A DNA stretch of 55,712 bases, from positions 1 to 55,712 of the forward strand of contig PWJA01000176.1 in assembly GCA_003560975.1 (NCBI GenBank), written 5' to 3'. The notes below the pieces were generated by a model. The model did no database searches, was not told the DNA's origin, and saw only the letters and a program-made list of their open reading frames with translations. The first letter of the stretch is position 1; every line of letters begins with the position of its first letter. The DNA is from Gammaproteobacteria bacterium (GTDB taxonomy: Bacteria; Pseudomonadota; Gammaproteobacteria; Xanthomonadales; Wenzhouxiangellaceae). Positions 1 through 55,712 of the stretch are shown here, one piece after another. A program made the position numbers and the translations under genes.

Positions 1-335
1 CTAGTGGGCCATGCGGCTAATTAGGTAACGCTCAGAGTCACTGTGCTGGCGCGAATCAAGGCGCGTTCCGCAGGGAATGGCCAGCCCTTTCCAAGGAACG
101 CAACGCCGAGTCGCGCCAGCACAGTGGCTCCCGAAGGGCCGTCGCACAAGCGCCGTGGGCAGGGCAGGCGAAGCGGCATGGCGACTTTCGCAAAGCGAAT
201 GAAGCCTTGCAAGCGTAGCCGTTGCCCGTGTTCCGCTCGCTTGAATTGGCGACGGCCAGTCCTGCGCTCGCGCGCCTTGCCCACAACGCTTGTGCGACGG
301 CTGAGCGTTACCTAATTAGCCGCATGGCCCACTAG
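1..335. mobile_element. MITE-like / nested palindromic element with perfect 35-bp terminal inverted repeats
   Basis: ctagtgggccatgcggctaattaggtaacgctcag (1-35) is the exact reverse complement of 301-335. Internal inverted repeats at 39-54/111-126 (cactgtgctggcgcga), 138-152/287-301 (gccgtcgcacaagcg) and 155-161/278-284. No credible CDS inside. The left edge coincides with the window start, so the element could extend further. Confidence 0.7.
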
Positions 336-886
336 AGCCGAATGCCGACACCGATGCTGAAGCGGGTCTGCGATTGCCAGCGGCTGACGTCGGCTGGCCA
401 GAGATGAAGGCGCTCGCCCTGAAGAACCGGGTGGCGCAGCTCGTACGCGTCGACGGCCAGGGTTTCCAGGCCCTCGACCGTGCCGAGCACGGTCAGGAAT
501 CGACCCGGCACATACTGAGCCGGCTCCAGAAAGCCCGGATAGCGCAGCACGAAGCGAACCCCGGGTTCCTGATGGATGCGCGGTCGATCGCCCCGGTCGA
601 GCGGGTAGCTGACCACCGTCAGTTCGGTTTGCTCGGCGAGGTTGCGGATCGAGGCGATGCGCCCGCCCCAGATGACGCGATCGCCCGGCCCGGCATCCCC
701 GCTGAGCACGTGAGCGGGACCGAGATCGACCACCTCGCCGTTCTCGGGTGCCACGGGGCTGCGCGCACAGGCCGTCGCCAGAAGCAGGGCCAGCACCATG
801 GCGCCGCCACGCCGGGCAAGCCCGTGCATGCGGCTTTTTCCCCGCGGCCGGACGCTGGCTGCACGGGGCCGCTCAGTCATCGGCAC
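332..886 (-). CDS. Slp/YeaY-family outer membrane lipoprotein
   Basis: Lipobox LLLATAC; Slp-like pattern VIWGGRI..N...T.LTVVSYPLD..DRP......FLEP..Y.PGRFLTVLGTVEG. Translation may start at an internal Met (~829). Confidence 0.82.
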   Translation of the reverse strand: MPMTERPRAASVRPRGKSRMHGLARRGGAMVLALLLATACARSPVAPENGEVVDLGPAHVLSGDAGPGDRVIWGGRIASIRNLAEQTELTVVSYPLDRGDRPRIHQEPGVRFVLRYPGFLEPAQYVPGRFLTVLGTVEGLETLAVDAYELRHPVLQGERLHLWPADVSRWQSQTRFSIGVGIRL

Positions 887-1160
887 TGATCACTCCAGGA
901 CCCTTGCCGGCGGTTTTTTCATACACGCCCTGGCCGATCTTCCGGTACTGGGTGAATCCTGCCTTCTCGATTGACGAAGTCTGGAGCATGTGCGCCTTGC
1001 CGCTGACGACGTTGGGCGGCGAGATGACTCGGCGCAGCGGCGCGCCGCATTCGGGACAGGCCTGAAGGCATGGGTCGTTGAGGCGCTGCAGTACGGTCAG
1101 GCCGGGCCGGCAGGAGTCACAGCCGGCCGGTGTGCTGCAGGCGTATTCGTAAAAAGGCAT
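873..1160 (-). CDS. FmdB-family zinc-ribbon protein
   Basis: MPFYEYAC start and CPECGAPLRRVISPP motif typical of FmdB zinc ribbons. Confidence 0.8.
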   Translation of the reverse strand: MPFYEYACSTPAGCDSCRPGLTVLQRLNDPCLQACPECGAPLRRVISPPNVVSGKAHMLQTSSIEKAGFTQYRKIGQGVYEKTAGKGPGVISADD

Positions 1161-1274
1161 GCATCCACGCGCTCGGTCTCAAGTGGCTCAAATGGTAGCC
1201 GATCGTTCGTATTCAATCTGCGACAATCGGGACTTCGGTTGTCACGAGCCACGGAACAGGGTACGGGTGCGATC

Positions 1275-1964
1275 ATGAATGCTTCCAGTCAGTCGGTCTT
1301 CCTGGTCACCGGCGCTGCCGGCACCCTCGGACGAGAGCTGGTCCGAGGGATCGTCGCCAGGGGAGATGACTGCATCGCTCTGGATCGGAACGAGCGCGGA
1401 CTGAATCTGCTCCATGACCGCCTGCTGGAGGATGGTTTGCCGGCGCCGGCGCTCTATCCAATGGACCTGGCCGGCGCCGGGCCCGACGATTACCGGGACC
1501 TGGCCGAGGCGGTTGAGGCGGGTTTCGGAAGGCTCGATACGCTGATTCATGCCGCCGCCGCGTTCAAGGCCCTCATGCCGCTGGAGCATCAGCCGGCCGA
1601 GGAATGGTTCGCCACCCTGCAGTGCGGGCTGACCGGGCCGTTTCTGCTCAACTCCGCGCTGATGCCGCTGCTGCGCAAATCGTCCCGGGCAAGCATCGTG
1701 TTGATCAACAACCCCGTGTGCCTGGAACGGCCCGCGCGCTGGGCGGCCTATGGAATCTGCCAGGCCGGGCGCCGGCAGATGGCGCGCACGCTGGCCGCGG
1801 AGCTGGGGCCACGCGGCCCCGCGGTTCTTGAAATCTGCCCCGAACCTTTTTTCAGCCCCTTGCGCAGCGCAGCCTGGCCGGTGGAAAACCGCGAGGATCT
1901 GCCCGCGGCAGCCGATGCCGCTGCGGGCATACTGGATCAAATCCAAACCGGAGGACAGCAATGA
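1275..1964 (+). CDS. SDR-family NAD(P)-dependent oxidoreductase
   Basis: VTGAAGTLGRELVRGI Rossmann motif; YGICQAGRRQMARTLAAELGP region. ATG at 1275 preferred over the longer ORF. Confidence 0.85.
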   Translation: MNASSQSVFLVTGAAGTLGRELVRGIVARGDDCIALDRNERGLNLLHDRLLEDGLPAPALYPMDLAGAGPDDYRDLAEAVEAGFGRLDTLIHAAAAFKALMPLEHQPAEEWFATLQCGLTGPFLLNSALMPLLRKSSRASIVLINNPVCLERPARWAAYGICQAGRRQMARTLAAELGPRGPAVLEICPEPFFSPLRSAAWPVENREDLPAAADAAAGILDQIQTGGQQ

Positions 1965-2305
1965 GCAATGACTTGTTCATGAAAATCATCGAACGCGAAA
2001 TTCCGGCCGACATCGTCCACGAGGATGATCGGGTGCTGGCCTTTCGCGACATCGATCCGCAAGCACCGACCCACGTTCTGATCGTTCCGAAAAAGCGCAT
2101 TCCGACGCTCAACGATCTTGGGCCCGACGACGCCGGCCTGATCGGTGAAATGGTCCTGGTCGCCCGCGACGTGGCCCGCGCGGAAGGTCTGAGCGAGGAT
2201 GGCTATCGTCTGGTCTTCAACTGCAACCGCGACGGCGGGCAGTCGGTGTACCACATCCACCTGCATCTGCTCGGCGGACGGCGGTTGACCTGGCCGCCGG
2301 GATAG
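1961..2305 (+). CDS. hinT: Histidine triad (HIT) nucleotide-binding protein
   Basis: VYHIHLHLLGGRRLTWPPG, the canonical HinT HxHxH C-terminus; overlaps the SDR stop. Confidence 0.95.
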   Translation: MSNDLFMKIIEREIPADIVHEDDRVLAFRDIDPQAPTHVLIVPKKRIPTLNDLGPDDAGLIGEMVLVARDVARAEGLSEDGYRLVFNCNRDGGQSVYHIHLHLLGGRRLTWPPG

Positions 2306-2330
2306 TGGGCCACGCGGCTAATCAGGTCAC
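2303..2330. repeat. Diverged copy of the 1-335 element terminus
   Basis: tagtgggccacgcggctaatcaggtcac versus tagtgggccatgcggctaattaggtaac (25/28 identical by eye) in the convergent hinT/MFS gap. Confidence 0.65.
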
Positions 2331-3650
2331 TTCCGGCAGTCGTGCGCTGAGGATGGAGCCGGCCAGTCCCATCCCGGCCAGAATCAGGATCACGCCCGAG
2401 ATCGGCAGGATCGCGGTCAGCGCACCGATGCTTCCGGCCAGCAACAGGACAACGCCGATCACCGTATTGCTCACCGCAACGTAGTCGGTGCGCTTGTTGC
2501 CGCCGGCGAGGTCGACGATGTAGGTCTTGCGCCCCAGGCGTACGCCGGCATGGGCGATGGCCAGCAGAAAGAAAAACAGCGGATACAGCCACTGGCTGGA
2601 AGCCAGGGTTGCCGAGGTCTGGACCAGGGCAACGAGGCCAATGCCGGTCAAGCCGGCAGCGCCGCCGGCCAGCACCATGACCCGGCGACTGGAGCTATCG
2701 GCAAACCTGCCCCAGAACGGTGCCGATACCAGGCTGGCCAGACCGTCGGCGATCACGAACAGCCCCAGCACCAGCAGCGCCCCTTCGGTCTGCTCGTGGG
2801 CCAGCATGATGAAAAAAGGTGCGCTCAGCGCCGAACACAGGAGCAGGGAACGAGCGACGACGAACTGACGAAACGGTCGATCCGTGGTCAGCAGCTTCAA
2901 TCGCTTCATCGCCTCGCCGAGGGCATTGGCACCGCCCTCGGTAGAGCCCGGGTATTCGCGGATCAGCGAGTAGGTTCCGGCGGCCAGAAACCAGAGCCCG
3001 CCGGCGCAGGCCAGCAGGATCAGGTAGGTCCCCATGTCACCCGGCTCGCGGAGATCAAGCAGCAGCAGCGCGCCCACGCCAATGGTCACCAGCCCGGCGA
3101 GAAACTCCGACCAGCCGCCGACCTGGCCACGGCGCGTTTTCGGCACGGTCTTGCCCAGGACGTCCTTGGAGGCGACCGAGCACAGGCCGCGGGCAAGACT
3201 GAACACCACCAGTGCGCCGATCAGGGCGAAGCCGGCGGCCGCACCCGTCAGGGTGACGGCGACCATGGCCATGCCAAGAACGGCCAGACCCTGAAAAATG
3301 CAGCCGAGGACAAACGTCCACTTGCGGATGGCCTGGCGGCGCACATAGCTGGCGATCACGAGCTGCGGAATCAGCGATCCGGATTCGCGGATCGGGACCA
3401 GGAAGGCGGTAAATACGCCGGGGGCACCGAGTGCACTGAGCATCCACGCCAATATGGTTTTGGGGTTGGCAATGGCGTCGCCCAGTTTGGTCAGAAACTG
3501 GGTGCTGACCTGGAGAAAGAAATTGCCGGGAACGACGCGGCAGGCGTCATCGGCGATGTCCTTGCATACGCGCGCGTCTTCTTCATTGACCAGCTTCTGG
3601 TACGCGCGCCCCAGGCGCTCGCTGCCGAAGATCCGATCACTGACGTTCAT
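2322..3650 (-). CDS. MFS transporter
   Basis: About 12 hydrophobic segments; MFS-like organisation; co-directional with the csiV-like gene. Confidence 0.8.
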   Translation of the reverse strand: MNVSDRIFGSERLGRAYQKLVNEEDARVCKDIADDACRVVPGNFFLQVSTQFLTKLGDAIANPKTILAWMLSALGAPGVFTAFLVPIRESGSLIPQLVIASYVRRQAIRKWTFVLGCIFQGLAVLGMAMVAVTLTGAAAGFALIGALVVFSLARGLCSVASKDVLGKTVPKTRRGQVGGWSEFLAGLVTIGVGALLLLDLREPGDMGTYLILLACAGGLWFLAAGTYSLIREYPGSTEGGANALGEAMKRLKLLTTDRPFRQFVVARSLLLCSALSAPFFIMLAHEQTEGALLVLGLFVIADGLASLVSAPFWGRFADSSSRRVMVLAGGAAGLTGIGLVALVQTSATLASSQWLYPLFFFLLAIAHAGVRLGRKTYIVDLAGGNKRTDYVAVSNTVIGVVLLLAGSIGALTAILPISGVILILAGMGLAGSILSARLPEVT

Positions 3651-4550
3651 TTACCGAATCTCGGATGACGGTGTACGGCCCGATTCACGGGCCGGAGCTT
3701 CCCAGTGCTGAATCCGGACCAGGACGCCGAGCCAGTCGGAATCGAAATACTCCACGCGATCGAGCTGCACCGGTCGGCTCTGGCGAAGTCGATGAACGAG
3801 CAGGCGGCGGTTGTCCAGGGTCAACGCGTCGCTGCCCCGGCCGATCGGCTCACTCCAGACCAAATCCAGATCCACGTGCCGGAACTGGCGCTGGCGGACC
3901 CGCACGCTGCCGTCGAGCCGGAACTGGCTGCGCGGCAGCAGCGCGGGGCCGGTGATCCGGTCGCGGAACTCGACATCCAGACGCGGCAGGTCCAGCCAGA
4001 CCACGCGGATCGGCGTGTCGTCACGAATGCGCACGGCCGGGGAGCTGATTTCGCGCGCCAGCGGCTGCAGCCAGCTGGTCACGCTCAGTACCTCGTAGTC
4101 GGAGCTCGACTCCAGGCGCGTCCGGGCGCGCTCCATGCTCGCGGTGAGCGCCGGCTCATGAATGAACAGGTTTGGCCAGTCCGGTTCGACGTCGCCCAGG
4201 GGAGCCGAAATCGGAGCAGACGCGGGCTTGCGGTCGGCCACCGGTTCCAGCCCGGGCTCCCGGGTCATCGAATCGGGCGTTTCCGCATCCGGCAAATCGC
4301 CGGGCAGCGCCTCGCTGGCCGGACCGGCTTCGGCCGCCGGCCTGGCCGTCCAGGCGGCCAGCCGGGTGCGGTCCCGCGGATCGATCAGGGCGCTGAAATC
4401 CGGCGCTTCGACCGCCGGCCATTGATCGGACTGCCCGGCCGCGTGGGCGAACACGATGACCTCGACGCGGACCAGGGGATCCTCGCTCGCGGCCGGTGGC
4501 GAGACGGCGAGCGCAAGGAGGAGCAGTATCGTGAAGGCGAGGATTTTCAC
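3651..4550 (-). CDS. CsiV-like peptidoglycan-binding/cell division protein
   Basis: Signal peptide followed by VRVEVIVFAHA; downstream of mfd, as known for csiV. Confidence 0.7.
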   Translation of the reverse strand: MKILAFTILLLLALAVSPPAASEDPLVRVEVIVFAHAAGQSDQWPAVEAPDFSALIDPRDRTRLAAWTARPAAEAGPASEALPGDLPDAETPDSMTREPGLEPVADRKPASAPISAPLGDVEPDWPNLFIHEPALTASMERARTRLESSSDYEVLSVTSWLQPLAREISSPAVRIRDDTPIRVVWLDLPRLDVEFRDRITGPALLPRSQFRLDGSVRVRQRQFRHVDLDLVWSEPIGRGSDALTLDNRRLLVHRLRQSRPVQLDRVEYFDSDWLGVLVRIQHWEAPARESGRTPSSEIR

Positions 4551-4578
4551 CGGCTCGAGTGTACCCGAAGCGATCCGT

Positions 4579-7500
4579 TCAGGCAGCCTTCTTCCTCGAG
4601 TCCAGGCGCGTGAGCAGCTCGACGGCCAGGTCGTATCGTGCCTGCGGATCTTCGAGCTCGCCCTTGATGCGCAGGCGCTCGCTGGCCGGCAGTTCGAAGG
4701 TGTGGGACTCTTTCTGGATCATGTGAATCAGCTCGGCCATGTCGATGTTCGGTTTGCTGGTGAATTCGACGCGCCCGCCGGCCGGGCCAATCTCGAGACG
4801 CCTCATTCCCAGCCGACGCGCCCCCAGGCGCAGCTCGGCGGTGGCAAACAGCTGCTTGGCCTCGATCGGCAGCAGTCCGAAGCGATCGATCATCTCGACC
4901 TGCAGGTCATGCAGTGCCCGAGCATCGGCAGCCTGCGTGATCCGCTTGTAGAGAACCAGGCGCTGGTGGACGTCGGGCAAATACTCCGGCGGAATCATCG
5001 CGGTGACGTGCAGGTCGACCTCGCTGGTGAACGCCAGCGGCTCGTCCAGATCCGGCTCCTGTCCCGATTTCAGCGCCTCGACCGAGCGATTGAGCAGGTC
5101 CGAATAGAGCGAAAAGCCGATCGCTTCGATCTGGCCGGACTGTTCTTCGCCCAGCAGTTCGCCAGCGCCCCGGATTTCGAGATCGTGGTTGGCCAGGGTG
5201 AAGCCGGCGCCGAGTTCTTCCATGGACTGGATCGCTTCGAGGCGCTTGAGCGCGTCCCGGGTCATCGCCTGGCGGGGCGGGGTGAACAGGTAGGCGTAGG
5301 CGAGGTGATGGGAGCGTCCGACCCGACCGCGCAGCTGGTGGAGCTGGGCCAGGCCGAACTTGTCGGCGCGGTTGATGATGATGGTGTTGGCGGTAGGAAC
5401 GTCGATGCCGTTTTCGACAATGGTCGAGCAGACCAGGAGATTGATCCTGCGAGCGTAGAAATCGCGCATGGTGCGCTCCATCTCGCCGGGCGGCATCTGG
5501 CCGTGGGCCGTTCCGATCCGGGCCTGAGGGAACAACTCGGCGAGCTCGGCCGCCATTCGGGGCATGCTCTTGACTTCGTTGTGGAGGAAATAGACCTGCC
5601 CGCCGCGCTGGAATTCGCGCATGACGGCGTCGCGAATGGTGGCGGTATCCCACTCGCTGACGAAGGTCTTGACGGCGAGCCGGCGGGCCGGAGGGGTGGC
5701 GATGATGGACAGTTCGCGCAGGCCGGCCATGGCCATGTTGAGCGTGCGCGGAATCGGGGTTGCGGTCAGGGTCAGCAGATCGACCTCGGCACGCATCGCC
5801 TTCATGCGCTCTTTCTGGCGGACTCCGAAGCGCTGCTCTTCATCGACGATCACCAGGCCCAGATCCCTGAGCTTGACGTCGCGCTGGAGCAGGCGGTGGG
5901 TGCCGATGACGATATCGACTTTGCCGTCGGCGAGGCCGGCCAGGGTCGCCGCGGCCTGCTTGCCGGTGCGCGAGAGCAGCTCGATGCGAATCGGCCAGTC
6001 GGCGAAACGGTCGCGGAAGGTCCGATAATGCTGCTCGGCCAGGAGCGTGGTCGGAGCCAGCATCACGACCTGGCGGCCGGACTCGGCGACGGCGAAGGCT
6101 GCGCGCAGGGCGACTTCGGTCTTGCCGAATCCGACGTCACCGCAGACCACGCGATCCATGGGCTGATCGGAGGCCAGGTCGGCCAGCACCGCGTCGATGG
6201 TGGACTGCTGGTCGTCGGTTTCCTCGTACTCGAAGCCGGCGGCGAAGCGGGCATACAGACCGCGATCCAGCTCATAGGAATGGCCGGAGCGGGAGGCCCG
6301 CTGGGCCTGCAGATTGAGCAGCTCGGCGGCCACGTCGCGGACCTTCTCGGCCGCCTTGCGGCGGGTTTTCTTCCACTGGTCCGAACCGAGGCGGTGCAGC
6401 GAGACCATGTCCGGGTCCGCGCCGGTATAGCGGCTGACCCGGTCCAGATCGGTGACCGGAACGTAGAGCTTGTCTCCGCCTTCGTACTCCAGGGCCAGAT
6501 ACTCTCCACGACCGTCACCGACGTCGAGCACTTCCAGACCCAGGTACCGCCCGATGCCGTGCTCGAGGTGCACGACCAGGGCACCGGCCTGGAGGTCGGC
6601 CAGGCTCTTGATCATGCTCTCCGGATCTTGCCCGGTGCGGCGCTCGCGCCGGATCGTGCGCGCGTGGCCCGGGAACAATTCGGCTTCGCCGAGAACCGCG
6701 ATCCCGTCGCTTTCCAGTTCGACGCCGCTCGATACCGGCAGGACCGCGATGGCCAGCGCATCGGTGCCGCTGACAAAGGCCGCCCAGGAGTTCAGCAGCC
6801 GTGGCTTGAGTCCCTGGGCACGCAGGCTGTCGGCAATCAGCTCGCGCCGTCCCGGCGTATCGGCGGCCAGCAGTACCCGCCGGTTCTTTTGCAAAAGCGT
6901 CGTGACCGCCGCGTCCGGTTGCTGGTCGAAGTCGACCGCGACGGGGGTGCGTGCCGTGGCAGAGGCCGGCTGGCGGCGGGTGACGCGAATGCTGGCCCGA
7001 GCCAGCAGCTGCCCGTGCAGGTCGGCTGCCCCGAAAAACAACTCTTCGGGATTCAGCGTTGGCCGCTCGGCATCGCCGCTGCGCTGCTCGTGGCGCAGGG
7101 CAATCTGGCGGCCGTGTTCTGCGGCGGCCTCTTCCACGCCGGCCAGAACGATCAGCCGATGCGCGCGCGGCAGAAAGTCGGTCAAGGCGCTGGTGTGGTC
7201 GAAAAACAGGGGCAGGTATTGTTCCAGTCCCTGGCCGGCCACCCCTTCGCCGACTTCCTTGTAGGGCAGGGCGCGGCGCAGGTCGACGTCGAAGCGGTTC
7301 CGGAAACGACGTCGAAACTCCTTGCGCGCGCTTTCGTCGAATGGAAATTCGCGTCCGGGCAGCAGATCCAGTCGTTCGAGTTTTTCGATGGAGCGCTGGC
7401 TTTCCGGATCGAAGCTGCGGATGGACTCGATTTCGTCGTCGAACAGCTCCAGCCGAAACGGCAGCGACTGGCCCATCGGCCACAGATCGATGACCGCGCC

Positions 7501-8001
7501 GCGCCGGGCGAACTGGCCCGGCTGCCAGACCTGGTCCGACGGGCGGTAACCGGCGTCGATCAGATCCTGACGGAAGCGATCGCCGTCGATTCGTTCGCCC
7601 GCGGACAATCTCAGGCTCTGTCCGCGTATCCAGCCGGCCGGGGGAAGGCGTTGCATCAGCGCGGTTGCCGGAGCGATGACGACGCCTCGATCCAGTCCGG
7701 GAAGGCGGGCCAGCAGCTCCAGGCGCCTGGAAATCAGGTCCGGGTGGGGTGAGTAGAGGTCGTAGGGCAGGGTTTCCCAGTCCGGAAACAGCTCCACATC
7801 CGGGCCGTCGACCTGGCGCAGGTCATCGCGCAGCAAGCGCGCGCTGTATCCGTCCGCGGCTGCGACCAGAACGGGGCCGCCCTTGCGGCGGGCCACCGCG
7901 GCGATGGCCAGAGCGAGGGCCAGGCCCTCGAGAAACGGCCAGTCCTGCCGCTGGTCGGCTGTCGCGTGGGGCGGATTGAGTACGGAAAACGGCGCAGTCA
8001 T
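4579..8001 (-). CDS. mfd: Transcription-repair coupling factor
   Basis: CarD-like RNAP-interacting domain (LVHLEHGIGRYLGLE), helicase motifs GDVGFGKTEVALRAAF, DEEQRFG, TATPIPRTL. Start MTAPFSVLNPP preferred over the ORF start at 8070. Confidence 0.97.
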   Translation of the reverse strand: MTAPFSVLNPPHATADQRQDWPFLEGLALALAIAAVARRKGGPVLVAAADGYSARLLRDDLRQVDGPDVELFPDWETLPYDLYSPHPDLISRRLELLARLPGLDRGVVIAPATALMQRLPPAGWIRGQSLRLSAGERIDGDRFRQDLIDAGYRPSDQVWQPGQFARRGAVIDLWPMGQSLPFRLELFDDEIESIRSFDPESQRSIEKLERLDLLPGREFPFDESARKEFRRRFRNRFDVDLRRALPYKEVGEGVAGQGLEQYLPLFFDHTSALTDFLPRAHRLIVLAGVEEAAAEHGRQIALRHEQRSGDAERPTLNPEELFFGAADLHGQLLARASIRVTRRQPASATARTPVAVDFDQQPDAAVTTLLQKNRRVLLAADTPGRRELIADSLRAQGLKPRLLNSWAAFVSGTDALAIAVLPVSSGVELESDGIAVLGEAELFPGHARTIRRERRTGQDPESMIKSLADLQAGALVVHLEHGIGRYLGLEVLDVGDGRGEYLALEYEGGDKLYVPVTDLDRVSRYTGADPDMVSLHRLGSDQWKKTRRKAAEKVRDVAAELLNLQAQRASRSGHSYELDRGLYARFAAGFEYEETDDQQSTIDAVLADLASDQPMDRVVCGDVGFGKTEVALRAAFAVAESGRQVVMLAPTTLLAEQHYRTFRDRFADWPIRIELLSRTGKQAAATLAGLADGKVDIVIGTHRLLQRDVKLRDLGLVIVDEEQRFGVRQKERMKAMRAEVDLLTLTATPIPRTLNMAMAGLRELSIIATPPARRLAVKTFVSEWDTATIRDAVMREFQRGGQVYFLHNEVKSMPRMAAELAELFPQARIGTAHGQMPPGEMERTMRDFYARRINLLVCSTIVENGIDVPTANTIIINRADKFGLAQLHQLRGRVGRSHHLAYAYLFTPPRQAMTRDALKRLEAIQSMEELGAGFTLANHDLEIRGAGELLGEEQSGQIEAIGFSLYSDLLNRSVEALKSGQEPDLDEPLAFTSEVDLHVTAMIPPEYLPDVHQRLVLYKRITQAADARALHDLQVEMIDRFGLLPIEAKQLFATAELRLGARRLGMRRLEIGPAGGRVEFTSKPNIDMAELIHMIQKESHTFELPASERLRIKGELEDPQARYDLAVELLTRLDSRKKAA

Positions 8002-8119
8002 GACGAGGCGAGGAGGGAAGTCGCGATATTGTACTGTGGTGAGCGTGGTGATCGCCCGGCGAAACCACAAACGCTTGATACGATGGCGGGAATCGCTTAA
8101 ACTGGCTTACTTGATTGCC

Positions 8120-8196
8120 GGGCGATTAGCTCAGTTGGTTAGAGCGCTGTCTTGACATGGCAGAGGTCACTAGTTCGAATCTAGTATCGCCCACCA
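8120..8196 (+). tRNA. tRNA-Val(GAC)
   Basis: GGGCGAT/ATCGCCC acceptor stem, anticodon loop TTGACAT, TTCGAAT T-loop, encoded CCA. Confidence 0.97.
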
Positions 8197-8283
8197 AGGA
8201 TTTCGGCACCCAGACGCCTGGAGAGAACGGTGACGTCCACTACCTGAACTGACGACGACGCCGGAGTCTGTTCTTGTTTGCGA

Positions 8284-8306
8284 AAGGGCGCCCGGCGCCC
8301 TTTTTT
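8284..8306 (+). terminator. Rho-independent terminator (or thrS leader attenuator)
   Basis: gggcgcccggcgccc hairpin followed by T6, between tRNA-Val and thrS. Confidence 0.85.
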
Positions 8307-8339
8307 GATGCCGGCCCAACAATTGCCCTGATTTTCGAC

Positions 8340-10268
8340 ATGGTTCAGATCACGCTTCCCGACGGTTCCTGCAAAAAGTTCGACCAACCGGTATCGGTCG
8401 CCGACGTGGCCGCGGATATCGGTACCGGGCTGGCCAAGGCAACCCTGGCCGGGGAAGTCGACGGTCGTCTGGTCGATGCGTCGTTTCGAATCGATCGCGA
8501 CGCGCAGCTGCGCATCATTACCGGTCGAGACGAAGCCGGCCTCGATCTGATCAGGCATTCCACCGCGCACCTGATGGCCCAGGCCGTCAAGCGCCTGTTT
8601 CCCGAAACCCAGGTCACCATCGGCCCGGTCATCGAGAACGGCTTTTATTACGATTTCGCCCGGGCCGAGCCGTTCCGGCCGGAAGACCTGGACGCCATCG
8701 AGGCCGAAATGAAGCGCATCGTCGCCGAGGATCTGCCGGTCTCGCGCGAGGTCATGAGCCGCGACGAAGCGGTGGCGTTCTTTCGCGATCAGGGCGAAGA
8801 ATACAAGGCCCGGATCATCGCCGACATCCCGGAAGATGAAACCCTCTCGCTGTACCGGCAGGGAGATTTCATCGACCTGTGTCGCGGCCCCCATATTCCA
8901 TCGACCGGCAAGCTCGGCGCGTTCAAGTTGACCAAGCTGGCCGGCGCCTACTGGCGTGGAGATTCGCGCAACGAGATGCTGCAGCGCATCTACGGCACGG
9001 CGTGGTCGGACAAGAAAGACCTCAAGGCCTACCTGCAGCGCCTGGAGGAAGCGGAAAAACGCGATCATCGCCGGCTCGGCAAGCAGCTCGATCTGTTCCG
9101 GTTTCAGGACGATGCGCCGGGCGCGGTGTTCTGGCATCCGCGCGGCTGGACCCTGTTTCGCGCGCTGATCGACTACGTGCGCCTGCGCCAGGAGCAGTCC
9201 GGCTACGTTGAGGTCAATACCCCCGACGTGATGGACCGCTCGCTCTGGGAGACCTCCGGTCACTGGCAGGCCTACCACGAGCACATGTTCACGACCCAGA
9301 CCGAGGATGAGCGAATCTTCGCGCTCAAGCCGATGAACTGCCCGGGGTCGGTAAGCGTGTACAAGCAGGGTCTGAAAAGCTATCGCGATCTGCCGGTCCG
9401 TATGGCCGAGTTCGGGAAGGTCCACCGGTACGAGCCCTCGGGCGCGCTGCACGGGCTGATGCGGGTGCGTCATTTCACCCAGGACGATGCCCACATCTAC
9501 TGCACCGAAGAGCAGATGGAAGAGGAGTGCCGAAAGGTCATCGAGCTGAATCTGTCGGTGTATCGCGACTTCGGCTTCGACGACGTGCGCCTGAAGTTCG
9601 CCGACCGGCCGGAAAACCGGATCGGCGACGATGCGACCTGGGACAAGCTCGAAGGGGCTCTCAAGGGTGCCATCGACGCCATGGGCCTGGAATATACCCA
9701 CAACCCGGGCGAGGGCGCCTTCTACGGACCGAAAATCGAGTTCGTCTTGCGCGATGCCATCGGCCGCGACTGGCAGTGCGGAACCCTGCAGGTGGACCTC
9801 AACCTGCCCGAGCGCTTCGACGCCACCTACCGGACCGCCGACGGCGGTGAGCGGCGGCCGGTGATGCTCCACCGCGCCTTGCTGGGATCGCTGGAGCGCT
9901 TTACCGGTATCCTGATCGAGCACTATTCGGGCAATTTCCCGCTCTGGCTTGCACCCGTCCAGCTGGTGGTCATGAACATCACCGATGCTCAGGCCGCCTA
10001 CGTCGATCAGATCAGCGCCACGCTGCGCGCCCGGGGGTTCCGGGTAGAGACCGACTTGAGGAACGAGAAGATCGGCTATAAAATTCGCGCGCGCACGCTG
10101 GAGAAAATCCCCTACCTGTTGATCGTGGGGGATCGCGAGGTCGAGCAGGAGCGGGTGGCGGTGCGACTGCGCGACGGCACCGACCTGGGCTCGATGACGG
10201 TCGATGAACTGGTCCAGCGTCTGGAGCTGGAAGTGGCACGGCGCGGCGCGATCGACGATAATCCATAG
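8340..10268 (+). CDS. thrS: Threonyl-tRNA synthetase
   Basis: [13 protein letters not shown] domain; [16 protein letters not shown]; class II aaRS motifs; ends in the anticodon-binding domain. Confidence 0.98.
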
Positions 10269-10301
10269 CTTGACCCTTCATTCCATTCAGGAGCAGCACA
10301 C

Positions 10302-10820
10302 ATCGCAAACGAAAAACAGACCCGGCGCAACGAGGACATCATCTCGGCAAAAGTGCGCGTCGTGGGTCCAGAGGGAGATCAGATCGGCGTCATGTCCAGC
10401 CGCGATGCCCTGGCGCGAGCCGAAGAGCACGGACTGGACCTGGTCGAGATTGCGCCACAGGCGGATCCGCCGGTCTGCCGGATCATGGACTGGGGCAAGT
10501 TCAAGTTCGAGCAGTCCAAGAAAACGCAGGCTGCGCGCAAGAAGCAAAAGCAGATCCAGGTCAAGGAAATCAAGTTCCGGCCCGGTACGGACGACCACGA
10601 CTACGACGTCAAGATGAAGAATCTGCGCAAATTCATCGACGAAGGCAACAAGGTCAAGGTGACCCTGCGCTTTCGGGGCCGGGAAATGGCGCACCAGGAG
10701 CTGGGTCGTGACCTGCTCAAGCGCGTCGAGGCCGACATGGCAGACGAGACCACCGTGGAGCAGTTTCCGCGCATGGAAGGGCGCCAGATGGTCATGATGC
10801 TGTCGCCAAAGAAAACCTGA
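10302..10820 (+). CDS. infC: Translation initiation factor IF-3 (ATC start)
   Basis: [29 protein letters not shown]...[12 protein letters not shown]...[11 protein letters not shown]...[10 protein letters not shown]. No in-frame ATG/GTG/TTG between the thrS stop and ATC at 10302; aggag 8 nt upstream. The first ATG (10353) is inside the conserved N-domain. Confidence 0.93.
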
Positions 10821-10835
10821 ACAACGAAGGTTCCA

Positions 10836-10948
10836 GACGGGTTCCGACCCGTCGATAACTCGCCCGACTGCAGCCTGTTCAAGTTCCCCGGTGTCGGCAT
10901 CACCGGAGACGCTGCAGGAAGGTTTAAAAAACGCTCCCGGTACGGGAG
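10836..10948 (+). promoter_or_regulatory. Structured leader upstream of rpmI (candidate r-protein autoregulatory region)
   Basis: gacgggt-tccg-acccgtc (10836-10853); ctgcagc...gctgcag (10868-10874/10911-10917) enclosing ccggtg...caccgg (10888-10893/10901-10906); ctcccg-gta-cgggag (10934-10948). Confidence 0.6.
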
Positions 10949-10969
10949 TTTGACGACAAGGAGTACGAA

Positions 10970-11167
10970 ATGCCGAAGATGAAGAGCAATCGGGGCGCGG
11001 CCAAGCGCTTCCGGGTTACCGGTAGCGGGCGCATCAAGCGCAAGCGCGCCTTCCATAGCCATATCCTCACCAAGAAAGACACCAAGCGCAAGCGTCGTTT
11101 GCGTTCCACCGTGCTGGTGGCGAAGGCGGACGAAAAATCCGTTCGCCAGATGTTGCCCAAACTTTAA
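10970..11167 (+). CDS. rpmI: 50S ribosomal protein L35
   Basis: [36 protein letters not shown]. Confidence 0.98.
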
Positions 11168-11185
11168 GGTTCGAGGAGATCAATC

Positions 11186-12551
<1,366 letters not shown>

Positions 12552-12563
12552 GAACGCCTAGCC

Positions 12564-14939
12564 GTGAAGATCAATCATCAGTGGCTGTCCGCATGGGTTC
12601 GAACCGACCTGAACGCATCCGAAGTCGCCGAACGCTTTACCCTGGCCGGCCTGGAAGTCGACCAGTGCCTGCCGGTTGCACCGGCCCTCGAAGGGGTGGT
12701 GGTCGGCGAGATCACCGAGGTCGAGTCGCATCCCGATGCCGATCGTCTTCGGGTCTGTCGAGTCGCCGGAGATAGCCGGGACCGGGTCATTGTCTGTGGT
12801 GCTCCGAACGCCCGCGTTGGTCTCAAGGCCCCCCTGGCAACGCTGGGGACGAAGCTGCCGGGCGGATTGCAGATCAAGCCGGCCAGGCTGCGCGGCGTGG
12901 CCTCCGAAGGCATGCTCTGTTCGGAACCCGAGCTGGGCCTGGGCGACAACGCCGACGGCCTGATGGAGCTGCCCGCCGACGCTCCCGTGGGCACCCCCCT
13001 GACCAGGTATCTGGGGCTGGACGACCACGTCCTCGATATCGACCTGACGCCGAATCGCGCCGACTGCCTGTCGGTTCGCGGACTGGCACGGGAGCTGGCC
13101 GCCTTGACCGGCGCGGAGCTCAACGAGCCGGAATTCACGTCAGTGGAGCCGGTCATCGATGATGCAGTCGAGATCGAGTTGCTTGCCCCGGCCGATTGTC
13201 CGCGCTACATCGGGCGGGTGATTCGCGGCGTCGACGTGAGCGCGCCAACGCCGCTGTGGATGGTCGAAGCGCTGCGTCGATGCGGCATGCGCAGCCTGGG
13301 ACCGATCGTCGACGTTACCAACTACGTTCTGCTCGAGCTGGGTCAGCCCATGCATGCGTTTGACCTGGCTCGCGTGAACGGCGGTATCCGGGTGCGACGA
13401 GCCGAAGCGAACGAACGCATGACCCTGCTTGACGAGCGCGACGTCGCGCTGGATCCGGACATGCTCCTGATCTGCGACGACAAGCGACCGCTGGCGATCG
13501 GCGGGGTCATCGGCGGGCTGGATTCCGGCGTCGGCGAGGCGACCACCGACATTCTGCTGGAGTCGGCCTGGTTCAACCCGGCCAGCATCGTCGGGCGTGC
13601 GCGCCGTCTGGGCCTGGCGACCGAATCGGCGCATCGTTTCGAGCGCGGGGTCGATCCCCAGCTGCAGCGCCTGGCCATGGAGCGAGCCACGGCCCTGATC
13701 CTCGACATTGCCGGCGGCCGCCCCGGACCGGCCATCGAGCGCGCCGATCCGGCGCATTTGCCGGAATCGGTCACGCTGCGGCTTCGGCCGGATCGGGTCA
13801 ACCGGCTGCTGGGCACCACGCTGGACAAGGGCGAAATCAGCGAGATCCTGAAACGCCTGGGCATGGCGGTGGAAGAGGCAGGGGATGCGCTTGAAGTTGC
13901 CCCGCCGTCGGCGCGGCGCGATCTGGCGATCGAAGTCGATCTGATCGAGGAGGTGGCCCGACTGGTCGGGTACGATCATCTTCCCGTGCGGCGCCCGCGC
14001 GGGCGTCTGCGCTTGCTGGCGGGTTCGGAGAGCGAGGTTCCCGGCGTTCGGCTGCGCCATCAGCTGGCCGCGCGCGGGTTTCAGGAAATCATCACCTGGA
14101 GCTTCGTATCCCATGAAGAGCTCGTCCGGGTGGGCCAGGATGACGGTGCCCAGGAGCTGGCCAATCCGCTCAGCCGGGAAATGGCGGTGCTTCGGACCAG
14201 CCTGTTGCCCGGACTTCTGCGCACCGCGGGCGCCAATTTTCGTCGCGGTCAGAACGATTTTCGGTTGTTCGAGCTCGGCACCTGTTTTCGCAACGGCGAA
14301 GACGGGTTCATCGAACCCGCCCGACTTGGGTTGCTGATGACGGGGCGGATGCATGCCGAGCACGCCAGCGGCCCCGGCCGGGCAATCGATTTTTTCGATC
14401 TGAAGGGAGAAATCGAGCACTTGCTCGCGCTCAACCGGGTGAGCGGCAAGGTGACGTTTCGGCCCTGCTCGGAGAGCTGGCTGCACCCCGGGCAAGGAGC
14501 GAGCGTATACCTCGACGGCGAATGCGCAGGCTCGTTCGGACAGCTTCATCCAGAGCTTGTCAAACAGCTGGACTGGCCGAAAGCGGCCTTCGTCGCCGAG
14601 CTGAACGCCGATCGCGTCCGCCGAACCGCGTTGCCGAGTCACCGCTCCGGTTCGCGATTTCCCGCCGTTCGACGCGATCTGGCGCTTCTCGTCGATCACG
14701 GAATTGCCGCCAGCGATCTTCTCGAGGCCATATCCGAATTCGGCGGTGAAAAAATCGAAAAATGCATTGTTTTCGACGAATATCGGGGGCCCGGGATCGA
14801 CAAAGAATGTAAAAGCCTGGCTATAGGCTTGATTATTCGCGATCTTTCGCGCACTCTAAAGGATGACGAAGTGGATGCTCTGATCGGCCGCGTGGTCTCC
14901 GGACTGGAGCAGCGGTTCGGAGTCAGACTGAGAGGATGA
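12564..14939 (+). CDS. pheT: Phenylalanyl-tRNA synthetase beta subunit
   Basis: [12 protein letters not shown] tRNA-binding domain; B3/B4, B5 and FDX-ACB domains; follows pheS. Confidence 0.98.
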
Positions 14940-14944
14940 GGGGA

Positions 14945-15244
14945 ATGTCACTGACCAAAGCGGATCTGGCCGTCACGTTGTTCGACGAGGTGGGCTTGAA
15001 CAAGCGCGAAGCAAAAGAGTTCGTGGATGCCTGGTTTGAATCGATTCGGGCGGCGCTGGAGTCGGGCGACAACGTCAAGCTGTCCGGTTTCGGCAACTTC
15101 CAGTTGCGCGACAAGGGTCAGCGCCCGGGCCGCAACCCCAAGACGGGTGAAGAGATCCCGATTTCGGCGCGCCGGGTCGTGACCTTCAAGCCAGGACAGA
15201 AACTGCGTGCCAGGGTGGAGGCGTATGCTGGATCCGAGAAGTAA
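14945..15244 (+). CDS. ihfA: Integration host factor subunit alpha
   Basis: [34 protein letters not shown]...[44 protein letters not shown]. Confidence 0.97.
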
Positions 15245-15581
15245 TCAGGAACTTCCACAGATTCCGGCCAAGCGCTACTTCACCATCGGTGAGGTCAGCG
15301 AGCTGTGCTCGGTCAAGCCGCACGTGCTGCGCTACTGGGAACAGGAGTTCCCTCAGCTAAAACCGGTCAAGCGCCGGGGGAACCGGCGCTACTACCAGCG
15401 TCACGATGTGTTGATGATTCGCCAGATCCGCAGTCTTCTGCACGAACAAGGCTTCACCATACTGGGTGCCCGTCAGCATCTGGAGGGAGAAAAATCCCAG
15501 GACGATGCTTCGCGCAGCCAGCAGCTGGTCAAGCAGATTCGTCTCGAGCTGGAGGATGTACTGCAGCTGTTGCGCCGGTGA
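15225..15581 (+). CDS. MerR-family transcriptional regulator
   Basis: [45 protein letters not shown]; conserved position after ihfA. Confidence 0.92.
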
Positions 15582-15661
15582 GCCGGGCTGCGCGATCCGG
15601 GTAGTTCCGGACGTCGTTTCGCGGTAAAATGTGCAGCCCTCAGGAGATTGATGTTGTTCGT

Positions 15662-15738
15662 CGGAGCGTAGCGCAGCCTGGTAGCGCACCACAATGGGGT
15701 TGTGGGGGTCGGGAGTTCGAATCTCCCCGCTCCGACCA
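15662..15738 (+). tRNA. tRNA-Pro(GGG)
   Basis: CGGAGCG/CGCTCCG acceptor stem, anticodon loop ATGGGGT, TTCGAAT T-loop, encoded CCA. Confidence 0.97.
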
Positions 15739-15841
15739 TTTTTGCAAGCAATCACAGTTCCTTTATTGATGCTCTTGTTAAATCGCCGTTCCGTCGCCGG
15801 ATGTCGTTTCCGGCTGCCAAGGATCAGGAGACAAAAGAACC

Positions 15842-16813
15842 ATGACCAACAAGAGTAAACTCGCCAGCATGCCGGACATTGCCACCCACGCCAGAGTGCA
15901 GGTGGCCGGCACGCTCGACTGGGTCGGCATGAACGACATTGAACTGCCGATCCTGCTCGATGGACCGGACGGCCGTCAAGTGCAGACCAACGCGAGAATC
16001 AGCGCGTTCGTCGACCTGGGTCAGGCGGACAAGCGGGGGATCCACATGTCGCGCTTGTACCTGCACCTTGATCGCGCCCTGTCGGAGCATTCGATCACGC
16101 CAGCGGCGCTCCGCCACCTGTTGCGCGACTTCCTCGCCTCCCACGAGGGCCTGAGCAGCCGGGCAATGATTCGACTGGATTTCGACTATCTGGTTCGGCG
16201 CCCGGCCCTGGTCAGCGACAACAGCGGCTGGAAACAGTATCCGATCAGCCTGATCGCCAACCTTAACGGCCGGGATTTCGCCATGGAAATGGCCTTCCGG
16301 GTGATTTACTCCAGCACCTGCCCGTGCTCGGCCGCCCTGGCGCGTCAGCTGATCCAGGAACAGTTCAAGAAAGACTTCGGCGACGGTTCCAAGGTGGACA
16401 GGGCTGAGGTGGTCGACTGGCTGGGCAGCGAACAAGGCATTCTGGCCACCCCCCACTCGCAGCGCAGCGCGGCCGATGTCAGGCTGCAGCTGGCGCCGAG
16501 CTTTGAAGCTTTCCCGTTCGTGCAGATGATCGACGCGATCGAGGATGCCCTCAAGACGCCGGTACAGGCTGCGGTCAAGCGTGAGGACGAGCAGGCGTTT
16601 GCCTTGCTCAACGGCCAGAACCTGATGTTTTGTGAAGACGCGGCACGCCGGGTCCAGACCGCGCTCGATGACCAGGAACGGGTGACCGACTTCTGGGCCC
16701 GGGTCAGCCATTTCGAAAGCCTGCACCCGCACAATGCGGTGGCCATCGCGACCAAGGGCGTCGACGGCGGCTACAAGCCAATCGACGGCCACGCGGCCGG
16801 CTGGAAAGACTGA
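15842..16813 (+). CDS. folE2: GTP cyclohydrolase FolE2 (type IB)
   Basis: DWVGMNDIELPILL; KRGIHMSRLY; STCPCSAALARQL; ATPHSQRSAADV motifs. Confidence 0.95.
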   Translation: MTNKSKLASMPDIATHARVQVAGTLDWVGMNDIELPILLDGPDGRQVQTNARISAFVDLGQADKRGIHMSRLYLHLDRALSEHSITPAALRHLLRDFLASHEGLSSRAMIRLDFDYLVRRPALVSDNSGWKQYPISLIANLNGRDFAMEMAFRVIYSSTCPCSAALARQLIQEQFKKDFGDGSKVDRAEVVDWLGSEQGILATPHSQRSAADVRLQLAPSFEAFPFVQMIDAIEDALKTPVQAAVKREDEQAFALLNGQNLMFCEDAARRVQTALDDQERVTDFWARVSHFESLHPHNAVAIATKGVDGGYKPIDGHAAGWKD

Positions 16814-16820
16814 CTCGATC

Positions 16821-16858
16821 GCGCGCCGTCGGGGGGCGAGCGTTCCCCGCCGGCGCGC
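16821..16858. terminator. Stem-loop between convergent genes
   Basis: gcgcgccgtcgggg / ccccgccggcgcgc with one mismatch; no clear T-tract. Confidence 0.5.
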
Positions 16859-16861
16859 AGT

Positions 16862-17728
16862 CTATTGGGGATCGCGCCGAAGGTCGATGCGCAGCCTGTC
16901 CAGGCCCAAGCCGATCATCGTCGCCTCCGGATCGGCCCAGACCTGGGCCAGAACCTCTGATTGGTCCGAATCCAGCACCTGCAGGCGCAGCAGGGTGTCC
17001 TCGGATGGGCCCGGCCGGATCCATTCGAGATTGAGCACGAACCCCAGGCTCATGCCCGCCGCATCCAGGGGCTCGACCAGGTCCAGGCCGGTAAGAATCT
17101 GCACGTCGCCGGCTACGCGCCAGTCGGCCCCGCCGTCCCGGCGCGCGGCCGTACCGCGGAAGCGCGCCAGTCTGCGCAAGTGCAGGATTTCCGGATCGGC
17201 GAGGGGCTGCCCGTCGGCATCGAGCAGCTGATCAGCCATCCGGAATCCGCCGCCGTCGAACACGATTTCCTTGAGCAGACCAATCGCCGCCCCACGCTCG
17301 CCGAAGCGGCATTGCCCGGGGTCGGTTTCTCCGACCAGTCCCTCGGGCCCGAACACAAAGTTCATCTGACAGACCATCGAGCGTGGTGCGGAATCGGACA
17401 GCACGGGCATGAAGCGGCCGACAAGTCGCTCCGGGTTCGGGGTCGATTCCAATTCCAGCACGAAATCCCGATTCGGCGCGCCGGACTGGCGCTGGCTCAG
17501 CTCGACCGTCAACTCGCCGGGTGATCCTGGACCGACCTGGGTCAGCAGGCGGGTGGGTCTGCTCTGATCACCGGAACGTTCGACAGAGACGTACTCCCCC
17601 GGCATGCTTTCGGCCAGCATTCTCAGCAGGCGATCATCGTTCGATTCGACCCGGCGATCATCCGGTGCGGTTGCGGCGCAGGCAGCCAGCAGGGCGCATG
17701 CGCCGAGGGCGCTGAGCGGCCGAATCAT
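16862..17728 (-). CDS. Putative lipoprotein, possible CpcT/CpeT-like fold
   Basis: Lipobox ALLAACAA; PGEYVSVERSGDQ and GQCRF loosely resemble CpeT-like proteins. Overlaps the upstream M23 gene by 4 nt. Confidence 0.5.
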   Translation of the reverse strand: MIRPLSALGACALLAACAATAPDDRRVESNDDRLLRMLAESMPGEYVSVERSGDQSRPTRLLTQVGPGSPGELTVELSQRQSGAPNRDFVLELESTPNPERLVGRFMPVLSDSAPRSMVCQMNFVFGPEGLVGETDPGQCRFGERGAAIGLLKEIVFDGGGFRMADQLLDADGQPLADPEILHLRRLARFRGTAARRDGGADWRVAGDVQILTGLDLVEPLDAAGMSLGFVLNLEWIRPGPSEDTLLRLQVLDSDQSEVLAQVWADPEATMIGLGLDRLRIDLRRDPQ

Positions 17729-18603
17729 TGTTCGGGCTGCGGCGGCACGAGCAGTTCGGGATCGATCCGCGTGTCACCCAGGCTGATGCGCCAGTCCAGG
17801 TGCGGGCCAGTGGCCCGTCCCGTGGCGCCGACGCGCGCGATGTCTTCGCCTTGCTCCACGTGCTGACCGGTTTCCACCAGAATTTCGCTCAAATGCAGGA
17901 AGGCGGAGATCAGCCCGTGGCCGTGATCGATAAACAGGGTGCCGCCGGAGAAATACATGTCCGGGTGGGTCAGCGTGACGACGCCTGCCGCCGGAGCGCG
18001 AACCAGGGTGCCGGTGGGTGCGGCGATGTCGAGCCCCCAGTGCGGCGCACGCGGCTGCCCGTTGAGAATGCGCTGGGACCCGTACACTCCGGTGATCCGT
18101 CCGTACACCGGCCAGACGAATCCTCCGCTCCAGTCGGCCCGCGCATCGCGACGCTCACGGACGCGTCGGGCCAGGGCGGCCTCTTCGCGAATCCGACGCA
18201 GCACTTCCGGGGGCGGCGTGACCTGCTCGGACGGCAGTCCGTCGATGTGCTGAACGGCGAACTCCCGGCGTTCGGGCGTGAGATCCCGCGACCAGGTTCG
18301 TCCGCTGGGCAGGGTGACCAGCAGCTGTCGTGAATCCGTTTCGTCGCGCGAAAAGCCGATCAGGAAGCGACCGGTCTCGGACACCATCAGCTCCTCATCG
18401 TCCAGCCGGACCTGACTGCCGGCCGGCGCCTGCCCGAAGAGCAGACCACCCTGGACCGCCTTGCCCTGCAAATCCACCTCGGCCCGGGCCGCGTGCCCGC
18501 CAGCGAGCGTGAGCATCAAGAACAGTACGCACAGGCTGACCAGCCTTGTGATGGCATGAGGCCGCCGGGTGCAACCGGAACCTGAATGGCAATATCGGCT
18601 CAC
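17725..18603 (-). CDS. M23-family (LytM-type) metallopeptidase
   Basis: HWGLDIAAPTGTLVRAPAAGVV; GGTLFIDHGHGLISAFLHLS; GPHLDWRI. Confidence 0.95.
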   Translation of the reverse strand: MSRYCHSGSGCTRRPHAITRLVSLCVLFLMLTLAGGHAARAEVDLQGKAVQGGLLFGQAPAGSQVRLDDEELMVSETGRFLIGFSRDETDSRQLLVTLPSGRTWSRDLTPERREFAVQHIDGLPSEQVTPPPEVLRRIREEAALARRVRERRDARADWSGGFVWPVYGRITGVYGSQRILNGQPRAPHWGLDIAAPTGTLVRAPAAGVVTLTHPDMYFSGGTLFIDHGHGLISAFLHLSEILVETGQHVEQGEDIARVGATGRATGPHLDWRISLGDTRIDPELLVPPQPEQ

Positions 18604-18604
18604 G

Positions 18605-20209
18605 TCATCCCCTCTGAATGCGAAGAACCTGACCCGGCCGGAGGACGCTTTGTTCCGTCAGCCCGTTCCAGCGCATCAGATCCGCCAGCCTGACATTCAG
18701 GCGGCGGGCAATCAGCCAAAGCGAATCACCGGAGCGCACGGTATAGCGCGATGGCTCGGCCGACGGCGCGGCCCGGCCGGCCGGGCCATCCATCAGGATC
18801 ACCAGGCGCTGGCCGGGTCGAATCATGTTGCTTTGCCCCAGGTTGTTCCAGCGCTGCAGGTCGGCGACGCTGACCGAGTAGCGTCGAGCGATGACCCAGA
18901 GGCTCTCGCCGGGTCGGACCTGGTGCTGGAAGCGCCGGGTGGGGAGCAGACGCTGCTGCAGCCGGGCCATTTCCTGGTATCGATCTGCCCAGGGACTGTC
19001 GGCCGGGCTCGCCCCGTTCGCTCGCGGCAGGCGGAGGCGCTGGCCGATGGCGAGGTGATCTCCGTTGAGGTCGTTGGCCTCGCGCAGTGCCGCCACGCTG
19101 GTGTCGTGTCGCTGCGCCAGGCCGGAAAGGGTATCGCCGCGACGAACGCGGATGTTCTCCCAGACCAGGTGGTCGGCGCCGTTGAGCTGGGGCAGGGAGT
19201 CGATCACGCGTTCGGCCTGTTCGATCGGAACGAAGAGATGGTGGGGCCCTCCGGGTGGGGTCAGATATCGATTCAGACCGGGATTGAGGCTGACCAGTTC
19301 GACAATGTCGACATCGGCGACGGCCGACAAGGCGACCACGTCGGTCGGTCCGGGGAGTTCGATGCGGGCTATCAGCGGTTCGTTCGTCCAGGTCGGCAAC
19401 TCCCAGCCGAACCGCTCAGGCTCCCGAAACAGGCAGCCCAGACCGTGAAGTTTCGGCACGTAGGCCTGCGTTTCACGCGGCAGGGGAAGGTCTTCGTAGC
19501 GGGTGGAACGGTTGCGCGCGCCGTTGAAGCGGATGGCCCGCTGGACGCGTCCCTGGCCGCCATTGTAGGCAGCCAGGGCCAGGTTCCAGTCCCCGTCGAA
19601 AAGCCCGTTGAGGTAGGCCAGGTAGTCCAGCGCGGCGCGCGTGGCCACGTAGACATCGCGGCGTCCGTCATACCAGTCGTTGATCTCCACGCCGCGGTCG
19701 CGGGCGGTACTGCTCAGAAACTGCCAGGTGCCCGAGGCCCGGCCGTGGGAGTAGGCGAAAGGATCGTAGGCGCTCTCGACGATGGGCAACAAGGCCAGTT
19801 CGCCGGGCAGGCCACGTTCGTCGAGTTCGTTGGCGATGTCATACAGCCAGGGATGGGCCCGGTCCAGCACGCGCTGCATGTACTCCGGCCTGTCGCCGAA
19901 CCATTCGGCCCAGCGCAGCGCCGCGCTCCCGTCCGGGCACTGGCTGAATTCCAGGCCCTCGACGATGCGCCCCAGGAGGTCCGGTTCGGCTTCGGCCAAC
20001 GGCCGCGCGGGGTCGACAAGCTGTGGGGCCCGGGAGATGCGACGCGTGGCGCGATCGACCGCATCGAACGGGTCCTCCAGGTTGGCCGCCAGGTAAAACG
20101 GCACCGTGCTGTCCGCTTCCTGGGACGGTGCGCTTCCGTCGCGTTGTTCGACGGCGGCGCACGCCGACAGCAGTAGCAACACGCTGCAGAGGGCGAACCA
20201 ACGGTGCAT
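18605..20209 (-). CDS. mltD: Membrane-bound lytic transglycosylase D with LysM domains
   Basis: LALLPIVESAYDPFAYSHGRASGTWQF; YNGGQGRVQRAI; three LysM-like C-terminal repeats (VRRGDTLSGLA, VRPGESLWVIA, VRSGDSLWLIA). Start at MHRWFALCSVLLLLSAC. Confidence 0.94.
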   Translation of the reverse strand: MHRWFALCSVLLLLSACAAVEQRDGSAPSQEADSTVPFYLAANLEDPFDAVDRATRRISRAPQLVDPARPLAEAEPDLLGRIVEGLEFSQCPDGSAALRWAEWFGDRPEYMQRVLDRAHPWLYDIANELDERGLPGELALLPIVESAYDPFAYSHGRASGTWQFLSSTARDRGVEINDWYDGRRDVYVATRAALDYLAYLNGLFDGDWNLALAAYNGGQGRVQRAIRFNGARNRSTRYEDLPLPRETQAYVPKLHGLGCLFREPERFGWELPTWTNEPLIARIELPGPTDVVALSAVADVDIVELVSLNPGLNRYLTPPGGPHHLFVPIEQAERVIDSLPQLNGADHLVWENIRVRRGDTLSGLAQRHDTSVAALREANDLNGDHLAIGQRLRLPRANGASPADSPWADRYQEMARLQQRLLPTRRFQHQVRPGESLWVIARRYSVSVADLQRWNNLGQSNMIRPGQRLVILMDGPAGRAAPSAEPSRYTVRSGDSLWLIARRLNVRLADLMRWNGLTEQSVLRPGQVLRIQRG

Positions 20210-20279
20210 CAGTTTGAATGCGCGCAAAAGACGCACCTCCATGATCGGCTGCAATCAACCCGTCATTATCACTCATGCA

Positions 20280-20322
20280 GGAGACAGGTCAAGCGGCCGG
20301 TCGGTTCGGTCTCCTTTTTTTT
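20280..20322 (+). terminator. Terminator-like hairpin in the divergent mltD/nqrA gap
   Basis: ggagac (20280-20285) / gtctcc (20309-20314) followed by T8. Confidence 0.5.
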
Positions 20323-20557
20323 CACGCAGCCTTCATCGCGGCTTGATTTTCGCGTCCACGAACTGGTAGCTTACCGAGGGCCGACTCTAGCCAGTGAGTC
20401 CGGACTTTTCCGTGCCAAAGTTGCCAATGCCCCGGGGTTGGGGTGGGCCAGAGCATGGGCCGCTTTCGGTCGAGGAGACCCCCGATCGCGCGGAGCCAAC
20501 AATCTGCAGCCGCGATGCCGCCGGGGTCGGGAGCTGTGCCGGAGGATAAGGACGACA

Positions 20558-21904
20558 ATGATCCGGATACAAAAAGGTCTGGACCTGCCGCTGGCGGGGG
20601 TTCCGGACCAGCGGGTAGAGGCGGCGCCGAGCGTTCGCTCCGTTGCCGTGCTGGGGGGCGATTACCCCGGCATGCGACCGACCCTGCACGTGAGCGAAGG
20701 TGAGCGGGTTCGCCGTGGCCAGCTGGTTTTCGAAGACAAGAAGAATCCCGGGGTTCGCTTCACGGCGCCGGCAGCCGGTCGCGTGAGCGCGATTCATCGC
20801 GGGGAAAAGCGATTCATGCAGTCGCTGGTCATTGACGTGACCGAAGGCGAGGGCGACGTCGATTTTGAACATTTCCGGCCCCGATCGCCCGGTCGGCTGA
20901 GCGCGGATCAGGCGCGCGCGCTGTTGATCGAGTCCGGCGAGTGGACTGCGATCCGCTCGCGCCCGTTCGGGCAGACCCCGCCCATCGACAGCACGCCGGC
21001 CGCCATTTTCGTCCGGGTGATCGACACCCAGCCGCTGGCGCCGGATCCGGCCGTGATCATCGAGCCGGAACTCGAGGCCTTCACGAACGGCCTGAAGGTT
21101 CTCAAGAGCCTGACCGAGGGGCCGCTGTGGGTCTGTCGTCCGCCGGAATCCCCGCTGCCGGATTTCTCCGGCAACGGCATCCGCGAAGAGGTTTTTGCCG
21201 GGCCCCACCCGGCAGGCAATCCAGGGACCCACATCCATTTCCTGTGTCCGGCAGGTCGGCAGCGCACGGTCTGGTCCGTGGATTATCAGGACGTCATCGC
21301 GATCGGTCATCTGTTCGTCAGCGGCCGCCGCTACAGCCAGCGCGTCGTCGGGCTGGGCGGGCCCCAGGTGCTTCGCCCGCGCCTGCTCAAAACCCGGCTG
21401 GGTGCCGGTGTCGAGGAGCTGTGCCGGGGCAGCCTGGTCGACGAGCCGTGCCGGATCGTGTCCGGTTCGGTCTTCGGCGGCCACCACGCGCGCGACGGGC
21501 TGGCCTGGCTGAGTCGCTGGTCGAATCAGATCACCGTCTTGCGCGAAGATCGCGACCGGCGCCTGTTCGGCTACCTCTCCCCGGGGCTGGAGAGGCACTC
21601 GAGGATGAACATCTATCTGTCCAGGCTGCGGCCGGGCAGGCGTCTGGGCCTGACCACTTCGACCAACGGCAGCGAGCGCGCCATGGTCCCCCTGGGCCAG
21701 TACGAGACGGTCATGCCCCTGGACATCCTGCCCACGCAGTTGCTGCGTTCGCTGGTGGTCGGCGATATCGAGATGGCCGAAAACCTGGGGGCGCTGGAAC
21801 TGGTCGAGGAAGATCTCGCCCTGTGTACCTACGTATGCGTGGGCAAGTATGAGTACGGTCCGATCCTCAGGGACGTGCTCGAACAGATTCAGAAGGAGGG
21901 CTGA
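20558..21904 (+). CDS. nqrA: Na+-translocating NADH:quinone reductase subunit A
   Basis: MIRIQKGLDLPLAGVP; VGLGGPQV; LGALELVEEDLALCTYVCVGKYEYG. Confidence 0.97.
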   Translation: MIRIQKGLDLPLAGVPDQRVEAAPSVRSVAVLGGDYPGMRPTLHVSEGERVRRGQLVFEDKKNPGVRFTAPAAGRVSAIHRGEKRFMQSLVIDVTEGEGDVDFEHFRPRSPGRLSADQARALLIESGEWTAIRSRPFGQTPPIDSTPAAIFVRVIDTQPLAPDPAVIIEPELEAFTNGLKVLKSLTEGPLWVCRPPESPLPDFSGNGIREEVFAGPHPAGNPGTHIHFLCPAGRQRTVWSVDYQDVIAIGHLFVSGRRYSQRVVGLGGPQVLRPRLLKTRLGAGVEELCRGSLVDEPCRIVSGSVFGGHHARDGLAWLSRWSNQITVLREDRDRRLFGYLSPGLERHSRMNIYLSRLRPGRRLGLTTSTNGSERAMVPLGQYETVMPLDILPTQLLRSLVVGDIEMAENLGALELVEEDLALCTYVCVGKYEYGPILRDVLEQIQKEG

Positions 21905-23161
21905 GTGGGACTGCGAGCTTTTCTGGACCGGCGTGTGGCCCCGCACTTCGAGCGCGGCGGCAAGTACAACCGGTTCTACGTCTTCTACGAGATGTTCGAC
22001 ACCATGCTCTACAGCCCGCCGAGCACGACCCGCTCGACGGCGCACGTGCGCGACGGGCTGGATCTGAAGCGGGTCATGATGACGGTCTGGTTCGCGGCCT
22101 TGCCCGCGCTGTTTTTCGGCATGGTCAACGTCGGTTATCAGGCCAACCTGCAGATTTCGGAGTTCGGCTACAGCCCGATTCCGGGCTGGCGAACCGACCT
22201 TGTCGCGCTGCTGACCGGCTTCGATCACGCGAACTGGATCGCCAACCTGCTGCATGGCGCGGTCTACTACGTGCCGATCTTCATGGTCACCTACCTGGGC
22301 GGGTTCATCTGGGAGGGCCTGTTCGCCTGGAAGCGCGGCCACGAGGTCAACGAGGGATTCTTCGTCACCGGCATTCTGTTCACGCTCATCCTGCCGCCGA
22401 CCATCCCGCTGTGGATGGTGTTCCTGGGCATCAGCTTCGGTGTGGTGGTCGGCAAGGAAGTTTTCGGCGGTACCGGCAAGAACTTTCTCAACCCCGCGCT
22501 GACCGGGCGCGCGTTTCTGTTTTTCGCCTATCCGGCGTTTCTCACCGGCGACTCGATATGGACGGCCGTGGACGGGTTTTCGGGGGCGACCCCGCTGGCC
22601 ATGGCGGCACTGGGCGACCTCGATTTCAGCGCCGGGCTGACCGCAAACGCATCGCTTTCCCCGGAAGTGGATCTGACCTGGATGCAGACCGCGCTGGGCG
22701 GCATCCAGGGCTCCATCGGCGAAACTTCCACTCTGGTCATTGCCTTCGGTGCGCTCATCCTGCTGGTGACCAAGATCGCCTCCTGGCGCATCATGCTCAG
22801 CATGCTGCTGGGCATGATCGCGATGACGATGGTTCTCAACTGGGCCGGCAGCGAGACCAACCCGATGTTCGCCATGCCCTGGTACTGGCACCTGACCCTG
22901 GGCGGTTTTGCCTTCGGGCTGGTCTACATGGCCACCGACCCGGTCTCGGCCTCGATGACCAATGCCGGGAAATGGGTGTTCGGAATCCTGATCGGGGTCA
23001 TGGTGGTGCTGATCCGGGTCGTCAATCCGGCTTTTCCGGAAGGGGTGATGCTGGCCATCCTGTTCGGCAACCTGTGCGCGCCGCTGATCGACTACGTGGT
23101 CATCAAGGCCAACATCGCGCGCCGCAAACGGCGGTTCCAGGAGGTCTCCAGTGAAGGATAA
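21905..23161 (+). CDS. nqrB: Na+-NQR subunit B
   Basis: GTG start; DLKRVMMTVW; SGATPLA; GGFAFGLVYMATDPVSAS. Confidence 0.97.
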   Translation: MGLRAFLDRRVAPHFERGGKYNRFYVFYEMFDTMLYSPPSTTRSTAHVRDGLDLKRVMMTVWFAALPALFFGMVNVGYQANLQISEFGYSPIPGWRTDLVALLTGFDHANWIANLLHGAVYYVPIFMVTYLGGFIWEGLFAWKRGHEVNEGFFVTGILFTLILPPTIPLWMVFLGISFGVVVGKEVFGGTGKNFLNPALTGRAFLFFAYPAFLTGDSIWTAVDGFSGATPLAMAALGDLDFSAGLTANASLSPEVDLTWMQTALGGIQGSIGETSTLVIAFGALILLVTKIASWRIMLSMLLGMIAMTMVLNWAGSETNPMFAMPWYWHLTLGGFAFGLVYMATDPVSASMTNAGKWVFGILIGVMVVLIRVVNPAFPEGVMLAILFGNLCAPLIDYVVIKANIARRKRRFQEVSSEG

Positions 23162-23930
23162 GAACAGCGTCGGCAACGTCCTGCGCGTGGCCACCGGCGT
23201 GTGCCTGGTCTGCGCCGTGATCGTCTCCACTGCCGCCGTCACCCTGCGTCCGTTCCAGGAGGAAAACCGGGCTACGTTCCGCCAGCTCAACGTGCTCCAG
23301 GCTGCCGGCCTGCACGAGCCGGGAATGGATGTTGCGCTAGCCTTCGAGCGGATCGAGCGGCGCATCGTCGACTTCGATTCCGGCGAGTACGTCGACCCGC
23401 CGGGCGGTTTCGATCCGGTCCGGGCCGTGCGCGATCCGGCCCAGTCCAACGCGCTGAGCGGGGATCCGGCCGGGATCGGGCGCCGAACCCATTACGGTGA
23501 AGTCTTCCTGGCCCGGGCCGAGGACGGCACCCTGGAGCGGGTGATTTTGCCGGTTCATGCCTACGGCCTGTGGTCGACCATGTATGCCTTCCTGGCCCTG
23601 GAGCCGGACCTGCGCACCGTTTCGGGGATCAGCTTCTTCGAACACGGCGAAACGCCCGGCCTGGGCGGTGAGATCGAAAACCCGCGCTGGCAGGAGAACT
23701 GGGTCGGCAAGCAGGTTCGGGACGAGGACGGCAACGTCCGTTTCCGGGTGGATCGGGGCCGCACCCCCGAAGGGGTGGCCGATGCCGATCATCGCATCGA
23801 CGGGCTGTCCGGCGCGACGATCACCTCGCGCGGCGTGGAAAACATGGTGCAGTTCTGGCTGGGTGAGCAGGGCTACGGCCCGTACCTGGCCCGGATGGAG
23901 CGCAGACTGGAAATCGGAGAGGTACTCTAG
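23151..23930 (+). CDS. nqrC: Na+-NQR subunit C
   Basis: Single N-terminal [32 protein letters not shown] flavinylation motif (SGAT). Confidence 0.97.
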
Positions 23931-23932
23931 CA

Positions 23933-24601
23933 ATGGCTCAACTCAAGGCACGCGAGGTTCTGTTCGCGCCGATTTTCGCGAACAATCCCATCGCCCTGCA
24001 GATCCTGGGCATCTGTTCGGCGCTGGCCATCACGACCAAGCTCAGCACGACCATCACCATGTGCGCGGCGGTGATTTTCGTGCTGACCTTCTCCAACTAT
24101 TTCGTATCACTGATCCGCAACATGATTCCGTCGAACATCCGGATCATCGTGCAGATGACCATCATCACGGCCCTGGTGATCGTGGTCGATCAGTTCCTGC
24201 AGGCGTTCGCTTTCCAGCTCAGCCGCGAGCTGTCGGTGTTCGTCGGATTGATCATCACCAACTGCATCGTTCTCGGGCGGGCGGAGGCTTTTGCCATGCA
24301 GAATCCGCCGCTGATTTCGGCCATAGACGGTCTGGGCAACGCCCTGGGCTATTCGGTGGTGCTGCTGGCGGTCGGTTTCTCGCGCGAGCTGTTTGGATCG
24401 GGCAGCGTGCTCGGCGCGCAGATCCTGCCGCTGGTGGCCGAGGGCGGGTGGTACCAGCCCAACGGCCTGATGCTGCTGCCGCCGAGCGCCTTCTTCCTGA
24501 TCGGCGGGTTCATCTGGATTCTGCGCAGCTATCGCACCGAGCAGGTCGAGAAGGAGCCGTTCGAGATCGGGCCGAATACGCGCACCTCACCCGCGTTCTG
24601 A
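23933..24601 (+). CDS. nqrD: Na+-NQR subunit D
   Basis: [40 protein letters not shown]. Confidence 0.97.
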
Positions 24602-24620
24602 TCTGGCGGAGAGACTTTCG

Positions 24621-25241
24621 ATGTTCGAACATTACCTCAGCCTGTTCATCCGCGCCGTGTTCGTCGAGAACATGGCGCTGGCCTTCTTTCTCGGCATGTG
24701 CACGTTTCTGGCCATTTCGAAAAGGGTCGAAACGGCGCTGGGTCTGGGGATTGCCGTGATCGTGGTCCTGACCCTGACCGTGCCGGTCAACAACTTCATC
24801 CTGCACAACTTCCTCGACGAGGGTGCGCTGGCCTGGACCGGGATTGCGGCACTGCAGGAAGTCGATCTGCGCTTTCTGGGCTTGATGTGCTACATCGGCC
24901 TGATCGCAGCCATTGTCCAGATCCTGGAGATGTTCCTGGACCGCTACGTGCCGGCGCTGTACAACGCCCTCGGCATCTTCCTGCCGCTGATCACGGTCAA
25001 CTGCGCCATCCTGGGGGCGAGCCTGTTCATGGTCGAGCGCAACTATCAGTTCGGCGAATCGGTGGTGTTCGGTTTCGGGGCCGGCTTCGGCTGGGCCCTG
25101 GCCATTGTGCTGCTCGCCGCGATTCGCGAAAAGCTCAAATACAGCGACGTTCCCGAAGGCCTGCGGGGTCTGGGCATCGTGTTCATCATCACCGGCCTGA
25201 TGTCGCTGGGCTTCATGTCGTTTGCCGGGGTGCAGCTATGA
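24621..25241 (+). CDS. nqrE: Na+-NQR subunit E
   Basis: [43 protein letters not shown]. Confidence 0.97.
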
Positions 25242-26473
25242 TCTGGACCGAGATCATTGCCGGGGTGGTCATGTTTACCGGTGCCGTGCTGGTCATGGTG
25301 GCCCTGATCCTGGTCGCACGGGCCCGTCTGGTCAGTACCGGCGCGGTCGAAATCGAGATCAACGGTGACCCGGACAAGACCGTGACCACGTCGGCCGGCG
25401 ACAAGCTGCTCGGCACCCTGGCCGAACAGGGCATTTTCCTGTCCTCGGCCTGCGGCGGCGGCGGCACCTGTGGTCAGTGCGTGTGCAAGGTGATCGAAGG
25501 CGGCGGCGATGCGCTGCCGACCGAGCGCGAAAAGCTCTCGCGCGGAGAGATCCGGGCCGGCAAGCGGCTTTCCTGCCAGGTGGCGGTCAAGCGCGACATG
25601 AAGATCGAGGTGCCCGAGGAATTCTTCGGCGTCAAGAAGATCGAGTGCGAAGTGATCTCCAACGACAACGTCGCCACCTTCATCAAGGAACTGGTCCTGA
25701 AATTGCCCGAGGGTCTGGACATCAAATTCCGTGCCGGCGGCTTCATGCAGTTCGCCATTCCCCGCTTCGAAGCGCGCTTCGAGGAATTCGAGGTGCTGGA
25801 GGATTACCGAGAGGACTGGGACCGTTTCGACCTGTTCAAGCTTGGTCTCAACAACCCGGAAGAAGAAACGGTCCGGGCCTACTCGATGGCCAATTACCCC
25901 GAAGAAAAGGGCGTGCTGAAATTCAACATCCGCATCGCCACGCCGCCGCCGCGCCAGGCCGACGCGCCGCCCGGCATTGCCTCGACTTACCTGTTCAAGC
26001 TCAAACCCGGCGACAAGGTCACCGTGTTTGGTCCGTTCGGTGAATTCTTTGCCAAGGACACCGACGCCGAAATGGTGTTCATCGGCGGGGGCGCCGGCAT
26101 GGCGCCTTTGCGGGCGCACATCTTCGACCAGTTGAACCGGCTCAACACCGACCGCAAGATCACCTTCTGGTACGGTGCCCGCTCGCTGCGCGAGGCGTTC
26201 TACGTCGAAGAATTCGATCAGCTGGCTGCCGAACACGACAACTTTGAATGGCACCTGGCCCTGTCCGATCCGCTGCCCGAGGACAACTGGACCGGATACA
26301 CCGGTTTCATCCACAAGGTCGCACTGGACCACTATCTCAAGGATCATCCGGCCCCGGAAGACTGCGAGTATTACCTGTGCGGACCGCCGATGATGAATTC
26401 GGCGGTGCTGGCGATGCTCGACGATCTGGGCGTGGAGCCGGAAAACATCCTGCTGGATGATTTTGGCGGCTAG
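25238..26473 (+). CDS. nqrF: Na+-NQR subunit F
   Basis: [12 protein letters not shown] 2Fe-2S motif; [31 protein letters not shown] at 25238. Confidence 0.97.
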
Positions 26474-26477
26474 GCGC

Positions 26478-27512
26478 ATGAAGCGGATTCCCGGCTTGAT
26501 GAAGGCGGCGGTCGTCGGCCTGGTGCTGGTGTGGCTGACGGCCTGCAGTCGCCCGGTCGAACCGGTCACTCTCAGCGGCATGACCATGGGGACGGTCTGG
26601 ACCGTCCGCGTATCCGAACTGCCGACCGGGGTTTCCGGCCCGGAACTGCGCGAGCGCATCGAGGGATTGCTCGAGCAGGTCAATGCCCAGATGAGCACCT
26701 ATCGGGACGACTCGGTGATCACCGCCTTCAACCAGTCCGAGGCGGGGGCCCGGCTGGTCCTGCCGCCCGGTTTTGCCCGGGTCCTGGAGGAGGCGCTGTA
26801 CTGGGCCAGGGCGACCGATGGCGCTTTCGATCCCACTGCCGGGAAACTGGTGAACCTGTGGGGGTTCGGCCCGTCGGAGCGGGTCGACGGGGTTCCCGAG
26901 CGAGACGAAATCGAGCGCGCGCTGGAGTCGGTTGGGTGGTGGCGCCTGGCATTTGATTCGGAACGCTCCGAGCTGATCCAGCCCGGCGACGTCTACCTGG
27001 ATCTGTCGGCCATTGCCAAGGGCTGGGGCGTGGACCTGGTCGCGGACCACCTCAGCGATGCCGGGGTTTCGGGTTTCCTGGTCGATATCGGCGGTGATCT
27101 GCGGGTCCGCGGGCGCCGGCCGGACGGCCAGCGCTGGCGCGTGGCCGTGGAGCGGCCCAGGCCGGGCGCGCGCGAGATTCACGACATTCTTGAGCTAGAG
27201 GATGTGGCCCTGGCGACCAGCGGGGACTACCGCAACTTCCTCGAGGCCGAGGGCCGGCGTTTTTCGCACCTGATCGATCCGCGCACGGGCGCTCCGATCG
27301 AGCACGACACGGTCTCGGTCACCGTCGCCGATGCCCGTTGCAGCACCGCCGACGTGCTGGCCACGGCGCTCAGCGTCCTGTCGTTCGAGCAGGGCTGGGC
27401 GCTTGCGCTGGAGCGCGACCTGGCGGTACTCTGGCTCCTGGCCGACGGGGAGAATCTCGCTGAGCATCAAACCCCGGCGTTTGCCCGACTGATTGCAACC
27501 GGAGCACTGTAA
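26478..27512 (+). CDS. apbE: FAD:protein FMN transferase
   Basis: GMTMGTVWTVRV; LDLSAIAKGWGVD; HLIDPRTGAPI; C-terminal of the nqr operon. Confidence 0.95.
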   Translation: MKRIPGLMKAAVVGLVLVWLTACSRPVEPVTLSGMTMGTVWTVRVSELPTGVSGPELRERIEGLLEQVNAQMSTYRDDSVITAFNQSEAGARLVLPPGFARVLEEALYWARATDGAFDPTAGKLVNLWGFGPSERVDGVPERDEIERALESVGWWRLAFDSERSELIQPGDVYLDLSAIAKGWGVDLVADHLSDAGVSGFLVDIGGDLRVRGRRPDGQRWRVAVERPRPGAREIHDILELEDVALATSGDYRNFLEAEGRRFSHLIDPRTGAPIEHDTVSVTVADARCSTADVLATALSVLSFEQGWALALERDLAVLWLLADGENLAEHQTPAFARLIATGAL

Positions 27513-27697
27513 TGCTGATTACCCTTGGATTGAGCCTTGTCGTGATCCTGGCCCTGTTCGCGGCCATGATGGTCGGCGTGCTGATGGGCCGCGAACCGAT
27601 CAAGGGCTCCTGCGGGGGAGTCGGCAGCCAGGCGGAATGCCCCTGCGGGCGCACGCCGTCCACCTGCGGCGCTCGACAGGAGTCCGATTCCGCCTGA
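27512..27697 (+). CDS. nqrM: (Na+)-NQR maturation protein NqrM
   Basis: Short TM plus GREPIKGSCGGVG...CPCG, typical of NqrM (DUF539). Confidence 0.9.
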   Translation: MLITLGLSLVVILALFAAMMVGVLMGREPIKGSCGGVGSQAECPCGRTPSTCGARQESDSA

Positions 27698-27733
27698 TCG
27701 CGGTGTGCGGATTTCTCCTGGAGCGGTCCGGGA

Positions 27734-28237
27734 TCAGCGCTTCAGAATGAAGCGATGGTTGACCAGTTCCTGCAGGTTGGGCGGGAACTTCCTTGACGAC
27801 TTGTCCTTGAACGCCTCTTCATAGAACCGGTTCAACGCGTGCAGGATGTCGCGCCGGCTGACGATGCCCAGCAGGCGACCGTCCTGCGCCACCGGCAGAT
27901 GGCGATAGCGGTGATTGACGAAGATTGACGCCAGGGCAAAGATGTCCATGTCGGGCTCGACGCAGACCGGGTGCATTTTCATCATGGTGCGAACGGTCTG
28001 CTGCGGGGCCGGGCTGCCAAAAAACACCTCGTTGGACAGGTGTTCCAGGCAGTCGCCCTCGGAAAGGAATCCGATCAGCATCCTGTGGCCTTCCTCATCG
28101 TTCTCGACCACCGGCGCATTGGAGACCTTGTGGCGCTTGAGAAAGGCGATGGCCTCGCTCAAAGGCATGTCCGGGGTCACGGTTTGCACCTTGCGGGTCA
28201 TGAAATCCTGAGCCTGCGGGGCAGTCGTTTTCTTCAC
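27734..28237 (-). CDS. CBS-domain protein
   Basis: FMTRKVQTVTPDMPLSEAIAFLKRHKVSNAPVVE and MMKMHPVCVEPDMDIFALASIFVNHRYRHLPVAQDGRLLGIVSRRDIL. GTG start inferred. Confidence 0.88.
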   Translation of the reverse strand: MKKTTAPQAQDFMTRKVQTVTPDMPLSEAIAFLKRHKVSNAPVVENDEEGHRMLIGFLSEGDCLEHLSNEVFFGSPAPQQTVRTMMKMHPVCVEPDMDIFALASIFVNHRYRHLPVAQDGRLLGIVSRRDILHALNRFYEEAFKDKSSRKFPPNLQELVNHRFILKR

Positions 28238-28410
28238 GGTATGGGGCTCCCTTGCCAGTCCGGGCCGCCGTCGCGCCCGGTCATCGATTGCCTGTCGAGT
28301 ATAGACCCGGGCCGGGTTTTTCGCCATGCGCTTTGAACAAGCGGGGCTTGGGTGGCGTGGAATCCTCGGGCTATACTGGCCCGGCGATAAAAAATGACAA
28401 GGAGTCGAGG

Positions 28411-28839
28411 GTGCACAACGTTCGTCAGATACTGGACAAGAAGGGCGGAGACATCTGGTCGGTGGAGCCCGGTGATCTCGTGATCGACGCGGTGCGACGC
28501 ATGGCCGAATACCGCATCGGCGCCATGCTGGTCATGCGCGATGGTCAAATGGTCGGTATGTTTTCCGAGCGCGACTACGCGCGCAAGGTCATCCTGGCCG
28601 GTCGCTCTTCGCGCGAAACCCGGGTCGAGGAAGTCATGACCGCTCCGGTCATTACGCTCGATCCCAGGGCCACCGCCGAGGAGGGCCTGGCCTTGATGAC
28701 GCGCAAGCGCATTCGCCATTTGCCGGTAGTGGATCAGGGAGCCCTGATCGGGCTGGTATCGATCGGCGACCTCGTCAATGCCGTCATTGGCGATCAGCGC
28801 CTGTTGATCGAGCAGCTGGAAATGTACGTGCGCGGCTGA
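28411..28839 (+). CDS. CBS-domain protein
   Basis: Tandem CBS (VEPGDLVIDAVRRMAEYRIGAMLVM; VEEVMTAPVITLDPRATAEEGLALMTRKRIRHLPVVDQGALIGLVSIGDLV). GTG start with aaggag upstream. Confidence 0.9.
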   Translation: MHNVRQILDKKGGDIWSVEPGDLVIDAVRRMAEYRIGAMLVMRDGQMVGMFSERDYARKVILAGRSSRETRVEEVMTAPVITLDPRATAEEGLALMTRKRIRHLPVVDQGALIGLVSIGDLVNAVIGDQRLLIEQLEMYVRG

Positions 28840-28910
28840 AGGGTTCGGGCGTTGGGCCTTTGCCATCCGCATCCGCGCCGGCTCGCTCCGGGCAGCGTAT
28901 CATAGCCGCC

Positions 28911-31043
28911 ATGACCGACACTCCGACCCCAAGCGCCGCCGAGATTCGGCGCATACTGGCCGACGCAGAACGGCCCTTGACCCGCCGCCAGCTTTCGGCC
29001 ATTTTCAGCCTGAGCAAGGAAGATTCCGATCGCCTGATCAAGCCGATCCTGGTCGAGCTGGTTGCCTCCGGCGAGGTGGTCCGCAACCGTCGCGCCGCCT
29101 ACGGCCTGGCGCGCGAGATGGATCTGGTCTCCGGTCGGATCAGCGCCCATGCAGATGGCTTCGGTTTCGTCATTCCGGACGAGGGTGAAGGCGATCTGTA
29201 CCTTTCGCCCCGCCAGATGCGCCAGGTACTTCACGGAGATCGGGTGCTGGCCGCCGTGACCGGCGTCGATCGACGGGGTCGCAAGGAAGGCGGTATTGTC
29301 GAAGTCGTCGAGCGCGTTCATGCCCAGGTGGTCGGTCGCTTGCTGATCGAAAGCGGCGTCGCCATGGTGGTTCCCGACGATCCGCGTCTGACCCAGGATG
29401 TCCTGGTTCCTCTGGACAAGGTTGGCAAGGCGAGCCCGGGACAGATCGTGGTGGCGCGGATCGACAAGCCGCCCACCCTGGATCGAGGGCCGGTGGGCGA
29501 AATTACCGCCGTCCTGGGGCATGCCGACGAGCCGGGCATTGCCACCGATGTGGCGATCTTCTCGCATCAACTGCCGCTGGAGTTTCCCGAGGGGGTCCTG
29601 GCGCAGGCCGATGCCTTCGGTGAACACATCGACCCGGACATCGCTCAAGGTCGAACCGATTTGCGCGACCTTCCGCTGATCACCATCTACGGGGCGGACG
29701 CGCGCGATTTCGACGACGCGGTGTATGCCGAAGCGCGCGGCGACGGCCATCGGCTGATCGTCGCCATTGCCGATGTGGCCGAGTATGTCCAGCCCGACAG
29801 TCCGCTGGATACCGAGGCGCAGCAGCGCGGCACGTCGGTCTACTTCCCGGACCGAGTGATTCCCATGCTTCCCGAGGCCTTGTCCAACGGATTGTGCTCG
29901 ATCAATCCGGAGGTCGACCGGCTGTGCCTGGTCTGTGACATGAAGCTCGACGAAAAAGGCAAGGTCCGCAGCGCTCGATTCTACGAGGCAGTCATGCGCT
30001 CGCACGCGCGCATGACCTACGATCAGGTCGAGCGGATGATCAACGGCGCCGACCCGGAGCTGGGGAAACGGTTCGGGCACGTCCGCGGCAATCTCGACCA
30101 GCTGTTTGCGGTCTACCGGGCGCTGGCCCGCCGGCGCGAGCGCCGGGGCGCTCTGGACTTCGACTCGCAGGCCGTGTATTTCCAGTTCGATGCGGATGGA
30201 CGCGTCGCCGACATTCGGATGAGCACCCGCCACGACGCCCACCGCCTGATCGAGGAGTGCATGATCGCCGCCAACGTCGAAGCGGCGCGCTTTGTCGGCG
30301 GTCAGCTGCCCATGCTCTACCGGGTCCACGAACCGCCCAAGGCCGACAAGCTCGAGTCGCTGGAGGAGTTCCTTCGTGCCCAGGGTTTGAGCGTGCGCTG
30401 GAAAGAAGAGCCCGATCCGGCCCAGTTCGCCGCCATTCAGAAGCAGGTGACCGACCCATCGGTTCGTCGCCTGGTCGATGCCGTTCTGCTGCGCTCCCTG
30501 TCCCTGGCCGTCTATCAGCCCGAAAACCGCGGCCACTTCGGTCTCGCCCTGGCCAGCTACGCCCATTTCACCTCGCCGATCCGGCGCTATCCCGACCTGT
30601 TGCTGCACCGGGCGATCAAGCACCTGTGCCGCAAGCAGAAGCGCCGGGAGTTCCCGTACAGCGACGAACGCATGATCGAGCTCGGCCGCCACTGTTCGCA
30701 AACCGAGCGCAAGGCCGAAGAGGCCGCGCGCGATGTCGACGAACGGCTCAAGGCGCAGTTCATGAAGCGCCACATCGGCGACACCTTCGACGGCATCGTG
30801 TCGGGGGTGACCAGCTTCGGACTGTTCGTCGAGCTGCCGGAGTTCGGCGTCAGCGGTCTGGTTCACGTGACCGCCTTGCCCAACGACTACTACAATTTCG
30901 ATCCGGTCGCACGCAGTCTCACCGGCAAGCGCCGCGGCGTGCGGCTGCGCCTGGCCGATCGAGTGCAAGTCGAGGTGACCGCGGTCAACCTGGAGGAGCG
31001 CAAGATTGACCTCGGCCTGGTCAAGGGTGGCTCTGACCAGTGA
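28911..31043 (+). CDS. rnr: Ribonuclease R
   Basis: DARDFDDAVYAE RNB motif; ASYAHFTSPIRRYPDLLLHRAIK; C-terminal S1 domain. Confidence 0.97.
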   Translation: MTDTPTPSAAEIRRILADAERPLTRRQLSAIFSLSKEDSDRLIKPILVELVASGEVVRNRRAAYGLAREMDLVSGRISAHADGFGFVIPDEGEGDLYLSPRQMRQVLHGDRVLAAVTGVDRRGRKEGGIVEVVERVHAQVVGRLLIESGVAMVVPDDPRLTQDVLVPLDKVGKASPGQIVVARIDKPPTLDRGPVGEITAVLGHADEPGIATDVAIFSHQLPLEFPEGVLAQADAFGEHIDPDIAQGRTDLRDLPLITIYGADARDFDDAVYAEARGDGHRLIVAIADVAEYVQPDSPLDTEAQQRGTSVYFPDRVIPMLPEALSNGLCSINPEVDRLCLVCDMKLDEKGKVRSARFYEAVMRSHARMTYDQVERMINGADPELGKRFGHVRGNLDQLFAVYRALARRRERRGALDFDSQAVYFQFDADGRVADIRMSTRHDAHRLIEECMIAANVEAARFVGGQLPMLYRVHEPPKADKLESLEEFLRAQGLSVRWKEEPDPAQFAAIQKQVTDPSVRRLVDAVLLRSLSLAVYQPENRGHFGLALASYAHFTSPIRRYPDLLLHRAIKHLCRKQKRREFPYSDERMIELGRHCSQTERKAEEAARDVDERLKAQFMKRHIGDTFDGIVSGVTSFGLFVELPEFGVSGLVHVTALPNDYYNFDPVARSLTGKRRGVRLRLADRVQVEVTAVNLEERKIDLGLVKGGSDQ

Positions 31044-31771
31044 AGCGGGAATTGGCCATGGGGGTCAATTCCGTCACCGCTTTGCTGGAGCATGCGCCGG
31101 AAAAGATAGTAAGAGGATGGATTAGCAAGTCCTCTAAACGGATTGAAAAAATTCATGAAAACCTGCTGAAGATCGGCGTTGCGGTGGAGCTGGCCGACGA
31201 GCGTGCGCTGGATCGTCGGGCCGCGGGCGTACGCCATCAGGGGGTGATCGTGGAGTTCCAGGCCACCGAACCGCTGCGCCTGGCGGATCTGCAGACCCTG
31301 CTGGAGCCGCTTCCCCATCCCCTGATTCTGGTCCTGGACGGGATCACCGACCCGCACAACCTGGGTGCCTGCATGCGCTCGGCGGCGGCAGCCGGGGCGG
31401 TGGCCGTGGTCGTGCCGCGTGACCGGGCGGCGAGCCTGACGCCGGTGACGCGGCGCGCGGCCGCCGGGGCTGCCGAACTGATTCCCCTGGTCGCGGTGAC
31501 CAACCTGGCCCGGGCACTGGCCGCGCTGGCCGAGCAGGGAATCTGGCGCGTGGGCCTGGCCGGGCAGGGCGAGACCTCGCTGTATGCGGCCGACCTGGCC
31601 GGACCGCTCGCGCTGGTCGTCGGCAGCGAGGAACGCGGGTTGCGCCGCCTGACCCGTGAGCATTGCGATCAGCTGGTGCGCATCCCGATGGCCGGGTCGA
31701 TTGAAAGCCTCAACGTGTCGGTCGCGGCCGGCATTGCCCTGTTCGAGGCGCTCAGGATCCGGGCGGCGTAA
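31040..31771 (+). CDS. rlmB: 23S rRNA (guanosine-2'-O-)-methyltransferase RlmB
   Basis: DGITDPHNLGACMRSAAAAGA; VGSEERGLRRLTREHCD; IPMAGSIESLNVSVAAGI SPOUT motifs. Confidence 0.95.
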   Translation: MKRELAMGVNSVTALLEHAPEKIVRGWISKSSKRIEKIHENLLKIGVAVELADERALDRRAAGVRHQGVIVEFQATEPLRLADLQTLLEPLPHPLILVLDGITDPHNLGACMRSAAAAGAVAVVVPRDRAASLTPVTRRAAAGAAELIPLVAVTNLARALAALAEQGIWRVGLAGQGETSLYAADLAGPLALVVGSEERGLRRLTREHCDQLVRIPMAGSIESLNVSVAAGIALFEALRIRAA

Positions 31772-32340
31772 TGGCCCATCCGATCAGCCTTCAGATTCAC
31801 CTCCCCAGCTGGGCCGGCGAGTTCTGTGCGCGCCTGCCGAGGACGCTCGAGAGTCCCGAAGAGCGCATGCGCGTCGCCATCAGCCTGGCCGAACAGAACG
31901 TGGCCAACCAGAGCGGCGGTCCGTTCGGCGCGGTGGTGGTCGCGGCCGACTCCGGTCAAGTGCTGGCGGTCGGCGTCAATCGGGTCGAGCCCGGCAATTG
32001 CTCGTCCGCCCATGCCGAAATTGTCGCCTTGAGCCTGGCCCAGCAGCGCCTGGGGGCGGCGTCGCTGGCCGACGTCGGCCTCGGGCCGATCGAGCTGGTC
32101 AGCTCCTGCGAGCCGTGCGCGATGTGTCTGGGCGCCGTTCCCTGGTCCGGGGTACGCGGCTTGCTGTGCGGGGCAACCAAGGCCGATGCCGAGGCCGCCG
32201 GATTCGACGAGGGCGATCGTTCCGACGACTGGGTGGAGCGGCTCGAGCGCCGGGGAATCTCCGTAACGACCGGTGTTCTGCGCTCTGCTGCGGCGCAAGT
32301 GCTGCAGCGCTATGCTCGCAGCGGCGGGAAGATTTACTAA
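31771..32340 (+). CDS. Nucleoside/guanine deaminase (CMP/dCMP deaminase family)
   Basis: HAEIVAL...SSCEPCAMCLGAVPWSGV zinc motif. Confidence 0.9.
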   Translation: MAHPISLQIHLPSWAGEFCARLPRTLESPEERMRVAISLAEQNVANQSGGPFGAVVVAADSGQVLAVGVNRVEPGNCSSAHAEIVALSLAQQRLGAASLADVGLGPIELVSSCEPCAMCLGAVPWSGVRGLLCGATKADAEAAGFDEGDRSDDWVERLERRGISVTTGVLRSAAAQVLQRYARSGGKIY

Positions 32341-32342
32341 AA

Positions 32343-32372
32343 AAGCCCGGACTCGTTGCCGAGTCCGGGCTT
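32343..32372. terminator. Strong bidirectional terminator hairpin
   Basis: aagcccggactcg-ttgc-cgagtccgggctt perfect stem, flanked by an A-tract, between convergent genes. Confidence 0.92.
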
Positions 32373-32421
32373 GTCTTGCGCGACGCTTCCTCCGTGGGAA
32401 GCGCCGGACTGACTTGCCTGA

Positions 32422-32799
32422 TTACTGCTGGTCTTGCAGAAGTCCGGTCAGGCGCTGCTGCAGCTCGGGGCTGTTCTGAATCGCCATGGCGATTTCATTG
32501 AACGACTCCACGTCCAGACCCGCCTCGGCGACCGCGCCGGTCATCTCTTCGTTGGCCTGAACCTGCAGCTCGTGGGCCCTTTCCGGGTCTTCCACTTCCT
32601 GCAGACGACCCGAGAAATCCTGCTGGATTTCGATGATTGCGACCTGGGCTTCGGCAAACTGCTCGAGCTGGGCGTCAGAAACGTCCATTTCCACCTGCGG
32701 AGGCGGCGCTTGTTCCATCTGATGTTCCTGGGCAACGGCTGCGGCGATGCCAAAGGACATGGTGATGACAAGAATCGTCAGTGCTCTGCGAATACTCAT
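32422..32799 (-). CDS. DUF4168-like small secreted protein
   Basis: Signal peptide; VSDAQLEQFAEAQVAIIEIQQDF...FNEIAMAIQNSPELQQRL. Confidence 0.82.
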   Translation of the reverse strand: MSIRRALTILVITMSFGIAAAVAQEHQMEQAPPPQVEMDVSDAQLEQFAEAQVAIIEIQQDFSGRLQEVEDPERAHELQVQANEEMTGAVAEAGLDVESFNEIAMAIQNSPELQQRLTGLLQDQQ

Positions 32800-32953
32800 T
32801 AGTGAGATCTCCTGTTGGTTCAAAAATTTGTGTTGCGCTGGGATTAATGCACGTTCCGTGCCATCGGGCCGGGGGTCGAGAAATCAGTAAGTTACCCTGA
32901 AGAGTCTCCAGGATCTGGCAATCCAGTGTGCCATAATGGCGCATGTATCGAAT

Positions 32954-34408
32954 ATGGAAGCCGCAGTGAACAGCCTTCGAACACGACTCATCGTGCAGAT
33001 CCTCCTTCCCCTGACGCTGCTCGCCGCCGCCGTGGTCTGGATGACGTTTCACGCCGTGGAAGGCTTGATCGAGCGCCGCCTGGAAAAGGAAATCGAACTG
33101 GTCGCCAGGGCCATCCGCATGCCGGTACAGCAGGCCTACGCCGAAGGTGATCTGGTTCGCGTTGCCCAGTCGCTGAATGCCGTGTTTGAAATCGGCCGGG
33201 TCTATGGCGCCAACGTGTATGACGCCGACGGGCGGCGGGTGGTGATCGCCGGCGATGCCCGGCCCGGCCCGCGCGAGCAGGTGCAGGCAGCCGAGCTGGT
33301 CGAACTGGGCATGGAGGTGGGGGAATACGCCCGGCTGGGCGGCGAGGCGGTGTACTCGTATTTCGTCCCGCTCACCGGTGCAACCGGCCGCATCATCGGC
33401 CTGCTCCAGGTCGTGCGCCAGGAAAGCGACATGGCGGTTCAGCTGGCCCAGGTCCGGCAACGCGGCTGGTGGGTCTGGGGCGGAGTGGTGGTGCTCATGA
33501 TCCTGGTCGTGCTGATCGGTCATCGTCAGGCGGTAAGCCGGCACGTTCGCTCGCTGCTCGAAAGCATGGGCCGGGTCGAGGCCGGTGACCGGGCGCATCG
33601 GGCCGACGTCCACGGGCCATCGGAACTGGCGAATCTTGGTGCCGGGCTGAATCGCATGCTCGACGCCATTGCGGCCATGGAGCGCCAGCTCGATCAGCAG
33701 CGTCGAGAACACCTGACGATGACCGAGCGTCTGCGCGAGCAGGAGAAACTGGCCGCGCTGGGCCGCTTCTCATCCGGGGTTGCGCACGAGCTTGGCGCGC
33801 CGTTGACGGTGATCGACGGCGATGCTCGCCGGCTGGAGCAAAGCGCGAATATCGACGACGACGCGCGCCGCCGACTGGCCCGAATGCGCAACCAGATCCA
33901 GCGCACCCGGCAGCTGATCGGCCAGCTGATGGAATTCGTCCGCGGGGATTCGCCCGCCCCCCGGCCGATCCGCGTGGCCCGTTTGTTCGAACGGTTGCTG
34001 GGCGCAATCGCACCCGAGCGCGAGAGCCGCGCGGTGGATGTCTCAGCGAGCGCCGGCCCGCAGGATCTCGAGATTTCGGGCTATGAGGTGCGCATCGAGC
34101 ACGCCCTGCTCAACCTGGTCAGGAACGCCCTGCAGTCGGCGAGCCGACAGGTTCGGATCCATGCCGATCGCGACGAAGGCGGGCGGGTCTGGCTCCGCGT
34201 GGAAGACGACGGGCCGGGCGTTCCGGAAGACCTGGGCGAGAAGATTTTCGAACCCTTCCATACCCGGCGCCCTGGCGGGGAGGGCACGGGGCTGGGTCTG
34301 GCCATCGTGCGCGCGGTCGCCGAAGAGCACGGCGCCGAGATTGTCGTGGATCGATCGCCAACCCTCGGCGGGGCCCGCTTCACCCTGCGATTCCAGGAGG
34401 TGAACTGA
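32954..34408 (+). CDS. Sensor histidine kinase
   Basis: Two TMs flanking a periplasmic domain, HAMP, FSSGVAHELGAPLTVIDGDARRLE H-box, GPGVPEDLGEKIFEPF, GTGLGLAI. Confidence 0.93.
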   Translation: MEAAVNSLRTRLIVQILLPLTLLAAAVVWMTFHAVEGLIERRLEKEIELVARAIRMPVQQAYAEGDLVRVAQSLNAVFEIGRVYGANVYDADGRRVVIAGDARPGPREQVQAAELVELGMEVGEYARLGGEAVYSYFVPLTGATGRIIGLLQVVRQESDMAVQLAQVRQRGWWVWGGVVVLMILVVLIGHRQAVSRHVRSLLESMGRVEAGDRAHRADVHGPSELANLGAGLNRMLDAIAAMERQLDQQRREHLTMTERLREQEKLAALGRFSSGVAHELGAPLTVIDGDARRLEQSANIDDDARRRLARMRNQIQRTRQLIGQLMEFVRGDSPAPRPIRVARLFERLLGAIAPERESRAVDVSASAGPQDLEISGYEVRIEHALLNLVRNALQSASRQVRIHADRDEGGRVWLRVEDDGPGVPEDLGEKIFEPFHTRRPGGEGTGLGLAIVRAVAEEHGAEIVVDRSPTLGGARFTLRFQEVN

Positions 34409-35790
34409 TGGCCGAGCCAACCCGCGTGATGGTGGTCGAAGACGATGCGGCGCTGGCCGAACTGCTGGTCGAGGAGCTCGAGGCCGAAGGCTACCGCGCC
34501 CTGGCCTTCGCCAGCGCCGAGGCGGCGCTGGAGTCATACGACCGGATCGAGCCGGAGCTGGTCGTCAGCGATCTGCAGTTGCCGGGTGCCGACGGCCTGG
34601 CCTTGCTCGAGGAGATCCGCTCGCGAGCGTATCCGCCGGCGCTGCTGATGATCAGTGCGTACGGCACGGTGGATCGCGCCGTTGCGGCGCTCAAGGCGGG
34701 CGCGGACAACTTTCTGACCAAGCCGCTGGACATGGATCACTTCATGCTGAGCGTGGAGCGTCTGCTGGCCCATCGTCGCCTGCACGACCAGGTGCGTCAC
34801 TACCGTGAGGCCTTCGAGGACGAGGGTTTTCACGGGATCGAAGGAACCAGCGCGGTCATGCTGGCGTTGTTCGAGCGCATTCGCAAGATTGCCCGTGCCG
34901 ACGGACCGGTGCTGATCAGCGGTGAATCGGGCACCGGCAAGGATCTGGTGGCCCGAGCGATACACGCCGAGAGCGGGCGCGCCGACCGCCCTTTCCTTGC
35001 GGTCAACTGCGCCGGGGTGCCGGCCGAGCTTCTCGAAAGCGAGTTTTTCGGTCACTCGGCCGGCGCGTTCTCCGGAGCGGATCAGGCCCGTCCCGGTCTG
35101 TTTCGCGAAGCCGACGGCGGCAGCCTGTTCCTGGACGAGATCGGAGAGATGCCCATTGCCCTGCAGGCCAAGCTGCTTCGGGCCCTGCAGGATGGCCAGA
35201 TTCGTCCGGTGGGGGCAGACCGGGAGTACGCCGTCGACGTCCGCCTGATCGCGGCTACCAACGTGGATCTGCCGGAAAAGGTTGCCGCCGGCACGTTTCG
35301 GGAAGACCTGTACTACCGGCTCGAAGCCTTTCAGCTGGAGTTGCCGCCTCTGCGCGAACGCAGCGACGACATGGAGCTGCTGGCCATGCGCTTCATGGCT
35401 CGCTTCGCCGCCGCTCGCCAGCGGCCGGCCCGAACCCTGTCGGAGCGAACCATTGCCCTGATGCGGGCCTATCCCTGGCCCGGCAATGTGCGCGAGCTGC
35501 GCAATGCCATGGAGCGAGCCGTCACTTTCTGCGATCAGGCCGAGATTGCCCCGGAGCATTTGCCCGAGCGCATCCGCCGGGTCAGCCGGTCGCCGGCCAG
35601 CGGGGCTTCCGGCGTTCCGGAGCCGCTCCTTGAGGGCGATTTGCTGCCCAGCCTGAACGAGCTTCGGCGGCGCTACGTCCGCTATGTTCTGGAGCGTGTG
35701 GAGGGCAACAAACGGCGTGCGGCGGCCTTGCTGGGCGTGGGTCGAAGAACCCTGTATCGCTGGCTCGAGGAAGACGAGCCCGGGGCATGA
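34408..35790 (+). CDS. Sigma-54-dependent response regulator
   Basis: Receiver ([18 protein letters not shown]), AAA+ [28 protein letters not shown] (GAFTGA loop variant), C-terminal Fis-type HTH. Confidence 0.96.
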
Positions 35791-35860
35791 TTCAGACGGC
35801 GTTCAGGGCCGACCGGCACACTGGCGCTACACTGTTGTTGTTTAAGTTTACGGAGACGTC

Positions 35861-36529
35861 ATGATGCTGCAGCGAACTGCTCGATCCATACTTCTCGGGT
35901 TCAGCGTGGCCCTGCTTGCCGCATGCGCCACCACGACCGACCCCTGGACCGGCGAGCCGCGGCCGACCCGGACCGGGCAAGGTGCGGCCGTCGGGGCCGG
36001 CATCGGTGCGGTCATCGGGGCCATCTCGGGCGGAGATCGAGTCAAGCGGGCGGCGATCGGAGCCGGTCTGGGCGCGCTGACCGGTGCGGCGGTCGGAAAC
36101 TACATGGACCGCAACGAACAGGCGCTTAGAGAGCAGCTGGACGGGACGGGCGTCAGCGTGACCCGGCGCGGCGACGACATCATCCTGAACATGCCCGGTC
36201 ACGTCACGTTCGACTTCGACTCGGCCGCGCTCAAGCCGGACTTTTTCGAGGTCCTGGATTCGGTGGCCCTGGTCGTACAGGAGTTCGAACAGACCGTGCT
36301 GGTCGTGGATGGTCACACCGACTCCACCGGCAGCCGCAGCTACAACCTGCGCTTGTCCGATGAGCGGGCCGACACGGTGGGCCGGTATCTGTCCGGCCGC
36401 GGCGTCAGTCCGGTCAGGATTGCGACCTACGGCTACGGTCCGGACTATCCGATCGCCAGCAACGACACCGCCGAGGGGCGCGCCATGAACCGGCGGGTCG
36501 AGCTGACCCTCATGCCCTTGACGGGCTGA
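35861..36529 (+). CDS. OmpA-family lipoprotein (YiaD-like)
   Basis: Lipobox ALLAACAT; glycine zipper; VDGHTDSTGSRSYNLRLSDERADTVGRYL. Confidence 0.93.
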   Translation: MMLQRTARSILLGFSVALLAACATTTDPWTGEPRPTRTGQGAAVGAGIGAVIGAISGGDRVKRAAIGAGLGALTGAAVGNYMDRNEQALREQLDGTGVSVTRRGDDIILNMPGHVTFDFDSAALKPDFFEVLDSVALVVQEFEQTVLVVDGHTDSTGSRSYNLRLSDERADTVGRYLSGRGVSPVRIATYGYGPDYPIASNDTAEGRAMNRRVELTLMPLTG

Positions 36530-36555
36530 TGACGGCCCGACCGGCCGCGCCTTGC

Positions 36556-37473
36556 TCAGGAAGCCTGGCGCTGAAGCAGCAGTTCCACCGGCTGGGGCGG
36601 CAGACCGACATCCTCGCGCAGGATGCGATGATCCTCCGGTCCGATTTCCTGGTAGCGTCCGGTTCGGACGGCAGCGGGTAGAAAGACCGGCCCGAAGCGC
36701 ACTCGCTTGAGTCGGGCGACCTGCGCACCGACCGCCTCCCACAAGCGGCGAACCTCGCGATTGCGCCCTTCGAGGATGGTAACCGTGTACCAGGAATGGC
36801 TACCGGTGACTTCGCCGGGAACGATGTCGGAAAAGCTGGCCGGACCGTCTTCCAGTTCCACCCCCGCCCGCAGCTGCTCGATCTGTTCGTCGGATACCGT
36901 TCCGCGAATCCGGCACAGGTACTCGCGGTCGACCCGGCTGGAAGGGTGCATCATGCGGTTGGCCAGTTCGCCGTCGGTCGTGAGCAGCAGCAGGCCGGCG
37001 GTATTGAGATCGAGACGACCGATGGCGATCCAGCGACCGTCGCGCAGGCGCGGAAGCCGGTCGAATACGGTTTTGCGTCCTTCCGGGTCGCTGGTGGTCG
37101 TGACCTCGCCTTCCGGCTTGTGATAGATCAGGGTGCGATGAGCCGGCGATGCGGCGATCACCCGAAGGCTCTTGCCGTCCAGGGAGATCAGGTCGCCGGC
37201 GCTGACCGTGGCCCCGAGCCGGGCAGGCACCTTGTTGATCTGGATTTCACCGCGCTCGATGCGCGTCTCCAGGGCCCGACGGGAGCCCAGGCCTGCGCGC
37301 GCCAACACCTTTTGCAGGCGCTCGCCGCCGTCGAACTGGACAGCCTTTTCGGGCTCAGTCGGACCCGGTCTTCGGCTCGCGCGCTTCCGCTTCGGGCTCG
37401 GGCGAGCTCGGTCCGGCGGGGACTTCGCCGCGACCTTCCTGCGTGGATTCTTCTTCGGTGGTTTCGTTTGCAT
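36556..37473 (-). CDS. rluB: 23S rRNA pseudouridine synthase RluB
   Basis: S4 domain RLQKVLARAGLGSRRALE; GRLDLNTAGLLLLTTDGELANRMMHPS. Confidence 0.93.
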   Translation of the reverse strand: MQTKPPKKNPRRKVAAKSPPDRARPSPKRKRASRRPGPTEPEKAVQFDGGERLQKVLARAGLGSRRALETRIERGEIQINKVPARLGATVSAGDLISLDGKSLRVIAASPAHRTLIYHKPEGEVTTTSDPEGRKTVFDRLPRLRDGRWIAIGRLDLNTAGLLLLTTDGELANRMMHPSSRVDREYLCRIRGTVSDEQIEQLRAGVELEDGPASFSDIVPGEVTGSHSWYTVTILEGRNREVRRLWEAVGAQVARLKRVRFGPVFLPAAVRTGRYQEIGPEDHRILREDVGLPPQPVELLLQRQAS

Positions 37474-38065
37474 GAGACTCCAAAGGGCCGGCTTCAGCCA
37501 TGGCGGGATGGATCAGCTCAAGCTCGGGCTCGAGATTGTCGATGTCCTTGATTTCGGCCAGCGTCGGCAACTCGTCCAGCGACCTGAGATTGAAGTAGTC
37601 GAGGAACGCCCGGCTGGTACCCAGCAGTTCCGGCCGGCCGGGGACGTCGCGATGGCCCACGACCTTGATCCAGTCGCGTTCCTGCAGCGTACGCAGGATG
37701 TTTGCGCTCAGGGAGACGCCCCGGATCTGCTCGATCTCGCCCCGGGTAATCGGCTGACGGTAGGCAATGATGGCCAGGGTTTCGAGCAGCGCGCGCGAGT
37801 AGCGCGGCGTTTTTTCGGTCCACAACTGTGAAATCACCGGCATCAGGCGCGAGCGGATCTGGATTCGGAAACCGCTGCCGACCTCGGTCAGCTCCACGGC
37901 GCGGCCTTCGAGGTCGGCGTCCAGCGCAGCCAGGGCTTCCCGGAGCAGCCCATGGCCGGGTTTTTCTTCGTCCGGAAACAGGGCGTTGAGCTGGTTCAGG
38001 TTCAGTGGCTCGCCGGCTGCGAGGAGAGCGCCTTCGACGACGGTCTTTAGATGAGCAATGTCCAT
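37355..38065 (-). CDS. scpB: Segregation and condensation protein B
   Basis: VVEGALLAAGEPL; SRALLETLAIIAYRQPITRGEIEQIRGV; GRPELLGTSRAFLDYFNL. Confidence 0.94.
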   Translation of the reverse strand: MDIAHLKTVVEGALLAAGEPLNLNQLNALFPDEEKPGHGLLREALAALDADLEGRAVELTEVGSGFRIQIRSRLMPVISQLWTEKTPRYSRALLETLAIIAYRQPITRGEIEQIRGVSLSANILRTLQERDWIKVVGHRDVPGRPELLGTSRAFLDYFNLRSLDELPTLAEIKDIDNLEPELELIHPAMAEAGPLESHANETTEEESTQEGRGEVPAGPSSPEPEAEAREPKTGSD

Positions 38066-38103
38066 GGGCAGTCGTGCTGAAATAGAAGGTCCGGTTGTTT
38101 CGA

Positions 38104-38922
38104 TCAGGTTTCGCTGGGGCTGCGCAGATAAATGGTGCCGAACAATTCCTGCTGGACCAGATCGATGAGATGCTCGCGCAGGAGCTCGAGCAGGGCCAGG
38201 AACGTGACCACGGCCCCGGTGCGCCCCTCATCCAGGTCGAAACACTGACCGAATTCGACGAATTGATTGCTTGAGACCAGGTCGATCACCCGGGTCATGC
38301 GTTCGCGCACGCTCAGCGGTTCGCTCTGAACCTGATGATGAGCGAGGGTATCCGCCCGCGCCATGACCTCGCGCAGGGCCAGCAGCAGCTCGCGCAGATC
38401 GACCTCGGGCGGAAGCCGGATCTGGCCCTGCTCCTCGATCGCGGCCGAGGCCACGACCAGGTCCCGCTCCAGGCGGGGCAGGGCGTCAAGATCGTCGGCC
38501 GCCTGCTTGAAGCGTTCGTACTCCTGGAGCCTGCGGATCAGGTCGGCGCGCGGATCATGCTCGTCGTCTTCTTCCGGCTGGGGGCGCGGCAGCAGCATGC
38601 GCGATTTGATTTCAGCCAGGATGGCGGCCATTACCAGGTACTCGGCGGCCAGTTCCAGGCGCATGCCGGCCATCATCTCGATGTAGCCGGTGTATTGCCG
38701 GGTAATTTCAGCGATGGGAATGTCGAGAATGTCCAGGTTCTGGCGTCGGATGAGATACAAGAGCAGATCCAGCGGCCCTTCAAAGGCTTCCAGAAAGACT
38801 TCCAGCGCATCGGGCGGAATGTAGAGATCGTCCGGCAGTTTGAGCAAAGGCTGGCCCTGGACGACGGCGAAGGGCATCTCCTGCTGGGCGGTGGGGCTGC
38901 TTGGCGGCGGGCTGGGCTGCAT
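38104..38922 (-). CDS. scpA: Segregation and condensation protein A
   Basis: FEGPLDLLLYLIRRQNLDILDIPIAEITRQYTGYIE. Confidence 0.94.
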   Translation of the reverse strand: MQPSPPPSSPTAQQEMPFAVVQGQPLLKLPDDLYIPPDALEVFLEAFEGPLDLLLYLIRRQNLDILDIPIAEITRQYTGYIEMMAGMRLELAAEYLVMAAILAEIKSRMLLPRPQPEEDDEHDPRADLIRRLQEYERFKQAADDLDALPRLERDLVVASAAIEEQGQIRLPPEVDLRELLLALREVMARADTLAHHQVQSEPLSVRERMTRVIDLVSSNQFVEFGQCFDLDEGRTGAVVTFLALLELLREHLIDLVQQELFGTIYLRSPSET

Positions 38923-39046
38923 GCCTGCAGTGTAGCGAGTTCCCGTTCGGCCTGCCGGCGCATCGCTGCGGCGCGTGCGCGTGATCGGCGGCCGGACGGG
39001 TACAATCAGGGGCGACGACTGCGACCAAAGGATTCAGAGCGGCATC

Positions 39047-39346
39047 ATGTTCTATTGCATCATCGGATACGACGTAGAAGACAGCCTGGCCAGGCGAGCA
39101 GGGGCGCGAACCGACCATCTCGAGCGCCTGCACAGTCTGTGCGATCAAGGCCGGCTGCTGACGGCAGGTCCCCTGCCGGCCATCGATGCAGCCGATCCCG
39201 GTCCGGCCGGTTTCGCCGGTTCGCTGATCATTGCCGAATTCCCCAGTATGGAAGACGCCCGGCGCTGGGCCGATGAGGATCCCTACGTTCTGGCCGGTGC
39301 CTGGAGCGGCACGGAAGTACACCCCTACAAGGCGGTGCTGCCATGA
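39047..39346 (+). CDS. YciI-family protein
   Basis: HLERLHSLCDQGRLLTAGPLP...PSMEDARRWADEDPYVLAG. Confidence 0.92.
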   Translation: MFYCIIGYDVEDSLARRAGARTDHLERLHSLCDQGRLLTAGPLPAIDAADPGPAGFAGSLIIAEFPSMEDARRWADEDPYVLAGAWSGTEVHPYKAVLP

Positions 39347-39615
39347 CCGAGCAACGCGTCGCCATGATCCGGGCGTGCCTGGAAGAGCAGCTCTGCCCGA
39401 TCGAGCTGGAAATCGTCGATGAATCCCATCTGCACGCCGGCCACCCGGGCGCGCGTGATGGTCGCGGTCATTTCCGCGTGCGCCTGATCAGCGAAGCCTT
39501 CGATGGCCTGCCGCGTCTGGCCCGCCATCGAAAGGTCTATGCGGCCGTCGGCGATCTGATGACGACCGACATCCATGCCCTGAATATTGAGGCAATTTCT
39601 CCAAATGAATCGTAA
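39343..39615 (+). CDS. BolA-family protein
   Basis: VDESHLHAGHPGARDGRGHFRVRLISEAFDG...IHALNIEAISP. Confidence 0.92.
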   Translation: MTEQRVAMIRACLEEQLCPIELEIVDESHLHAGHPGARDGRGHFRVRLISEAFDGLPRLARHRKVYAAVGDLMTTDIHALNIEAISPNES

Positions 39616-40444
39616 CAGTCTATTAATTAGCGTATTTCTAGCAGCTTCCATGCTGTTGCTGTCGGCCTGTCAGCCGACCTCGTCCGATCCGTTCATCGAC
39701 CCTGAAGACGTCATTCTGGTCGAGGTCGACGGTCGTCCCATCTCGCTGCCGATGCTGGAGTACATGATGGCCCAGCGTGGCGTGGACGAAGACGATCACG
39801 AGGCCATGCGCGAGGTTCTCGAGGAGTTGATTCGGCTTCGCGCCGTGGCCAACGCGGCCGAGCAGGACGGCCTGGCCGATCAGTCCGAGGTCCGTGCCCA
39901 GCGCGCCCTGCGCGATATGGAAACGCTGCAGTTGCGCTATTTCAGCCGAATTCACGAAGAATACCCGGTTACGGACGAGGACATCCGGGTCGTGTATGAA
40001 AACCAGCTGCGGCGCTCCGGGGACCGTCAGTTCCGCCTCGAGACCATTGTCTACCCGAGCCAGGCGCAGGCGCTTCTGGCCATTGCGTCGCTGGAGGATG
40101 GCGAGACGGATTTCGCCAGCCTCAGGGAGCAGGCGAGAAGCGATGGTCTGGTGGTCGAACCGACCGGCTGGGTCGACCGTAGCCAGGTTGGCGAGGAACT
40201 GGCGCCGCTGTTTGTCGAGGCCGAGGCCGACGACGTGCTGTCCGCGCCGCTGCAGACGCCGCAGGGATGGCGACTGGTGCGAATTGCCGAGCAACGGGAT
40301 CTGCAGGCCCCGGCTCTGGAGGATGTTCGCGAGGGCATCGCTCGCCAGCTGGTCCGGCAACGCCTGGAGGCCCTGGTCGAGGATCTCTACCAAGCCTCCG
40401 AAATCACTCCCATGCTGCCGCTGGAAGAAGCCGCAGCGGAATAG
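39605..40444 (+). CDS. Parvulin-type peptidylprolyl isomerase (lipoprotein)
   Basis: Lipobox LLLSACQP; EDIRVVYENQL; rotamase-like segment with GETDFASLREQARSDG and GWVDRSQVGEELAPLF. Confidence 0.85.
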   Translation: MNRNSLLISVFLAASMLLLSACQPTSSDPFIDPEDVILVEVDGRPISLPMLEYMMAQRGVDEDDHEAMREVLEELIRLRAVANAAEQDGLADQSEVRAQRALRDMETLQLRYFSRIHEEYPVTDEDIRVVYENQLRRSGDRQFRLETIVYPSQAQALLAIASLEDGETDFASLREQARSDGLVVEPTGWVDRSQVGEELAPLFVEAEADDVLSAPLQTPQGWRLVRIAEQRDLQAPALEDVREGIARQLVRQRLEALVEDLYQASEITPMLPLEEAAAE

Positions 40445-40477
40445 AGCGCGCGGGCTTCGTTCGGACCGTCGGGTCGG

Positions 40478-40867
40478 TCAGGGCAGGGCGACGGCCGGCG
40501 CCGGCTGCCAGTCCCTGGCCCGGTGCTCGGCGACCACGGCGGTGAAAATGCCGCCGCGAACGTTGAAATCGGCGGTCAGACGCATGAAGCGCGGTGCGGT
40601 GGCGTCGACCAGGTCTTCGAGAATGCGGTTGGTGACGGCTTCGTGGAACGCGCCCTCGTCGCGGAAGCTCCAGACGTAGTTTTTCAGCGCCTTGAGTTCG
40701 ACACAGAACTGATCCGGAACGTACTCGAGCAGGAGCTCGGCAAAATCGGGCTGCCCGGTCTTGGGGCACAGGCAGGTAAACTCGGGAATCCGAATCCGGA
40801 TGGTATAATCCCGCGCCGGTTGAGGGTTGGGAAAGACTTCCAGTTCCTTGCTGGGCTGACTTGGCAT
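40478..40867 (-). CDS. queF: NADPH-dependent 7-cyano-7-deazaguanine reductase
   Basis: [48 protein letters not shown]. Confidence 0.97.
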
Positions 40868-40954
40868 TTCGATGGTTTCTCCGACCGGCTTTCGATACGC
40901 CGGACGAGCACCGGCAGAGCCGTATTAGAACAAAAACAGCTGACGGATGCGTCA

Positions 40955-43900
40955 ATGCGACTGACCGCAATCAAACTGTCGGGCTTCAAGTCCTTTGTGG
41001 AGCCGACCACGGTACGATTCCCGTCCAACCTGATGGGGATCGTCGGGCCCAATGGCTGTGGAAAATCCAACATCATCGATGCCGTGCGCTGGGTGATGGG
41101 GGAAAGCTCGGCCCGTCAGCTTCGCGGCGAATCCATGAGTGACGTCATTTTTTCCGGATCGAGCGTGCGCAAGCCGGTTGGTACGGCGACCGTTGAACTG
41201 CTGTTTGACAACAGCGACGGCCGGGCCGGCGGTGAGTATGCCGCCTACAGCGAAATTTCCGTCAAGCGCCAGGTCAGTCGGGACGGACAGTCGGTCTATT
41301 CCCTCAACGGCACCCGATGCCGGCGCAGGGACATCACGGATCTGTTCCTCGGCACCGGCCTGGGCCCGCGCAGCTACGCAATCATCGAGCAGGGCATGAT
41401 TTCGCAGATCGTGGAAGCGCGACCGGAGGAATTGCGCGGCTTTCTGGAGGAGGCGGCCGGTGTCTCGCGCTACAAGGAGCGCCGACGCGAGACCGAAAAC
41501 CGGATCCGGCATACCCGGGAAAACCTCGAGCGCCTGCGCGATCTTCGCGAGGAAGTGGGCAAGCAGCTCGAAAAACTGCGCCGGCAGGCGCGCGCGGCCG
41601 AGCGCTATCGCAAGCTCAAGAAACGCTACCGCGAAGACGAGGCCCGTCTGACCGCGCTGCGCTGGCGCGAAACCAGCGCCCTGGCCGAATCGCAACAGGC
41701 CAACCTGGCCAAGGTCGAAACCGCCTTGCAGGCGGCGCTGTCCGGGCAACGATCAGCCGAAAAGGAACTCGAGGCGCTGCGCCAGCAGCAGCACGACGCC
41801 GGCGAGCGGACCGCTTCGATCCAGGCGGAGCTCTACGAGGTGGCCGGCGAGATCGCCCGCCTGGAGCAGGCGATCGAGCACCAGCGCGACATCCGGCAGC
41901 GGCAAAAAGCCGAGTTCAGCGAAACCGAGACGCAGCTCAACGACCTGCAGCAGCATCTGATTCTCGACAAGGCCCAGGTCACCGAGACGTCCGAACGAAT
42001 CGCCCAGCTGCAGCCGGAACTCGAGCAGGCGCGGGCAGCGGAAAAAGAGGCGCTGGCCGCGGCCGAACAGGCCGAACAGGCCCTTGGACACTGGCAGCAA
42101 CAATGGCAGGAGCACCAGCAATCGGCTGCCCAGACCGCCAGCCATGCCGAGCTTCTGCGCCAGCGCATCGAACACCTCGACGACCGCATGGGTCGGGCCG
42201 CCGAGCGGATCAGGAATCTCACCGCCGAGGGCGGGGCAGCGGCCGAGGAAGAGGTGCAGGGCCAGCTGGTGCGGGCGCGCGCCGAACTCGATGCGGCCGA
42301 GCAGAAGCTGCAGACGATGCGCGCCGACGGCGAGCGGGCCGGGGCCGATCGATCGCGCCTGCGCGAACGGATCGAGAGCTTGCGCAACGATCTCGAACAG
42401 GCCCGCGCCGGCCGTCATGAGCGCAGCGCCCGGCTCGATTCGCTGCGCCTGCTCAACCGCGGCGGCGACGAGGACAGTGCGCTGGGCGACTGGCTGCAGG
42501 CCCGCAACATCGATCCGACCCGGCGCGTGTTGAGCCGCATTCGGGTGCGCGACGCGCGCTGGACCGGCGCGGTCGAACACGTTCTGGCCGACTGGCTGCA
42601 GGCCGCGACGGTCGAGCAGCTCGGGCCGCTACTGGACAGTGACCTGCCCGAAACCGGCTTGAGCCTGGTCGCCGATGGCGCGATAGACGCGGTGCCCGGA
42701 AGCCTGGCGGCGCAGACCGAAAACACCGGGGTCCTGGGTCGAAGACTCAATCGAATCCGCTGCGTCGAAAGTCTGGCCGAAGCCCGCACCCTCCTGGCCG
42801 ATCTGGAGCCGCTGGAATCGGTGATCACCCCCGAGGGCTGGTGGCTGGGACCGGGCTGGATGCGCCAGCCCGCCCGCAGCGAGGGAGCTGCCGGGGTGCT
42901 TCGGCGCGAGGCCGAAATCCGTGACCTCGAGCAGCGTCTGGCCAGCGACGCCGAGGCCATCGAGCGGCTCGAGTCCGGGCTGAAAGAAACGCGCGCGCAG
43001 CTGCACGGGACCGAGCAGGAAGCGCAGCGCCTGGACCAGGAGATCCACAAGGGGGAGCGCGAGCGGGCCCAGATCCAGGGCCGGATCAGCGCACTCAATG
43101 GCCGCATCGAGACCCTGGCGCGGCAACGCGAAGCCGTCAACCGGGAGCTCGAACACCTGAAGGCCCGCCAGGCCGAAGATACTGGAGCGGTTGGCACAGC
43201 CCGGTCCGAGCTGCAGGAGGCGATGAGCGCCATGGAGGCAGCCGAGCAGAAACGAGAGCCCTTGTGGCAGGAAAAAAAGCGCCTGCAGGAGGTGCTCGAT
43301 CAGGCCCGCGGCGTGTACCGCGAAAGCAGGGAACGGCGCGAAGCGCTGTCGTTGAAGCTGGAATCCAGCCGCGCCGGACTCGATTCGCTGCGCCAGGCGA
43401 TCGCGAGGATCGACAACCAGGTAGGCCAGCTGCAGTCCCGGTACGTCGAGCTCAGCGAGGCCCTGGCCCAGGGTGATGAGCCGGTCCGTGAACAGCAAAA
43501 ACAGCGCGACGCGCTGCTGGAGCGACGCCTGGATGTCGAAGGACGTCTGCGCAGCGCACGAGAAAAGCTGGAAGAACTGGAGGCCGCCTGGCGCGAGCAG
43601 GACGAGCGCCGCAGGCAAAGCGCGGCCGAGGCCGAAGAGGTGCGCACGCGCCAGTCAGCGCTCCAGCTGGAACTGCACGAGACCCAGCTCAAGGCGCGCT
43701 CGCTGGCCGAGCACGTCGACGAGCTGGAAGGCGACATGGAGTCTCTGCTCGAGACCTTGCCCGACGGCGCCGAGGCGCGCCAGTACCAGGCCGATCTCGA
43801 AGGGCTGGAAGAAAAGATTCGCCGGCTGGAGCCGGTCAACCTGGCCGCCATCGACGAGCACGCGACCGAATCGGAGCGCAAGGACTATCTCGACCGTCAG

Positions 43901-44440
43901 CACGACGATCTGGAACAGGCCCTGGAGACGCTGGAAAAGGCCATTGGCCGGATCGACCGGGATTCCCGCACGCGCTTCCGCGAAACCTTCGAAAAGGTCA
44001 ACCAGAACATGGAAACGCTGTTTCCGCGCCTGTTCGGCGGCGGTCACGGGCACCTGGAAATGGTCGGCGACGACTGGCTTTCGGCCGGTGTGGCGATCAT
44101 GGCCCGCCCGCCCGGGAAGCGGATCTCGCGAATTCACATGATGTCCGGTGGCGAAAAGGCCCTGACCGCCGTCGCCTTCGTCTTTGCCATTTTCAATCTG
44201 AATCCGGCACCGTTTTGCCTGCTCGACGAGGTCGATGCCCCGCTCGATGACGCCAACGTCGGTCGATTCTCCGAGATGGTTCGCGAAATGTCGGAGCAGG
44301 TCCAGTTTCTGCTGGTGACCCATAACAAGGTCACCATGGAGGTGACCCACCAGATGCTGGGTGTGACCATGCGGGAGCCGGGCGTATCGCGGATCGTCAG
44401 CGTGGATCTGGACCGGGCCGTGGCGCTTGCCGAGGCCTGA
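40955..44440 (+). CDS. smc: Chromosome segregation protein SMC
   Basis: [43 protein letters not shown]; coiled coils and hinge; [36 protein letters not shown]. Confidence 0.98.
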   Translation: [1161 protein letters not shown]

Positions 44441-44505
44441 GACCGGCAAGCGCCGGCGGTCCATGCGGTAAACTCCCAGGTTGTTCTGGAACGGGTCGTT
44501 ATGAA

Positions 44506-47279
<2,774 letters not shown>

Positions 47280-47380
47280 CCGATCCCCGTTTGACCGGCA
47301 TCAATCCCCGATGGCGCGAAGTTGTTACCATCGGAGGTGAACTACATCAACAGGGCCTGCAAGGGCGAAGGAGCGTAGTC

Positions 47381-47821
47381 ATGAGTGAGCACATCAGGGA
47401 AATCGTGGTCCCCGTCGATGGATCGGAAAACTCCATCCGGGCAGCAACGTTTGCCATGGAAATGGCCAGTGCAATGGGCGTCGGCGTTCGGCTGTTTTAC
47501 GTCTTTCCGGCCGCTTCCGTGGAAGTCATCGGAATCGCCGGGATGTCACGGTCAGACATTGATCAGGCTGCCCAATCGGCCGCACAGCGGGCGTTCGACA
47601 AGACCCGCGAAGGGGTCGGCGATGCCATGATCGAAAAGGTCGAACAGGAAACCTCGATCGGCGATCCGGCCGAAGAAATCATTCGCCTGACCGAAGACGA
47701 TGAAAAGGCCTTGGTTGTCATCGGTCGGCGCGGCCTCACGCGCATGCGCTCGCTGATGCTCGGCAGCGTCAGCGACAAGGTCCTGCGCCACGCCAAAAGC
47801 CCGGTGACCGTGATTACCTGA
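47381..47821 (+). CDS. Universal stress protein
   Basis: IVVPVDGSENSIRAATFAMEMA; VVIGRRGLTRMRSLMLGSVSDKVLRHAKSPVTV. Confidence 0.95.
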   Translation: MSEHIREIVVPVDGSENSIRAATFAMEMASAMGVGVRLFYVFPAASVEVIGIAGMSRSDIDQAAQSAAQRAFDKTREGVGDAMIEKVEQETSIGDPAEEIIRLTEDDEKALVVIGRRGLTRMRSLMLGSVSDKVLRHAKSPVTVIT

Positions 47822-47852
47822 TAATCAGGCTGCCGCTTCCGGTCGCTGAACC

Positions 47853-47880
47853 CTGGGCCCGGCCATGATGCCGGGCCCAG
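47853..47880 (+). terminator. Rho-independent terminator
   Basis: ctgggcccggc-catgat-gccgggcccag followed by ctgtttt. Confidence 0.85.
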
Positions 47881-47935
47881 CTGTTTTCGGCATCGGAATG
47901 GCGCTAACCTCTTCTTTCCTCAAGTTGGCGTATCC

Positions 47936-49804
47936 ATGAGAAACGACGTCAACGGACGAATGGACGCGGCGAGCCCTGCGATATGGCCCCGATGGGTGCT
48001 CGCAGCCGGATACCTTGGACTGATCGTCATCTGGGTCTTCCTGCTCAGGGAGGCTTCCGGCCCGCTGCTGCCGGCGCTTTTCTTCCTGATACTTGCCGTT
48101 CCGGCCGGGGTCTTCGGAACCTACCTGGCGACCCTTCGACGCATCCACTGGCTGGGCGCATGGTCGAGCGACTCGTTCGCTGTGCGCTGGCTGTCCGGGC
48201 CATGGGTCCGTTTGCTGAGCGGATTCCTGCTGGCCTGTCTGGCATCGGCGACGCTGTCGGTGCGCATTTCCGTCGCCGACCGCATGGACCTGACCCTGCT
48301 TGCGGCTGGCGTCGGGCTCGCAGGGTTGGTTCTGTACGGATTCGGCAAGCGGCTGCGGGCTCAGTTTCAGCCCCTGTATCGAGAGGGAAGGGCGCTGTTC
48401 TGGGCGGCTGCGATTTCCGCCTGCCTGATGAGCCTTGTCGATCCAGCGGTACGATTCCTGACCGGTGCCTACAGCGCCCATGCCACGCTCGGCGAGGCCA
48501 TTGCTGCGGCAGGCCACCAGGCCCACTGGCTTGGAGGCAGCGCGGTGGCGCAATGGGTCAGCGCCTGGGGCAGCACCTGGAGCGGCCTCGAGCGGTTCGT
48601 CCTCGGCCAGCTGGTGGAAGACCCGGGATTGGGCACCTGGCTCGCCCTCCTCCTTTCCGGGCTGCTGCGCTTTCCCCTGTATTTCATGCTGGGCCTTACC
48701 TTTTGCGCCTTCGTTCTGCCCCTGGCGGAGTACAAGCGCGTGCTCCTGCCGAGCACGGCTGCTGATGAACCGGGCGCGCTCTCGTCTGGCCGCATCGCCT
48801 GGGCGAGCGCCTCGGCGACCATTCTGGTGCTGTTCATCTATCTTCCGGTCGTCGGATTGATCGAAACCCAGATCGAAAGTCAACCCGCGTCGAAAGCGCC
48901 GGAAGCCCTGGCCGTGCGCGCGGTCGAGTTGATCGGGGACCACTACCACGCCGTCGGGACCATGGACGAGATCTCGCGTCTTGCCGAATCCATGGTGGCT
49001 GGCCGCGACGATCTGCTGGATCCCCTCGACCGGGCGTTGAGCCGGGGTTTTTCGCTGATGCGTGCAAACGTCGAGGGATACCTGGACTGGTATTACAGCT
49101 TGCCGGGCGAGTGGACCCGTCTGGCGCATCTGCTGACCGGGAACATCGAAGAGCACCTGCGCAGCAGGCTTTCCGAACAGCTCAGCGCCGGCGAGCCCTT
49201 CGCGACGTTCGAGCAGGAATTCGAACAGGCCCTTCGGGGGGAAGCCCGACGAGTAGAAGAATTCCGACGACTGGCGGGCGAAGTGCTGGAAGCCGGACGC
49301 GTCGAGGTGGCGTCCGAGGATGAGGTTCACGTGGTCGCGCGCGGCGACCGGGAAGCGTTGCTGTCCTTGCCGATCCACTCCGGGATCACCACCCTGGAGC
49401 AACGTCTGGGGGTCACGGCCGCGACCGCCGGCATCTCCGGCGTCGTCGCTGCCGCTGCCACCCGCCAGGTCATTCTTCGCCTGGCGACGCGCGGCACGCT
49501 GCGCACCGCCGCCACCGCCCTGGCGCGCCTGACCCTGATCCGTACGGGCTCCAGCGGCGGCGGCGCAGCCGGCGGTGCCTTCCTCGGCGGGGCCATCGGC
49601 TCCGTGGTACCCGGCATCGGTACCGCGATCGGTGCCGCGCTGGGCGGCGCCATCGGCGGGCTTGCCATTGGCGCAGGGGCCGAGTACCTCATCCTGAAAC
49701 TGGAAGAACGCTTCTCGCGCGAGGGTCACCTGCAGCAACTGCTGGCTTCCATCGATGAGGCGGAGGCGGAAGTCCGGCAACAGTTCGGGCTGGAAAGTCA
49801 GTAA
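47936..49804 (+). CDS. Multi-TM membrane protein of unknown function with C-terminal glycine zipper
   Basis: Several N-terminal TM segments, soluble acidic middle, GGGAAGGAFLGGAIGSVVPGIGTAIGAALGGAIGGLAIG near the C-terminus. Confidence 0.8.
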   Translation: MRNDVNGRMDAASPAIWPRWVLAAGYLGLIVIWVFLLREASGPLLPALFFLILAVPAGVFGTYLATLRRIHWLGAWSSDSFAVRWLSGPWVRLLSGFLLACLASATLSVRISVADRMDLTLLAAGVGLAGLVLYGFGKRLRAQFQPLYREGRALFWAAAISACLMSLVDPAVRFLTGAYSAHATLGEAIAAAGHQAHWLGGSAVAQWVSAWGSTWSGLERFVLGQLVEDPGLGTWLALLLSGLLRFPLYFMLGLTFCAFVLPLAEYKRVLLPSTAADEPGALSSGRIAWASASATILVLFIYLPVVGLIETQIESQPASKAPEALAVRAVELIGDHYHAVGTMDEISRLAESMVAGRDDLLDPLDRALSRGFSLMRANVEGYLDWYYSLPGEWTRLAHLLTGNIEEHLRSRLSEQLSAGEPFATFEQEFEQALRGEARRVEEFRRLAGEVLEAGRVEVASEDEVHVVARGDREALLSLPIHSGITTLEQRLGVTAATAGISGVVAAAATRQVILRLATRGTLRTAATALARLTLIRTGSSGGGAAGGAFLGGAIGSVVPGIGTAIGAALGGAIGGLAIGAGAEYLILKLEERFSREGHLQQLLASIDEAEAEVRQQFGLESQ

Positions 49805-49844
49805 TCCCGATCCGGCAAGAACGCCCTGCGACATCGCCGCAGGA

Positions 49845-52800
49845 TTATGGGGATGAATCCTCGAACCCGTCCGCGAATACCGAGTCGCCGAGTATGTCGA
49901 ACGGGTCGCTGAGCGCCAGGCCCAGTTGGCCTTCAGCATCGCGCACCAGCAGGCGGTAGCCCGTACCGGGCTGCAGGATACTCAGATCGCTGAACTCGGC
50001 CACGCCGTTGGCGACCTGGGCGGAGGCAAAGGCCTGACGCAGGCTGCCGGTCGGCTGTCCACCCAGCACGATCGCGACCTCGATGATCGTGTCGTTGTCC
50101 CCGCTGGCGACCGCTCCGGTGGCATCCAGGACCTCGACAACAAGCGCCGGGGTCAGGACCTTGCCGAGCAGGAGTCGGCCGCCGGGTTGAGCCGTGATGT
50201 TGAGCGATTGCGGGCCGGGGTCGAGGATTCTGAAGACCACGGTTTCGGATCCGGTGTAGTTCGGCTCATCGATCTGGACAACCACCGCATAGTCGCCCAC
50301 GGCCACCGGCGCCGCTGCCGAGCCGTTGTAGGTGACGGTCACGTTCAGGCCGACCGGGACGGTGGTGATCACCGGCGCCAGCGGATCGCCGGTAAACAGC
50401 TGGATCAGCTGATCGAAAAGAAGATCGGCCGCGGCCGGTTCGATCATGAATGCAGCGCTGGCGCTGCCGACAAAGCCGGGCTCCGTCACGCTCGCCTCGA
50501 CCGCGTAGCTGCCGGTCTGGGTCGGCGGCGTCAGCTCACCGTCGTAGCGCACTTCCACCTCCAGGCCCGGCGGATCGGTGGTCACGAGGACTTCCAGCGG
50601 ATCGCCGGTAAAGGTCTGGACCAGGCCGGCAAGCTCGACCGTGGCCGGTTCAGGCGGTGGCTCGATCTGCAGGCTGACGATCAGCGGATCGTGGTCCGAC
50701 GAGCGGAACGGGTCTTCGCTGAAAAAGTCCGCCGGTTTGTCGATCGAACTCGACGGCAGGGTCTCGGGGTAGGCAAAGGCCGGAATCTCGTCGGCGTTGA
50801 TCGGCCACGGCGACGCCCCGAGCACCATGGCCTCGAGAGCGGAAGACGCCAGGGCGTGGCCGAGGCTGCCGGACTGGCCCCGGAAGACGAAGCTGTAGAC
50901 GGCCGGATCGTCGTCGTTGGCGCGGATGATCTGGTCGACAAAGCCCTCGGTCACCAGTGCCTGGACCGGATCTTCCAGTCCGTAGGCGTTGAAGTCACCG
51001 CTGATCAGGTGCAGGTCGGTGCCGGTGCCGGTGGGATCGGTCACCAGCCAGTTCAGGAAGGACTCGACCGATTCGGTCCGCAGCGCGTTCCAACAGCCCT
51101 GACCGTCGCCCTGGTCGAGGTTGGGTCCGCTGGCATTGCTGCCGCAGTTCTTGGAACGCAGATGGAACACCGAAAGGGCCATGACGCGCTCGGTTTCGAG
51201 ATGTTCAAAGGCCTGGGTCAGGACCGGCCGCTGCCGGCTGTCGTCGAACGGCGGCGTGACCGCGACGCTGCCGTCGAGCAGCGCGGTCTGCCCGACCGGG
51301 CTCAGGACGGTGTCGCGATAGAGGATGGCGTTCTTGATCGCATCCGTGCCGGCATGACCGGTCGCCACAAACGCCCAGTCGCCCGCATTGTCCACGGCGT
51401 TCAGGGCATCGACCAGCAGCGCCAGGGTGTCGTCATCGGCATCGTTTTCAACCTCCATCAGACCGACCAGGTCGACCTCCATCGCGATGATCGCCTCGAC
51501 CAGTTTGATGAGCTGGCGGGCCAGTTCGGCCTCACTGGTGGCGCCGCGGCAATCAAGGTTGTTCGGGCCACAGCCGACGCCGCCGGTCTGGACGGTGCCG
51601 AACAGGTTTTCCACGTTGAAGCTGGCCACGCGCAGGTTGCCCTCGGGCAGCGCCGGCGGAGCACTGGTGCGGGGATTGTCGCTGTCGTCGAAAACCACCG
51701 GCTCGAGCGCGAAAAGACGATAGTTGCTGAAGGCAAAGCCCATGATGCCCTCGAAGTCGGGCTGCATCCGGTAGCCGACGCGAATCGGGTTGGACGCGTT
51801 CAGTGGCGTGCCGTCCAGGCCCGGCTGGAAGGGCATGTTGTAGGCGCCGGTCTGGCCCTGGTCGATGATCACCCGGCTCAGTTCGTTGAGCGCCTGGACC
51901 GCATTGGCCGGCGCACCCGGCAAGGCCACCTGGGTTGGCTGGAACAGCCGCTCGGGCGCGGCCGCGAACTCGGCGAAGCGGGCGGCATTGAAGACTTCGG
52001 TCACCGTCAGGGCCTGAGGCACGATGGTCCACATGCCCTCGACCGCCTCCAGCTCGATCGGGTCGGCTACCGGGAGCGCCAGCGCGGCCGGCGAAACTTC
52101 GTCCAGCAGATCGTTCCCGCAGACTTCGAGGGCGGCGACCTGGAAGACTTCGGTCTGACCGAAGTTTTCGCGCACGGCGCCGGCCACGCGCACCTCGTCG
52201 CCGATGGCCAGCTGGGGCAGCACCGTGGCGGCCTGCTCGGGCGAAATATAAATGCCCTCGGAGGTCAGCGGATCGCCGTCGTGGCGCGCGTCGGGCTCCT
52301 GCAGGAAGAACCCGCCCAATTGATTGCTGGCATCGTCCTGGAAGGTTCCGACCACGATGGCCTGGACCTCGACCGAATCACCGGCCTGTCCCGGCGGCCC
52401 GGCCAGCGGACTGGCGAAACCATCGCCCTGGATGGCATGGATCCGGGTGACGTTGACATCGTCGCTCGGATCGGCCACGCAGGCAAAGTCACCAGGACCC
52501 TGATCCAGGGCAATCTCGAAGCGGCTGATCCGCCAGGTCGAACAACTTCCGGTCTCATAGAGCCCGCGGGCGGCGACGTAGGCCGTGCCCGAGGCGCTTT
52601 GCAATGCATCGTAGGGACCGAAGGTGACCGGCGTGTTGTTACTGGAAAAGTCACCCGCGGTGGCCGTGTCCAGCAGCGTCCAGGTGGCGGCATTGGGATC
52701 GCCGGTGCCGGCATAGTCGGTGGAAAACAGCAGGTCCAGGCCGTCGTCGCCGGAAAAGCCGCGCTGGATGTCGACGAACAGCAGTTCGTCGTCCTGGGCG

Positions 52801-53666
52801 TCGAGGTCGAAGGCCGGGGAAATGAACCAGGATTCGGTCGGGACGCAGGCGCCGTCGAACGACGAAAAGGTGACGTTGTTGAAGCTCGAATTCCAGCCCC
52901 AGTTGTCCAGCCCGCTGACGTTGGCCACGCTGAAGCCCGCGCTGAACGGATCGGTCGAGAATTCCAGTTCGTAGGGGATCGGCGTCGTGCCTGGACCACC
53001 GCCGGACAGGGCATCGCCGTCGATGCGGATATTGTCGAAGCGGTTGTTGCCGCTAGCCCCGGTCGCGCCGTCCAGCGTGATGCGGAAGACCACGTCGGGA
53101 TTGTCGTGGAGCGCCGTCACAGCGGACAGGTCGTAGGCCTGGATACTCCAGCTGGATCCCAGCGCCCCGGTATCGCTACCGAAGTCGGTAAAGCTCACGC
53201 CGCCGTCGGCCGACCAGGCCAGCTGGCGCGAGGTGAAGCCTGATGACGTGCCGCGCTGGGCCCAGCTCAGAATGATATTTTCGAAACCTGCGGTGCTCGC
53301 GGAGATTTCGATGTGCATCCCGTTATTGGTCGTTTCTCCGGTGCATCCCTGGGGCGACAGCGAGCCGCCGCTGGCAACTCCGTCGGGTGCATTGGATGTG
53401 GTGCCGGCGAAACTGCCGATGCAGTCGTAGGCGTCGTCGGGTCCCGACGTGTTCTCATCGAAATTGCCCAGGCTGAGAGTAGCGTCCACCGCGAGACTGC
53501 CCCCGTCGGCAGGTTGGGGGAAACTGGCCGGCGTGAAACCGAAGCCTCCGCCGGGCAGCGAGTTGTCGTTCTGGGCCCAGTAGGCAATGGTTTCGGCCTG
53601 CCCGACACTCGGGTTCAGGGCCAGCAACAGGCACAGGGGAATCGTGAAAAAAGCGATCAGGCGCAT
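49845..53666 (-). CDS. ExeM/NucH-family secreted endonuclease with C-terminal repeat domains
   Basis: Signal peptide MRLIAFFTIPLCLLLALNPSVGQA; OB-like section; LRVASFNVENLF...LIKLVEAIIAMEVDLVGLMEVEND...LISGDFNAYG...SSDHDPLIVSL EEP-nuclease motifs. Confidence 0.88.
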   Translation of the reverse strand: MRLIAFFTIPLCLLLALNPSVGQAETIAYWAQNDNSLPGGGFGFTPASFPQPADGGSLAVDATLSLGNFDENTSGPDDAYDCIGSFAGTTSNAPDGVASGGSLSPQGCTGETTNNGMHIEISASTAGFENIILSWAQRGTSSGFTSRQLAWSADGGVSFTDFGSDTGALGSSWSIQAYDLSAVTALHDNPDVVFRITLDGATGASGNNRFDNIRIDGDALSGGGPGTTPIPYELEFSTDPFSAGFSVANVSGLDNWGWNSSFNNVTFSSFDGACVPTESWFISPAFDLDAQDDELLFVDIQRGFSGDDGLDLLFSTDYAGTGDPNAATWTLLDTATAGDFSSNNTPVTFGPYDALQSASGTAYVAARGLYETGSCSTWRISRFEIALDQGPGDFACVADPSDDVNVTRIHAIQGDGFASPLAGPPGQAGDSVEVQAIVVGTFQDDASNQLGGFFLQEPDARHDGDPLTSEGIYISPEQAATVLPQLAIGDEVRVAGAVRENFGQTEVFQVAALEVCGNDLLDEVSPAALALPVADPIELEAVEGMWTIVPQALTVTEVFNAARFAEFAAAPERLFQPTQVALPGAPANAVQALNELSRVIIDQGQTGAYNMPFQPGLDGTPLNASNPIRVGYRMQPDFEGIMGFAFSNYRLFALEPVVFDDSDNPRTSAPPALPEGNLRVASFNVENLFGTVQTGGVGCGPNNLDCRGATSEAELARQLIKLVEAIIAMEVDLVGLMEVENDADDDTLALLVDALNAVDNAGDWAFVATGHAGTDAIKNAILYRDTVLSPVGQTALLDGSVAVTPPFDDSRQRPVLTQAFEHLETERVMALSVFHLRSKNCGSNASGPNLDQGDGQGCWNALRTESVESFLNWLVTDPTGTGTDLHLISGDFNAYGLEDPVQALVTEGFVDQIIRANDDDPAVYSFVFRGQSGSLGHALASSALEAMVLGASPWPINADEIPAFAYPETLPSSSIDKPADFFSEDPFRSSDHDPLIVSLQIEPPPEPATVELAGLVQTFTGDPLEVLVTTDPPGLEVEVRYDGELTPPTQTGSYAVEASVTEPGFVGSASAAFMIEPAAADLLFDQLIQLFTGDPLAPVITTVPVGLNVTVTYNGSAAAPVAVGDYAVVVQIDEPNYTGSETVVFRILDPGPQSLNITAQPGGRLLLGKVLTPALVVEVLDATGAVASGDNDTIIEVAIVLGGQPTGSLRQAFASAQVANGVAEFSDLSILQPGTGYRLLVRDAEGQLGLALSDPFDILGDSVFADGFEDSSP
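50216..50634 (-). repeat. Two tandem MBG/Ig-like domains within the nuclease
   Basis: GLVQTFTGDPLEVLVTTDPPGLEVEVRYDG... and QLIQLFTGDPLAPVITTVPVGLNVTVTYNG..., boundaries approximate. Confidence 0.75.
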
Positions 53667-54186
53667 GACGTATCCATGGATGAATTCAAGAAAACGGATG
53701 CGGGCGTTCCAGCCGCCGCAACCAGATTGAAAGTCTGCCAGCCGCTTTCGACGTTCAGGTTTCAGGCTGGTGAACACTGGATGACAGCACCAGCGCTCAC
53801 CGGGGTGATCACGAGACTTCGAAAAACCAACGATTCACCGGACCGAAGGGTGGGGGCTTACTGGCGAAGGAATCCACTTAACGGACTGTTCGAGATCCGG
53901 GGTCCGCTTCTTACAACACCGTCCGTCCCCATGAATCACTGGGTGACATGTCCCTCATCGAATTTCTAACCGACCGAGGTCATGCCGAAATTTCTAGCTA
54001 TGGGTGGTACTGAGTTGGGGAGGTTGACAAGTCGGCCCCGCATTGTGTCAGACTCAAACACGGCGACCGGATTATCAATTTATTTAGGAATCTTCTTCCA
54101 GTGTTCGGCTGTCAGGTGATGGTTAAACCGGCCGCCCCTGATTTTGTCTTCTGCGACATGAACGGGCAGACACCTTCTAAGCCCCC

Positions 54187-55191
54187 TCAGTTGACTTGAA
54201 GCGCACCACGCAATTGAAACGGGCCAAAGGTGTCAACATGGCAGTTTTGATATCGTGGGATCGGGCATCCTGCGGCCTGTCCCCCGGAATCCTCCACAAA
54301 ACAGTAGAGGGTCAACTCTACATCTAGAGTATTAGGGTCTTCTTCAGAAAACACGGCGTCTAATTTCGTCCCAAACGAGGATGGGCCCGTCCAGTACCCG
54401 GCGTTGATAGGAGTTTCAATGACATTGGTTTGAAGACTCGCAACTGTAACGCCGGCTTGTCCCGAGTAGAAGACTTCTGGCTCATCAGACCAATTTGACA
54501 CGGCCGACAAGCCACCACCGTAAAATTCTAGACAAAGACCTTCTCCGTGGCATTCAAGGCCGCCAGTAAAATATGGTGGAACCCCGACAGAAATGGATTC
54601 GGCTCGAAAGACAACAGTTTCAGGGTCGTAGTCCGAGATTACTGGGGTACAGTGTTGAGCGGTCATTGGATCAGACTCAAACGGGGCATCAAGCACGTAG
54701 ACGCCGGTCCGAATTGGGCTATCGGCTACCAGTCGAAAGATTTTCTGCGAGAAGTTCCCGAACACATCCTGGGCCACAACGATCAAATCCGTCCCTCCTC
54801 CCAAGACTCCGTTTATATCCCTTACCCAGTAAGAAAACGTCTCTTCCGTCGTCGGTCCAAAGAAGGCGGTCAGATCGACTCCAGAGTTAATGTCCCTGTA
54901 TGCAGGTTCGTTTGGTCGCCGAGTTTCCGCGCCTCGTGTCGCCAAGCCACTCGGATCTCGAAGCGTAATCTCCACCTCGCGGCTTTGTACCCAGTCTGAA
55001 GGAGGGATAACTTCAATTCCGGGACCGTCTAAATCAGGCCTCCACTCAAACCGGTCGTGATACACATTTCCAGCCGCAAAAACTGGAATGACTGAAAACC
55101 ACAAGGCCAAAGCAGTGCCCTGATTAAGCAAGGAAGCTGTGGACGGTTTCAGCCTGTTTGGAATGCGTTGCTCCATACCACTCATGTTCAT
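54187..55191 (-). CDS. Hypothetical secreted protein in an AT-richer island
   Basis: 334-aa ORF with signal peptide-like N-terminus (ALALWFSVIPVFAAG), Cys-containing C-terminal half, composition different from the rest of the window. Confidence 0.65.
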   Translation of the reverse strand: MNMSGMEQRIPNRLKPSTASLLNQGTALALWFSVIPVFAAGNVYHDRFEWRPDLDGPGIEVIPPSDWVQSREVEITLRDPSGLATRGAETRRPNEPAYRDINSGVDLTAFFGPTTEETFSYWVRDINGVLGGGTDLIVVAQDVFGNFSQKIFRLVADSPIRTGVYVLDAPFESDPMTAQHCTPVISDYDPETVVFRAESISVGVPPYFTGGLECHGEGLCLEFYGGGLSAVSNWSDEPEVFYSGQAGVTVASLQTNVIETPINAGYWTGPSSFGTKLDAVFSEEDPNTLDVELTLYCFVEDSGGQAAGCPIPRYQNCHVDTFGPFQLRGALQVN

Positions 55192-55472
55192 GCCAGCCCC
55201 GTGAATGCAGATCCCGTCGAAGTCTAGGAAGGATTTCTTTACGCGTCAACCTATTCCCTATATCCCCTATGTGTATTCTCTAACGGGAATGGCTGTAAAG
55301 TTTGAAATGACTGGCTTATTTCCTGTTTTTCCCGGCTGAATCGCCCGTACTTCGTTTTTCAAGATGGGCCCAAATGTCAATCCCCTTCTGCCACGCTCTG
55401 GCAAATTTGCCGCCAGATCAGGAAAAGAGGCCTCCCAAATGAGGTGTACTTGCGGATATCAAGGAGTAAGGT

Positions 55473-55546
55473 GCTAACGAAAGCGTCAACGCGGAGCGGC
55501 TCTTCCGCTGGAGCTTCAAAACCGGCCAGTTACGTTAAGCGTTAGC
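55473..55546 (+). other. attC-like imperfect palindrome
   Basis: GCTAACG (55473-55479) ... CGTTAGC (55540-55546); internal agcgg/ccgct hairpin; cgtcaac/gttacg pairing with a bulge; core GTTAGCC. Confidence 0.35.
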
Positions 55547-55561
55547 CGTTAGCCGTTAGCC
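55541..55561 (+). repeat. Tandem 7-bp repeat (GTTAGCC)x3
   Basis: gttagccgttagccgttagcc read directly. Confidence 0.85.
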
Positions 55562-55712
55562 GGGCCCGCGCCGTCGACGGTGCAGCGGGTGAAGCAGGAA
55601 TCTCCTGCAGAATAGTAGTTTCTCCCATGGCGGATGGTTGGCAAGTGCCCAGCTGTATCCGGTAAGGTGCGCCGGTCAAGGCGAACTCGCCGCCTCTCTA
55701 AGTCCTTACAGC

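Follow-up and report, generated by a model that had tools for sequence, protein, structure and literature searches.

The window analysed here, 55,712 nt in length, is contig C184 in its entirety and belongs to a draft genome of 3.08 Mb in 286 contigs. As listed in Table 1, its left edge carries a palindromic element of 335 bp, which is followed by the gene of an outer membrane lipoprotein and, further on, by a lone related end adjoining a gene for a HIT-domain protein; this lone end is probably a decayed copy. The first-pass annotation, which was made from the letters alone, had attributed to the element perfect 35-bp terminal inverted repeats, further inverted repeats inside, the capacity to fold from either strand and the lack of any credible ORF, and these descriptions were borne out. 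Over the full 35 nt, positions 1-35 show 100% complementarity to positions 301-335; bases 1 and 335 belong to the target, and the duplicated TA occupies 2-3 and 333-334. The interior repeats are real and form parts of longer ones, 35-57/108-130 (91%) and 138-171/268-301 (85%). The predicted folding energies were -234.1 kcal/mol for the plus strand and -229.2 kcal/mol for the minus strand (z = -19.0 and -17.3, respectively), values that were equalled by no shuffled sequence, and the frames of 87 and 90 aa inside the element are mechanical ORFs with no gene-like sign.

Table 1. Features of the element and its surroundings in the window
Feature	Position	Strand	Evidence or remark
Element, very probably an IS630-type MITE	1..335	.	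CTAG target; transposon proper 4-332
Left terminal inverted repeat, TAGTGGGCCATGCGGCTAATTAGGTAACGCTCAG	2..35	+	2-3 are the target TA; outer 15 bases common to the autonomous IS in L242
Arm A, palindromic, CAAGGC...AACGC on + strand	35..130	+	Stem; covariance model R1 43-121, 84.5 bits, E 1e-24
Mini-hairpin separating arm A from arm B, CCCGAAGGG	130..138	.	Sequence; CCCnnnGGG in 33/40 pairs
Arm B, larger palindrome, motif on - strand, extra nested insert	138..301	-	Stem; R1 210-293 (-), 37.2 bits, E 2e-9
Right terminal inverted repeat	301..334	-	Exact reverse complement of the left; 333-334 are the target TA
Slp-family outer membrane lipoprotein gene	332..886	-	TAG stop completed by the element's terminal base; ORF; PF03843 113.9 bits
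Single related end, TAGTGGGCCACGCGGCTAATCAGGTCAC	2303..2330	+	Begins at the TAG stop of the HIT-domain gene

The element starts exactly at base 1 of its contig, which leaves its left flank unseen, and many further contig ends in the same genome (G000) stop within copies of it. Both facts would suit an explanation that had been raised at the outset, namely that the mirrored ends are an assembly artefact of the contig end. However, full copies with both ends, 91-96% identical over query positions 1-335, sit inside contigs of other genomes, for example at G006:C22:8512-8846 and, in a genome assembled as a single contig, at G018:C1:3616329-3616663. The mirrored ends are for that reason taken as real, and the chance that they are an artefact is practically nil.

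The element is present in many copies. The 335-bp sequence aligns 46 times in its own genome (both strands counted) at dispersed places, and it was matched in 31 of the 61 genomes sampled, largely from the same genus or family. With a pattern made of the 20 bases that follow the C, two mismatches being allowed, we counted 23 terminal repeat ends in G000, 26 in G018 and 32 in G027; the reversed control pattern gave zero matches in the same genomes. The copies read out have intact ends and unrelated flanks, and their lengths range from 38 to more than 600 bp, most being 230, 268-269 or 329-334 bp. Thus the element is short and without a transposase gene, with terminal inverted repeats, dispersed copies and variable flanks, as is typical of a MITE. 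A search of plasmids with the 335 bp returned one single end in Salinivibrio and nothing else, and no match to phage sequences was obtained. At the lower end of the size range, two derivatives of 38 and 49 bp (L125 1507-1544 and L140 1541-1589, respectively) contain little beyond two joined ends; they show how MITEs in these genomes shrink to REP-sized palindromes.

Nearly all of the ends are preceded by C, which gives a C-TA-G junction. Two copies lie in other targets, TTAG (L095) and CTAA (L103), in which the outer base is altered on one side only and the inner G is kept. These targets fit a duplication of the 2-bp TA and contradict a 4-bp duplication of CTAG, which was rejected. The target duplication that had been predicted is therefore assigned as TA, on the evidence of other copies, the left flank of the window copy being unassembled. 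The expected empty site was also found: the site homologous to that of the copy L108 is free of the element in G009 and G029, with no more than one TA where the flanks meet. The sequences compared are 86-88% identical and their alignments are gapped close to the junction, so that these comparisons alone cannot separate a TA from a CTAG duplication.

Single ends, together with palindromes that have an imperfect hairpin in the terminal inverted repeat, look REP-like at first sight, and a REP-like element had been one of the identities first proposed. The repeat would then be of the REP/BIME type and mobilised by a RAYT (Y1) transposase. Yet no Y1_Tnp gene (PF01797) was detected in G000 and none in G003, both of which have copies. 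Moreover, the element is bounded by terminal inverted repeats and TA duplications, and an IS630 partner has the same ends. Mobilisation by a RAYT is hence highly improbable. An IS200-like Y1 gene within one G018 copy is a nested insertion and was dismissed as the mover.

The end pattern was scanned in one genome per species and was found in at least Wenzhouxiangella, Candidatus Thiodiazotropha, Lysobacteraceae, Microbulbifer, Haliea, Reinekea and others among the matches listed. In Haliea sp. E1-2-M8 (L242 5735-6882), an autonomous IS of 1,148 bp is bounded by the same ends, TAGTGGGCCATGCGG; its protein of 357 aa scores 278 bits with the NCBIfam model transpos_IS630 (cut-off 100) and matches Pfam DDE_3. 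Comparable ISs occur in Microbulbifer (L226) and Thiogranum (L212), and the ends of a sister MITE family (TATTAACCCGG...) are common to IS630-type ISs of G027 and G033. Taken together, the dispersed copies with the same ends, the variable flanks, the TA duplication, the empty site and the same-ended autonomous IS630-family element uphold the first proposal of a MITE moved in trans, and we concluded that the 335-bp element is very probably a non-autonomous MITE mobilised by an IS630-family transposase. The transposase, of the Tc1/mariner superfamily, would cut and paste the MITE in trans via its 34-nt ends, and in this model the insertion target would be the TA within CTAG. Because the arms are absent from the autonomous ISs, so that the internal sequence is not IS-derived, the element is, as judged from sequence comparison, better described as mobilised by IS630 than as a deletion derivative of it.

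Neither the genome of the window nor its genus yielded an IS630 transposase associated with these ends. Draft assemblies can miss ISs, and the window copy may be stranded or may depend on ISs that are absent from the draft assemblies. Two candidates from G018 were rejected as well: the ends of its IS630 (L148) do not match, and a 'long' copy of 4.6 kb (L104), considered as an autonomous version, holds IS701-type (DDE_5) and IS21-type insertions and a second MITE. In the latter (L104 2124-6124), the IS701-type insertion lies in the terminal repeat of the copy with an apparent TTAA duplication and is itself broken by an IS21-type IstA/IstB pair. Another IS630-family IS, with a transposase 49% identical and other ends (CACTCGTGTACC...), was seen in G034 (L293 1460-2625), where it adjoins CTAG-bounded repeats; it is a possible mover of the TAGTGTACCCCGCC MITEs.

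The transposition behaviour described above has known counterparts. ISY100, a member of the IS630 family, duplicates TA (PMC2170065), and Tenzen and Ohtsubo (1991), to whom the same paper refers, name in their title a preference of IS630 for the TA in 5'-CTAG-3'. The element resembles this family in its TA duplication, its CTAG preference and its partner IS in L242, but differs from it in having no transposase gene and in having arms, which the autonomous ISs do not. RUP of Streptococcus pneumoniae is likewise a MITE with TA at its ends, for which IS630-Spn1, having common terminal repeats, is the proposed mover (PMC2229807). However, RUP is 107 bp long, and the review reports no other structure or function signatures for it, hence no described two-arm core or CAAGGC...AACGC motif. 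An IS630-mobilised MITE as such therefore has a precedent, and the novelty would lie in the core.

The interior of the element follows a plan that recurs in other MITE families of these genomes with different ends. In the shared plan, an end of 33-34 nt, which in most cases closes in TCAG, is followed by arm A, the CCCnnnGGG mini-hairpin, arm B and the second end, and each arm holds an invariant CAAGGC...AACGC motif between covarying stems. We aligned 14 arms from six end types, with family 1 represented in two host lineages. Identity is about 34-36% in the outer stems but reaches 83% in the 5' motif CAAGGC(GCG) and 88% in the 3' motif nAACGC. Pairing was observed in 83.7% of the cells versus 54.7% after shuffling; 20 of the 24 pairs have changed on both sides, with a covariation score of 0.715 versus 0.194 for shuffled and at most 0.24 for slid alignments. 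The arms CB, EB and GB bear the motif although they had been included only as partners of arms found by the motif.

With the covariance model R1, the arm was detected in 90 of 232 gammaproteobacterial genomes (about 39%), in 83 of 197 genera, and in 59 of the 199 genomes of a phylum-wide draw that included other classes. Neighbouring arms run + then - in all 40 of the 40 non-redundant pairs, so that the first arm met from either end has CAAGGC on the sense strand; 36 of these pairs have TA-bounded terminal repeats and 33 have the CCCnnnGGG mini-hairpin between the arms. The two-arm core stands behind about 14 different terminal repeats, and the coupling of ends to core is incomplete: terminal repeats 65-69% alike enclose cores 83-87% alike, and conversely, in Thiodiazotropha, terminal repeats 85% alike enclose cores 68% alike (the baseline for shuffled cores is about 53%). 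The plan is also present in the complete records of an Azotobacter chroococcum plasmid (NZ_CP010421.1), a Halomonas (NZ_CP040452.1) and Pseudomonas aeruginosa (NZ_CP017294.1), in none of which an annotated feature underlies the matches. No arms were found in autonomous IS630 ISs, no curated covariance model of Rfam matched the first 3 kb of the window or 13 loci with other such elements, and no description of multi-arm IS630 MITEs was met in the literature searched, which leaves out most subscription papers. We concluded that the two-arm MITE core is a conserved and widespread structure which, to the extent of this search, is undescribed.

Several further observations concern the relatives of this element. 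A second MITE family with the two-arm plan (TATTAACCCGGCACGAATGTAGATC...; L104 1546-1830, and also L095, L098 and L105) has inserted with TA duplication inside family-1 elements; IS630-type ISs with matching ends occur in G027 and G033. A different palindromic repeat bounded by CTAG (CTAGCCCGCATTATTCATGAAT...ATTCATGAGTAATGCGGGCTAG), seen at L113 1357-1525, is genus-wide and directly adjoins family-1 copies several times in G027. At L312 and L315, lone motif-bearing arms lie beside TAGGGA.TCTCTGCACGAATC and are perhaps a further element type without the usual bounding repeats. Within the window, a weak R1 match at 7844-7899 (17.5 bits) falls in an mfd-like gene and was discarded as a probable chance match.

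To read the strand on which the arms are maintained, we used the fact that a stem pair decayed by a transition appears as G.T on one strand and as A.C on its complement. Counted on the CAAGGC strand, the distinct events were 78 G.T to 20 A.C in 37 clusters (25 clusters to 3), in a set that is somewhat biased because G.U pairs count in the score of the model used to fetch it. The loci that were not fetched by the model gave a modest asymmetry, 31 G.T to 13 A.C (p 0.0096; 9 clusters to 1). Control hairpins without the motif at the same loci gave 148 G.T to 137 A.C. Since G.T exceeds A.C on the motif strand, unlike in the control hairpins, the bias suggests a role at the level of RNA or ssDNA, with selection probably acting on the CAAGGC strand in single-stranded form.

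The core is a conserved module of arm A, mini-hairpin and inverted arm B, common to many MITE families with different ends, and is no remnant of the transposase gene. The arms most likely act single-stranded, as RNA or ssDNA, the CAAGGC...AACGC internal loop would be a putative recognition site for some factor, and the inverted arrangement would make the function independent of the orientation of insertion. That the core is a single-stranded recognition element working in either orientation is offered tentatively. The wider proposal is that of an undescribed, widespread and orientation-proof RNA/ssDNA module with a conserved CAAGGC...AACGC recognition loop; many different IS630-type ends throughout the Pseudomonadota would have carried and exchanged it, and a conserved factor of the host or of the transposon would read it. 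This proposal is also possible, though short of probable. The arms might equally be functionless, an inert stuffer tolerant of palindromy that has spread by transposition and exchange between families, in which case the shared motif would reflect common ancestry only. A single ancestor of all arms is possible, the uncoupling of core and ends makes recombination between MITE families plausible, and the deletion derivatives of 38-49 bp exist; against these points, the motifs have stayed at 83-88% while the outer stems have fallen to about 34% identity, and the compensatory changes, the fixed arm orientation and a G.T bias missing from the control hairpins are unexpected under drift. We regard functionless arms as conceivable but not probable.

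The position of the element behind genes bears on the same question. A TAG stop that serves as target is restored on either side upon insertion, because the terminal base of the element is G and follows the duplicated TA, and the element can thus lie directly behind the gene. According to heuristic ORF calling, such stop-codon fusion occurs in 17 of 38 copies, and the neighbourhoods of the 38 copies are convergent in 12, tandem in 10, divergent in 4 and inside ORFs in 12. CTAG is itself about tenfold depleted in the window (1-55712), with 17 occurrences versus about 183 expected from base composition.

The first-pass annotation had named a structured 3'-UTR RNA as another identity. We kept this reading, which is compatible with the MITE reading, because of the stop-codon fusion at this locus and the strand-specific G.T tolerance of the arm stems. 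In its strong form, the element would now be mainly a 3'-UTR RNA element of the adjoining gene, a stabiliser, an RNase site or an attenuator, with mobility secondary. The fused stops, the excess of convergent over divergent neighbours (12 to 4) and the strong RNA folds speak for it, as does a precedent in Neisseria, for which RNase III processing of MITE hairpins has been proposed (PMC2229807). However, the rarity of CTAG, the target choice of IS630 and purifying selection may by themselves suffice for the stop-codon placement, no intrinsic terminator with a T-run was found at the element, and about one third of the copies lie within heuristic ORFs. The strong form thus appears rather unlikely, and the element is still read in the first place as an IS630-mobilised MITE.

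Some other bacterial repeats resemble the element in part. The Correia/NEMIS elements of Neisseria are TA-ended MITEs with folding transcripts and are proposed RNase III substrates, but according to the review (PMC2229807) they form an armless stem-loop by end-to-end pairing. The CIR repeats of Caulobacter and Brucella have a predicted RNA with two arms and a linker, but are described without an end-to-end terminal stem and are MITE-like only in part (PMC2229807). The MRSC-65-2 motif is likewise a high-copy, covarying mobile or repeat motif in bacteria for which the RNA or DNA level is unresolved, but it has one long stem with UYCCGG repeats and no two-arm MITE core (PMC11109978).

In the usual view, a MITE is an insertion sequence that has decayed and that encloses filler. 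In the present case, a core motif and its plan are kept behind about 14 end types, with arms missing from the autonomous partners, in about 39% of the sampled gammaproteobacterial genomes. Two questions thereby become open to experiment: whether the cores of MITEs are modules under selection, able to outlast their transposases and to exchange one for another, and whether repeats that follow stop codons in bacteria are read as RNA whichever way round they lie.
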